Positions 1 through 64,000 of a stretch of DNA of 64,000 bases are shown one piece after another. The stretch spans positions 72,786,201 through 72,850,200 of the forward strand of contig CM059562.1 in the NCBI GenBank assembly GCA_030386875.1, in the 5' to 3' direction. The translations under genes and the position numbers were made by a program. The DNA comes from Morinoia aosen. Its lineage: Eukaryota; Arthropoda; Malacostraca; Amphipoda; Talitridae. The notes under the pieces were generated by a model. That model had not been told where the DNA came from and ran no database searches. It saw only the letters and a list, made by a program, of their open reading frames with translations. Every line of letters begins with the position of its first letter. Within the stretch, counting starts at the first letter, position 1.

Positions 1-345
1 TTCAAATAAAGTCCACTGCTTTCTAATCAAATTTAAAATAAAGTCCACTGGACTCTAATTTGATTTAAAATAAAATCCACTGCTCTCTAATTAGATTTAA
101 AATAAAGTACACTGCTCTCTAATTAGATTTCAAATAAAGTCCACTGCTTTCCAATCAAATTTAAAATAAAGTCCACTGGTCTCTAATTTGATTTTAAATA
201 AAATCCACTGCTCTCTAATTAGATTTAAAATAAAGTCCACTGCTCTCTAATTCGATTTAAAATATAGTCCACTCGTCTTTAATTCGATTTAAATTAAAGT
301 CCACTGCTCTCTAATTCAATTTAAAATAAAGTCCACTGCTCGCTA
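1..345. repeat. 32-bp tandem array at window edge
   Basis: About eleven copies of an AT-rich 32-bp unit built around the core gtccactgctctctaatt. Cores recur at 11, 43, 75 and 107, exactly 32 bp apart. Copies differ at several positions, for example gtccactg versus atccactg, so the array is moderately diverged. It starts at the left edge, so its true length is unknown. It fades near 345 into AT-rich DNA dominated by tttaaatt words. Confidence 0.95.
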
Positions 346-711
346 ACTCGACTCGTCGCTCATATGAAGCCTATTTCTGAAGTTTAAATTGAGTTTAAAT
401 CTTAAATTTAAATTTAAAAATTAAATTGAGCTCGAAGTTTAAATTGAGATCCTTTCTCGGTTTTCGAGCAGAAATTGTTCGCATTCAAGAAATCGTTTTA
501 CGTCAATTGTATTAGGTTAGAAGAAATGATCTCCATTTACGCGATGTATGTTTGTAAACATTGCATGTTAAACAACAAAAACGTATACTGAGTTTTATAA
601 CAGAACATTTATTTAGCGCTGACAGACGATAAATACACAATGTCCTTTTGGGACTTAATAGGCGCTGCTATTCTTAGAGATAGCATTATTGATGGTCCTC
701 CGTATTGGTGA
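346..711. other. AT-rich spacer, no gene seen
   Basis: Short overlapping runs of tttaaa and aaattgag occur from 380 to 450, probably decayed repeat DNA related in composition to the 32-bp array. No open frame of interest and no RNA gene was seen. Confidence 0.6.
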
Positions 712-915
712 TGTCCTGCAGTAAATGGCGTTGGTGTTGTCCTGCAGTAAATGGTGTTGGTGTTTTCCAGCAGTAAATGGTGTTGGTGTTGTCCTGCAGT
801 AAATGGTGTAGGTGTTGTATGGTGATAAATGGGATTGTCATGCAGTAAATAATGTTGGTGTCATCCAGCAGTAAATAGTGGTTTAGTAGTACGGTGATAA
901 ATAGTAAATACATTG
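712..915. repeat. 26-bp minisatellite
   Basis: About seven to eight copies of a 26-bp unit with the core gtcctgcagtaaatggtg. Cores lie at 713, 739 and 791, in multiples of 26. The left copies are close to identical and the right copies are diverged. The 75-codon open frame on the minus strand here is only the repeat read through. Confidence 0.9.
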
Positions 916-2035
916 TTCATTAGTTAAATTTGTTAGTGTTGTCTTACGGTTAACGTGTTACACTCACCACCGGTGTTACCTTCAAGTCAACCTCACAGCC
1001 TTTACCAAAGTGCACAAAGTCTGAACTAATTAATTGGTGATAATAAACAAGGAAGCATCGTGTAGCGAGTTGCTCGTTAACGCTCGCCTGAGTTTATAAG
1101 AACGGGCCATCATTTAGCCCCAACAGCCTTGTTAACTGAAATTAGCCTATTGGATCCCGAGACAATCTGCTAACGCAAGCCACCTCTCACAAAGGCTGTT
1201 AATCACGAACAAACGCTAATGAGCGCGGGTCGTTTCTCTGAAAATAATTAGGAGGTGTAACTTAACTGCTGTGACGAGTTATGTTCTTCGTCCGCGCTAC
1301 AGCGAGAGATCTTGTTAAATATTGTAACAGAAAGAGCTTTGGGATAAAGTGTGTGTTTCTAAGTTCTTTACGGACTCAAAATTTTCAAAAAACCTATTCA
1401 AGTCAATCATTTCGTGTTTCATGCGGCTTTAATATCTGACAATAGTTGAAGATATTCAAGTGTTGTAAAAATTTATCAGCGTTACTCTGTTTTCAATAAA
1501 TCATCGCCATGCTGCGCACTATGTTAAATTCAGGAAACATTTAATAGGTGAAAACAGTAAAAGTTTTCCCTTCGTGATTAATTTCCCCCCATGAATGAAT
1601 AATAATAGGAAGGCCTACAAAAACACATAATAATTCATTGGCAGTAAAAAGAAACTTTCAAAAATACAACATGAATTCCTTTCGTTCTCCAGCATTGAAA
1701 CGAAATCAAATCGTGCAAACATTTTGACCACCCCTCATTAAACTCTTCTAAAAGGAACATGAGACTGTGTGGGGAACTTGTGCGAAAGATACTGTACTTT
1801 CCGCTATTAGGTGCCGAAATTCCCTTATCGACTTAACAGATGGGCCAAGTTTTGGCACGAGGTCGCGTTGCGAAATTTGTGAAGCGAGAACTGGGAGGAG
1901 GAACCTGCGATAATAGGGTATGGCGGGCGGGTCATAGGGAGCCAATGAGGCTGTTACCGCACCCGAACTTCCCGGTCACGGTTCGCTGAATGCGCCATAG
2001 AACTTCAAATTCAAGGTAGGATCTGTTCCCTAAAA
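916..2035. other. Unique spacer, no gene seen
   Basis: Single-copy AT-rich DNA. The longest open frame is about 65 codons (1748-1945, minus strand) and shows no recognisable domain. No tRNA-like B box, promoter or repeat structure stands out. Confidence 0.5.
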
Positions 2036-2375
2036 TAGTAGTTGTGGTAGTGTTATAGTAGTAGTATTAGTAGTAGTTGTGGTAGTATTAGTAGTAGTAG
2101 TAGTAGTAGTAGTATTAGCAGTAGTAGTAGTAGTATTTGTAATAGTTATGGTAGTATTCGTAGTAGTAGTATTTGTAGTAATTGTAGTGTAGTATTATTA
2201 GTAGTAGCAGTTTCAGTGGTAGTTGTGGTAGTATCCGCAGAATTAGAATAGTAGTTGTTGTGGTAGTATCCGCAGAATTAGTATAATAGGTGTTGTGGTA
2301 GTATCCGCAGAATTAGTATAGTAGGTGTTGTGGTAGTATCCGCAGAATTAGTATAGTAGGTGTTGTGGTAGTAAT
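2036..2375. repeat. TAG-triplet microsatellite with embedded 35-bp repeat
   Basis: An imperfect (tag/tgg)n triplet tract grades into four copies of a 35-bp unit with core gtatccgcagaattag, at 2231, 2266, 2301 and 2336, exactly 35 bp apart. The 35-bp unit contains the triplet tract, so it probably arose by duplication of a segment of the microsatellite. Confidence 0.9.
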
Positions 2376-4215
2376 AGTAGTAGTAGAATCAGAATTATTT
2401 GTGGTATTATTAGTAGTTAATGTTCTTGGAAGTGGACGTTACTGTTATTAGCTTAAAAAGTATATAATGAAGCTACTGACAGAAAGCACGAGTTTAATTT
2501 CCAAAAATTTTTGCGCAGAGGCGGTACGATGCGCTACAACTTCCTTATATGTACATAACGTCTTCAAACAAAAGTTTTGATTTTGACGTGTGTTTGGCTG
2601 GTTATCTTGTCGGCGGAATTCGATACAAGTTTGATTAAATAAGCCTACGGAAACTGACACTTTTAGTTAGAATTCGTCACGTAGGGCGCTAAATACCGCA
2701 TGTTGAAATGGGCCGCCGGTCCGAGAGGAGTGACTCCAAATTCTCAAATTACTTAATGATGATTTCTGGAGGAAGACGAAAACTTAACTTGCTAAGCCCG
2801 CTCCATCAGGGAACCGTTGCAGAGAGTAATGTAAATTAAAAAAAATAACAATAATGGAAGAATGATCAACCTGTCCAGGAATTAAGATTGCAGCTTACAT
2901 TTCGTGAAAATCATTAACGTCCGATAATTTTAATGAGCATAATCATGATATAGTGCTGAAATTTTAAACATTAGATCATCATTTCGTATTCTAACACGAC
3001 AATGTTCCAGAGGATGAGTGCATTAGAACGCTATCAATCTCTCCGCAAACGATGCAAGTTATTTTTATGAGCTACATTACAGTCGGCTACGAGACATGAG
3101 CGTGCAACGTTATTTATAAAACGATTGTTATGAACCCCCACGAGAATAAACAGTTTTCTAGATCCCGATTATTGGCCAATGCGATGATCAATGTTCTTTG
3201 ACGCCCGGCCCGTTCTGCGGCGCGGCGCGGACGCTGTGCAAATCAGCGCGGGGAACTTGAGGCACCGCAAGACACGAAGGGTCCATGCTATGAAGCCATC
3301 AAATCTTCAAAAACTCCGGGGATTCACCAAAGAAAAATGAGATGGGATTTCTCCAAGGACGTGCCAGACGTTCTGAAAAATAATTTTTGGGCTTGCAAGG
3401 AGAAAACATTAGGAAATCGTTGCTTCCATGCGGCTGTAACTTTTGTGCTGTGTACATTTGTACTGTACTTATGACTCCTTTGTGAAACATTTGAATAGAC
3501 GTTTGGTTAGATTCGTTAAAGGTTTTGCTCCGTTGATTGAGGTCTAAAAAATCTAAGCCCTCATTAGGGGAAAAATAGGTGCGAAGTATAGAATATGATT
3601 TAACATTGGACAATGACGTACAGAAAATGTTTCAAAAAATAACGACGACATGCAGCTTTACCAACACACTGGTGAGTAAGGTGGACTTCAAATATTTTCT
3701 ATGTTGATATCGACCTTCTAGAGGCGTCGTCTTTCAAGTGAAAGATTCTCTTTTGAGGTACCGAAGTTTTGGTTTTGTAGGAGTATACTGACTCAGGGAA
3801 TTCAGTATTGATTCAGTTATTCTCAGTTGAAAAGTGATTTAATAGAACCTTAAGCAGGATAATTTTTCAGAAACAATGAGAATAGTGACCCGAGCTGCAC
3901 ATGATTGAAATGCCTGCCATCCTCTGCGGTAAAATAAGGGCCCCCAATTAGTCAAGAGCTGTCGTGAGCTGAAGCTGAACTGCCAATCCCAGCAAAGAAG
4001 GCGCTAGCGCGAAATTCTCTCAAACAGATAAAACTGATTTCAATTTTGTGCAGCCTAGATTGTGCTTAGGTCAATAAACGTCAAGGCTTAGATTATGTAA
4101 TGAAAGCAATTAACGTTTTCATATCTAAGGGTTGGGAACTTCCCAAATGCGTGAACAGTGCTGTCAGATTAGAATTTTAAATGAAATATTTCCAAAGAAA
4201 TGTGTTTGAAATGTA
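2376..4215. other. Unique spacer with a CpG-rich patch
   Basis: No recognisable gene. A short CpG-rich stretch at 3200-3260, with repeated gcg words, stands out from the AT-rich background. A 104-codon minus-strand frame at 3299-3613 encodes nothing I recognise and has no visible domain, signal peptide or membrane segment. Confidence 0.5.
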
Positions 4216-4432
4216 GGTGCATCACTGCGAAAAAATATCCTTATTTAACATAATTAACTTCCAATAATCAATGGAAAATATCTTTAGAGAATTTACATTT
4301 CAAGGAAGCATAAATCCTTCCGGTGCATCATTAGAAAAAAATATCGTAACTTAGCATAATTAACTCCAATAATTAATGGGAAAACATCCTTATAGGATTT
4401 TATTGCAAGTTCTAGCAACCATACATTCTTCC
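4216..4432. repeat. Two-copy 106-bp tandem duplication
   Basis: Two diverged copies start with ggtgcatca at 4216 and 4322. They share further blocks such as cataattaact and ccaataat. Divergence suggests an old duplication. Confidence 0.75.
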
Positions 4433-5606
4433 ATCGCTCTAAGTTTTGCTCCCATCTCTCAGTAAACCTGAACTACATCAACACTGCAGACACAAAAATA
4501 CCTTGCAGAGCTGCGACCTCGCTAGGCAAGAGAGCATAATCCTCAGCCGTGCCCAGTAAACGTAAGCTGCTGCATTAGGATGTGCACGGCAATCTTCCGA
4601 TCTCCATTACGTCAGATTTGTCCGATGTATCTTCGCACAAATGAGCAGCTCTTCAGGAGAGCTTTGCTTTGATCACGTCTAGGTCGAGACAAACTCCTTT
4701 TGAAACTGGTAGCTCTTTGTTTACATTCAGTGCTACGGGTAGACGATTTTATGATATTCTTGCGATGGTTTGCGGCGGTTTGGCTTCTCCTTTAAATCTT
4801 GTTAAATCGGAAAGTACTCAAAAAATTTTTCGACTTTTTTATTCCAAAAGAAAATATTGGGTTTCGAATAAGACCTGCTAAATAAATGCTGAATGATTTT
4901 TCAAATTGTTAAAATATAGCCAACTGATGCTTCGGTATTTTGATCGTGACCAACGATTATTTCATTAAAAACTCAAAAGACTTGACAATGAACTTTGACT
5001 ACAAAGAGTAGCACTAATTGTTTTTTCCTTCGTACGCGCAATACACAAGCAACCGCACACAACGGGGTTTTCTCCGTCATTTCTCAGGACCCAAATTTCT
5101 ATTCGAGGAAAATCTGGGAGCTCCGCAATTTTGTCCAAGTGGGCTGGCATGAAACTTTGTTCGCCTTGATCTGCGCAGGGTCCGACTTCAATACGACACA
5201 ACAAAACACAATGCAGCAATTCATGCGCTCATCTTTATTCAAAAGCCGCTCAAAGGAGCGCAGTGTGACACGCGGGTCTACAAAGCGGCAGCCGCGTTCG
5301 ATCAGTGATGGAGTGTCCGTCGCTTTGACCGGCGGGATGCTCTACAAAAGCCGTTGGGAAACACCGGTAGAAGCTTGATTGAGTTCCCTTGAGTGCTCAG
5401 CAACTTCTGTCTAGCCGCCTCAAAGCTTTGGATGCATGAAAACCATCAAAGGATTATAGACTGACGCGGACTGGTTGCGTTCATGCACAAGTAAAGAGAC
5501 AGTGCATCACTTCTTGGCGCAGGGACTCCTAAAGAGAATTTGTGCTTTGATATAAAACATAAAACATTGAAAACATATAAAACATAAAACATAAAACATT
5601 GATAAA
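4433..5606. other. Unique spacer, unrecognised open frames
   Basis: Two overlapping frames on opposite strands (127 codons plus, 4995-5378; 84 codons minus, 4965-5219) lie in a more CpG-rich patch around 5230-5340. Neither resembles a family I know. Opposite-strand overlap in locally GC-richer DNA is a common source of chance frames. The right end has a short AT-rich tract of aacataaaac words at 5550-5610. Confidence 0.45.
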
Positions 5607-5887
5607 ACAAAATATATTACATTCTCATAAAAGAAAAATATATTTCTCCCGCGCATAAAAATTGGCGAAGGTGAAATCGAAGAAACCAACTCATGCAAGT
5701 TTCTGACCATCATAGTAGATAAATATCTGACCTTTAAAGAGCACATCACTCAAATTAGTTCTGAATTATCAAAATCCATCGGAATCCTATATAAAGTTAA
5801 AAGCTACCTGCCTGAAACAGCTTTACGAATGCTTTACCGAACGCTCATTTCACCATACTTGCTATACGGAATAGAAGCATGGCACTG
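5607..5887 (+). pseudogene. LINE reverse-transcriptase 3' fragment (jockey/CR1-like)
   Basis: Reading the plus strand ending at the stop at 5885-5887 gives KFLTIIVDKYLTFKEHI, then SKSIGILYKVKSYLP, then LYRTLISPYLLYGIEAW. This order is characteristic of the segment just after the palm/thumb of non-LTR retrotransposon reverse transcriptases, where K-F-L-G-V-x-I-D, the SKSIGILYK block and the TLIxPYLxYGIxxW block occur. Upstream, from about 5607, the same frame reads TKYITFS, matching the usual T-N-Y-x-x-F motif. That stretch is interrupted by an in-frame taa before KKNIF. The usual G-V after F-L is replaced by T-I. Only about 93 codons remain. There is no YADD catalytic box and no endonuclease, so this is a dead 5'-truncated piece. 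Family identity is firm; clade is a guess. Confidence 0.8.
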
Positions 5888-5957
5888 AACTGATAAAAAT
5901 AATACTGATAAATAATAAAAATAATAATAACTGATAAAATAATAATAATAATAATGA
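5888..5957. repeat. A/T microsatellite after the LINE piece
   Basis: Runs of ataataataa and gataaaataa directly follow the LINE reading frame. LINE 3' ends commonly terminate in simple A/T-rich repeats, so this could be the tail of the fragment or a later microsatellite. Confidence 0.7.
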
Positions 5958-6020
5958 CGGAGGAAAACTGGAGCACAATATGGTAATATTGTGTAACATT
6001 GCATGGCAATGTGAACAAAT

Positions 6021-6115
6021 TATGCTTTTATACAGGGACAACTGATGCTTTCATGTAGGACAGATGATTCTTTTATGCAGAGACAGATGATGCTTTTATG
6101 CTGAGACAAATGATA
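6021..6115. repeat. 23-bp repeat, four copies
   Basis: The unit gatgcttttatgcagagaca recurs at steps of 22-23 bp (near 6021, 6044, 6066 and 6089) with several substitutions per copy. Confidence 0.75.
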
Positions 6116-6386
6116 CAAATGATGGGACGCACAAACAGCGCAAGGGAGAGAAGTTGGGTCGAAATTTATGATGCTTCTGGAGAAAATTACCGACGCCGCG
6201 TAACGTAAATCATTGTTCAGCAATGTGATAGAAATCATGAATATGCATCGATAGAGGGAGGCTGAAGAGAGACTGTATATGGTGATTGATGAAAACATGA
6301 AAACGGGCGCGGTTACGGGAATGGCGATCCCTGCATGAAGGGGAAGGTCAAGTTATGAAATTAGGATTCAAACAAATAGCAGTCAC

Positions 6387-6655
6387 TTAGATTTGAATAT
6401 TCCGTTCAAAATTCAGTAAAATCAAAAACTATTTTGATTTGATTATCTGAATATTCTGATTATTTTAGGTTTGGTTATTCTGTTCCTAGTCCAGTAATAT
6501 GAAGGAATTATTTTGAATTAATTTGACTATTTGAATATTCTGATTATTTTAGATTTGATTGTTCTGTTCAAAGTCAAGTAAATTCAAATAATTATTTTGA
6601 TTTGACTGTTTGATTATTTTGATTATTTTCGATCAGATTATTGTGTTCAAGAATA
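6387..6655. repeat. About 84-bp AT-rich repeat, three copies
   Basis: The block gaatattctgattatttta recurs at 6449 and 6533, with a diverged third copy near 6617. Flanking words (tattctgttc, attattttga) repeat in step. Confidence 0.75.
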
Positions 6656-8440
6656 GAAAGTTCAGTAGTAGATACACAATGCGAGATTATTAACAAACGT
6701 TGAGCGATTGTAATGCTTGTCGTAATCTTAAACGTAGCAGTGCTGATTTCTGCGAAAGAATGTCCTCAAGATTAGCAAAACTTTACGTTATGTACGTCAT
6801 ATAGCTAAAAAACAGCGATACAGAAGAGCTCAATTTTGGCACTAGGGTTCAGGATGCAGTTCTAATATTGTGACTAAATGAATGTAGGTGCGAAAAAAAC
6901 AAACACGAATTTTTTATGCCTGCTAGTTAGCTGAGAGCTCGTGTGATACATCTTTATTTAGCTTCTGCACAAAGTGGAAATCTTCTGCATATTAAGTATA
7001 ACACAAGCACTACATATTTTCAGCATTTGACTGTGGAAACAATATTCAACTAAATTAACTGATGACTCAACTAATACGATGCTTGATTCAAGCTAGGAAT
7101 AATTGAGGCCAATTTAATCTTCATATCTTGATGTTCGCGTAAGATGATTTTGCATAACTCGAGGATTTGTTCTGTACGTCCTTACAATCCCAGGTGAGAT
7201 ACTTGAGAGTGACTCTGTAACGCAGTTCAGAACACAACAACCCTATTGAAATGAGCGCAGCACTACTGCAGTGCTGCCCAATAATAAAAATGCAGATGCC
7301 ATGTCAGTTTTGCAGAAGTTTTCTTGCACTGAGGCTGAGCGTGTCCCTACAGTAATTCCGTCAGTTAACTCTATTGAGCGGAACCAAACAGTGGCGTGCG
7401 ACTATACAGTATACTGCCTACTTTTGACATGATGGGTCCTGCAGTATGTAATGCTGTAGCTCGCGAAAAGTTTTCACAGTAAATAGTATGATATCAGCGG
7501 CTGCAATCGATCTTGGCTACAAGTGTAACTATTTACATAATGTGCAGCTCTAAATCGACGTTTAAAGTGCCTTTGTGCGTTGATCTGCAACAACACCTTC
7601 GGAGGCACTGCTCCGATTTTTGGGCTTGGGAGGTCCAGTGTTTCCATGAAGTTCGTGCAACGCACAGCACAGTCAATTGTAATCAGCAAAAACCCTGTTG
7701 GTCAACAAAGATATTGATTACTCGTCGCATGCCATTTATTGCAGCCACATAGTCGTCTTAACTTTAGCTTCGAATTATTTATCTGTTCACATTAAGTAGA
7801 AGACGTAATTACCCAGTAACTCAGTAGCAGACAGTTGTCTGTGTATCACAACGCACAACTTGTATTTACATAAACCAATATGGAAAAGCTCGGCTCATTT
7901 TCAGTACATGGAAACATTGGGACTTTCTGGGACAGATATTCCTCCTGATCGTCCAATAGTCTGCCTCCCTAGCGTCATTCATTGTTCTAAGAGCAAATAC
8001 TCTCTTCATCTTATGTGCGTTACCATAAGGCACTCCATCTCTCTCTCTCGATATGAACTCTTAGGGCCCGAAATACATTGTTCTTCGCTGATGCTGCTGT
8101 CCAAAACATCTCCGACCAGCGAAACGAAACGGCCTGCTAGCGCACAAGATGAACAAGGCCTTTTTATGGGGCCGGGTTATTGCAGAGCCTATTGTTGGAG
8201 GCATGCGAACGTCATCTAGTGGACACCCCGTCGTGCTCTTTATCGACCATCAATTGATGATATCTATTGGCCAATAGGATCGCATAAAATCTGAGCCAAA
8301 TTTTACGATGTGCTGCACTTAACCGGAAATGCAGTCGGTGTCCGGGTAGCGAGGGTATGTCCATGCTTCCTTTATGCTTGTGACAACTGTACAGCACGCT
8401 TAAAAGACTTATCTTCTCCATGGTCTAGGCTCCAAACTGT
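6656..8440. other. Unique spacer, no gene recognised
   Basis: The largest frame is 119 codons (7860-8219, plus strand), with no recognisable domain, transmembrane segment or conserved motif. No RNA gene seen. Confidence 0.45.
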
Positions 8441-8454
8441 GGTAATATATCTCT

Positions 8455-8960
8455 TTGTTTCGATATTATCCTTGATAGTTTCCATTCCATTTTCCTTGAT
8501 ACCTTACAATTTTATTTTCCATAATACCTCACAATTTTCTTTTCCTTGATACCTCACAATTTTCTTTTCCTCGATACCTTACAATTTTATTTTCCTTGAT
8601 ACCTTACAATTTTATTTTCCTTGATACCTTACAATTTTATTTTCCTTGATACCTTACAATTTTATTTTCCTTAATACCTCACAATTTTATTTTCCTTGAT
8701 ACCTTACAATTTTATTTTCCTTGATACCTTACAATTTTATTTTCCTTGATACCTTACAATTTTATTTTCCTTAATACCTCACAATTTTATTTTCCTTGAT
8801 ACCTTACAATTTTATTTTCCTTGATACCTTACAATTTTATTTTCCTTGATACCTTACAATTTTATTTTCCTTAATACCTCACAATTTTATTTTCCTTGAT
8901 ACCTTACAATTCTATTATGTTAGATACTTTACCATTTCATTATCCTCGACATTTCCTAAT
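8455..8960. repeat. 25-bp minisatellite with 100-bp higher-order repeat
   Basis: About twenty copies of a 25-bp T-rich unit, tttccttgataccttacaat plus five bases. A variant with ttaatacctc recurs at 8671, 8771 and 8871, exactly 100 bp apart, so the central part is a 4-unit higher-order repeat. Copies at both ends (before 8580 and after 8900) are more diverged. Central copies are nearly identical, the pattern expected from unequal exchange. Confidence 0.95.
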
Positions 8961-9780
8961 CCATGGTATTTTACCATTTGTTTACATATATTACCGTTAT
9001 TACGATCACCATGGACAACATGGACATCAGAATTAGGTAGGAACAGCAACTAGATACTGAACTTCAAAGAAAATGTTAGCTTGTAAATTCCATTAAAACA
9101 AAAATGTATTCCGACGTCAATAAAGGTGGATCCTAAAATCTACGAGAACGGTAAAGGGTTTAATAAGTGCTATCAGCTTCAATACGCATGAACTGTTTTT
9201 CTTTCTTCATTTTCTTTCTTAATAAATCGTTGCTACCAATCAGCATAACGAATGAACTTGAATTTCTGCTTTTAACCACGTTTATTACCTGAATTTGAAC
9301 TTCATTTTCTGACGTGCACCTTAGTTTTTCTAGAAGACACATCGTTGCAATCCTAAGTACGGCATGAAAAAAAGGAATATAAAACGCTTTCTTACGGAGC
9401 GTTTATTCGTTCTCTCTGGTAATTGGTAAGTAAAAATACATCGTGATAAAAAACTAGAAAAATTGTCCCATTCGATTGAAATTTTTGCTCACGGATTACA
9501 TTTTACCACACGTCGGTGCATGTAAGCCAAACTGCCCATCCAGTTCTGTCGCTGACATTTTTTTCGGCATACCTTTCAGCATTACCCAAAAGAGTTTTCA
9601 TTGCACTAAGTAAGAAGTGCATGGTAATAAGCACAGAGCCATGATATTTAAGAGTAATCCTGTGGTCGATAGAAGCGCCACACCACGACATTCCTCTGAC
9701 TAAAGCAATGCTACACACCGAAATGACGATAAAAGCACATGTCGGCTTGTATTTCTACAAAGTATTACTATGGAAATGAC
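8961..9780. other. Unique AT-rich spacer
   Basis: No recognisable coding, RNA or repeat feature. Open frames do not exceed 71 codons and none resembles a known family. Confidence 0.5.
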
Positions 9781-9913
9781 AGCGGGGAATCAGGCTTTGA
9801 TACGTAAAATTACATTTAAAATATAATCTTAAATAATGTAAGGCTAAAATAAAGTTACAAACAATGGCTTTTAAATATAACGTTACGTATCAAAGCCTCA
9901 TTCCTCCCTCGCT
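9781..9913. mobile_element. Foldback / MITE-like inverted repeat, 133 bp
   Basis: The left arm (about 9781-9825) and right arm (about 9868-9913) are inverted copies. The core aggctttgatacgta at 9792-9806 is perfectly matched by tacgtatcaaagcct at 9884-9898. Similarity continues on both sides, outward to agcg/cgct and inward through the tttaaaat block. The whole could fold into one long hairpin with a loop of about 40 bases. No clear target-site duplication is visible. It could be a short palindromic DNA-transposon derivative or a hairpin RNA locus. Confidence 0.65.
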
Positions 9914-11355
9914 ATTATTTTCATGGCTGAACTGCCGACCTTTGTTCAATTTCTCCACTCGAGCTCGCGTGACGATGAGACCTGCGTCCTGCGTGCCGCA
10001 CGACACTTGGCTCCCGGCGCAGATAGAGGAGCTGAAGAGGAGCTCGGGCTGGCGAACATTACAGATTTGAAGGCCAATTAAGGGCCAGGGCTTTTTGTTC
10101 TAATCAACCCACTTGCTGGAACTGTATGACTTGCCATGGGTGTACTCAAGATGCAAGGAATATGTAATTTACAAGATAATAATTGATTAACTTGGGGAAA
10201 TGGCATTCATCAAAGGACACCTGGAGTACTTGGAGGATTGAAAAAATAGTCGATTTTTTCGAAGGAATCGGGTGAGCCATTTCAAAAAATTGAGGATTCA
10301 TGCTGGATTTAAAAGGTTCTTAATTTCTTATAGGAAAAATCTAAATATCTTCAAAACAAATCAAGAATTTATAAGGATATGCGCAGTAATTAGTCTATTT
10401 GGAAGAGTGATATATGAATACCTTAGGAGCAAACCAAGAATTCGTGGATTATATATATCGTAATCAACCATGCTTATAAGAATGGTACTTGATCTACCTT
10501 AAGCATTCATCAAAATATCACAAATGATTCACACAATAATCAGCCTATCCCCAGGAATGTTAAACCAATTTTAAAAACCACCGGGATATTTTGATAGCTT
10601 CCACTGCAATGAAAAGGCACTGGAGTGATCACGGCTCTGGTGATCGCTGATTCCTGACATTTGCAGCCCTGGCGTCATCACAAAAAGATGGTCGGCTTCC
10701 AAACGCACTTAATAGAATATCGTGGTCGTCGATTAAGTTTTAAATAATAATAATTATTTCAAACGCACTGAAATAGTCATTAGAATGTCGTGGTCACTGA
10801 TTACGTTTTGTTCGTAAGTCAAGCATTAGTGTCACTAGTTTCTAGTTTAAATTTCATTTCTCACTATTAGTATCAAGTGTGCACACACATCTACGAGTAC
10901 ACTAAGTATAGTTTCAGTGTAATAAAAACTTCATAAATTTCTCATTACGTACACAGGAACATTCAGACGATAGAGGGGAGGATCCAACTGTGCGGACATT
11001 TAATCGACGGCTTGCAAAAAATACGATGAAATAGCGATGGCCTGTCAGTTTATGAATGTAATGAGACATGCCATATTTATGTGAAATTAACCCGTGATCC
11101 AGGGTAAGCAATTACCAGTTGAGGGTCAACGAGCGGCGGTCACGGCAGCCAGCTTGCGCCTGCTGAGTGTGGTTGGAGCTCACCTTTTCTGATAGGAATT
11201 AGTTCCATTTTAATGGTTTCTGGTAAGAGGATTGGGTTGTAATTGTGCGTAGATAAGTTACCTAATTTGAAGGTCAAATGGAAATTCAGGGATAAGTTCG
11301 CATTTTGAAGGGAAGTATAATATTCGTAAGGTTCAGGTACAGATTCACAAATTGG
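9914..11355. other. Unique spacer with a small duplication
   Basis: No gene recognised. Two diverged copies of a stretch containing caaacgcact and tcgtggtc occur at about 10698-10740 and 10760-10805. Confidence 0.45.
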
Positions 11356-11600
11356 GAGTTAAAGATGGTATTTTTGAAGTTGAGCAAAAAGTTGACTCAT
11401 TTCAAATGCGGCGAAAAATTTGGGAAGTTAGTGGAAATACTAACTAACTTCGAGTCAACCAAGAGAGAGTGTTCGTGAAGTTGACGAAAAAATTCACTAG
11501 TTTCAAATTTAAGATGAAATTAGCAAAGTTGATGAGAAAGCTCACAAATTCAGGGTCTAAGAAGATATTCTTGAAGTTCATTTATACATTAAATGAATGA
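11356..11600. repeat. Degenerate repeat, period about 50 bp
   Basis: Phrases such as ttgaagttgagcaaaaagtt, gaagttgacgaaaaaattc and aagttgatgagaaagctc recur at roughly 50- to 100-bp steps (about 11371, 11472 and 11528). Divergence is high, so the boundaries are approximate. Confidence 0.5.
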
Positions 11601-14600
11601 ATCCTTCAAATGACTCCTTTATAAATTACTCCTTGAAAATCAAAATAAATACAAGAACTTGAAAGATATTTCGCGAACTTGACGGTAAAACAAAAATTCC
11701 TGATGTTCAAATAAAACTCCACATACACGAGGTTAGAGAAGAAATGAGTTTTTGATTATGAGTCGAATTAGAACGCCATGCTGAAATTTTTCACCTCAGA
11801 AATCTTGAAGAACTCCTCCCTGTTCATAAACTAAACACTGGCTGTTGGGGAGACATGGAATGTCTCGGGCTCTGCTCCGCACCGCCTCGACCGGAGCTTA
11901 GCAAAGCCTCGTGTAAATCTGGCAAAGCCATAAAATTCCGGATAAAATTGTTATGGGTGAGAAATACGATACATTCTGGAGGCACTTTGTATCCCCAATG
12001 ATAACTTCTACGGCGAGATCTCCCGCCCGAAATACAATACCAGAGCAAGAAAAGAAGCTCCGCCAGCTAGTGGATGACTCGCGTTTCTGAATGATGACTG
12101 TAGAAGAACGTTTGTTTATTTTAAACCATGCATCTGCACTGTCCTTTGCTGTATGAGTAGAGCGTGGTGTCCTCGTGTGCTCTGCTGTGCAACACTCGTT
12201 TGAAAGTTCGTAACCGCTTCGTTCCATACAGGACTCATAAAATACTGCAATATACATGTATGGCAGTTGTAAGATGTATAGATGTTCGATTTTCAATTTA
12301 CAATTAGCACTCCGATGCTGGTGAACTGATGGCTCTCTCTCTATCTATATTATGTAATGGGAAGTCTCATCGCCTAATGAAGAGTTCATGCGAAGTTGAA
12401 AGATGATTCAAATGTGCACGAGTTTGCACTCTGATAGATCCCACTCTCACAAAAAGAAATTTGCGGTCATTTGATCGGGAATGAAAAATTACTATCGAGT
12501 TGGCAGGGCCGGGATATGCCCATAAGCTTTAGCTTTTAAAGATTGCTTGTGTTGTCACGATTAAATATAAACAATTTAATTTTACGTATTTAGGTCGTCG
12601 TTACAATGATGTCTGGGTAATAATTAAGTGAACAAGGATAGGTAATACGCGTAACAAAAACAACTATGTACAAGCCTGAATATTACTATGTTATTATATT
12701 TCACTCCATCTGAAAATTATATAATTCAAATGAATCAGATCTAGGAACTCAAGATCTGAATTTCATATTTTACATTTTATCTATTAGCTAGCTGAAGAAA
12801 ATTTTCAAGTTGAACTGTAATTTCAGGATCACAAGTTTTCGTCCCTCAAAGTTTTTCACACTCGCCAGTGCCAGCGCATTGAGTTGCGGCAGCCGTAATA
12901 TTTTTGATTTTTCCTTCGAAGTCATTTTTCTTGGCAGTCAGTGGTCGGAAGCTCGGCTGAGCAGTCTTTCACACGCCGTTTTATGAGCGTGGGGGGGCAG
13001 CTGAGACACGTGCGATCGGCTGCAATTTTTACGGCAAATTTGCTACTCGGAGCAAACCAAGCAAGTCTCTCCGCCGCGCCGCTGAGATCAGCTCACATGA
13101 ACTTCCTGCGTCGTCTCCAGCGCAAACGAAAAGAAATTACGAAGTTTTCCAGTCTATGTCATTGCGGATAAGTATTAATAAAGTGTGCAAATATCTGTGA
13201 GAGGACTCAGTGTTTGGATTTGTGTAAAAAGTACCAGTGCGTAATGACATCAACTGCATGTTTCGTATGCTTAGTATTTTTTCGTTTATAGTTCTGCGTT
13301 TCTGATAAACGCTCGGAAGTGTCTTGGTACCAAACGCACTGATGTACCATGCTCCATACCTCTGTATGGACCATGCTCGGACAAGGAGTCTGAATTTATA
13401 TTTTTATGCAAATACTGACACCGAATTTGCATGAAGATGTGGAAAACAAGAATCGGGAGACTGTCCCCGCCGTGTGTGCAGTTCTTAGTGAATAAAAGTA
13501 ATACATTGTCGCTACAATTTGTGTTCAATTTTTGTAAAGAGTGTTTTGCTCACTGGATGCCATAATTAATGAAGACTAGGAATATTTTACTCGATTCTTC
13601 AAGTGGTGGCGGTGATTAGAGCAGCTGCTGAGAACATCGCCAAATGCAGTTTGGGTCGTCAGACTTGAATTATTTCTGGTCAAAATTCTTCCGCTTGGGC
13701 TGCTTTCGGATAAAATTCAGCCATGTGAATGGTAATCATGCAAAATTACTAGCGGGTATTAGATCTTTCCCAAGCGGTTACAGGTTTTTCAATTGGTGTC
13801 CAATGGTCACATTTCATTAGATCTTTCTGAGTGTTTTTTCAAACTTCTCATACGCGTGATTAAAAATTTCCCCCTGTCATTGTGAGATCAATGACACAAA
13901 GTCTGTTTCTTCCCGGCTTTTTCAGGCTATGAAAATTACTATAACTCAAAGCAATTCAACTCAACTTCACAACCTCTGTTTCTGAACCAGAAGCCACACG
14001 GCACAAGCGCCTCCAGAATAATTACGTTCGCTTTAGATGAATACGGTTTTACATAGATAATCTCACACCTCCCTTACGCTCGCATGGAGCAGATATTGGA
14101 ACGCGCTTGCCTCGCACCTCGCGTGCGTCTCTAGCTATACCGCAGCGGTGCTAAAACTTTTATCTGGTGAACAAGAGCGGTAAAATTTTCGAGGTTGCGG
14201 GCTCATGATACGAATTTCAGTCAGTTTATTTGAACCATAAAGAGTTATTACACAGGCTATTCGCAACGACATGTACCCTCCGGAAGGCTTTCCCGACAAA
14301 CAATAACGGAATTGTCATCGCGTTGCCTCTCTTGGTAGCGATACAGCTCCCGACTCAGATTTTATGCGGGTGGTGATATGAGGAAAATATAGATTTCTTA
14401 AAGGGATCGAGTATGCACTCAGACCTTACGCAAGGAACGGGAATTCTATTCAAACTGTGCAAATCTCCTAGCGTACTTGGAAATATACAAAAGCTCGAGT
14501 TAAAATATTAATACAACAATATACGCTCCAACCAGGGTGGGCGGAAACGTACCAGACTGAACTTGCATACGAGTAGTAGAATGGATTTAAACATCACTCA

Positions 14601-17031
14601 ATCTGTTTTATGAAAGATTTAACTTTCACCTCTTCAATATACAGTCAACTGATGAACATTTTCATCGAGTAAAACCTTAAAATTTTGTCGAGAATCTGTT
14701 AAGAATAATCAATTTTGCGAATCAAAACATGAGAATTTAGGGAAATTTAATCATGTGTAATAAATTCGAGTTTTAATGTGTAACAACTTTTGTTTGCTTG
14801 AACTAAAATTGTGAGTTTATAAAACCGTGGTCGGCGCATTCCAATGATAAGAGTGGCTTGCTCTAACATGAGTGTAGGCCTGAATGTTTACATTCAACAT
14901 AGATTTATGTGGCAGGCACTCGAGCTGGGTAGTGTTGTGCTTGGTAAGTAGACCTCGAGAGGCGAACAAGGAGTGCGGTGTAGGGTTACCACAAAAGTCA
15001 AAGATTTGTTGACCATAGGCTGGCTAAGGGTAGGGGAGCAGAGGGAGCAGAGGGTAGAGGCGTGAGAAAGCTTTCTCGCCAAGGGACTTAGACTTCAAGA
15101 ATTAACACACAAAATAGGGGCGAAAAAAAAGGCGTGTTCGGTTCACAGCGAATAGGGAGTGTGTAACCTCGGGAGGAGCCAATAGGACAAAGCCGGCGAA
15201 GGTTTGGAAGTGCAAGAGTGGTGCCATTGGTCATGATTAGAAAGAGGGTAGCCCAAAAGGACACTTTGACTAGCACGGAAAGACGAAGAGTCAGTAAGAG
15301 TTCGCGAGCATCTCGATAAGGTCCGTCGTAGCTAGGCATTATACTCTGCGTCATGACTGGGTGTTAACGTAAAATGTCATACGTTGAAAAATGAGTGCAA
15401 AACCTGTCAAGACATAATCTTTCTTGAATCAACAAATTAAGGGTTTACATTTTTTTTACTTTTTGCAGAGGAAAGAAGATTCCGTAACGTGGAGGTTGTT
15501 CAAAGAAAAATGTTAATAACTTCGTAAGGGCGGGTAAGGCTCGTTCTTTTTGTTACGATAGATATCGCTGGAAACGATAGGTTCATGTAACGTAAAAGAG
15601 AGTTGGAGCATTTGAATTAAATGTGGAATATGTGCATATATATATATATGTATGTGAAAATTGTAGAATCAAAGTAATTGTTAAAAAAAAATTTTTGTTG
15701 CTCCACAGGAGGGCGGCTTTCCTTTCTCCTATTGATTGCAAGTACGACTTCTTCATAAGAACGTCCAAAGACAATTTATGCACTGTGTGAGAAACAGGGA
15801 ATGAACTGAAACAGCTCTGGGGTGACAGAACTTGTGATCCGAGGCTAAATGACAATCCATTGGGACGTTGGAGTGCGCCGACCCATCAGTTAGGCATTAT
15901 TTTATTGTATGTGTTCCGTGTGTAATTTACTTGAGGGAATTGACCGGTCAATTAGGCAGAGTAGTATTTGTCATTATGCGTTACTTACAGTGCCAGTAAA
16001 TTACGATTAATGTTTTGTACCAGGGTGCTCCATTATAAAGATTTCTTAGCATTTGATGGTGTTTAAAAACCCCATTACGCCCGCACCACATCCCACCGAG
16101 GCAAAATAGCGCATTGAAACGCGCTGAGTAAGTGGGTCAGCGAGCGTCGGTGAGTACCTTTTCTTTTTAGTATATGTACTGTAATTGCCGATTATTATTC
16201 ATTAATTTTGTGTTGTATATGTATCCTTTGGAGGTGTGCCATTCCTCAACTCCGAGAGCCGGATCTTCCTGTTAATGAAATGTTAACAAGGAGGTGAAGG
16301 GTAATTTCTCGTGACATTTTGTAATGTTTTTAAAATTATTTTAATATAGCCAGAAAATAGAAAGTAACGTAATAATATTATTACATTGGAATCATACGAT
16401 CAAAAAATTTTCAATGAGTGATAGTTGAAAATTGATGTTCCGGCCACGGCAGGAAAAATAATTTCTTGTTTGAGTTTTGATTGCATGTACGGCACTTAAA
16501 AGCTGCTATAGGGAATAATAATCATGAATGGTACTTTCAATGTTGTCATATATTTGCAGCGAAGCTTCGCTGCCTGAGCTCCAATTATGCAGAGATATTT
16601 ACGTAATCTCACAGACGGTCTGTCATTAAAATTTAAAAAGTCTCCTACAAATTGATGTACGGTTACCGAACATTTTGCCCTAACTTATCTCCTTCCAAAA
16701 AATGATCACCCATAAGCTTGTATTTTTTGTACGCTAAATGTCGGGGTGCGCAGACGCAGCTCCTGAGAGATAATAAAGCACCTCTCAAACGTAGCGCGCT
16801 ATATCCCCTTTGAACTTTGACACACATTCGTGGATGGTAAATTTTTACAGAAGCAGCAATTGCAACTATACATACGAGGCGAAGTCTCGATAAGTAGCGT
16901 ATAATGCACGCTCAGACTTATTTTAGTAGTTTCATAACATAAGGAAATCTTACTACACCTGTTGTGCATTCATCCCTACTGCGCTTTCATGCGAAAATTT
17001 TAAACATTGTAAACATTAGTCGCCGCCCTTC
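11601..17031. other. Long unique spacer, no gene recognised
   Basis: 5.4 kb without a recognisable gene. The longest frames (132 codons at 11898-12296, minus; 90 codons at 15583-15855, minus) show no family resemblance. Small structures inside are a hairpin with 8-bp arms tgtcattg/caatgaca at 13875-13896, a CpG-richer patch at 14080-14150, and an (at)n tract near 15638. Exons of a large gene could hide here, but I cannot identify any. Confidence 0.4.
16556..16573. repeat. Perfect 18-bp palindrome
   Basis: gcagcgaagcttcgctgc reads identically on both strands. It lies in otherwise ordinary spacer and has no visible association with a gene. Confidence 0.8.
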
Positions 17032-17260
17032 ATGCAAGTGATGTCCCAAACATGGCATGACTCTCTTCACGCAGGAATCCCCAAATACTGCACGGCACTC
17101 CCAAACAGAAATTTCTTGGCACGACGTTTCCCATTTGAAAATCCAAAACATGGCATGGAACTCCCTAGCATAAATCCCAAACACGGCACTCCCTTGCAAA
17201 AATCCCAGAACATGACCTCGCACCAAACCCCAAATACGGCCCGGCGCTCCCCAACCAACA
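17032..17260. repeat. Degenerate C/A-rich repeat of about 30 bp
   Basis: Variants of a phrase like aatcccaaacacggcactcc recur from about 17040 to 17255 with heavy divergence and uneven spacing. Overlapping frames on both strands here are chance products of the repeat. Confidence 0.55.
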
Positions 17261-18216
17261 CGTCTGCCACGACGCAGCCACCCTCAGCTGTAGGCGGCAC
17301 GGCTTCATGAAGGGCCATCAGCAACAAGCAATCAACGCGCTTGTGCTCACGCTATCCCTCAAATGAAGCATCAAAGCTGCTCTCTTTGAATTGACCAATC
17401 AAGTGAGAGTGTCAACACCTGAAAGCAATCAGGTTTGGTTGCACTGCCGTGTAAAAATTGAGAGCATGTATACATGCACATGCAAAGCAAGGGGGAGCTA
17501 GATAACATTTTGGGTGTATTTGCTTGCTTTCAATCAAGCTTAAACAGAATACTTTTATCGTTACATTTTTGTGTTCTTCATTTAATTGCTGGCTGCCTTT
17601 ATTTTACAATGTAAAACGGCGAAAGATACGACGACCTACATGGGTGAATTCCGCCTCTTCTGGTATGCACTTCGAACAAGTCAACGCTGTTCAAGGTTCA
17701 TTCGAGTACGCTCCAAATTTGATCAACAGGATTCACAAAAATCAAGGTTCAATGAACGTTTCTGAGTTCAAAGACCACACTTGGAGGACAGAAAGCAATC
17801 TGGTATTTACGTAACTTTCACTTCGCAAGACAGAAATAGAGTTTCCGCGCTGCCAATTTTCTTGACGTATGGTGATTTTAATTGACATTTTAAACCATGT
17901 GAAATTCAGCAAAGCCTTTCTTAAGAGAGATTTATCTGCATTACGTATACTTGCACAAACATTCATTTAAAAATTGACGTTTGTAGTAAGTTATAGAATC
18001 ATTTGATAAATTTCGTTGCTAACACATTTCTTTGCATGTTGATGTACAGCTCAGTTACGATCACATGCTACTTGGCCTCTAAAATTTAACTGTCTAACTT
18101 ATTTTCAACTCGACGTTGCATTTCAATCGCCGACGTTACTTAGCGTTGAAAGCAGGGCATTTTTAACAGCGTCTCGGAAGCAGTAATTTTTTTGGGCAGC
18201 TCTATTTTATGTTAGT
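17261..18216. other. Unique spacer
   Basis: No recognisable feature. A 96-codon frame at 17524-17814 (plus) has no identifiable domain. Confidence 0.4.
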
Positions 18217-18470
18217 ATGCTGTTGCTGAAAGTCGACAAAGTATCAAAATTCAATAAAAAGAGCGGACAGATCTTTGTTGTAACTCTACTTTGTCTCAGC
18301 CTGGTGTTGCTGAAAGTCGATAGAGTATCAAAATTCAATAAAAAGAACGAACAGATCTTTGTGGAAACTCTACATACTTTGTCTCAAACGCAGGTTCGTT
18401 GGTGAAAGTTGATGAAACATCAATATTCAATAGAAAATGAACATATCTCTATTTCCCTAATGGATGTTTG
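18217..18470. repeat. About 85-bp repeat, nearly three copies
   Basis: The block ttgctgaaagtcgacaaag at 18222 recurs at 18307 (85 bp on) and as ttggtgaaagttgatgaaa at 18399. Shared downstream blocks include caaaattcaataaaaag and acagatctttg. Copies 1 and 2 are close; copy 3 is diverged. Confidence 0.85.
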
Positions 18471-19361
18471 TGTGAAAAGGTTAGCGAGCAAAGTGTTTGA
18501 ATGAGCAAAAAGTGTAATTGTATTACTTTTCCAAACACAGAACGCAAGAAACTCCTCGATTCGCACAAACGTCTTTCCTACCCGATGTTCAGCTTCGTTG
18601 AGGACATTTTGTTTGTTTTTGACATCAGGTTCGCAATTCCTCTTTTCAGCTTTTCCGAATCAGTTTCCTAAATTCACTCTTACGGAAAAACAATTTTCGT
18701 GCAATTGAATTCCGCCCTTGGCAAACTAGGCTTTGGCTGAACAAAGAGCCAAGGGAAATGTTCCTCACGTAGACAAAGTCGCACGGTTGTCTCTGGGTAG
18801 CTTTTTTATCCCATTGCTCCGACTCCGAAACAAAAATGATATTACTTCGAATGTAAACATGCTTAAGCATTAATAATGTTTGCGTCCAAACATGCTTGCA
18901 AAGTGGGAAGAACAAAGTGGGATTTGGTCCTTCGTATTTTCGTATTCTGTGTGCTAGAGCTTCTGCTTCCCCTCTTTAAAGTAAAAACTTTTTAACAAAA
19001 TGTTTCATATATTTTTCAAAAAATATTCTGCACCACTCACTGCAGTAATTAGAAAATAGCTGTATTTACAAGCATTTACCTGATAAAGCGTATTCTAAAT
19101 TTCCATTTTGAAGCGAAGAATAAACTTCTCTTCATGCCAACAAGATCATTTCACTAAAAAAAAATTCTCACAAGTCCTGAAAATTGAAAAAAAGACAAGT
19201 TCAAGACCCAGAGCGCTAAAAATTGTCCTATTTTTCTCAGAAAATGAAAATTTCTGTCGTACAGGGAAAAAAATAACTTTTAGGTCATAGCGCATTCGTA
19301 TATTCTAGTTGATTCAATCGTAATTACTGTTATTAGCATTGCTAATGTAACGGATGATTGG
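18471..19361. other. Unique AT-rich spacer
   Basis: No gene or repeat recognised up to the left inverted repeat of the mariner-type element. Confidence 0.4.
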
Positions 19362-19935
19362 GACTTTGTTGAACAACCTTTAACAAAAGTTTAGGACCGA
19401 TGAAATCAACCTTTTTATCAATAACCGTGTGGTCGAAAATGCTTCATTAAAGAGTTACAAGGACATGAAATTTTCAGTTACCCACCAAGGTCTCCTGATA
19501 TCACGCCCTAGATTTAAACTTCTGGGGACACTTGAAGAGTTTGGTGCACGAAATACTGATTCATTCCGAAGACGACTTCACCAGTAGTATTTTAGCCTCC
19601 GAAAGGATTCTTGGAACTCGTGGTGCCTTCGATCGCGTCCGGCAATCATTGCATTGGCATTTGTCTGTAAATACCAAACCTAATTTTAAAAAATTAGTTT
19701 TTGTGATCATGATATTTAAGGTTGTTATTCTGTCTCTTGTATTCGTAATAAAAATGTTTTCTAAACTTTTATATTTCATTCTCCTGCCACCCTCAGAGTA
19801 AAATTTTTTTGACAAACTTTCAAATTTCAAGTCCTTGTAACTCGGTAACGAAGCATTTTCGAACACTCGTTTGTTCAGTAAAAATTGATCATTTCAATGG
19901 TCTCAACCTTTTGTTAAAGTTTGTTCAGCAAAGTC
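19362..19935 (+). mobile_element. Tc1/mariner-superfamily remnant with long terminal inverted repeats
   Basis: A left arm (19362 to about 19475) and right arm (about 19819-19935) are inverted copies over roughly 115 bp at an estimated 75-80% identity. Shared blocks include gactttg at both ends, ctttaacaaaag, tcgaaaatgcttc and gagttacaaggac. The interior codes for the C-terminal end of a DDE transposase: PPRSPDITP, then LNFWGHLKSLVHE, then AFDRVRQSL. In Tc1/mariner relatives the aspartate of S-P-D is the third catalytic acid and W-G-H-L-K follows. The two blocks are in different frames, and the first two catalytic aspartates are missing, so most of the gene was lost by internal deletion. No clean TA target duplication is visible at these ends. 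It is an old non-autonomous copy. The superfamily call is strong; the lineage is not resolved. Confidence 0.85.
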
Positions 19936-22402
19936 ATGCTGTGGAAAACTCGCTTGCGAAACTTGTTCTGAGAAATTCAGTCATTGCCTCGAAGAAAAGC
20001 AGGTAATTGAACGCTATTTTCAGATGTCGTTTTTGATTGAGCAGCTTCATAGAAAGTCAATTCCCCTTCTAAAACTCGGCATTTTGCAAACGATAAAATT
20101 CCATTGAAAAAAGTCCATTTTCGCAACCCTAAACTTAGCATTCCGTAAACTCAGCATCTGCTTTCCTGAAGCTTACAGTACTTCTGTGAAGCCTCATAAG
20201 CATCGCGACAGAGTACGAGGTGCTCAAAATGCAACTCATCTCGGAAATTCATGGCACTTCTAATGAAGTGTACTGCGATGGTCTGGAAACATTTTACGGA
20301 GGTTAATTAATTAAAACACCAAAATAGGCGTCACTGGGTTCTCGCTCGTGTTGCATTCAATCGGAGCGCAAAAAATGATGCTGAGAAAAACGGAGAACTA
20401 ATTGGTTTCAATCTGCAATAAAGCAACGCTGGAGCGGTTAAGGTGGCGGCAGACGACGCTTCACAGCTAAACCTTCGAAGTTACGAGACTGAATCGAAGC
20501 CTTGTCGTGCAGGGTATCCACGTGGAATTTAAGGCTCTGAGTCTCTTAGCTCACAAGGATAAAGAATCTTAAAAACAAAGGCGAAGACACTCCTCGTAAC
20601 TGCGATTTATGCAAGCTTACAAGGACGAGTGCACAGAATGGAATACTTTATGGTCAGAGTACTGAGTGATGTTAAACATTAACCTTGACACTTTCCCATA
20701 TAATTCACTTAAACTTAAGAGTAATTGCTCAGATTTGTCCGAATCTCAAGTTGTTTGCAATTGAATTTTTAAAGGGGCTTACAAGGAAAAAATTTCTGGA
20801 TGTATTCTAATGCAGACCTAGCGTGTATATCTGAACCAGAGAAGTTGTTGACACAGTAATGTTGTTATTATCGTTTTCGTGTTACGTCGGGCAACAACTC
20901 GACACAAAGAAAGCTGTCTACCCATAATTGCAATCATGTGACAACGAAACTTGTTTGTTTCGGCACGACTGTTTTGCTCTCACAATTTTTTTTGTGAGAT
21001 TGACACGATAATAATACGTTCTGCCTGTTTCCCAATAAATCACAACAATGAAACCAACACAACAGTCCGGCTGATGTTCTTTCCTAGGCAGAAGCTCATT
21101 AGCTTCAGCGTAATCCTATTGTCCTGATTACCTTACAACGAGCGGTAATTTATTTGCACAGGTGGTGGTGTAAATACAATATTATTAGGCATATTTCCAC
21201 ACGATGGTCTCGTTTTGAGGTCATCCAATTATTTGCCGATACAAATGAAAGCCCATATCAGCATCATGTCCTTTTCTTTGACAACAGCTAATGAGCGGCC
21301 ACCATTCCGCTTACTTCAGCGTAGCTTTCACTGTGTTATCATTTTCGAGACCAGTGGCCCGAACGCCAGGAGCTCCGAGGCGGTCTCTTGCCTTAGGGGC
21401 CTGTTCCTGCTCCAAAGTTCCGCGTTGCTCGTGATTGCTAAAACTGAATTAAACTCGTCGATAACCACTCAAGCTTTGGGAATTGGAGCAACTTTCACTA
21501 AGGCGTTGTTTCGCGCGTTCAGTTCGGTCTATACACTCACTCAAATGGCGTCGTAACTTCATAAAGTTACGGTGCCGTTTACGAAGAAGTAAACGCGACT
21601 TATGTTCAACTGCAGGTGTGATCAGGTGCAGAATGAATTTCCTTCAAATAACATTTAAACTGTGATCGAAATGTCACAGGGAAATTTTCGCCCTCTGGAA
21701 GAAATTCTTATAAGTGACGACAGTATTATGGAGGTCATTTCATATCTTAAATATACTGAAAAAGATTTGAAAACCATTTCTCAAAGAATAAGTGAAAGAT
21801 ACTAACACCCAATACCCTAGCCTGATCTTTCGGTGCGAGGTACGTCTTTTAGCGTTTCACGAAACTAAAAACAATCCTTAGCATTTCAATTTAAATTTCA
21901 AAGTAGTTATTTTGGGTTGTTTAGTGAGCGGCTAATTCAAGTTCAGAAGACATTTATTAGTCCATAAACTCGTCCTTTGCCTTTATTGACGAGTTTTCAC
22001 GGAGTTACGCGCGCGTCGCTGAGCCAGTAACGCGCGTGTATGAACACGGCTCCTAAGATACGCCCCCTGGTGCCGCAGCAAGCAGTCATTCGCTTCCTTG
22101 TTTGCATTCATGAGGCGTGTTTTGAAATTCTCAAGGCGTATTGTCAGAGCTTATATATTCGAAGCAATGCTGCATACATTACCGCGAGTTCAATAGATGT
22201 TATTGTCGGTTCGCTTTCAGCGAAGAAGTTAAGCTAGAATAGAGGCCCATCTCCTGTGCCCTTCGCTTGCCTTTTATCCTCAGAAATATTGCGGTGGCGC
22301 GAGATTAAGACCGGGAAGCTATCAACTGGCGCAGGAGAATAGTCTCAAGGCAAGAATCCGGCTTCAATAACACAGTTATTCTCGCGCAACGTCCTGAAAT
22401 TA
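19936..22402. other. Unique spacer, no gene recognised
   Basis: Largest frame is 113 codons (21215-21556, plus), without a recognisable domain. A short hairpin ctcacaa/ttgtgag lies at about 20980-21000. No RNA gene identified. Confidence 0.4.
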
Positions 22403-22670
22403 TTCGTATTGTTTCGAGTTCAGGTCATTTTTTTCACGGTGATGAAAAGTCATGGAAGAATTAGTAATTTGCTTTGTTGTTTCGAGTTGAGGTAATTTTT
22501 CATGAAGATGAAAACTCAAAGAACTATTAGTAATTATTTGTATTATTGCTGATTCAGGTAACTTTTCATGGATATAAAAACTCATGAAATAATTTTCAAT
22601 TATACGTATGTTTTCGAGTTCACTGGTAATTTTCCTTGGAGAGAAAAACTCTAAGAACAATTAGAAAAAT
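22403..22670. repeat. About 67-bp repeat, four copies
   Basis: The block ttcgagttcaggtcattttt recurs as diverged copies near 22415, 22481, 22546 and 22614. Each is followed by a gatgaaaactca-like block and an attagtaatt-like block. Confidence 0.8.
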
Positions 22671-23380
22671 TCTCAGGACAGTTAACAAGGTAGGCGAATT
22701 TTGGATACGAATGTAATTTAATGGCTTTTGACTCGTTGCTTCATGGAGCTTTCACTCTGAAATAACACAGGATTATAAAGAGCTTTATTTTTACCTGATA
22801 TGTGTATGAGTTAGAATTTGAAACACAAATGTTTTCTGTCTTCCACAGTCGAGCAAGGCTTCAAGTGAGTTGAAGGTAGAAGAACAAATTATTTCCCGTC
22901 TCTAAGAGTTCAGCAAGTTAAGAATAGTTGGACAGTTTGTTTTCCATCTACAAAGTTTCTGAAGACTTTAATTCAAGATAATGAATGAAATTAGTATTGT
23001 TATGAAAGTTTTTTCGTAACAGTAATTCAGTGTCAGTGTGTGTGTATGTGTTTGATAAACTATGCTTTACTTGTATCTGCACGAAATAATTATCTTTTTC
23101 TTCTGAATATATAATTTTCTGAATATATAATTCTGAATTTTCTTCTGAAAATAATTATATCTTTTTCTCGGCTTCTGTTATTCTTCAACCGAACCTCATA
23201 TGTTCATTGTTTATAAGCTTCTTGCGAAATCTGTCAACAAACTACCATTCAAACGAAAATTTAATTGTATGATGAAGGTATTTTTGAACGCTCAGTTCCG
23301 TTCTACTTGGTGTTAATGTAGAGAATATGAAACGTCTCTATTTTCCTTCAAAACACGATTGCCAATTAAAATATATAAAA
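22671..23380. other. Unique AT-rich spacer
   Basis: Contains a local duplication of gaatatataatt around 23105-23135 and nothing else I can name. Confidence 0.4.
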
Positions 23381-23545
23381 GATATTGATGAAATGGCTTT
23401 ATCATCACGGCTTCTTCGTCATAATTTAAATGAAAGTCATTGATAAAATTGCTTCACCAGCAACCTTTCTTTGTCAGAACTTGCACGAAAGTTATTGGTA
23501 AAAAAGCTTTATCACCTCTGCTTCTTTATCTTATTTTAGGCAAAT
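23381..23545. repeat. 55-bp repeat, three copies
   Basis: gatattgatgaaatggcttta (23381), gtcattgataaaattgctt (23436) and gttattggtaaaaaagcttt (23491) start three copies exactly 55 bp apart and clearly diverged. Confidence 0.8.
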
Positions 23546-24224
23546 TTTTTTCAATAACAATTCGTCACGAAGGAAATTCCGTCAATGACAACCTGAAGCA
23601 AGTATTGTTGTCGACTTCTAACCCTGGATGTTTGAACTTATTCTTATTCAATAAACTACAAAATTATTGTTAAGCTTATAGAAGGTATTAGTGCAGCTTT
23701 TTTCAACCTTATTGAAACTTCTGCTTGCAAGAAGGCTTCAAAATACGCTCTAAAGAGAAAAGAGATATGTTCACAAAGTTCTTAAAAAATTTCTTCTCGC
23801 GTGTGAATGCTTTGCTGAAACTGACGTTCTAACAATTCCGGTTCTACGCACGCTAAACAAAGTAATTCCACCCAAAATTCGCACTTGAATAAATAAATAC
23901 AATGAATTTTCATGAATGAGTTTAAACGCACCGATTTTTTCAAAATTTAGCCTAGACTTAAGTGTCACACCGCCTTGCGATGTCTGAACTGAAACCAAAT
24001 TTAGCAATGAACACTTTTTGGCACCCGAGTGGGACTATACAGCGGCTGTGGCGACTGCGGCAATTCTTCATAAGGCGGGCAATAAAGCTTGGAAACCTTC
24101 CTTAATGAAGGCGCTAACGAGATCCGCCTTGGAAACACTCGCCTCCAGCCGCAAGCATAATCTCGAGCCATAATTACCCCAGACAGAGCCGGGATGTGCG
24201 CACAACCTACAAATATTCCTCGCA
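23546..24224. other. Unique spacer
   Basis: No gene or repeat recognised. Confidence 0.4.
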
Positions 24225-24625
24225 AAAATATCACCATTATCGCCGACAACAGCTGAGCTTTGCTCAGCACAAGTATTGGAGATAAATATTTTTATTGTTA
24301 TTATTGTCGACAGAGTTAAGGTTTCTCTGCACGATTGAAATTTTGAAAAAAATATTATCATTACCGTCGACAATATGTTACACTATATCTGAACTTTGCT
24401 CAGCATGAATTACATTTTGGAGAAAATATTATCATTATTGTCGGTAGAGTTGATATTTCTACATAAGAATGAAATTTTAATGCAAAATATCATTGAAATG
24501 ATAAATAAAGTTAAGTTTTGCTCCGCTCGAATAAAATTGTGAAAAAAATGTTTTCATTATCGTGGACAAGAGATGCGGGTCGTTCAGCTTCCATAAAAGG
24601 AACAAGAAAATTTTTTTTTTCATTA
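24225..24625. repeat. Degenerate repeat of 60-75 bp
   Basis: The blocks attgtcgacagagtt, accgtcgacaata, attgtcggtagagtt and tatcgtggacaag recur near 24303, 24363, 24437 and 24559. Linked blocks gaaattttgaaaaaaatatt and tttgctcagca accompany them. One copy contains a perfect hairpin gctgagc-ttt-gctcagc at about 24251-24267. Confidence 0.65.
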
Positions 24626-24639
24626 TTGCGGGCAGAGTC

Positions 24640-24720
24640 TGGGCTCATTTACGGTCTGGGCTCATTTAGATTTTGGGCCCATTTAGAGTTTGGGGTTATT
24701 TAGAATTCGGGCTCATTATG
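24640..24720. repeat. About 18-bp repeat, four to five copies
   Basis: Variants of tctgggctcatttagattt follow one another, each with a few substitutions. Confidence 0.75.
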
Positions 24721-26624
24721 TATTTAGAATAAAAATCAGCACTCATTCACAAGAGTGAATAAGAAACTTCGAGATTACAGAGCTAATGAAACCGAGTGGG
24801 AAAACCAGTTGAAGCGAAACAGTTTCATTTTAACTGAAGCGAACTTCTAGTTTTGCGAAAACTTTGAAAAATATTTGAAGACATGACACGTAGACCTACA
24901 TAAGAAATCAGTAATTCTCTTTAACCAGTCGATTTGCGGAAACTCTTTTTTAAACGCAATAAAAATTACTTCCATAGGAACATTTTCATCAAAATTTTCA
25001 ATAACCTGGTTTTCATAAATGAGGCATTCAAATCAAGTATATTCACGCTTTAAAAAGATAGCTATAATAGTTTTGGTAAAAATTTAACATCAGCTATCCT
25101 GCAACAAAGGGGATACATTTTCATGTTTTTCTATCAACCATCTATTCCACAATTTACATGAGTATAGTGACACTCATTTATGTTGTTCAACTAAGGATCT
25201 TAAGCTAAAATATTTCAAGAACAATAAAACCTTTTGTATCTTTTCAGTACATAAAAGGATTGTATCTTTTCAGTAAATAAAAGGATGTTTTTTTATTTCT
25301 TTCTTTACTAAGTGCACTCATATTTCTATGCGTCGGAAGCCTTTCACAGTTTTCAATTCAAAAAAGAGCCGGGCCATGATTGAGAGTAATTTATGTTAAC
25401 AAACAAAAGCGATTGCAAAGTCTTAAAAAATTCACCTCCACCTGAGAATTTTACGTTCTCAACGATTTATCACTAAGGTCAAGTTATGAAATACACAAAT
25501 TTATTCATTGGATGAGATGCTTAACATCTGCATGTGATTTCACATACCCAGTAATGAAAATGTTGAAACTGTCATCCGTGTTTTTTTTTGCTCTATCGTT
25601 TTACGTCATTTTCAATTCATAGTACCACCAATGTTGAACCTTTCATAGTACATGTTTTTAAAAAATATTAATGCTATTCTTTGGTCCAGATCTTATTTTT
25701 CAAAACGTTTAAACTCCTAATTAAATTGATAGTATAATCGATAGCAATCGATTGAACTCAGTCTATATCAATATCGTGTATTTCATCAAAGTAACGCCCA
25801 TTTCAAAGCTTGGTTTCGTTTTATTGGAAACTTTCAGGGTGTTTAAGTAAACTTTGAATTCCAGGAGCTTGTCATTTGTGATTCACGCACTAAAATTACT
25901 CCCTCGCTTCCTAAAAATAGTGGTTATCTAGAATATACGCGTGTATCGTAGTAATATTTTAAATATTCTATTAAATTAATATCTTTCGTAATATATTGCG
26001 TGTCATGAGTACCAAAAAATAAAAACAAATGCCGTTCTGCAATAAAGTTTGTGTTTTTAAAATACTATAGCATACCCGCGCCGTCGAAATGACTGTGAAA
26101 TATCAATCTTTCTTAAGCCCTATTTAATTATTTGAGGTGCAAGTTATCTAATTGAGATGGTTACATATCGCAGCATTAATTGCTCTATGAATACTTTAAT
26201 TTCTGATAGAGTGTGATGAATGTATTTGAGAAACAGTTTTAAATACTTTTTTCATGGTACTCGTACTTGTACTCCAGGTGTGGACACGAATCAAGTATAC
26301 TGTATATACAGTATATGCTCTTACTGTATGTGCAGTGTACATACGATTTCCTGAATATACAGTTAAATGCGTATAGATCAATCCCAAATGTTATTAAAAT
26401 ATAGCAAACTCACCTTCAATTAGCATTTGCAATTTTCATGTCACCTGAACCTGCGCTACACATTGCACTTCAGAATTTTTTATTCTTTTGTAAATAACTG
26501 ATCACTTCTTCACAATTTATTAACAAATTTACTTCGCAATTTATTTCCTCTGTAGACTTGCTTTTTTTATTACCACCTACATTAACGCTACAAGTAACAC
26601 TCAACGCTATAATTAAAACTCGAA
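24721..26624. other. Unique AT-rich spacer
   Basis: Holds a two-copy duplication of gtatcttttcagtacataaa (about 25235-25288) and a 20-bp palindrome at 26296. No gene recognised; open frames are under 65 codons. Confidence 0.45.
26296..26315. repeat. Perfect 20-bp palindrome
   Basis: tatactgtatatacagtata is its own reverse complement. Related partial words (ctgtatgtgcagt, gaatatacagt) lie within the next 60 bp, so it belongs to a small local cluster of tacagt-like motifs. Confidence 0.8.
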
Positions 26625-27060
26625 CCGCTGTTTTGCGCACGGATCTCAGAGTTAACTCTCCCCCGAACATTCTGTTTAGTCGTGATTTTAGTTTCATTTC
26701 AACCATTTCAACCCTATGCCCAGCTCAAAGAAACGAATGCATTTCATGTTGAGATATGAAACACTTGAGTTGCTATTTTCAAACAATTTAAACAATTTAT
26801 TTACCACAGGAGATACAGAGGTAGAATGTTTCTTAATTCTAGTACAATGGACAAGTTTTTTTCCGCAAAAATCTCAGAGCTAGCTTTAAACGCGATATAC
26901 AATTTATCAGTAATTTCTTGGTTTCATTCCAGTCATTTCGACCCAAAACTCAGCCCAAATAATTCGAATGCATTTCCTGTTAAGATGTGAAACACATGAG
27001 AAGCTGTTTTAGGTACGGATCTCAGAGCCAACTCCGACCCCAACATTCTGTTTAGTCGTG
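26625..27060 (+). repeat. Unclassified dispersed repeat, direct copies
   Basis: Two to three partial direct copies of one module. Shared blocks are ggatctcagag (26640, 27018), aacattctgtttagtcgtga (26668, about 27041), ggtttcattcc/agtttcatttc, and gaatgcatttcctgttaaga. Inverted copies of the same blocks lie at 27960-28210. No coding potential is seen, and the class is unknown. Confidence 0.75.
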
Positions 27061-27959
27061 ACACAGCACCTGTCAAGTATCCAATTGTTACAACCCTCTC
27101 AGAAAATCCGGCATAGCTTAGCTCCGTTCTCATCACCAATCGAACTTGGGGCTCACTTACAAAATTGCAATATTTTAGCCGCGTGCGACCACCAACCTCT
27201 CAAGAAAGTTCACGATTTACGAACACGTTTACGGAATACGAACTCTTGCCCAGGTTGGACGTAACGCATTTCACACTCACTAAATTGTGCTCTCGGTTGG
27301 ACGTTTTACGTATTCCACAATCAAGATTACTCTCTGTAATCGCCTGTGCTTGTTCAATCACATTTAAATTTTCAAACGAAACATACTTGAAATATAGTTG
27401 TACAAAGTCATTCAAATTTTAATAACAGTGAAGTATTATGTGGCTTTCAAAAAAATCGTGTACGCTTTGGGAAGTTTGCTAAATAAGTACGAAATTCAAG
27501 CACAAGTCATGAACTTTACAAGTCGACCATCAAATTACACAAATATTACTAAGTTCATCAGTTATTCATACACGTAAAGAGCAAATTTTATATTTTAAGA
27601 GATGTCTAAGTCATGTAACAGTTAAGGAACCAAGAACAAATTATCTTGTATGCGAAATGACAGTACATATAATCATGCAACCCATACAAAGTTCATGACT
27701 CAAGCATAAAAATCAAAGTCCGAATCATCCTGTACTCGAGCTAGTCACAACATCTCCTCATGCCTCAGAATGAGCCTAACTTTACTGCAGCTCCAACAAT
27801 AGGACCACACAACCGCTCGCGTTCGTGTCCAGCAGCGGCCGACACGCCAGTCCAATTCTTAGGATGGGTCCCGTCAGCTCATCTTGATGGGCCAAAGTTT
27901 GGCGGGATGCCGGCAGCTCAACTCAAGCTGTCGTAAAACTGCCGGGCTTGCTACCTAAA
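27061..27959. other. Unique spacer between inverted repeat clusters
   Basis: No gene recognised. It is bounded on the left by direct copies and on the right by inverted copies of the same dispersed module, so this 0.9 kb may belong to one composite element. Confidence 0.4.
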
Positions 27960-28210
27960 TTAATACTTTTTCACACCCTGACAGGAAATGCATTAGGATT
28001 ATTTTGAATTTAGTATAAGGTTGATTATAGCGCAAATGAAACCAAAAAATTACTCTAAAATTGAATGTGGCAGTCTCAGTTAGCTCTTTCGATCAATGCA
28101 AAAAACAGCAACTCAGGTGTTTTATATCTCAACAGGAAATGCATTCGATTGTTTGAGCTGGGTATAGGGTTGAAAGGGCTAAAATGACAGTGAAAAATCA
28201 TAAATATTCT
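27960..28210 (-). repeat. Unclassified dispersed repeat, inverted copies
   Basis: The reverse complement of about 28085-28195 matches 26690-26785 closely, sharing tttcaaccctat, cccagctcaaa, gaatgcatttc, tgttgagatat and gagttgct. A second, more diverged inverted copy lies around 27965-28050, with caggaaatgcatta as the mirrored core. Confidence 0.75.
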
Positions 28211-28739
28211 CCGACCATCCCCTGAGACGGTAAAAAGTTAAGGTGAATGAAAGCACGTTATTTAAGGGTTTAAGGAAATTAATTACTTGAGGTTCAAATC
28301 CTTTCTAATTAGGCATTTATCTACACTTTTTAGATAAAAAAAGGCATTGATTCTTGAAAAATTCTGAGAGGTGATTCAACTGTAGCAATACTTTCGAAGG
28401 CAGAACGTATACTTTTGAAGGCGGAACGTCACGAAACCGAAATCTGCGATGGAACAAATTTCACAGAACTTTGCCCGTCTTTACTTCGAGTTTCTTTTCA
28501 AGACAGGGATCTGAGAGCAAAAGTTTTGGTGTCGGGCAAGGCCGATTAGTTGGGGCTGCCGATCACTTTTTCGGGGGGTCTAACCTAACTCAAGAGCAAG
28601 TTCTAAAAGCGTTTCCAGACACCAATTGACGGAGACCGCTCCGGACCTTGACGTGTCACAAGCAATTGCTGTGAGTGGAAAATCTGCTGTGAGGAAAACT
28701 ATTTTCCTTCGCGGAAGTCCTTATTTTAGTCGTGAGGCT
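28211..28739. other. Unique spacer
   Basis: No recognisable feature. A pol III B-box-like ggttcaaatcc at about 28292 lacks any A box or tRNA fold. Confidence 0.4.
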
Positions 28740-29335
28740 CAGGAGGTTTTTGACCTCGTAGTTTTAGGAAATGTACAGCATTTCAGCCGCGTTTTAGTAA
28801 CGCAAAACTTTACGGTTTTATTTCAAAACTAAGTTTTAACATCGTACGTACATCGTTTCCGGAGCATTTTACGGCTGCGTTCTAACGATGAATGGCAAAC
28901 TAGGCGAGTTTTACAGCTAGGCTTTAATGATGTATAAAATACAAGCTACCTTTTACAGCAGCGTTGTGACGACCTACGCCTTTTCTGGAGCATTTTGCAG
29001 CTTCATTTGAGCGGTGAATAGCATACTATGCGTGTTTTACAACTACGTTTTAACGACGTATAGCAATGTTATTCACTAATTTTTGCAAAACAGCCCCTTC
29101 GGTTAAGCGCATTGATTGAGAGAGCCGCAGCTACTGCAAGTTAGCGTATATTATATAAATTATATGTTTTTTAATTAATTTATATATTTTTTGAGAGCCA
29201 CGCAATGAATACCAATTGATGTATAGCTTACAAGCTGCCTTTTACAGCTGCGTTTTGATGACCTATATATTTTCAGTAGCGTTTTATGGCTGTTTTTGAA
29301 CGATGATTGGCATCCTCGTTTTCAGCGATGTTTAG
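28740..29335. repeat. Degenerate repeat of about 42-47 bp
   Basis: Variants of ttttacagctgcgttttaac, each followed by a gacgtatagca-like block, recur near 28860, 28908, 28953, 28992 and 29035 and again around 29250-29330. An AT-rich insertion at 29140-29190 interrupts them. Confidence 0.7.
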
Positions 29336-29601
29336 AAAAGTTATCAAAAGAAATGAACAAAGCAAATAAATCTAAATAACATAATTTTTCGTTTAAGTTT
29401 TCTATTAACTATTTATCCACACTGACTCTCACCTATATTATAAGAGATGTAAAATCAGCCAATATAAAGTAGCCAATGTAATACTTTAAGCAGGCTCGGC
29501 AAAAAAACTACTAATACTCATTCTACAACTGGTAAAAGCCAAGGGTATTGTGAAAATTATCCTCAGTTTTTATTCAGGAAGGTAAAATATGACAACGTAT
29601 G

Positions 29602-29722
29602 ACAAATGTGCGAGTTTTTTTAGTTCGGTTTTCATAAATGATGCCTTTTACGGTATTACTCTACTAAGATGTACTAGTATGAGCACCTCTACGTCCTAGT
29701 ATGAGCACCTCTACGTCCTAGT
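29602..29722 (-). repeat. Minisatellite-bearing dispersed repeat, inverted copy
   Basis: About 60 bp containing ggttttcataaatgatg and cggtattactctacta, followed by about 2.5 copies of a 22-bp unit, tatgagcacctctacgtcct. The whole is the reverse complement of 40100-40262. Flank and minisatellite therefore travelled or were duplicated together. Confidence 0.85.
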
Positions 29723-30845
29723 AATGTTCTCATCCGCTTCTAGATGGTTTTTCTTTTCGAGCATAGTCTTTAGATACACTTACTCTAGAAATGATAGAAT
29801 CCAAAATTAATTCCAAGAAAAGTGTATCAGGATCCAAGAATTTCCACAACAAACGTCTTTCCTTCCACTCTTTAGCAGAGATAATTTTTGTCTTCAGTAA
29901 TTTCATCGCCACAAGATAAACACCAGCACGTCAAAAAAGCGCTAATAAGAAAGTCCATGGCTTCAAACAAGAAAATACACTTCTTATGTCACTATCCTGG
30001 AGTGCTTCGTTCAGTGCGTGCGCCCAGAAGACTGCCAGCATTCCTGATGAAGCTAGCAAGAGCAAAAGCGGTGTAATGATATTTGGTGAGAGGACACCGT
30101 GGAGTTATTTGTGGCCCAGTAAAACACTTTGGTCGGGTAATGACCACCCTTATTAGGCTTCAGAGCCTTCTCTTGGCAGCACAAAATAGGAATCACAAGA
30201 GCAAAAAACGTCCTCGGGTCACACCATATAACTTAGGCAACTCATGGTATATTCATGCACTCGCTTGTGCTCTGTTTCTCATCAAAGGAAGGAATCTGAA
30301 GTGTGAGATAAAGTTCGTGTGAGTTATGAGTTACATACTTGCAATGGAAATTTATTTGTTTCTGCGATCTTTGCGTGATATGCCAAACGTTTGTTATTAA
30401 TAATTCTGTTTAATTACGTTATTGATTTTAGATGCTTATGAACTGAATTATTGAGGCTGTCTTTCAGTCGCTAAGTTTATTCGTTGTTAAGACCTAACAT
30501 AGGGACAACAATAACTGTGAGTAACAGCAACTTTCAATAAAAATTAGCATTAATTTATGCTATTGTCTCACGTGAGGGATTAAAAAAAAACATTTATGAA
30601 CGTTAATCTAATGCTCCCTTTTTAAGAAAGCTTAAAGTCCTTAAAGAAATTTAGAGACACAAAGATTAAAAACTTGTGTCATCATGACTGCTGCCGCGCA
30701 TCAACAAATGTTACCCAAACTTGTGGAATAAATTCGCACGGTCGAGATCGCGTGGATATGAAAATGCATAAAAATTTCAGTGCGGGTTAAACAGAGCTTA
30801 AAACGAGTGTAATTTTTTCACCGTTGCATCTGTAATGTCAACCCC
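29723..30845. other. Unique AT-rich spacer
   Basis: No gene recognised; frames of 60-79 codons here have no domain. Confidence 0.4.
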
Positions 30846-31690
30846 CTTATGTTGAAGCTATTCTTGAACTGTAAAAATCAGAAGCTATACTTGAACTGTA
30901 AAAATCAGAAGCTATACTTGAACTGTGAAAATCAGAAGCTATACTTGAACTGTAAAAATCAGAAGCTATACTTGAACGGCAAAAATCAAAAGCTTTACTT
31001 GAACTGTAAAAATCAGAAGCTATACTTGAACTGTAAAAATCAGAAGCTATACTTGAACGGCAAAAATCAGAAGCTTTACTTGAACTGTAAAAATCAGAAG
31101 CTATACTTGAACTGTAAAAATCAGAAGCTATACTTGAACGGCAAAAATCAGAAGCTAAACTTGAACTGTAAAAATCAGAAGCTATACTTGAACGGCAAAA
31201 ATCAGAAGCTTTACTTGAACTGTAAAAATCAGAAGCTATACTTGAACTGTAAAAATCACAAGCTATACTTGAACGGCAAAAATCAGAAGCTTTACTTGAA
31301 CTGTAAAAATCAGAAGCTATACTTGAACTGTAAAAATCAGAAGCTATACTTGAACGGCAAAAATCAGAAGCTATACTTGAACTGTAAAAATCAGAAGCTA
31401 TACTTGAACTGTAAAAATCAGAAGCTTTACTTGAACTGTAAAAATCAGAAGCTTTACTTGAACTGTAAAAATCAGAAGCTTTACTTGAACTGTAAAAATC
31501 AGAAGCTATACTTGAACTGTAAAAATCAGAAGCTTTACTTGAACTGTAAAAATCAGAAGCTTTACTTGAACTGTAAAAATCAGAAGCTTTACTTGAACTG
31601 TAAAAATCAGAAGCTATACTTGAACTGTAAAAATCAGAAGCTATACTTGAACGGCAAAAAATAGAAGCTATTCTTGAACGGCAAAAATAA
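30846..31690. repeat. 27-bp minisatellite with 81-bp higher-order repeat
   Basis: About 31 copies of a 27-bp unit, core ctgtaaaaatcagaagctat. Because 27 is a multiple of three, one strand stays open for 271 codons (30849-31664), reading KLYLNCKNQ over and over. A variant with aacggc instead of aactgt falls at 30975, 31056, 31137, 31191, 31272 and 31353, mostly 81 bp apart, so the left half is a 3-unit higher-order repeat. The right half is homogenised to the ctgt form. I see no signal peptide and no exon flanks, so I treat it as non-coding. Confidence 0.93.
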
Positions 31691-33779
31691 TAGATGCCCC
31701 GGCGAAAAACTTGGAGTGGGAATAATGAACGAGGAAGCAGTCACTCAACGGAGAGATGATTGAAAGGTGCCGTGCTACGATTGATGAGTGGGAGCTCGGA
31801 GTGTAATGAGAGTGTCTCGAAAGAGACAGATGGACTGAGAGTAATTACGTTCGATAGAAAACTCGATTTCTGCAGTGTTTTGAAGCAATTGTACCTTATC
31901 ACGAAGGTCAATCAGGTAAGTACCTCCAGAAAGAAAAATGAGATTATTTTCCAAAGTTCGACCAAGCACTGCAATTAGCCGGAAGAAAGTATTTTTGAAG
32001 GATGAAATCACATGCGCTGGATATTTATCGTTTCTCATCTGTTGTTTTAGTAAAGCTTATTGATAATAATGCACATGAAATACGATTATTGCATTGCGTT
32101 GCGAACATGAATTTCCTTTGTATTTAAAAGAAGTTATAAGCGAAAGGAAGCTATGTTGAGCTATGTTGAGAAGGAACTCGTAAAACTACGTTCTTCCATT
32201 TCTGGAGTCCCTAAATGGATGTTGTAGCTCCCTTGAAACTTGATTGAGTAGAGCCGTTTCAAAAAGTTCGTTTTTGATCGCTGTCGGATCTTTTCGTGCA
32301 ATTTTTATTCCAGTCTTGGTGTTTTTTTCAGCTCTGCGTTTCTCTACAGGGCCGCAAAACTCGAACGGAATTGTTTAGCCAGGCTGGGAACAAAGGGCCT
32401 TTAAAGTTGAATTTTTACAGCAGCACGGGAGGGGCAATCACGTAATGTCCTCTATTTGCAATCGAAATTTCTGGGCTGGAAAAAGGTACCCCGTAATTCC
32501 CGCTTCTGGGAAACGATACTTCTTGCATCACGTGTGCTGCGCTTAATGTTTCGAGTGTGAAACAAAATCAATTTTAACATAGTTACACCTATGGCATTAC
32601 CCAAGGGCAAAGCTTATTTCCATTGGTTAGCACTACTTCATTTCGGATGGATTTTGCAAAACTGAAAACTTATTTTGGGGTTCTACTACGCAATTAAAAC
32701 AGCCGCCGGTTTTTGCAGTCTTGTCATAGAAATATTTTTTTGTTCAAATCTGTATAAAATTTTTTTCCGAATGTGCATATTGTGTTGGGAACATCATTTA
32801 CGCATGGTAATAGTTGTGGTAAGAAAATTTTACCAGCATTTTCAGTAGCTTAGACTAAATTGCACCAACGGGCATCTATTGCACATGTGCGAAGCATTTC
32901 ATCTTCAAATATCAACATGACTCACCGTTACTTTGATTCTTTGCAACCAATAGCTTTAAAGAAATATCTAGTCGTCTATATTAATATTTACAGACTTACG
33001 GGAAAGTTTTGGCATGCACTAGTTTCTTCTTATTTAAACCGCTACAGTTAATGGTTGACAAAAATCGACATTCTTATTTTCTTTTTTGGCAGGATAACTT
33101 CGTCTCAAAGTTCGCGATCTTTTTAAATAGTTCCTTTCCACATTCATGTAAAATTCTTACATTCGCCTCGAAGTCATTCACCAATCACCTTCACTTTAAT
33201 TCCAATCAAAACCAACGCATCCCATATTTTTTAGCTGGAATACACTCGTAACATTCATTCCTTACGCACAATCATCCCATCTCATTTTTCCGTGGAAGTT
33301 GATCACCGCAACTCCAGGCCTCTGTGCATAAACAAAACCTCAGACTGTTAGTGAGTGAAGCCAAGACTCTCGTGAACTTTCGTTGCTGCGGTGCACGTCT
33401 CCCGCTTAAATCAAGCCCGTACAATCCCACAAATTCTGCAAAGGAACAGAAAATGAGACTCCGAGTGCCGAACTCCAGGCCTGCCCGGATCAATACCACC
33501 ATATTTATTGACCCTGGAAATACCCACTCCTTGACCTAGGACCTCTGATGCCCAGGTAATGTACATCACGTGTCGCGACCCTTTATTAGTAACGTGGATG
33601 ACGACGTGCGTTCCCCCCAGAGTTCCGGGAATGTCAGACCCTGAAAATGTTTCGATGGTCACTGGTATGCGGGGAGCACTTGATGCATTGAGGGCCTAAA
33701 GTGTTGCTGCGGTTGTGATGAGCGACTTCTGTCTCGACGGCGCTGAATGTGATGAAGTGTTGAGGCATTCTTCACGGCA
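31691..33779. other. Unique spacer, no gene recognised
   Basis: Frames up to 87 codons overlap on both strands and resemble nothing known. A small tandem agctatgttg duplication lies near 32152. Confidence 0.4.
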
Positions 33780-33935
33780 TTGTTTTGTTTGACTCGTGCG
33801 TATTTTGTTTGATTCGTGGGTATTCTGTTTGATCCGAACGTATTCTGTTTGATTCGTGCGTATTTTGTGTGATTTTGCTTATTCTGTTTGATTCGTGCGT
33901 ATTCGAGAATTTGATTCGAGCGTATTGGAGAAGCT
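33780..33935. repeat. 22-bp minisatellite
   Basis: Six to seven copies of gtttgattcgtgcgtatttt plus two bases, with substitutions. The minus-strand reading gives repeated THESNRI-like peptides with no known meaning. Confidence 0.85.
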
Positions 33936-34254
33936 GGGAAGGTTTGCTGCTAACTCTCCAATATCGCTTGTGAAAGCGTGCAAACAACGTCCGCAAAATA
34001 CCGCATTGCACGCACTTGAATAAATAGTTCCCCATGAGCCGCGAAGCGAGTCCAAATGCGGTTATTGACTAGCAAAATTAGCGGCTTCTGCTACACTGGC
34101 GTAAATCACCATGAGAAGACAGATGACTGTTCAGTGACAGAAGTGCTCGCACACGATAGTGTGTAAATCAATTGACTCTCAACAGAATACAGGCAAGATT
34201 TGAACTTTTTCCGAGACAAGATGGAAGTGAGCATGACAGTTTTTTGCACTGTGA

Positions 34255-34370
34255 TAACCTACGTGGTTCTTAGTAAAATTGGCCAGTAGAGAAAGCTGAC
34301 GGGTCATTAATCAATCTGGAGGGCCATTAATATACTGTAGGGTCATACTGTAATGTATTGAATACTGAAG
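34255..34370 (+). repeat. Dispersed repeat, partial copy
   Basis: Similar to 41290-41395. Shared blocks are gttctta/gttcttg then gtaaaattgg, ctgtagggtcat-like words, and gggtcatactgt followed by gaata. Divergence is substantial. The remaining sequence up to 34868 is unremarkable AT-rich DNA. Confidence 0.6.
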
Positions 34371-34868
34371 GGTCATTAATTTCGTGATAATTGAAATCAA
34401 TGGAGCATATTCAGTTTACTTTTGAAACATTTCATTCCCAGTGTAGTGTTTGTATCAAAAATAAATGAGTAGCTTAGACGAAAACAAATCACTTCAATGA
34501 ATCTATTGCAGTAAAATTCCACGAAAAACATTAGCCACATGCATTCCGATAGAACTGAATCATTTGCTGCTTCATGAGATTGATAGAAGCTATGGATAAT
34601 TTATTGATAGAAGCCATGCATAATTTAGCAATCGTGTGCTGCTTATCGAACTGCTCACCTCATTCCATTTGAAGAGATAAATCCATAAGCTCTTCAATTC
34701 ATCGTCTGGTTGATACAGTTAACATTTTTAATTCTAACTCAGAAGCGTCTATTTGTTTGTACATTGATCAGACTATTAGAAACGTGAATAATTAAAACTA
34801 AACCTATTCGATAATTGAACACATATACGTCTTGCGTGTGAGGTTAGTAAGGCCGACAGTTGTAAAAA

Positions 34869-35260
34869 GTTATCTACTATGTAAATTGTCTCACAATTGT
34901 ATGTAAATAGTCTCACAATTGTCTCTACTATGTAAATTGTCTCACAATTGTATGTAAATAGTCTCACAATTGTCTCTACTATGTAAATTTTCTCTACTAT
35001 GCAAATTGTCTCACAATTGTATGTAAATAGTCTCAGAATTGTCTCTACTATGTAAATTTTCTCTACTATGCAAATTGTCTCACAATTGTATGTAAATAGT
35101 CTCACAATTGTCTCTACTATGTAAATTGTCTCTACTATGCAAATTGTCTTACAATTGTATGTAAATAGTCTCACGATTGTCTCTACTGTTTAAATTGTCT
35201 CACAATTGTCTCTACGTTGTAGTTTGTCTAACAGCTGTCTATACCATGTAAATTTTCTAC
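34869..35260. repeat. 51/69-bp composite minisatellite with acaattgt palindromes
   Basis: Built from two submodules, ctctactatgtaaattgt (18 bp) and ctcacaattgtatgtaaatagt. The landmark atgtaaatag recurs at 34901, 34952, 35021, 35090 and 35159. The step is 51 bp once, then 69 bp three times; the 18-bp difference equals one extra ctctactatgtaaa module. Each unit carries two copies of the palindrome acaattgt. The 132-codon minus-strand frame at 34776-35174 is the repeat read through. Confidence 0.9.
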
Positions 35261-35576
35261 TATGCGCTGTGTAAAATCTGAATGATGCTTTCATTAAGAA
35301 TTTGCAATCGTTCAGATATCATCTAAGATTTCATAGAGTCCACCAATCTTGGCGAATATATTAAAAAATATATCTGAAACAATTAATTCAAAGGGCATGA
35401 TGTTGCTGTAATTCATTATAACTAAGTTACATGGATATGTGTTAAACTGGCTAATTCTAATCTAGGTGTGAAACAAATATTATGGTTCATCATATTATAA
35501 AATATAGTGAAAATGAAAACATTTGCCTCGTAATGACAGCTCCAATTCTATTTCTAATTTTTTTTCTTAAGCTTCC
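35261..35576. other. AT-rich spacer left of the satellite
   Basis: No feature recognised. Confidence 0.4.
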
Positions 35577-38500
35577 AATTCATTCAGATGAAATAAAACA
35601 GAATATAAAATGGCAACAGAAAGGAACCAAGTGACCTACTTGGCTCTTTTCTGTTTTTATATTATTATCAATAATATCATATTATATTATTATCTATACG
35701 CATACCATTCTTTCAGATAGTATGCATATAAAATGGCAACGGGAAGGAGCCAAGTGACCTACTTGGCTCTTTTCTGTTTTTATATTATTATCAATAATAT
35801 CATATTATATTATTATCTATACGCATACCATTCTTTCAGATAGTATGCATATAAAATGGCAACGGGAAGGAGCCAAGTGACCTACTTGGCTCTTTTCTGT
35901 TTTTATATTATTATCAATAATATCATATTATATTATTATCCATACGCATACCATTCTTTCAGATAGTATGCATATAAAATGGCAACGGGAAGGAGCCAAG
36001 TGACCTACTTGGCTCTTTTCTGTTTTTATATTATTATCAATAATATCATATTATATTATTATCTATACGCATACCATTCTTTCAGATAGTATGCATATAA
36101 AATGGCAACGGGAAGGAGCCAAGTGACCTACTTGGCTCTTTTCTGTTTTTATATTATTATCAATAATATCATATTATATTATTATCTATACGCATACCAT
36201 TCTTTCAGATAGTATGCATATAAAATGGCAACGGGAAGGAGCCAAGTGACCTACTTGGCTCTTTTCTGTTTTTATATTATTATCAATAATATCATATTAT
36301 ATTATTATCTATACGCATACCATTCTTTCAGATAGTATGCATATAAAATGGCAACGGGAAGGAGCCAAGTGACCTACTTGGCTCTTTTCTGTTTTTATAT
36401 TATTATCAATAATATCATATTATATTATTATCTATACGCATACCATTCTTTCAGATAGTATGCATATAAAATGGCAACGGGAAGGAGCCAAGTGACCTAC
36501 TTGGCTCTTTTCTGTTTTTATATTATTATCAATAATATCATATTATATTATTATCTATACGCATACCATTCTTTCAGATAGTATGCATATAAAATGGCAA
36601 CGGGAAGGAGCCAAGTGACCTACTTGGCTCTTTTCTGTTTTTATATTATTATCAATAATATCATATTATATTATTATCTATACGCATACCATTCTTTCAG
36701 ATAGTATGCATATAAAATGGCAACGGGAAGGAGCCAAGTGACCTACTTGGCTCTTTTCTGTTTTTATATTATTATCAATAATATCATATTATATTATTAT
36801 CTATACGCATACCATTCTTTCAGATAGTATGCATATAAAATGGCAACGGGAAGGAGCCAAGTGACCTACTTGGCTCTTTTCTGTTTTTATATTATTATCA
36901 ATAATATCATATTATATTATTATCTATACGCATACCATTCTTTCAGATAGTATGCATATAAAATGGCAACGGGAAGGAGCCAAGTGACCTACTTGGCTCT
37001 TTTCTGTTTTTATGTTATTATCAATAATATCATATTATATTATTATCTGTACGCATACCATTCTTTCAGATAGTATGCATATAAAATGGCAACGGGAAGG
37101 AGCCAAGTGACCTACTTGGCTCTTTTCTGTTTTTATATTATTATCAATAATATCATATTATATTATTATCTATACGCATACCATTCTTTCAGATAGTATG
37201 CATATAAAATGGCAACAGAAAGGAACCAAGTGACCTACTTGGCTCTTTTCTGTTTTTATATTATTATCAATAATATCATATTATATTATTATCTATACGC
37301 ATACCATTCTTTCAGATAGTATGCATATAAAATGGCAACGGGAAGGAGCCAAGTGACCTACTTGGCTCTTTTCTGTTTTTATATTATTATCAATAATATC
37401 ATATTATATTATTATCTATACGCATACCATTCTTTCAGATAGTATGCACATAAAATGGCAACGGGAAGGAGCCAAGTGACCTACTTGGCTCTTTTCTGTT
37501 TTTATATTATTATCAATAATATCATATTATATTATTATCTATACGCATACCATTCTTTCAGATAGTATGCATATAAAATGGCAACAGAAAGGAACCAAGT
37601 GACCTACTTGGCTCTTTTCTGTTTTCATATTATTATCAATAATATCATATTATATTATTATCTATACGCATACCATTCTTTCAGATAGTATGCATATAAA
37701 ATGGCAACGGGAAGGAGCCAAGTGACCTACTTGGCTCTTTTCTGTTTTTATATTATTATCAATAATATCATATTATATTATTATCTATACGCATACCATT
37801 CTTTCAGATAGTATGCATATAAAATGGCAACGGGAAGGAGCCAAGTGACCTACTTGGCTCTTTTCTGTTTTTATATTATTATCAATAATATCATATTATA
37901 TTATTATCTATACGCATACCATTCTTTCAGATAGTATGCATATAAAATGGCAACGGGAAGGAGCCAAGTGACCTACTTGGCTCTTTTCTGTTTATATATT
38001 ATTATCAATAATATCATATTATATTATTATCTATACGCATACCATTCTTTCAGATAGTATGCATATAAAATGGCAACGGGAAGGAGCCAAGTGACCTACT
38101 TGGCTCTTTTCTGTTTTTATATTATTATCAATAATATCATATTATATTATTATCTATACGCATACCATTCTTTCAGATAGTATGCATATAAAATGGCAAC
38201 GGGAAGGAGCCAAGTGACCTACTTGGCTCTTTTCTGTTTTTATATTATTATCAATAATATCATATTATATTATTATCTATACGCATACCATTCTTTCAGA
38301 TAGTATGCATATAAAATGGCAACGGGAAGGAGCCAAGTGACCTACTTGGCTCTTTTCTGTTTTTATATTATTATCAATAATATCATATTATATTATTATC
38401 TATACGCATACCATTCTTTCAGATAGTATGCATATAAAATGGCAACGGGAAGGAGCCAAGTGACCTACTTGGCTCTTTTCTGTTTTTATATTATTATCAA

Positions 38501-38834
38501 TAATATCATATTATATTATTATCTATACGCATACCATTCTTTCAGATAGTATGCATATAAAATGGCAACGGGAAGGAGCCAAGTGACCTACTTGGCTCTT
38601 TTCTGTTTTTATATTATTATCAATAATATCATATTATATTATTATCTATACGCATACCATTCTTTCAGATAGTATGCATATAAAATGGCAACGGGAAGGA
38701 GCCAAGTGACCTACTTGGCTCTTTTCTGTTTTTATATTATTATCAATAATATCATATTATATTATTATCTATACGCATACCATTCTTTCAGATAGTATGC
38801 ATATAAAATGGCAACGGGAAGGAGCCAAGTGACC
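35577..38834. repeat. 123-bp satellite, about 26 nearly identical monomers
   Basis: The landmark gtgacctacttgg occurs at 35631, 35754, 35877 and 36000, exactly 123 bp apart, and continues in step to 38834. Most monomers are identical. Scattered variants include acagaaaggaacc in the first copy and in copies at about 37212 and 37581, offsets of 13 and 3 monomers. Each monomer contains three inverted repeats, for example gagccaagt-gacct-acttggctc at 35747-35769, atattatt-atc-aataatat at 35782-35800, and an 11-bp arm pair with one mismatch at 35818-35853. The leftmost copy is diverged and the array stops abruptly inside the first hairpin loop. There is no open frame, and no spacer variation as in a CRISPR array. 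Confidence 0.97.
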
Positions 38835-39683
38835 CATTCTCGGGTTGTCCCCAACTGCCGTGCCCTCAGACACCAGTCACGCGCAGGCACCGACGGAGCA
38901 CATAAACAATCCCTAATTTTCACCCGCACACACCAGTACATTCATGATAACACAACAGCTCCGCAGAACAGATAACAGATATTTATTTATTTGTCCCTTT
39001 AATTACCTATTTATTCATTTTTTTAAATAGCTTCTTATTTAGTGATCTATGTATTTATTTAAACAAATAAATATAAAAATCGATCAAACTGTATCGATGA
39101 GTTCGATCTTTAGTTGTTCAACGCCAGCCTAACATGCGAGGTTCATTATCTGATTAAGACCCGGAAAGAATAATTCTTATTCTGTAGTAGAAAGCAAATT
39201 TGGTATGAAAGAAACCTAAAAGCTTCAATTCCCCCCGGAAAAACACAGTTACCTCATCATTTTTCGTAGCCCAATCTTGATTGCTGTTTATCGCTTTGGG
39301 ACATCATAAACTTTTTAGCATCGAGATATAAGCGCCGTTCTTTGCGGGACCAAATTCCGTAATGATTGCGCCCGTGAATCAGGAACGTTAATCCGAAATT
39401 AGGCGTCGGTCCTGCGGGTTGCCCAATAAGTGTCTTAGGCAAGTCGTTAATTCGATTAACTCCGTGAGAAGATAGATGTAATGTCGACGTGCAGGGTTAG
39501 ACCTGATTCTTGGAGGCGCTTGATGAGCAAAGGCCTATTTCGAGGATTTATTCGTTCATTCTTGCAGCATGACGGCAAAAAATGTTCTTTGTTTCCAGGC
39601 TCGTACAGCCACACTACAGAGTTACCGAACTGAGCAGCACGAGAGTTCATAATGAAGAAATAGACGTATACTCATTTGCTGTT
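38835..39683. other. Right flank of the satellite, unique
   Basis: A GC-richer stretch (38835-38960) passes into AT-rich DNA with t-rich runs at 38980-39080. No gene recognised. A 22-bp array begins at 39684. Confidence 0.45.
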
Positions 39684-40200
39684 CATACTAGGACGTGGAG
39701 GTGCTCATACCAGGACGTGGAGGTGCTCATACCAAGACGTGGAGGTGCTCATACTAGGACGTGGAGGTGCTCATACCAGGATGTGGAGGTGCTCATACTA
39801 GGACGTGGAGGTGCTCATACTAGGACGTGGAGGTCATACTAAGACGTGGAGGTCATACTTGGACGTGGAGGTCATACTAGGACGTGGAGGTCATACTAAG
39901 ACGTGGAGGTCATACTAGGACGTGGAGGTCATACTAAGACGCGGAGGTCATACTAGGACGTGGAGGTCATACTAGGACGTGGAGGTCATACTAAGACGTG
40001 TAGGTGCTCATACTAGGCCGTGGAGGTGCTCATACTAGAACGTGGAGGTGCTCATACCAGGACGTGGAGGTGCTCATACCAGGACGTGGAGGTGCTCATA
40101 CCAGGACGTGGAGGTGCTCATACTAGGACGTGGAGGTGCTCATACTAGGACGTGGAGGTGCTCATACTAGGACGTGGAGGTGCTCATACTAGTACGTCCT
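39684..40200. repeat. 22/19-bp minisatellite in three blocks
   Basis: Left block (39684 to about 39833) and right block (about 40010-40195) have a 22-bp unit, catactaggacgtggaggtgct. The central block has a 19-bp unit that lacks gct. Steps are 22 bp at 39684-39706 and 19 bp at 39853-39872. It is the same minisatellite, in reverse orientation, as at 29665-29722. Confidence 0.93.
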
Positions 40201-40262
40201 AGTAGAGTAATACCGTAACGGACATCATTTATGAAAACCGAATTAAAACAACGTGCACGTTT
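40201..40262 (+). repeat. Conserved flank of the minisatellite-bearing dispersed repeat
   Basis: Contains agtagagtaataccgtaac and catcatttatgaaaaccgaa, matched in reverse complement at 29602-29665 and, more distantly, at 45120-45170. This links the array to a dispersed family and is not a random local expansion. Confidence 0.8.
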
Positions 40263-40501
40263 GTTGGTGCTCAAGAAACGACGAATGAAAGGTTAATCAT
40301 ATCACTGTTTACTTTTTCCTGTTGCTCAGAATGCTGGAATTTGGAGTTAACTCATCCCAATGACAAATTTTCTTGTTACCCTAGAAGAGTAAAATGAAAG
40401 GTAACTCTTCCATTTATGATTCGAAAAGTTCAAGATAGAAATGCTGATTCATGAAAAATGTGTGTTTTCTCATTGCTCAAAGATGATATATTTTGAAAAG
40501 T
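40263..40501. other. Unique spacer
   Basis: Nothing recognised between the minisatellite-bearing repeat and the MITE. Confidence 0.4.
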
Positions 40502-40662
40502 TAGGCCGCCCGCCAACTGATGCGATTCCATGCGATGCGATTCGCCTCAATCGGCAGTGAGTTAGGTAACACAATGCTATTCCTACGGGGCTACAAATGA
40601 ACCGTGCGATTTCGCAAGGCGTCGCACCAATAGAACCGCATCAGTGGGCAGGCGGCCTAAGT
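40502..40662. mobile_element. 161-bp MITE with 24-bp terminal inverted repeats
   Basis: The left end ttaggccgcccgccaactga plus tgcg (40502-40525) pairs with the right end at 40639-40662. Twenty-two of 24 positions are complementary. The interior is rich in gcgat/atcgc words, as seen in several insect MITE families with such ends. No coding capacity. A target-site duplication is not clear, so hAT-like origin is only possible. Confidence 0.8.
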
Positions 40663-41109
40663 CCTGTCATACGTAAATCCGCTCCTAGCTTCAGTCTGGT
40701 AAAATGAACGGCTGATTAACGTCGTTTTCAAATTTTGCTGCCGCATCAAAAAATTCTTAACTGTTTGTTTTGGTCGGGAATCTTGTCCCATGAAGAAAAA
40801 AAAGAAAAGCCTTACAAACACCAGACCGACACATGTTGGCTTCTTTCCAAGACCCGTAAAGTCAATCAGTTGCATTAAAGAGAGAGAGTCGACGTATAAG
40901 ACTGCGCACGTCAGCACTTCTAATGCAGCCAACTGTCGATCTGTATCGGCACTGCATCACCTTCTGCAAACCTCGACCAATTCGGATCATATACATGGTC
41001 ATGTTGAATTACTAGGACTAATTAATGTTAATTAATCCGGCCTAACTATTCAATGTGGATGACCCTTGATTCATGTTATGAATAACCGGCTCATGTTCAT
41101 GTAATATTC
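40663..41109. other. Unique spacer
   Basis: Overlapping chance frames of 81-91 codons on opposite strands; no family recognised. Confidence 0.4.
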
Positions 41110-41395
41110 AAGCCTATCTTTCGGACACGTCACTTCAAAGAAAAATATTGATTAACACTGAAGAATATCATCGAAGCTTCAACGTAGGCTGTGTTGCCAA
41201 AGCTGAACTCTCGCACCAGGATATTTCCAACAAACACTCCATATTTTATGTCTGTGAGAGCAAGAACCTTTCAGCGAACGAATTAATGTTGTTCTTGGTA
41301 AAATTGGTCGATGGAAAAATACTCAGTATACATCTATTAATACTGTAGGGCGATTAAAATACTGTTGGGTCATACTGTGTGGTATGGAATATTGT
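41110..41395 (+). repeat. Unclassified dispersed repeat, fullest copy
   Basis: The left two thirds (41110-41285) match 43683-43855. Shared blocks are cctat-tttcggaca, agctgaactct, caggatat and gcaagaacctttcag/gcaggaacctttcag. The right third (41290-41395) matches 34255-34370. Open frames in the two left-part copies run in the same register (41148-41348 and 43700-43921) and share a KHSIF peptide, which might mean a decayed coding origin. The class is unknown. Confidence 0.7.
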
Positions 41396-41907
41396 TTGTT
41401 TTGTGGAGGCTCATGTGAGATGAATTTGTATAACTCGAGAATCGAATCTCTTAGAGAATAGTTATTGATTAATTAAAATGAAAATGCGCTCTAAAGAACA
41501 GTTTCTTTTTTCTACACACGCCGAGCCTCAGTACTTTGAATACGGCTCTGAACGTTTATCTATTTTCAACAGTTAGAAAAGATCAAATTCTAATACAGTT
41601 TTCACTCGAAATTCTGAACATGGCGCATTTGTATGGGTATTTAGAGTTGCAAAGTAATTAGCTTGAGAAATTTCTTTCTTATTGAACTTTTAATTTCATT
41701 ATACATTTATTCATTCAAACTTTTAATTATTTATTTAATAATTTACAGTTAAGTGAGATGTAATATGTTGAGAAATTCAAATGAGCGAAGCTAACATATT
41801 AGTTCTCTTCGAAAAGTACCATCACAACTAGTGCTTACTAACGGAGAAAAATTTCCCAAATTAAATCAATACATTAAATATCGCACCGGAAATCGTGCTG
41901 AGGTATT
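41396..41907. other. AT-rich spacer before the Ty3/gypsy fossil
   Basis: No gene or repeat recognised. Confidence 0.4.
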
Positions 41908-43310
41908 TGTTGTATAGTGACGCTCTTGGGATATTTATGGAGGTTCCGGCTGCGGAGATTTATGAGTCTCGCTCGCTCGGAGTTTCCGGCGGAACCGCCG
42001 ATGCGCGCCTGGTATTTACAAGCGCCGGATAGGTCGGAAGCGCGCCTACCGCCGGGCGGAAGTTCATTGTTCGAACTAGACTTAAGAGCAAGCTGTGTGA
42101 ACTTGAGATCAGTACAATACCAGTAGTCCTGCTGTTCGTTTTGCTATCCTCTTGCCTGGTTTACGGCTAGGCTAACCGATCTACAAGTGCTGTCCAGTAA
42201 ACCTTATATCTTGCTGAAATTCCAAGATATTACAATTGACGACAAGGCTTCGAACTTGCGAAGTGAATTTGAACTTTAAAAGTGCTCTGAAATTAAGATG
42301 GCGTATTCTACAGTCAGCTGCCCTCCGTTCGACGTGGAAGTAGAAACAGTGAGTGAATTCTTGAAGCGCTGGAAAGTACAAAGTGCAGACGCTCTTCAGA
42401 AGGCAGGAAATAATGGTGGTAAAAAAGCTAGTATTTTAATCAAAGCTTTGCCTGTAAACATAATTACTGATCTACAACGAAGAATTAAACCTACGTTACT
42501 CACTGAGGCTACATATGAGGAACTTGAAGAAAAATTAACACAGCAATTTGAAATTAAAAAATCCATCGTCGGTGCATCGGTTACATTTCTAAATAGAAAA
42601 CAAGGTGCTAATGAATCCATAGAAAGTTATGCTAAAACGTTAAATGACTTAGCATCTGCATGCAATTATGGTAGTTGCTGTCGTGATCGTTTATTAAGAG
42701 ATGCCTTCGTGGCTGGGCTACACTCAGCGCAAATTCTCAGCACGGTTCTACAGAAGTGCGATAGCAAGTCCTTCAACGAATGCGTTGAACACGCAAAACT
42801 TATCGAACAATTAAGCTCCGACGCTCAAGATATCATTCGTGAGGAATCATCTTCATCGTATTTCACTACAGGAAAACTCCCGCCGAACTACATATGCATT
42901 CGCTGCGGAACCAAGCAAAAGCATCTTGCAAAGCATCTTGCTATGCTTTGAAATTGAAATGTCACACATGTGGGAAATTAGGCCACATTTCTAAAGTTTG
43001 CAAATCTACGACTGCAGCACGACCTCCTCCTGCTAAGCCTACACGAAGGGGACCTACACAAGGAGAATTTGACGCAGCTCGCACTTACACAGTGCAGTCG
43101 GGAAGAAGCGGTTGCTGTGGCAACGTTGGGAGAGAAGACGTGTTAATGAAGAATTCACGGATGCCTCTACAGAAGAAGGAAGCGGTGTTGCAAAAACCTG
43201 GGAACGAAGGTGAGGAAAATAGGAAAAATCATATGCAGGAAAAGAGTGCAATTAGGAAGCTCTTTGTTATCCTAAATAAGTTCCTTTTTTACACTAAAAA
43301 AATGTTTTAG
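41908..43310 (+). mobile_element. Ty3/gypsy LTR retrotransposon fossil, 5' portion (broken)
   Basis: A GC-richer block beginning tgttgtatagtgacgc and ending tctaca (about 41908-42185) looks like a 5' LTR. It is followed by a short leader and then a gag region from 42298. The gag resembles those of arthropod Ty3/gypsy elements of the Mag-like type. It has an N-terminal FDVEVETVSEFLKRW block, an LIKALP block, ESIESYAKTL and LRDAFVAGL motifs, and downstream a zinc knuckle of the CX2CX4HX4C kind near 42959-43000. I recognise no protease, reverse transcriptase, integrase or second LTR, so the element is broken and incomplete. Age cannot be estimated without the partner LTR. The gag family call is firm; the LTR boundaries are tentative. 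Confidence 0.85.
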
Positions 43311-43682
43311 TCGTTCCAGCGCTCAGGAAGCACGATTTCGCTTCTCTGTAGCTTCCAATTTTATTTTATATTGTGTATTTGTTAATTTATTTTCGAGACA
43401 ACTTACTTTGCTTATATTTGATATTCAAGTCCCTTACCTTAGCTAAAAAAATATGCTCGAATAATACAACCATTGAAGAGTAGTGCTAGCAATTTTTCAA
43501 TACAAATCCTTTATGAGAAAAAACCGCCCTGATTGCTACAAAAAATTCTGAGCGTGTAACAAAGTATACCTGAACGGCTGCAGTTGTTCTAATTGGCTTA
43601 TGCACCTATAAGCTTTGTTACTTTTAGTTATAAAAAGAACAAATAAAAATATTTAAAAACTTTATTAATTCCTCCCCTTAGG
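43311..43682. other. AT-rich spacer after the gag region
   Basis: No pol-like sequence recognised. Confidence 0.45.
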
Positions 43683-43860
43683 CAACCTATATTTCGGACA
43701 TGTTATTAAAAAAAGCATTTATAAGCAACGATGTAGATCATTCAAGATCCACCGTAGGCCATATTGACACAGCTGAACTCTTGCGTCAGGATATAGCCAA
43801 GAAACACTCAATATTTTCTGCCTCTGGGAGCAGGAACCTTTCAGGGAAAGGATTTGGTGT
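43683..43860 (+). repeat. Unclassified dispersed repeat, second copy
   Basis: Diverged copy of 41110-41285 in the same orientation, lying on the other side of the Ty3/gypsy fossil. Beyond 43860 the two copies no longer match. Confidence 0.7.
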
Positions 43861-45107
43861 GCGCCCCAAATTGTTGAGGCGCAGACAGCGCAGTTCCATC
43901 GTAGCTGAATCATCTTGTTAGGGCGCCCTAGAGGGACCAAGACTGCATTTTCTGCGTCTATGAACTCATCTAATAATGTCGTAAAGAACTTCAAGGATAT
44001 GGTCGCACAAAAACTGAGCGCGCCAACCAAGTCTCTGAGTTATCTTGAAACCCAAATTTTCTTTGCAAGCTTCCGCGGGAAATTTTTTACACCCGAAATG
44101 ATTTTTTAAGTTAATTTTCTGGAGACCACTATGTTCACACGCTGAGATTTTTAATGACAGGATTCGAACCATAACTTTTGTAAAATACAATGGGGATATT
44201 GATTGAGGGAAACTGAGTAGCGACTATTGTCGATATTTCCTAAAGCTTCCCGATTGTTCTTGAGAGCGTAAGCCTTTATCATTTTCCTTTAAAGTGACTG
44301 ACAATAATAGTTGCGTTATCAAGCATGTGCAATTCGATGCGATGTTTCACATGGAAGTTAGAGATTTTATAATTCTTGATCTTTCACATTCGAGAATGTA
44401 AATGATAATGAATTCAAAGTTTTCTTAGATATAGGCATAAAAATTCCATGAAATTAAATGAGGCTTTTTGTATCATCTTCCGTCAAGTCTTATGACCATC
44501 CCGCAGAGATGATCGCTAAACTACGAACGTGCTTCGCAGAAATGAAACCACTACTCACACTATGCCGGAATATTATGCCCACGTCTAAAATGCTGTCGTG
44601 TTTCCTTTGCTTTATAAACTAACTTAATTTGAGATTTGTAACTTTTGAAGACGTTGCGTGTGTTGGTGTGAAGTACTCGTCGTTTAACATCAGGCTTATT
44701 AGAAAAAGTAAAGACCATACTTCAAGATTCTTCTCCGGCTTCCTTGAATTTGGAGAACAAATGTTGATAAACCATGAGTAGCTGTAGTTGTCACTTTATT
44801 GCCTTAATCATGAGCTGCCAACCCAAATAGGATTCAGAATTAAATGAAACTCTTTTGTGAATTACAATAACTTCAAAACCTAACCTGTAATAACAGTCAC
44901 ATAAAACCCATCTGCGGAGCAAGTCGATACTAGAATTGTTCGGGAAGTTCAACTGATTGCAAAGCTGGGAAATGTTAGAATGAGCGTTTCATTGAGGATG
45001 GCTATAATCTTACATTGAATGACTTTCTGAAATGGTCAACAATGTTGATAAACGCTTGGGGTTAAGGGGGCGTTAGCTAGTATTGAGCTATTGAAGTGAT
45101 TCTCACT
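43861..45107. other. Unique spacer
   Basis: Overlapping frames of 64-103 codons lack any recognisable domain. A minus-strand B-box-like ggttcgaatcctg at about 44160-44172 has no A box or tRNA fold around it. Confidence 0.4.
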
Positions 45108-45170
45108 GTAGGTGCTCATACTATGACATTTTCGAATAGTAACATACCATTACGGACATAGATTACAAAG
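45108..45170 (+). repeat. Diverged third copy of the minisatellite-bearing dispersed repeat
   Basis: Reads taggtgctcatacta, then agtaacataccattacggac, in the same order as 40180-40240, with only one minisatellite unit. This may represent the unexpanded state of the family. Confidence 0.6.
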
Positions 45171-46287
45171 CCACTCTAAATATTGAAAAAAACTAATTTA
45201 TCACCTACTTGGGTTCATTATGGCTGCGTAAAAATAATCACCTCAAGTTTTCTGCTAACATTTCTTTCATCAAGTATCGAGTAGATTCTGTACTTTGCGG
45301 AATATAAATGCTCCATTACTCAACCCTTCCTTAATCTATACATTTAATCATTGAATGTACGAGAAACCTGTTTCTTGCACCGAGCTCGCCTCCGAACACC
45401 GGCGTCGCTTAGCAGATTGCAGCTACGGAAAAACAGAATTTTACCCAAATGAGATAAACTAGTTCACATTTTTCTCGTCTCAGAAATATTAGTCAGGCGA
45501 AGTGGCAAGTTTACTGATATAAGATAAATTATAATGCTTGAAGTGACGTCGGACGTGCTACATCGTAAGTGGCTTCCAAGACTTGAATTCAGGGGCAACG
45601 ATTTCTTGAATCACCGACGGATCTTCCATTGCTGACGTTGACGTTAATGTGATTTTAGGTGAATAGAAGTGCCTTTCAGGAAATGCATGAAATATAGGGA
45701 TGCGTGATTGGATGATTTAATTACATTCAAGTTTAAGCCTTAATGTATACCATAAGGACTACAGTAATGTAAATATTTTGGACTATTCATTTACGAATCC
45801 TTCTGCTCAATTTTATTTTTATCAGATAATCAATTTTATTTTTATCAGATAATCTGTCACAGTTCAGTCAAGCAATTGAAGCCGAACTAATTTGCTTTGA
45901 GACACGAAAACCTCATCTTTAATGCATCTAATTGGCGAAGGCTAAAATTCATTTGATATTTATTAGTAATTGCCGATGAAATATCTTTTACCAATGCACA
46001 GTCAATCTTGTCTAAAATATAGCAGCTTATACACGTCATTCAAAGAAAACATTAATACTAATTTTTATGCCCAATACATAGTAAATGACAAAAGACATGG
46101 TAAAATGTCGTGTGTCAACACATAGTAATTCTAATGATTAATTATGAAGTTCAAGCTATCCCATCAATTATCCAGCGCATTTACCACGATAATATTGGCC
46201 AGCGATGCAGGCTTCATTAAACCTTCATCCCTCAACTAGCAGATTGCGTCGTGTGGCACCAGCTGTGTGGGCTGATGTTGGGTGAGC
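45171..46287. other. AT-rich spacer with a small duplication
   Basis: Contains a two-copy duplication of aattttatttttatcagata (45809-45855). No gene recognised. Confidence 0.45.
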
Positions 46288-46705
46288 CATCTGTACTCCG
46301 TCTGGCCTCATACCACTCCATCTGGCCTCACACCACTCCACCTGGCCTCACACCTCTCCATCTGGCCTCACACCACTCCATCTGGCCTCATACCACTCCA
46401 TCTGGCCTCACACCACTCCATCTGGCCTCACACCCCTCCATCTGGCCTCATACCCCTCCATCTGGCCTCACACCACTCCATCTGGCCTCACACCCCTCCA
46501 TCTGGCCTCACACCACTCCATCTGGCCTCACACCCCTCCATCTGGCCTCACACCACTCCATCTGGCCTCACACCACTCCATCTGGCCTCATATCACTCCA
46601 TCTCACCTCACACCACTTGATCTGGCCTCACACCCTTCCATATGGCCTCACACCACTCCATCTGGCCTCACACCCCTCCATCTGGCCTCACACCACTCGA
46701 TCTGG
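46288..46705. repeat. 20-bp minisatellite
   Basis: About 20 copies of tctggcctcacaccactcca, exactly 20 bp apart, with point variants (ccc for cac, tac for cac). Three units make 60 bp, so open frames run through it. The array abuts the next one directly. Confidence 0.95.
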
Positions 46706-47330
46706 TATCACGACCAGCTGCCGAGTTAACACACTCAGCATCACGACCAGCTGCCGAGTTAACACACTCAGCATCACGACCAGCTGTCGAGTTAACACAC
46801 TCAGCATCACGACCAGCTGCCGAGTTAACACACTCAGCATCACGACCAGCTGCCGAGTTAACACACTCAGCATCACGACCAGCTGCCGAGTTAACACACT
46901 CAGCATCACGACCAGCTGCCGAGTTAACACGCTCAGCATCACGACCAGCTGCCGAGTTAACACGTTCAGCATCACGACCAGCTGTCGAGTTAACACACTC
47001 AGCATCACGACCAGCTGCCGAGTTAACACGCTCAGCATCACGACCAGCTGCCGAGTTAACACGCTCAGCATCACGACCAGCTGCCGAGTTAACACGCTCA
47101 GCATCACGACCAGCTGTCGAGTTAACACACTCAGCATCACGACCAGCTGCCGAGTTAACACGCTCAGCATCACGACCAGCTGCCGAGTTAACACGTTCAG
47201 CATCACGACCAGCTGTCGAGTTAACACACTCAGCATCACGACCAGCTGCCGAGTTAACACACTCAGCATCACGACCAGCTACCGAGTTAACACGCTCAGC
47301 ATCACGACCAGCTGCCAGGTTAACACGCTC
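46706..47330. repeat. 33-bp minisatellite abutting the 20-bp array
   Basis: About 19 copies of a 33-bp unit with cgaccagctgccgagttaac. Since 33 is 11 codons, several frames stay open on both strands, reading SRPAAELTHSA on plus and VLTRQLVVMLS on minus. Variants ctgtcgag, cacgctc and cacgttc mark the copies. The series of copies 7-8-9 is repeated at copies 14-15-16, indicating block duplication. Confidence 0.95.
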
Positions 47331-47460
47331 TCAGATGGCACTCATCAGCACAAGTGCCTCGTCACTCTCTCGATTAAAAACTCAACTTGAGCCTCCAAGT
47401 TTTCCACGCTGAGCTGCAGCTGAAATTCTGTCAGCTTCTTCTCGGACCGTTCTAAGTGCC

Positions 47461-48245
47461 TGCTGTGTGTGTGTGTTGTGGCCTGCTGTGTGTTGTGTGA
47501 GTGTGTGTGTGTTGGGGCCTGCTGTGTGTGTGTGTGTGTGTGGGTGTGTAGTGGCCTGTTGTGTGTGTGTGTTGAGGCATGCTGTGTGTTGTGTGAGTGT
47601 GTGTGTGTTGGGGCCTGTTTGGTGTTGGGTGAGTGTGTGTGTTGTGGCCTGCTGTGTGTTGTGTGTGTGTGTTGAGGCCTGCTGTGTGTTGTGTGAGTGT
47701 GTGTGTGTTGGGGCCTGTTGTGTGTTGTGTGGTGTGTTGTGGCCTGTTGTGTGCTGTGTGAATGTGTGTGTTGTGGCCTGCTGTGTGTTTTGTGAGTGTG
47801 TGTGTTGGGGCCTGTTGTGTGTTGTGTGGTGTGTTGTGGCCTGTTGTGTGCTGTGTGAATGTGTGTGTTGTGGCCTGCTGTGTGTTTTGTGAGTGTGTGT
47901 GTTTGGGCCTGTTGTGTGTTGTGTGGTGTGTTGTGGCCTGCTGTGTGTTTTGTGAGTGTGTGTGTTGGGGCCTGTTGTGTGTTGTGTGGTGTGTTGTGGC
48001 CTGTTGTGTGCTGTGTGAATGTGTGTGTTGGGGCCTGTTGTGTGTTGTGTGAGTGTGTGTTTTGTGGCCTGCTGTGTGTTGTGTGAGTGTGTGTGTTGTG
48101 GCCTGCTGTGTGTTGTGTGAGTGTGTGTTTTGTGGCCAGCTGTGTGTTGTGTGAGTGTGTGTGTTGAGGCCTGCTGTGTGTTGTGCGAGTGTGTGTGTTG
48201 AGGCCTGCTGTGCGTTGCGTGAGTGTGTGTGTGTTGTGGCCTGCT
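47461..48245. repeat. GT-rich minisatellite of about 36 bp
   Basis: Units of the type ttgtggcctgctgtgtgttg followed by a gtgagtgtgtgtg run, with length varying because the tg runs vary (ggcctg landmarks at 47480, 47516 and 47553). The Cys/Val-rich plus frames and the Thr/His-rich 336-codon minus frame (47345-48355) are read-through of this repeat and not credible proteins. Confidence 0.9.
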
Positions 48246-48904
48246 GTGTGCGTTAAAGAAGCAGCTTCTAAATGCCCGCTGCAGCTTTTCTCAAGATTCT
48301 TGAAAATTTCTTCCGCACACATTCCGTGATGTCGGAGCGTCGACTGCGAGAGCAATAAGCCGTCACCAAGACAGCCAAACGCTTTGCGGAAGTCGAGGGA
48401 TACGGAAAAACAATATTCCTTTCCGTTATAAATGAAATGGACTGATTTTTGGGATGTGTTCCGTCAATATTGGAGTGAAAGTATTGCAGGTGATTCAGAT
48501 TGGCTTCCGTAGTCGATGTTTCAGATTGAAAATTATTCTTTCCCCCGTAGAGAAAGATTTGAATTTGCAGTTAAAGTTTACTTTCTCGTGTACTTTTTTA
48601 AATTTTTTCCTTCAAAATTTGAAGGGCAGAAACTGGTCAATGATAGTCAACATTGGTTGAGTTGCAATTTCTGAAATGGCAGTTTTTTAGCAAGTTTCAG
48701 ACAGTACGGGAAATTCCCGAGGAAAAGGAATGGTTTCAAATCTGAGAGGATTGAAGACATTTAATTGGCCACATTTTTAAACCCATCTGCCAAACACTCT
48801 TTCAACCAATGGGGTTGATTTCTTACATTGTTTGTTCAATCATGAACGTCGAAGGCTTAGGTAGGGGTCAAAAAAGAATAAAATATTATTTTCATGAATT
48901 TTAA
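48246..48904. other. Unique spacer between two large arrays
   Basis: No gene recognised. Confidence 0.4.
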
Positions 48905-51055
48905 GAAATAATGATATTTCCGAAGTGATATAACGTAGTGACATCACCGTAGTAACATTACGAAGTGCTATCTCCGTAATGATATTACGTAGTAATTTCA
49001 CCGTAGTAACATTACGAAGTGCTATCTCCGTAATGATATAACGTAGTGACATCACCGTAGTAACATTACGAAGTGCTATCTCCGTAATGATATAACGTAG
49101 TGACATCACCGTAGTAACATTACGAAGTGCTATCTCCGTAATGATATAACGTAGTGACATCACCGTAGTAACATTACGAAGTGCTATCTCCGTAATGATA
49201 TTACGCAGTAATTTCACCGTAGTAACATTACGAAGTGCTATCTCCGTAATGATATAACGTAGTGACATCACCGTAGTAACATTACGAAGTGCTATCTCCG
49301 TAATGATATTACGTAGTAATTTCACCGTAGTAACATTACGAAGTGCTATCTCCGTAATGATATAACGTAGTGACATCACCGTAGTAACATTACGAAGTGC
49401 TATCTCCGTAATGATATTTCGTAGTGACATCACCGTAGTAACATTACGAAGTGCTATCTCCGTAATGATATAACGTAGTGACATCACCGTAGTAACATTA
49501 CGAAGTGCTATCTCCGTAATGGTATAACGTAGTGACATCACCGTAGTAACATTACGAAGTGCTATCTCCGTAATGATATAACGTAGTGACATCACCGTAG
49601 TAACATTACGAAGTGCTATCTCCGTAATGATATTACGTAGTGACATCACCGTAGTAACATTACGAAGTGCTATCTCCGTAGTGATATTACGCAGTAATTT
49701 CACCGTAGTAACATTACGAAGTGCTATCTCCGTAATGATATTTCGTAGTGACATCACCGTAGTAACATTACGAAGTGCTATCTCCGTAATGATATAACGT
49801 AGTGACATCACCGTGGTAACATTACGAAGTGCTATCTCCGTAATGATATAACGTAGTGACATCACCGTAGTAACATTACGAAGTGCTATCTCCGTAATGA
49901 TATTACGTAGTGACATCACCGTAGTAACATTACGAAGTGCTATCTCCGTAGTGATATTACGCAGTAATTTCACCGTAGTAACATTACGAAGTGCTATCTC
50001 CGTAATGATATAACGTAGTGACATCACCGTAGTAACATTACGAAGTGCTATCTCCGTAATGATATAACGTAGTGACATCACCGTAGTAACATTACGAAGT
50101 GCTATCTCCGTAATGATATTACGTAGTGACATCACCGTAGTAACATTACGAAGTGCTATCTCCGTAATGATATTACGTAGTGACATCACCGTAGTAACAT
50201 TACGAAGTGCTATCTCCGTAGTGATATTACGCAGTAATTTCACCGTAGTAACATTACGAAGTGCTATCTCCGTAATGATATTACGTAGTGACATCACCGT
50301 AGTAACATTACGAAGTGCTATCTCCGTAATGATATTACGTAGTAATTTCACCGTAGTAACATTACGAAGTGCTATCTCCGTAATGATATTACGTAGTGAC
50401 ATCACCGTAGTAACATTACGAAGTGCTATCTCCGTAATGATATTACGTAGTGACATCACCGTAGTAACATTACGAAATGCTATCTCCGTAGTGATATTAC
50501 GCAGTAATTTCACCGTAGTAACATTACGAAGTGCTATCTCCGTAATGATATTACGTAGTGACATCACCGTAGTAACATTACGAAGTGCTATCTCCGTAAT
50601 GATATTACGCAGTAATTTCACCGTAGTAACATTACGAAGTGCTATCTCCGTAGTGATATTACGCAGTAATTTCACCGTAGTAACATTACGAAGTGCTATC
50701 TCCGTAATGATATTACGTAGTGACATCACCGTAGTAACATTACGAAGTGCTATCTCCGTAATGATATAACGTAGTGACATCAGCGTAGTAACATTACGAA
50801 GTGCTATCTCCGTAATGATATTACGTAGTGACATCACCGTAGTAACATTACGAAGTGCTATCTCCGTAATGATATAACGTAGTGATATCACCGTAGTAAC
50901 ATTACGAAGTGCTATCTCCGTAATGATATTACGTAGTAATTTCACCGTAGTAACATTACGAAGTGCTATCTCCGTAGTGATATTACGCAGTAATTTCACC
51001 GTAGTAACATTACGAAGTGCTATCTCCGTAGTGACATTACGCAGTGATATCACAG
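48905..51055. repeat. 54-bp satellite with 270-bp higher-order repeat
   Basis: About 40 copies of a 54-bp unit made of two related 27-bp halves, ccgtagtaacattacgaagt and ccgtaatgatataacgtagt. A variant beginning gtgatattacgcagtaattt occurs at 49681, 49951, 50221 and 50491, exactly 270 bp apart (5 units), and then at 50653 and 50977, offsets of 3 and 6 units. The unit is a multiple of three, which leaves a 743-codon minus frame (48840-51071) and plus frames open. The peptide is an 18-residue repeat of I-T-E-I-A-L-R-N type, with no sign of selection visible to me. Confidence 0.96.
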
Positions 51056-52078
51056 CTGCAACAGGCTGCAAGGATTATGAGGAGTGTCTGCTTACCCGAA
51101 TTATTTATATGACAAGCGCGCGCGTGCATGAGTGAATAAATTCTAAGTAATAACAAATTTTGAGTACCCATAAATGCAATTAAATTGTGTTTTTGTGAGT
51201 AATATGATTGTTGCTTCAACGTATGATAATTGACCAAGGTTGACGCATAAAAAGATTTAATAAAAAGTTTTAGTAACAGTCTCGGATTTGGCGCACAGTG
51301 AGTCCCTGCAACAAGCACCAGAACATCGACCGTCATATCAATATTTTTTAACTTTGTCACATTGACTTGAAATGTTTTCATGTTCATGCATTGTTTCGAG
51401 GCTTATTCTGGTGGACACGAGCATGGGTCAGTAGGCTTGTTCCAGTTGTCGCACCGTATCCTAATACATTTTATTTATCTCTGTTCTATTGTATTCATTC
51501 TAATTCGTCTTCAAAATTCAGTGGTGGGGCTAACAACGGTCAAAAATATCCAGGAGGCTTCACACGTCGCATTGAATTGTTGTGTACGATTATTAATTAG
51601 AAATTAGACTATTGATTCATTGTTGCGTACGATTATTAATAAAACTTTAGATTATTAATTAATTGCTGTGTACCTACGTGTAAGTCTAATGAGTTCAAAA
51701 TGGCATCAACGCTCTTATTGCTCGTTTGTTAAATTTTATGTGCCAGATCTTTGTCAGGCAATTACCAAAAAAGCTTCAATTTTGCCATTTCCATCCCTGT
51801 GATGTGGACACGGCACAAAATAAGCCACGGCCTTAATATGTTGACAGAGCTGGCGACGAGCCAGCTCGTGTTGCCGGGCGGCTCAACTTTCTACAGCCGA
51901 ACTGAAGTTACAGAAAAAAGTAGCGTTTGCTGGAATCCGGACACAAATGTCTCAATCCAGCGCCCTAATTTTTGGGGCCGGCGCGCGATACTCCCAGAAT
52001 TCAGATCGAGTTTTGAGGAGATTTTGTTAGTGTGTTCTGCATCGGTTGGACTCGATTCGTGAGGCGTTGGAATGCTTT
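51056..52078. other. Unique spacer, no gene recognised
   Basis: A 103-codon plus frame (51751-52062) and others have no known domain. A perfect hairpin gagctggc-gacga-gccagctc sits at 51847-51867 in a GC-richer patch. Confidence 0.45.
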
Positions 52079-52612
52079 GTGTTGCTTAAATGTGTGACTA
52101 TGGGTGTATAATTCTGCGAGTTTGTGTTGCTTAAATGTGTGACTGTGGGTGTATAATAATGCGAGTTTGTGTTGCGTAAATGTGTGACTGTGGGTGTATA
52201 ATAATGCGAGTTTGTGTTGCGTAAATGTGTGACTGTGGGTGTATAATAATGCGAGTTTGTGTTGCGTAAATGTGTGACTGTGGGTGTATAATAATGCGAG
52301 TTTGTGTTGCGTAAATGTGTGACTGTGGGTGTATAATAATGCGAGTTTGTGTTGCGTAAATGTGTGACTGTGGGTGTATAATAATGCGAGTTTGTGTTGC
52401 GTAAATGTGTGACTGTGGGTGTATAATAATGCGAGTTTGTGTTGCGTAAATGTGTGACTGTGGGTGTATAATAATGCGAGTTTGTGTTGCATGTGTGACT
52501 CTGGGTGTATAATTCTGCGGGCTTGTGTTGCTTGTGTGACTGTGGGTGCATAATTCTGCGCGTTGGTGTTGCTTGTGTGATTGTGGGTGTATAATTCTGC
52601 GAGTTATGTTCA
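52079..52612. repeat. 45-bp minisatellite
   Basis: About 12 copies of a 45-bp unit with the core tgtgactgtgggtgtataat. Central copies (52124-52485) are identical or nearly so. The first copy and the last three are diverged and shorter. Three minus-strand frames of 161-174 codons are open because 45 is a multiple of three. Confidence 0.95.
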
Positions 52613-53811
52613 ACATGATCGAGTGATTATCATTATCAATAGATAAGTTACGCCTGCATAATTAGCGAATTTGTCGTTTAATTTGAGGAAAAATTTCACT
52701 AAAAAATGAGAGTGAATAAAAATCAGTATGAGCGATTAATGTGGTTTGAGATTAATGGAAATGTGGATTAATGTGGTTTGAGAAAGGGAAGTTCAAGTTC
52801 GAAAAAACTGCATTTACTGTGACGTTGATAGGGAACGATAATTTCGACCTTTAAAGTTTAAAATTTACAAGTTGAAAAGATTTAGACTAAAAATGAAAAA
52901 CTGAGCAGGGCAACCTTCATTCGTGAAGCGTGTGTGTTTTAGTTTATGAAGAGTCGCTATAATGATAAAATATTGTCTTCTGAACAGAACTAGGCTCAAC
53001 TGCAGCCTGGTCGAGGTCTTCTGTTGCATCTTTGAAGCACATTCATCTATCTAATGAAAGCGTGACTGTTTTTTATTTTTACGTAGGGTTGCTATTTACC
53101 CACATTCTACTTAATTTGCAAGCGTTGTAGGTTTTCCCAGCCGGTTTTTCTTTGAAAAATTGGTAAGCAGCAGTCAGAATCTTTTATATTTTTTCTAATC
53201 GTCACTCATCTATTTGAAAAGAGACATAATTTTATCGGCGTGGAGGTATTAAGGAAATTTTATTGCAGGATAAATATGGCAAATATTCAATCAATAATAA
53301 TAAATGCTAAATTTTTCATCAGAAATGCATGAAAGTAACTATTCCATTACTAGAAAGAAGTAACAAAAGTCGTCATGGTATTTCATCCATATGATAAATA
53401 CGTTTATGCCATTCACTGTCCGTTAGCTTGCCTTGTATTTTTGAGAATGACAAACACTTCTTTCACAAAAAATTTTAGAAACAATGTTGAGGACTTTCCT
53501 TTGGCAGAATATTTATTACATTTGCAGTATATCTCATGCATATAAAAGGATAATTCTGCTTTGCCTTATGCCGCAGTCTTTAGTGATTACAGCAAGACGA
53601 ATAATAAAAGAATCGCTTTTAGAGCCTCTGCATAGGCTGAATATATTTTGTAAAGCCTTACGTGAGCAGATTTTGAATAAGAAGTATGTTTCTCCAACCT
53701 CATTGCGATATAGATCCAAATAATTTCTTTTCACACGCAGCTGGAGCTGTCCCTGACGTCTGTGTTGATTTGAACTCTAAAGCCTAGAAATGTTTTCTTT
53801 TTATTCATGGT
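52613..53811. other. AT-rich spacer
   Basis: No gene recognised. A short direct duplication of taatgtggtttgag lies at about 52738-52782. Confidence 0.45.
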
Positions 53812-54175
53812 AGGAGGTAGCCTCGTATGGATATTCTCTATCACTCAATCCATATTCTTCTTAACAACTACAAAGTACTCTGTAAGAGGAGGCCTGTGTG
53901 GTTATTCTCTATTACCACCTCCATATTCTTCTTAGTAACTACAAAGTACTCTGTACGAGGCTGCTCCGTGTGATTATTCTCTATTACAACCTCTATATTC
54001 TTCTTTACAACTACAAAATACTCTGTACGAGGCTGCTCCGTGTGATTATTCTCTATTACTACCTCTATATACTTCTTAATAATTACAAAATACTCTTTAC
54101 GAGGTGGCCCCATGTGATTATTCTCTATTACTACTTCTATATTCTTCTTTACAACTATAAAGTTCTCCACGTTTT
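53812..54175. repeat. 72-bp repeat, five copies
   Basis: ctctattac landmarks lie at 53835 (as ctctatcac), 53907, 53979, 54051 and 54123, all 72 bp apart. Copies are moderately diverged. The 111-codon minus frame and 104-codon plus frame come from the 24-codon unit. Confidence 0.92.
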
Positions 54176-55763
54176 TTTCAACAACTTGAAAAAAACGTCG
54201 CACCGGAATTGAGCTCTCCTATCCTTCCATAATGAAGCCCTTAAATAAAATGTCACCTCCAGGGCCCTGACAATCAGCGCTCGACATGGCGTGTACGCGT
54301 GGCAATAATGCAGAGCTACAACGTGGTATTGCGGCGCAATGCACAAATTGCACCTGCAATTCTAAGCGGTCCGTTACAGAAGGCCAGCCTTTGAACTCAT
54401 TTGAATGCATTCTACGGCCGTATTTTTGGTGCCGTGGTGAATGATGGTGATTCTTACGGGATATTGCATCGTATTAAAACTCGCAACCTTTACAGGGCCC
54501 GAGTTTTGGCGATGTGAAGGAAATACGAAGATTTGAAGGCATACAGTCGCAGTAGCGGCCACCTTCGAGGTCAGAAAGGAATGCCATCGAGCGAAGGCGC
54601 GCGGGTTTGCGGTCTGAGGATGTTTTGAGCGAAAGACTTCTTGATTTGATTCATGAATTTAATAAGATTTCATGAAGCCGTACTTGCCGACCGCCGGAAT
54701 GCACGTTTCACTCCCTCAAAATGCTTTCAAAAAAACATTTTGAGGTAAAAATAGCATACTCATGTCGACACGGCTTCATTCCACTGAAGCTCAGGGAATA
54801 TCTATGCCATCTCGCTCATCTTTTAAACAAAATTTCATTCATTTTGAAACAGATTTGAGTTCGGCATTCAATATTTTAAAGTATTTCTGCTCTATCTGTA
54901 CGCAACCATCGAACGGACCATTCAAACCACCCTAAGTAGCCTATATTCAAAAGTATTTTCATTGCAGCATTTATAATATTCTTAGAAAGGAATGTTAGCT
55001 CAACGTGACTCGATTTAACACAAATTTTCTCTGCACGCGACCCCTGTAGGCCCTCTAACCTCAACAGAATCTTACATTTCTTTTGAATTAACGTTGACGT
55101 TGAACGTTTATGTCTTGTGAAGACGTAAGTTTTTTTCTCGCCGTACGTGGTGAGAATTTGGGCAGTATGTAGCTTGAAATTTGTTAGACTTTTATTCAAC
55201 TGACTTTGAGTAATGAAATAAAGATGTGACTAATTCTAGTCTAAGAAACATTGCTCAGTGAATTTTGTAACCACCGTAACTATGCTTGGCTTCCGCAGAG
55301 TTTGACTCGAGGTTATAAATTATCTCAAAATTCTCCCATTTTAATTATTCAAGTTACGGGCACATTATTAAATAAAAATGCTCACTTTGCTGTGGTTACT
55401 GGAGTGATCCACGAGAATATTTTTGTATAAAAGTAAATCGTGCAACGATTTTTTCAAATGATTTAGTTTTTTGAACAATGCATATAACACAATAAAACTT
55501 TAACATTAGACGTGAGATCAAAGTATAAAGACATCCTTGCTCTGAATTAATGAGGGCAGTCTTTCCAATAGCCATCCAAATTTTTGTTTTTTCAAGAGCA
55601 CATAAAATTCAAATATAACCAGTACAAACACGGCATGCAGGGACACGGAACAGCTCTGCAGACATACTCTGAAGTTTGCAGTCACGACTTGTACTTTTTC
55701 ACCCTGACTTTAGGACATTGATCAAATGAAAATCCCCATCAAAGCAACATGGCTACGTAAAAT
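54176..55763. other. Unique spacer
   Basis: Frames of 62-107 codons without recognisable domains. The GC-richer patch at 54200-54620 has no gene I can name. Confidence 0.4.
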
Positions 55764-55925
55764 CTTTCCAAAATGCTCAAACCAGTAACATTTTTCAACA
55801 CCCTCCGTCCACCATACCAAACTATCTCATGTCACTTCATCATGACACTTTCCGAAACGTTCAAACCAGCGACATTTTTCAACACCCTCCGTCCACCATA
55901 CAAAACTATCCCTTGACACTTCAGC
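55764..55925. repeat. 84-bp tandem duplication
   Basis: ctttccaaaatgctcaaacc (55764) and ctttccgaaacgttcaaacc (55848) begin two copies that also share acatttttcaacaccctccg and tccaccata. Confidence 0.85.
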
Positions 55926-56525
55926 TGCGAGGAGTCATAAGTTCGTTCATTTTGAGCTCACTCGGACAAGCATCTAAAAGTTGCGACACGTTGCACTCGT
56001 CAGATCATCTCCTAGATCCTGACTCAACTTTTCCGAGAGCAGAAACGCAGAATCGCGAGAGCTCATTAATAGCTTCTCCAGGATGAAGACAAAGCAATGC
56101 ACCGCCAGTTCATTATAGCGTACCTCCGCATTTTCCAAACGCGTTTTTTGTATTTTGAGATGCGGCTCGCGTAGTTTTGTGTTTGATTCTTTCTGCCGTC
56201 TGGGCGGCGATCCATCTTTGAGAAGCTCAAGGAAAAATGGTCTAGAGCCTCTCTTTATTTTGACGACAAGTCGACCGAGCGATATCTTGGAGAAGCATTT
56301 CCCTTCATTAGTGATTAAGCTCCACAATCGATATACATACTGTATTCGATCTTTGTATAGTTGAAGCAAAATTTACCAAACGATATACCTCCTTGATGTG
56401 ATGAGTTTCATTTCAAAACACATTTGAAGTTAGTTGATCTGTTTTATTGTTGAAAATGACTGCGCCAAATCATGCTCGCTCCAGTACAGCAAACCTGCGC
56501 CATCATGTGCAAGTCAATACCATCT
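55926..56525. other. Unique spacer with opposed open frames
   Basis: A 131-codon minus frame (55974-56369) overlaps a 69-codon plus frame. Neither is recognised. Confidence 0.4.
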
Positions 56526-56595
56526 TAGTCTTTATCGCATGACATCACCCAGTCTTTATCGCATGACATCACCCAGTCTTTATCGCATGACATCA
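56526..56595. repeat. 24-bp repeat, three copies
   Basis: agtctttatcgcatgacatc recurs at 56527, 56551 and 56575. Confidence 0.9.
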
Positions 56596-57394
56596 ATAAC
56601 TTTAGCCACCCAATCATTACCTCAGCACTCGGTCGCAAAAATCATTGATGCTATGGCGAAAAGTTAGACTGCTAAAGACACTCACACCCAAGTGAAGAAT
56701 TAGACAACAATCTTATGGCAAAAATGGAGCGAAATGCTGGTCAATGCCTCATTGACTCGCATGTGTGATGAAAATAAATTTGTCCTCCTTAAATAATTAC
56801 GAGTACTTTGACCGGAGTTTCGGGTAAATGAGTTCACAATGGAATGTTTAGAGGAAGTCACGATAGCCTTATTCCGTAAATGCTTATTTTAGAACATTTT
56901 TGAAAGGCTTGATGGTAGATACGAAAATCAGAAATAAATTTCTTTGACGATAAACATGAATGTCGATATCAAAGTTTCGCTTTGAAGTATCGTAGATACA
57001 AAATTTGCCACGAAAGTTACTTTGATGTTCAAAAAATGTCCAGAAAAATATAAGAATCTCTTGATGTTCGCTCCACGTATTGCGAGTTAGGACTCTGGTC
57101 CCACACAAAAACTGGCAACTGTGACAGTGACTTTTTTACGGCGACACAAAGCCTTGAGCGTCACATTCGCGCTCAAAAGGGAAGCGCCAGCCAGTTTTCA
57201 GGGATTTTCGCTTCTAAATATGTCGAAATTTAGCATTCCCTATCAACAAATAAAATATGAATCGTATTTTTGAGTCGTATTTCGCAGCTAATGACCCCTC
57301 GGAGACTCCCTCGGATGAAGAGCTGCCCTCTAAATATCGCCAGACTCAGAAACAGAAATTTTAGCTCTATTAACGCCTTATGATTTCATTTGGC
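56596..57394. other. Unique spacer
   Basis: No feature recognised. Confidence 0.4.
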
Positions 57395-57900
57395 ATCCAT
57401 TTGCCGTTTTTGCGCTAAAAAGGAGCCTTTTGTAGTGCAGACATGGACGATTTTTGAAGGAGGATTTTGTGCATCGGGACAAACGCAAGAACTACAGTGC
57501 AAAAACAAAAATAAAAAATTTTTCAAGAAAGATTTTTTTACGTAGGAACAAACGGGATAATTATAATTCGAAAACGGAAGAACTACAATGGGAACACATA
57601 AATAAGAATTTATGAAGAATGATTCAGTACAATGGGACAAACAGAAGAAATCCAATGGGAACACAAAAATAACAATTTATGAAGAATGATTCAGTACAAT
57701 GGGACAAACGGAAGAAATACAATAGGAACACATAAATAACAATTTATGAAGAATGATTCAGTACAATGGGACAAACGGAAGAAATACAATGCGAAAACAT
57801 AAATAATAATTTTTGATGAAAGATTTTGTACATTGACTCAAACAGAAGAACTACATTGCAAAAATATAAAAAGAATTAAAGAAAAGGCTTTTGTGCGTTG
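57395..57900. repeat. 67-bp repeat, about seven copies
   Basis: cagtacaatgggacaaac occurs at 57625, 57692 and 57759, exactly 67 bp apart, with diverged copies on both sides that keep the gaagaactacaatggg and aatttatgaag blocks. The centre is homogeneous and the edges are eroded. Confidence 0.9.
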
Positions 57901-58379
57901 ATATAAATGCGCGGAATGACACGAGAACACGTACATACTGACACACTCGAAGCATTACGTCACTTTTACTCTGAATAAATTGTAGCATGAGCATGAATGT
58001 TGAAATTATCGAAATTTGTACTCACTTCGTAAAAAACTTAAAATAAAATTTCATTTACTGATTTACCTCGCATTATGAGCATTTTTAGCAGGTTTCATCA
58101 CTCAGAAGTAAACTCCAAAAATGTATTACCCGTCAAATTTGATACTAAGGAAAATTATTACTTTCTCAGGACCTGGTTTCAAAATACGGCGATAGGATAT
58201 AACCAATATCAAATTTAAATTCATGGAAATTTGTATGGTCAATTCCATATGAAGTAAATTTCCTTTAAAGCGTGGCTGTCCCTGCATGTTTCCCAGAAAG
58301 GTTAACTCCGTTGTAATAGAGCATACTACGATGGGAGGTATAGCTAACACAAAAATATTAAATGGCTTGTGTATATCTC
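57901..58379. other. AT-rich spacer
   Basis: No feature recognised up to the inverted-repeat element. Confidence 0.4.
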
Positions 58380-58955
58380 TCGTCAAAAATGACGGGATTT
58401 AATATTTCCCTTGAATAAATTTTCCAGATGTGGATGATAAAGAACCATTTCCCTCTTAATAGTATGCACCATTAAAATATTCTTATACTTGTGCACTGGG
58501 GAAATTCGTATCACAGATACGGTCATTATGCATCCTTATGAGCGTCACAGAAAGACGGAAGAAGCGGATGCCAAACAAAGATACAGAATAAATGAATAAA
58601 TTTACCGAGGGTATTTTTCAGTAAGATAGTTGTAATGTCTTTCATAGATGCAATATAATAAAACGCCAGATGTCTCCTTAAATTTATAAATAAATTCATA
58701 CATTTCTGAATCGGGCTCTAATTTCTCTAATGTTTTTACAATGGGAATCTCACTGAACTCATTAAATTGGTTGGTAAGACTTAGTTGGTCCGTCTTTCTT
58801 TCACGCTCTTGAAGGATACTTAATGACCGTATCTTTGATACGAATTTCACCAATGTACAGGTACAAGAATTTTTCAATCGCGGGTGCTATAATGATGGAT
58901 GTATTTGTTTGTCATTCATATCTTGAAACCCATTTAATCCCGTCATTCTTGAAAG
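58380..58955. mobile_element. Long inverted-repeat element of unknown class
   Basis: A left arm (about 58380-58568) and right arm (about 58788-58955) are inverted copies. The inner 85 bp are roughly 80% alike, sharing ccgtctttct, acgctc, taatgaccgtatct and gatacgaatttc. The outer parts are weaker but end in a shared aatcccgtcatt word. About 220 bp of spacer separates the arms. The same peptide register, FVS-x-IRSL-x-IL, is read in both arms, so the arms may descend from coding DNA, but no transposase is recognised. It could be a non-autonomous DNA transposon or an inverted duplication. Confidence 0.65.
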
Positions 58956-59361
58956 GTCGCGCACACTAGTATGAAATAAACTGCGCTTTAGTGAAGAATA
59001 TATTGTACATTTAAGGTGTTTTCACGTAAAATCGTCCCTAATTCATCATCCTAATTTGCAAAAATCCAACTCGTTCTCTTCACGGATAACATGCTCGCTG
59101 TCAAGACGCTATCTCCCAGCACACGGATGACTTCATAACATTTCACGAGAGGCGATGAAGGTCGATACTATACGGTCGATTTTATTGTCCATCCTTGTCA
59201 GTGTTGCTGCGCTGAATGCGGCTTTAGGGAATATTAGATGGACTGGTGCTTGTTATGCGTTGTGCTCGAGTTATTATTTATAAAGAACTAAAAACAGTGT
59301 GCGTGCGCTGCTTGTGAGAACATACATGATGTATGAACTAAGCTGTGTTCGGAACTCTTCT
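58956..59361. other. Unique spacer
   Basis: No feature recognised. Confidence 0.4.
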
Positions 59362-59625
59362 CAGGCTGCAGGCTGTGTAGCAGGTCATGCTGCAGGTTAC
59401 ACAGCAGGTCATGCTGCAGGTTACACAGCAGGTCATGCTGCAGGTTACACAGCAGGTCATGCTGCAGGTTACACAGCACGTCATGCTGCAGGTTACACAG
59501 CAGGTCATGCTGCAGGTTACGCAGCAGGTCATGCTGCAGGTTACACAGCAGGTCATGCTGCAGGTTACGCAGCAGGTCATGCTGCAGGTTACACAGCAGG
59601 TCATGCTGCAGGTTACACAGCAAGA
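59362..59625. repeat. 24-bp minisatellite
   Basis: About 11 copies of caggtcatgctgcaggttac plus four bases, 24 bp apart (59381, 59405 and onward). Open frames on both strands result from the 8-codon unit (plus AGHAAGYT). Confidence 0.95.
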
Positions 59626-59676
59626 CGCACATTGCGTGATGGACGTACGCAATACACGCACACGTTGCGCGACGCA

Positions 59677-59795
59677 CACAGGCAATGTCAGGGCTCACAG
59701 GCAATGTCAAGGCACACAAGCAATGTCAGGGCACACAGGCAATGTCAAGCCATACATTGCGTGACCGAGGCAGGCAATGTCAGGCACATTGCACA
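59677..59795. repeat. 19-bp minisatellite
   Basis: ggcaatgtcagggcacaca-type units at 59681, 59700, 59719 and 59738, exactly 19 bp apart, with degenerate copies to about 59795. It lies only 50 bp after the 24-bp array. Confidence 0.85.
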
Positions 59796-59944
59796 TAACG
59801 GAAACCACCGTGACAGACGCAATGTGGGTCACATCAGGCTTTACTTCAATAGCACCAAATCATAGAAATGACGCCGTCTTATGACGCATTAACACGCAAC
59901 TTGAGGGGCATACGCTACGTCCACGCATCGAAATCTAGCTCCAC

Positions 59945-60025
59945 GAACTGTATTAACGCACTGATATGCTGTATTAATACGCAGATATGCTGTATTAACA
60001 AGCTAACATGCTGTACTAATAAGGT
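59945..60025. repeat. About 21-bp repeat, four copies
   Basis: ctgtattaacgc-like units recur at 59949, 59969, 59990 and 60011 with substitutions. Confidence 0.8.
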
Positions 60026-60279
60026 TGTATCCTGTTTGTCTCGCTCTCGATAACTACACACATAGAATTCTCGCATTCAGGAATAATTCGTTCGTCGAAG
60101 GCAGTCCGTATCACAGATACGATATAATCAGACTTGTTGCGGTACGCCAGTGCTTCCCATAAGTATACGGCGGTAGTTTTTTCTAACATTGTTATCGCTT
60201 TTTGATACACAATGAACAGTTCAACTTCCAAGTTACTATTTGTGGTGTGATTTTTGAAAGTTTCACCTAGTCGTAGCGG

Positions 60280-60560
60280 TATGGCTAGTAGCGTGAGGAA
60301 ACAAGGTAGAGTCATTTCTATGGGAGAAAATACACCTCCTCTTGTTCGGCTAGCCACTAGAAAGGCTTTATTTCAAACAAACTTTATGACGTCACCAAAA
60401 CGCCATTTCGTTAGTCCAATAGTGGAGCCAGATTAGGGGGTAGCAGTGCTGCTACCAGATGCAATATGTGCGCTGCGATTGGTTCGTTGCCGTGACGTCA
60501 GCAAAACCACACCGTGAATGAAAAAAACACTGGTTTGAACTTACCTTGTTTCCTCTACCG
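60280..60560. other. Possible MITE or CRE/CCAAT-bearing segment
   Basis: gaggaaacaaggta at 60295-60308 and taccttgtttcctc at 60542-60555 are perfect inverted copies, with related gctag words outside them. Between them the block tgacgtca followed by c/g and caaaac occurs twice (60388 and 60494), and an inverted CCAAT (attgg) lies beside the second. tgacgtca is the cAMP-response-element consensus, so a promoter is conceivable. The flanking inverted repeat favours a short transposon. No adjacent gene supports the promoter reading. Confidence 0.5.
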
Positions 60561-60639
60561 TGGTTCTAGCTAAGGTGTCGTAACTGGGTCAACTGTCGTT
60601 GGGTACGATATTCATGATTAGATCATGGTTAAGTTAAAA

Positions 60640-60836
60640 CACGTTTAGGATCGGTGAGATTGGAATGAGTCAGATTAATTTAAGGGAGATAATTTAATTT
60701 ATGCTAATTTAGTTTAAACTGAAGTAAATTAGTCAATTTAAACTTAACTTAACTTAAGTTCAGTTAAAAAATTAAGATAAAACTTAAATTAAATTAGTTG
60801 ATTTAATTTAAGTTAATTTACAATTAGATTAAGTAC
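60640..60836. repeat. Low-complexity tta/taa-rich tract
   Basis: Irregular runs of aatttaa, ttaactt and aaattag words without a fixed period. Confidence 0.7.
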
Positions 60837-62484
60837 ATGTTCAACAATCATTGTATGAAACAAAAATTTGCTCGCTATGCTCACGAAACATTATTCCAGA
60901 ATCTAACACAAATTTACGAGCCAACAAAAAACGTCTACCAGCGCCCAGCAGAACAATGGCTGTCGTCAAATCAAGAAATTTCGACTGCCTTCCATTACAG
61001 GCCCGAGGAAAATGGTTCGCGATCGTCAAATTTGAAGCAGGGAAATATTTTCAAGCTGTTTGATGCTGAGCTTCAGACATGGGACAAATACGCCCTATGC
61101 ATTCACAGTGGGCGTGCTGAAATTACAATCGAAAAAGAAAGCTCACTCATCGCTTCAAAAGCTTGGCGCTGTGTCCTGTTGCGTGTGCTGTTGGACTTCA
61201 ATGGTGCTGAAAGTAACGTTGATTGGAGGTGAAACAATAAGATTCATGTTTGAATTTTATGGGTTATTGAAAATGTAAATAAAATCAAAAAGAGCTCTGA
61301 AACTCGGCGTAGAGTAATTTATCTCTACGCCTTAAGCTTGTACTTTCTAAAAGAGAAACGATAATATATATTACAATCAAATTAACCTACTAGATATTAA
61401 AATTTTAGCGATATTAAAAACAAATAAAATTGCTTTGAAATACATCAATCAAGTTTTAACAAAATTACTTCGGTCTTCAAAACAGAAACTGACTGCAAAA
61501 AGCAACCTGCCTGCGTTGGAGAAGCATCTGAGCCCATATGAGTGTCACACTGCATCACGGACGGTCCCCGGCCACAATGGTTCAAGTGTTCCACTTATCA
61601 TCGCAAATAGCAGGTCGGGACCACAACAAGTCCGGCGCAAGGCATACTTCACCGGCACATGCGTATACCTGAGGGACGTGTAACAGAGATGGACGAGGTC
61701 AGGCCAATTTTGTTATTTTGGATTACCAGAAAGACGGACTACCCTCAGAACTCTCAATTAGTTTGTAACTGAAGAAATTTGACCTAAAATTTCTCTATGA
61801 CAGCAGGTCTTTATTTCTTGAGGCTGAGCTGGGCGAAAATTGTGAAACTGTTGTCTCGGAGTTTTATCAAAAAGTAAGTGATTGCGGGTAATCAAACGAA
61901 ACATCGACTACACTCTCTTGAAAATTTAAAATATTCTAGTAGTTAATTTTTATAATCAAAGTTACTGTCGAAGTTAAATAGAGCTGATCACGGAAAACTT
62001 TATCTAGGAAAGAAATTTATTCATTATCATAGATGAAAAAATACTTATAATATTTTATTGGCCTGCATGTACACATAAACCACAGGGGAAAAGTTCTTGA
62101 CCATATTTTTTTGTGTATCACCAATACCGTCATGACTGAAGACACAGCGAGTATCAAAATTTTGTTGAACAAACCCTGTTTTGAACATCAACCGTAAAGC
62201 TGGAAACGAGACGGCAGCATTTTCACCGGAGAAAAAATCTGCGCTGGAAAAATCTATTCCTCCAAAAGAAAAAGGCTAAAAATTTTTGTGAGCGACCACC
62301 CCCTTTTTAGAAAACGATCTCTAAAGTACAACAGGAAATTCGGAGCATTATCGTAAAGCAAAGCAGGGAGCGGAAGGCGTCCGCAAGAGGTGTCCGTCAC
62401 CGTCAAGTAGCACCGTCAACAACAGGGATGCCGCTGGGCAATAGACTTCGCTCGGGACCTCGGCTGGGAAACGCGCTCTAAATC
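60837..62484. other. Unique spacer with unrecognised frames
   Basis: The longest frame is 131 codons (60837-61232, plus), overlapped by others in two further frames on both strands. I recognise no domain in any of them. Confidence 0.4.
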
Positions 62485-62945
62485 TGGCGTGTACTTGCAG
62501 TAGGTTTGTGAGCCTTGTTCTTCTTATGCCGCCACGGCAGGGGCGGGTTTTTATGTCAAGGACAATTTCATCCATGTTCTTGCTGCTCTTTTTATATTAG
62601 GCGTATACTTGCCGTAGGTTTGTGAGGCTAGTTCTTCTCATGCCGCCACGGCAAGGGCGGGTTTTCATGTCTAGGACAATTTCATCCATGTTCTTGCTGC
62701 TCTTTTTATATTAGGCGTATACTTGCCGTAGGTTTGTGAGGCTAGTTCTTCTCATGCCGCCACGGCAAGGGCGGGTTTTCATGTCTAGGACAATTTCATC
62801 CATGTTCTTGCTGCTCTTTTTATATTAGGCGAATACTTGCCGTGGGTTTGTGAGCCTTTTTTCTTCTTATGTCGCGACTGCCAGGGTGGATTTTTGCGCC
62901 GTAGTCGATTCAAGTATGTTTTTTGCTTTTTTATATCAGACGTAC
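62485..62945. repeat. 114-bp repeat, about four copies
   Basis: The landmark ttaggcg recurs at 62597, 62711 and 62825, exactly 114 bp apart. The middle copies are almost identical and the outer ones diverged. Each copy includes a small hairpin tgccg-cca-cggca followed by a g-rich block and then gacaatttcatccatg. No open frame is conserved through the copies. Confidence 0.93.
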
Positions 62946-64000
62946 ATTTTTGCACGTTTGAGGGCCTTGCTATGTCATAAATGTAGCTTGTAGCATATAT
63001 GCAATTGTAATATTGGTAAACGCAAAACTGCATCTCGCACCACTCTGTTGTTAGCTTAATTCAATATTCTACATTTTCCGTTACTGCAATTTAACGGAAA
63101 TTCGAATGAATTCTATGATAAACCTCCCGCTGTAATATGACAACACTGATATTAGGTTTCAAAATCTGCAGCCTTATTCGTGACGAGGAGATTTGCGCCA
63201 GCTGCGATTTGACCGTGCCACGCTCTGAGCTGCTGGAGAAATCGTTCCTTCATCGGGACAGGAAGGATCTGACAGGCTCAGAAGAGGGATATCGTGAAGA
63301 CCATGTCTAAAGGAACTCCTCCCGAGTTAATAGACAAATGCATCGGGTGCCGTACCGAAACAGTAAAAAGATATTTAGCCATCCTCTACGAGGAAGTACA
63401 TGGTCGGGTGTAGGTGTTTAATGTCTGTCACTGGCTAGGATCTACGTAATGTTAAGAGTCCTAGTCTCTAAAACTCTCAGTCTTGCATCCAAAACACTCT
63501 TTGAGCAAGCCCATCTGTTTTCAACAACATGCGATACGAGTTACTCAGAATTAGCTCGCATCGCAATTAGCAATGAATAGGAACTAAATTAACCGAAGTT
63601 TGCTGAAGTTTGTTACCTTGTTGGTTCTAAAACAAAATTCATTCTATGACTCTCAGAAGTTCAGGAAATTTATTCTCTGAATATCCAGAATTCAGATAAT
63701 TTATCCCGTGAATCTTCTCGCCACCGTAACGTAAACTTCAGAGCAACGAATCAAAGTACACCAAAGCACCGAATCTGAATTCTCACCTTAAATTTGGTAA
63801 AACATCTATCGGTATTGTGCACTAGGTTGCTTCATGAAATGAATTTCTCGTCCCTAGATCACACCCACATTATGATCTAGGCTTAAAAAGCTAGAAGCAA
63901 TTAGCAATGAGACCAACATAGTGTCCGAGCAGTGCCAAACATCGTCTTGCCAAAAAGAGTTTGAAACACAATTTTGCTCGGAAATCTTTGTTCTGCCAAG
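62946..64000. other. Unique spacer with one small unrecognised frame
   Basis: A 57-codon plus frame runs from an atg at 63137 to a taa at 63308-63310 in a locally GC-richer patch. Its peptide has many charged residues and a C-x-x-C (ICASCD). It could be an exon, a microprotein or chance. Nothing else is recognised up to the window end. Confidence 0.35.

Follow-up and report, generated by a model that had tools for sequence, protein, structure and literature searches.

A uniform 123-bp tandem array in the amphipod Morinoia aosen and its possible origin from a MITE-like element repeated head to tail

A tandem array of a 123-bp unit in the genome of the amphipod Morinoia aosen is best, if still tentatively, explained from its sequence as the recent head-to-tail amplification of a complete, non-autonomous MITE-like element of ~120 bp, with a diverged sibling of the element lying alongside. 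On this view the unit, TACTTGGCTC...GAGCCAAGTG, would be bounded by terminal inverted repeats of 19 bp, and the 3 bases ACC would join one copy to the next. The array would have been placed directly after the tail of the diverged sibling, and one unit would recently have multiplied to ~26 copies. Slippage or unequal exchange among the copies is the likeliest route, and the ends, being able to form hairpins, may have favoured stalling. The most prominent hairpin of the monomer would then be comprised of two facing ends of adjacent copies, as opposed to a feature retained within a satellite, whilst the two other hairpins would belong to the interior of the element. That the unit was once mobile is an inference; the symmetry of its ends is observed directly in the chosen frame. 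The window referred to below is the whole stretch of 64,000 nucleotides that was analysed (positions 72786201-72850200 of contig C7), and the genome to which it belongs, against which two queries were run, comprises 1.99 Gb in 29 contigs.

Extent and uniformity of the array

The array was placed by Tandem Repeats Finder at 35603-38834, with a period of 123, 26.3 copies and 99% matches. As the consensus recurs unchanged in 19 of the 26 full monomers, the ~26 nearly identical copies described in an earlier sequence-only reading are borne out; the start which it gave, 35577, is too early, as the array proper begins at 35603 and the first 26 bp are a diverged left edge. Changes are carried by the remaining seven monomers. 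Three of these (starting at 35603, 37202 and 37571 in the frame of the repeat finder) share the linked changes G16A/G18A/G24A, to which the monomer at 37571 adds one more, and four others have one or two private changes each; the mean pairwise divergence among monomers is 0.9% per site. A search with model R1 found 26 full-length matches on the plus strand, 19 of them at the top score, together with 26 matches on the minus strand, which overlap the units because the units are symmetrical. This low divergence between copies suggests a recent spread, and would reflect youth rather than conversion. No stop-to-stop ORF of at least 70 aa overlaps the array, the unit of ~120 bp being short and non-coding.

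Table 1. Features of the array and its left edge (window coordinates)
Feature	Position	Strand	Basis or remark
26 units of 123 bp, frame TACTTGGCTC...CCAAGTGACC	35637..38834	+	R1 matches; 3198 = 26 x 123
Left terminal repeat of unit 2, 19 bp	35760..35778	+	pair table
Right terminal repeat of unit 2, 19 bp	35861..35879	-	pairs with left repeat: 15 Watson-Crick + 4 G·T
ACC linker between units	35880..35882	+	either element sequence or, possibly, a 3-bp target duplication
Hairpin 1 core, 9-bp arms, loop GACCT	35747..35769	.	read as junction between two units
Hairpin 2, 8-bp arms, internal	35782..35800	.	overlaps alternative 8-bp stem 35793-35814
Hairpin 3, 11-bp arms with one mismatch, internal	35818..35853	.	
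Tail of putative diverged sibling, A-type alleles	35588..35636	+	common to C24 (86%) and C9 (83%)
Left edge, weak further likeness to monomer (AATTCATTCAG)	35577..35587	+	alignment A1; gapped alignment
Unit with A-type tail, as in left sibling	37113..37235	+	
Second unit with A-type tail	37482..37604	+	

Unit frame, hairpins and folding

The right edge of the array, 38834, coincides with the final base of CCAAGTGACC, a sequence present 27 times, first at 35627 and last at 38825. The earlier reading had correctly placed this end within a hairpin loop and had taken it for an accidental break; it is read here as the end of a unit. In the frame defined by the edge, TACTTGGCTC and GAGCCAAGTG, the two ends of the unit, form an inverted repeat, with ACC joining neighbouring units; the terminal inverted repeats by which a MITE is recognised are thus found, with 19 pairs, in a frame inferred from the array edge. 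A terminal stem of 19 pairs is obtained at 4 of the 123 cut points, the observed edge included, when G·T pairs and end offsets of up to 4 are allowed, and 8 of the 123 pass with Watson-Crick pairs alone under a looser threshold. Frame and symmetry are not independent of each other, because any cut in a hairpin loop yields inverted ends, and nor is the whole number of 26 units independent evidence, because 35577-35636 was assigned to a separate sibling. The last unit, which adjoins non-repeat DNA, has this symmetry too, with 28-nt arms that are 75% complementary (38713-38740 and 38803-38830). The units, up to and including the last, are followed by ACC, and both of the dispersed tail matches considered below also extend through it; ACC would lie outside the element on the reading preferred here, and as a sequence cannot be told from the element itself. 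The unit in the edge frame forms one closed fold (-39.1 kcal/mol, z -7.5). Fold energy was nevertheless rejected as a guide to the frame, as another rotation of the unit is lower (-39.5 kcal/mol, z -6.9).

The three inverted repeats noticed in the sequence-only reading lie where it placed them (Table 1). For hairpin 1, the dominant one, the location was right and the 9-bp arm length too short, as the pair table gives an uninterrupted run of 19 pairs, of which 15 are Watson-Crick and 4 G·T. For hairpin 2, the RNA fold takes the overlapping alternative stem and the DNA fold the stem originally described. The circular monomer contains three exact stems of at least 8 bp (loops of 3-15), namely stems 1 and 2 of that reading and the alternative to stem 2, the imperfect stem 3 being excluded; three such stems occurred in none of 2,000 dinucleotide shuffles, two in 5 and one in 146. 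The monomer fold has a z-score of -6.4 as RNA (-37.7 kcal/mol), -6.3 as DNA and -4.6 as RNA of the minus strand, with 0 of 200 shuffles in each case, and the variant monomer at 35603-35725, in which G24A disrupts one pair, has a z-score of -5.2. The density of dyad symmetry is therefore above chance by the shuffled-control folds and by the stem counts. Hairpin-primed or rolling-circle amplification, which the sequence-only reading had put forward from this density alongside cruciform formation and protein binding, may also account for the copies. A further control was carried out on both strands with 18 hand-picked array stretches (67-138 nt), drawn from the 62 repeat-finder rows of the window and including the 123-bp array. 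On the plus strand the 123-bp array had the lowest z-score (-6.5), followed by a 35-bp array at 2222 (-5.4), whereas on the minus strand the latter was lower (-4.1 versus -3.7). This 35-bp array (2222-2373) folds strongly on both strands.

It could be argued from such folding that the repeat has been retained because it yields a structured transcript, for example a small-RNA precursor or a structural RNA, or because a protein binds it. Folding is strong, more so for the plus strand than for the minus strand, and the positions of the 19-pair stem which are not Watson-Crick become G·U pairs on the plus strand. However, no Rfam family reaches its gathering score anywhere in the window; in 35560-36100 all 34 low-scoring hits (best E 0.028) stay under that threshold, and when the window was scanned permissively, at E 0.5, the array was left without a hit. 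The change G24A breaks a pair, and the copies are too alike to reveal covariation. We consider this explanation improbable.

Mitochondrial control regions can hold structured repeats. An insert of such a region was set aside as a candidate, as the window is without a tRNA (bacterial settings) and without an Rfam match at gathering score.

The left edge and the dispersed tail matches

A query of the genome with the left edge (35250-35640) returned three first-look candidates, all of which were scored. Apart from the array itself, tail matches were found at two loci on other contigs: C24:10042307-10042355, with 86% identity over 35588-35636, and C9:44084827-44084879, with 83% over 35589-35636. 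Both stop at 35636, the unit base equivalent to 38834, a shared endpoint which rests on mismatches within 4 bases, as the query ended 4 bases past it. The bases 35588-35602 differ from the monomer yet match both loci, which makes it probable that the fragment flanking the array on its left is a member of a dispersed family. Its final 34 bases are the A-type tail of two units within the array (Table 1), and the presence of this tail in the sibling and in two internal units may point to exchange or conversion between copies, or else to mixed founders. The sequence-only reading had made the significance of its hairpins depend upon their being kept in diverged relatives; such conservation is not supported by the matches reported at C24 and C9, of 48-49 bp, which take in a single arm of hairpin 1 and none of hairpins 2 and 3.

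At C24 and C9 alike, the match is confined to this tail of 48-49 bp, and the query reported no second end in inverted orientation. A search upstream of the array, in 33000-35602, likewise gave no inverted counterpart to the tail of the sibling; apart from that tail itself, the best match is 14 bases within a 20-bp minisatellite. A weak R1 match at 35537-35636 (E 0.012) contains the left tail, and gapped alignments of flank and monomer beyond 35577 were discarded as noise from cheap gaps. The failure to find the left end of the sibling there, together with that of the fold argument, slightly lowers our confidence in the MITE-like reading, to the small benefit of the local-satellite and RNA explanations. 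When the monomer was used as a query of the genome, the array alone was returned, in a search which skips very common words and scores the best candidates only and which does not establish rarity; within the window, no further copies were found beyond chance (best E 0.15).

These results also bear on a simpler account, in which the array is an ordinary local mini- or satellite: a hairpin-rich 123 bp beside an old repeat fragment, amplified by slippage, with the position of the edge coincidental. Tandem arrays abound in the window, for which the repeat finder lists 62 rows over 64 kb with some overlap among them, and the monomer search which found nothing beyond the array and the left end missing from 33000-35602 are both in keeping with such an origin. 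However, the edge of the array has its end base in common with both tail matches, and a cut there is one of only 4, among the 123 possible, to yield the terminal stem. We regard the local origin as unlikely, though it deserves to be taken seriously.

The flanks were likewise compared with a Helentron-type origin in mind, in which the array would be the central repeats of a HINE/DINE-1-like element, or a truncated amplification of them, with the tail as an end module and growth by rolling circle. HINEs are described as consisting of two modules with short satellite-like arrays between them and, close to the 3' end, a palindrome (PMC7492417, PMC4067079), and arrays attached to parts of elements on one side only also feature in one such account (PMC12628747). 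Against this, the longest exact word common to 35200-35602 and 38835-39234 is 9 bases, direct or inverted, and direct words of at least 9 bases occurred in 185 of 300 flank shuffles, so that there is no excess, as judged by exact words in flanks of ~400 bp. An origin of this type seems to us rather doubtful.

Several other repeats and coding traces were observed in the window. At 40501-40660, inverted repeats of 31 nt, 87% complementary and 98 nt apart (TTAGGCCGCC...GGCGGCCTAA), apparently mark a separate short MITE-like element. An array of 54 bp at 48915-51053 (~40 copies, 94% matches) contains two sub-threshold Rfam microRNA matches and long open frames of 744 aa on the minus strand and 233 aa on the plus strand, which are to be expected because the unit length is divisible by three. 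The consensus units of the 22-bp arrays at 29674-29723 and 39683-40197 are, by eye, near reverse complements of one another, and the second array mixes units of 22 and 19 bp. Pfam matches were found in two of the six window ORFs scanned, both at 42280-43310: a retrotransposon gag-like ORF (E 6.8e-05, 23.5 bits, cut-off 24.1) and, overlapping it, a zinc-knuckle ORF (21.2 bits, cut-off 20.8).

Relation to known systems

A close likeness is to CMITE of Acropora corals, described as elements of ~100 bp with terminal inverted repeats and full-sized tandem copies, for which its authors suggest replication slippage (PMC2872659). Both cases would involve short elements with terminal inverted repeats, arranged as whole copies in tandem. 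However, CMITE is characterised by ends of the form CC[C/T]T, by duplications of TTAA and by numerous full copies dispersed in the genome (PMC2872659), whereas the 123-bp unit has other ends, no TTAA at the junction and no dispersed full copy in the monomer search. Xstir and miDNA4 of Xenopus are likewise presented as MITE-linked tandem arrays and as sources of satellites (PMC12628747, PMC9659126); there the repeats are internal to, or captured by, the MITE, whereas here the whole unit seems to be repeated. The HINE of the oyster Crassostrea gigas also has short satellite-like arrays adjoining parts of a mobile element, although its commonest monomers are given as 140-180 bp (PMC7492417), compared with 123 bp here, and nothing like the subterminal repeats shared by its modules was seen in the array flanks, where exact words were compared.

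Among the papers covered, a text search did not find the 23-base core, and a term search found no 123-bp monomer with inverted repeats. Viral and prokaryote collections gave 0 exact matches to the 23-base core and to the 21-base core. A term search for tandem arrays of full-length MITEs also returned none, and the coral paper (PMC2872659) describes such arrays in different words. Satellites linked to MITEs or Helentrons have already been described (PMC12628747, PMC7492417, PMC4067079, PMC9659126), and reviews propose that small transposons are an origin of satellites (PMC12628747, PMC9659126). Even if the MITE-like reading is right, therefore, the phenomenon is of a kind already described.

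A bolder form of the proposal is that the array shows a satellite in the act of arising out of an entire mobile element, perhaps with the insertion or replication of a multimeric circle involved. The record of that birth would be the unit boundaries, the diverged tail of the sibling and the two tail alleles within the array; we think this form of the proposal unlikely. The findings also call for caution, as 'hairpins' within satellites can be end-to-end transposon junctions. If the MITE-like reading is true, the uniform array, the readable unit boundary and the sibling at the edge would allow a direct test of the slippage, unequal exchange and circle models.
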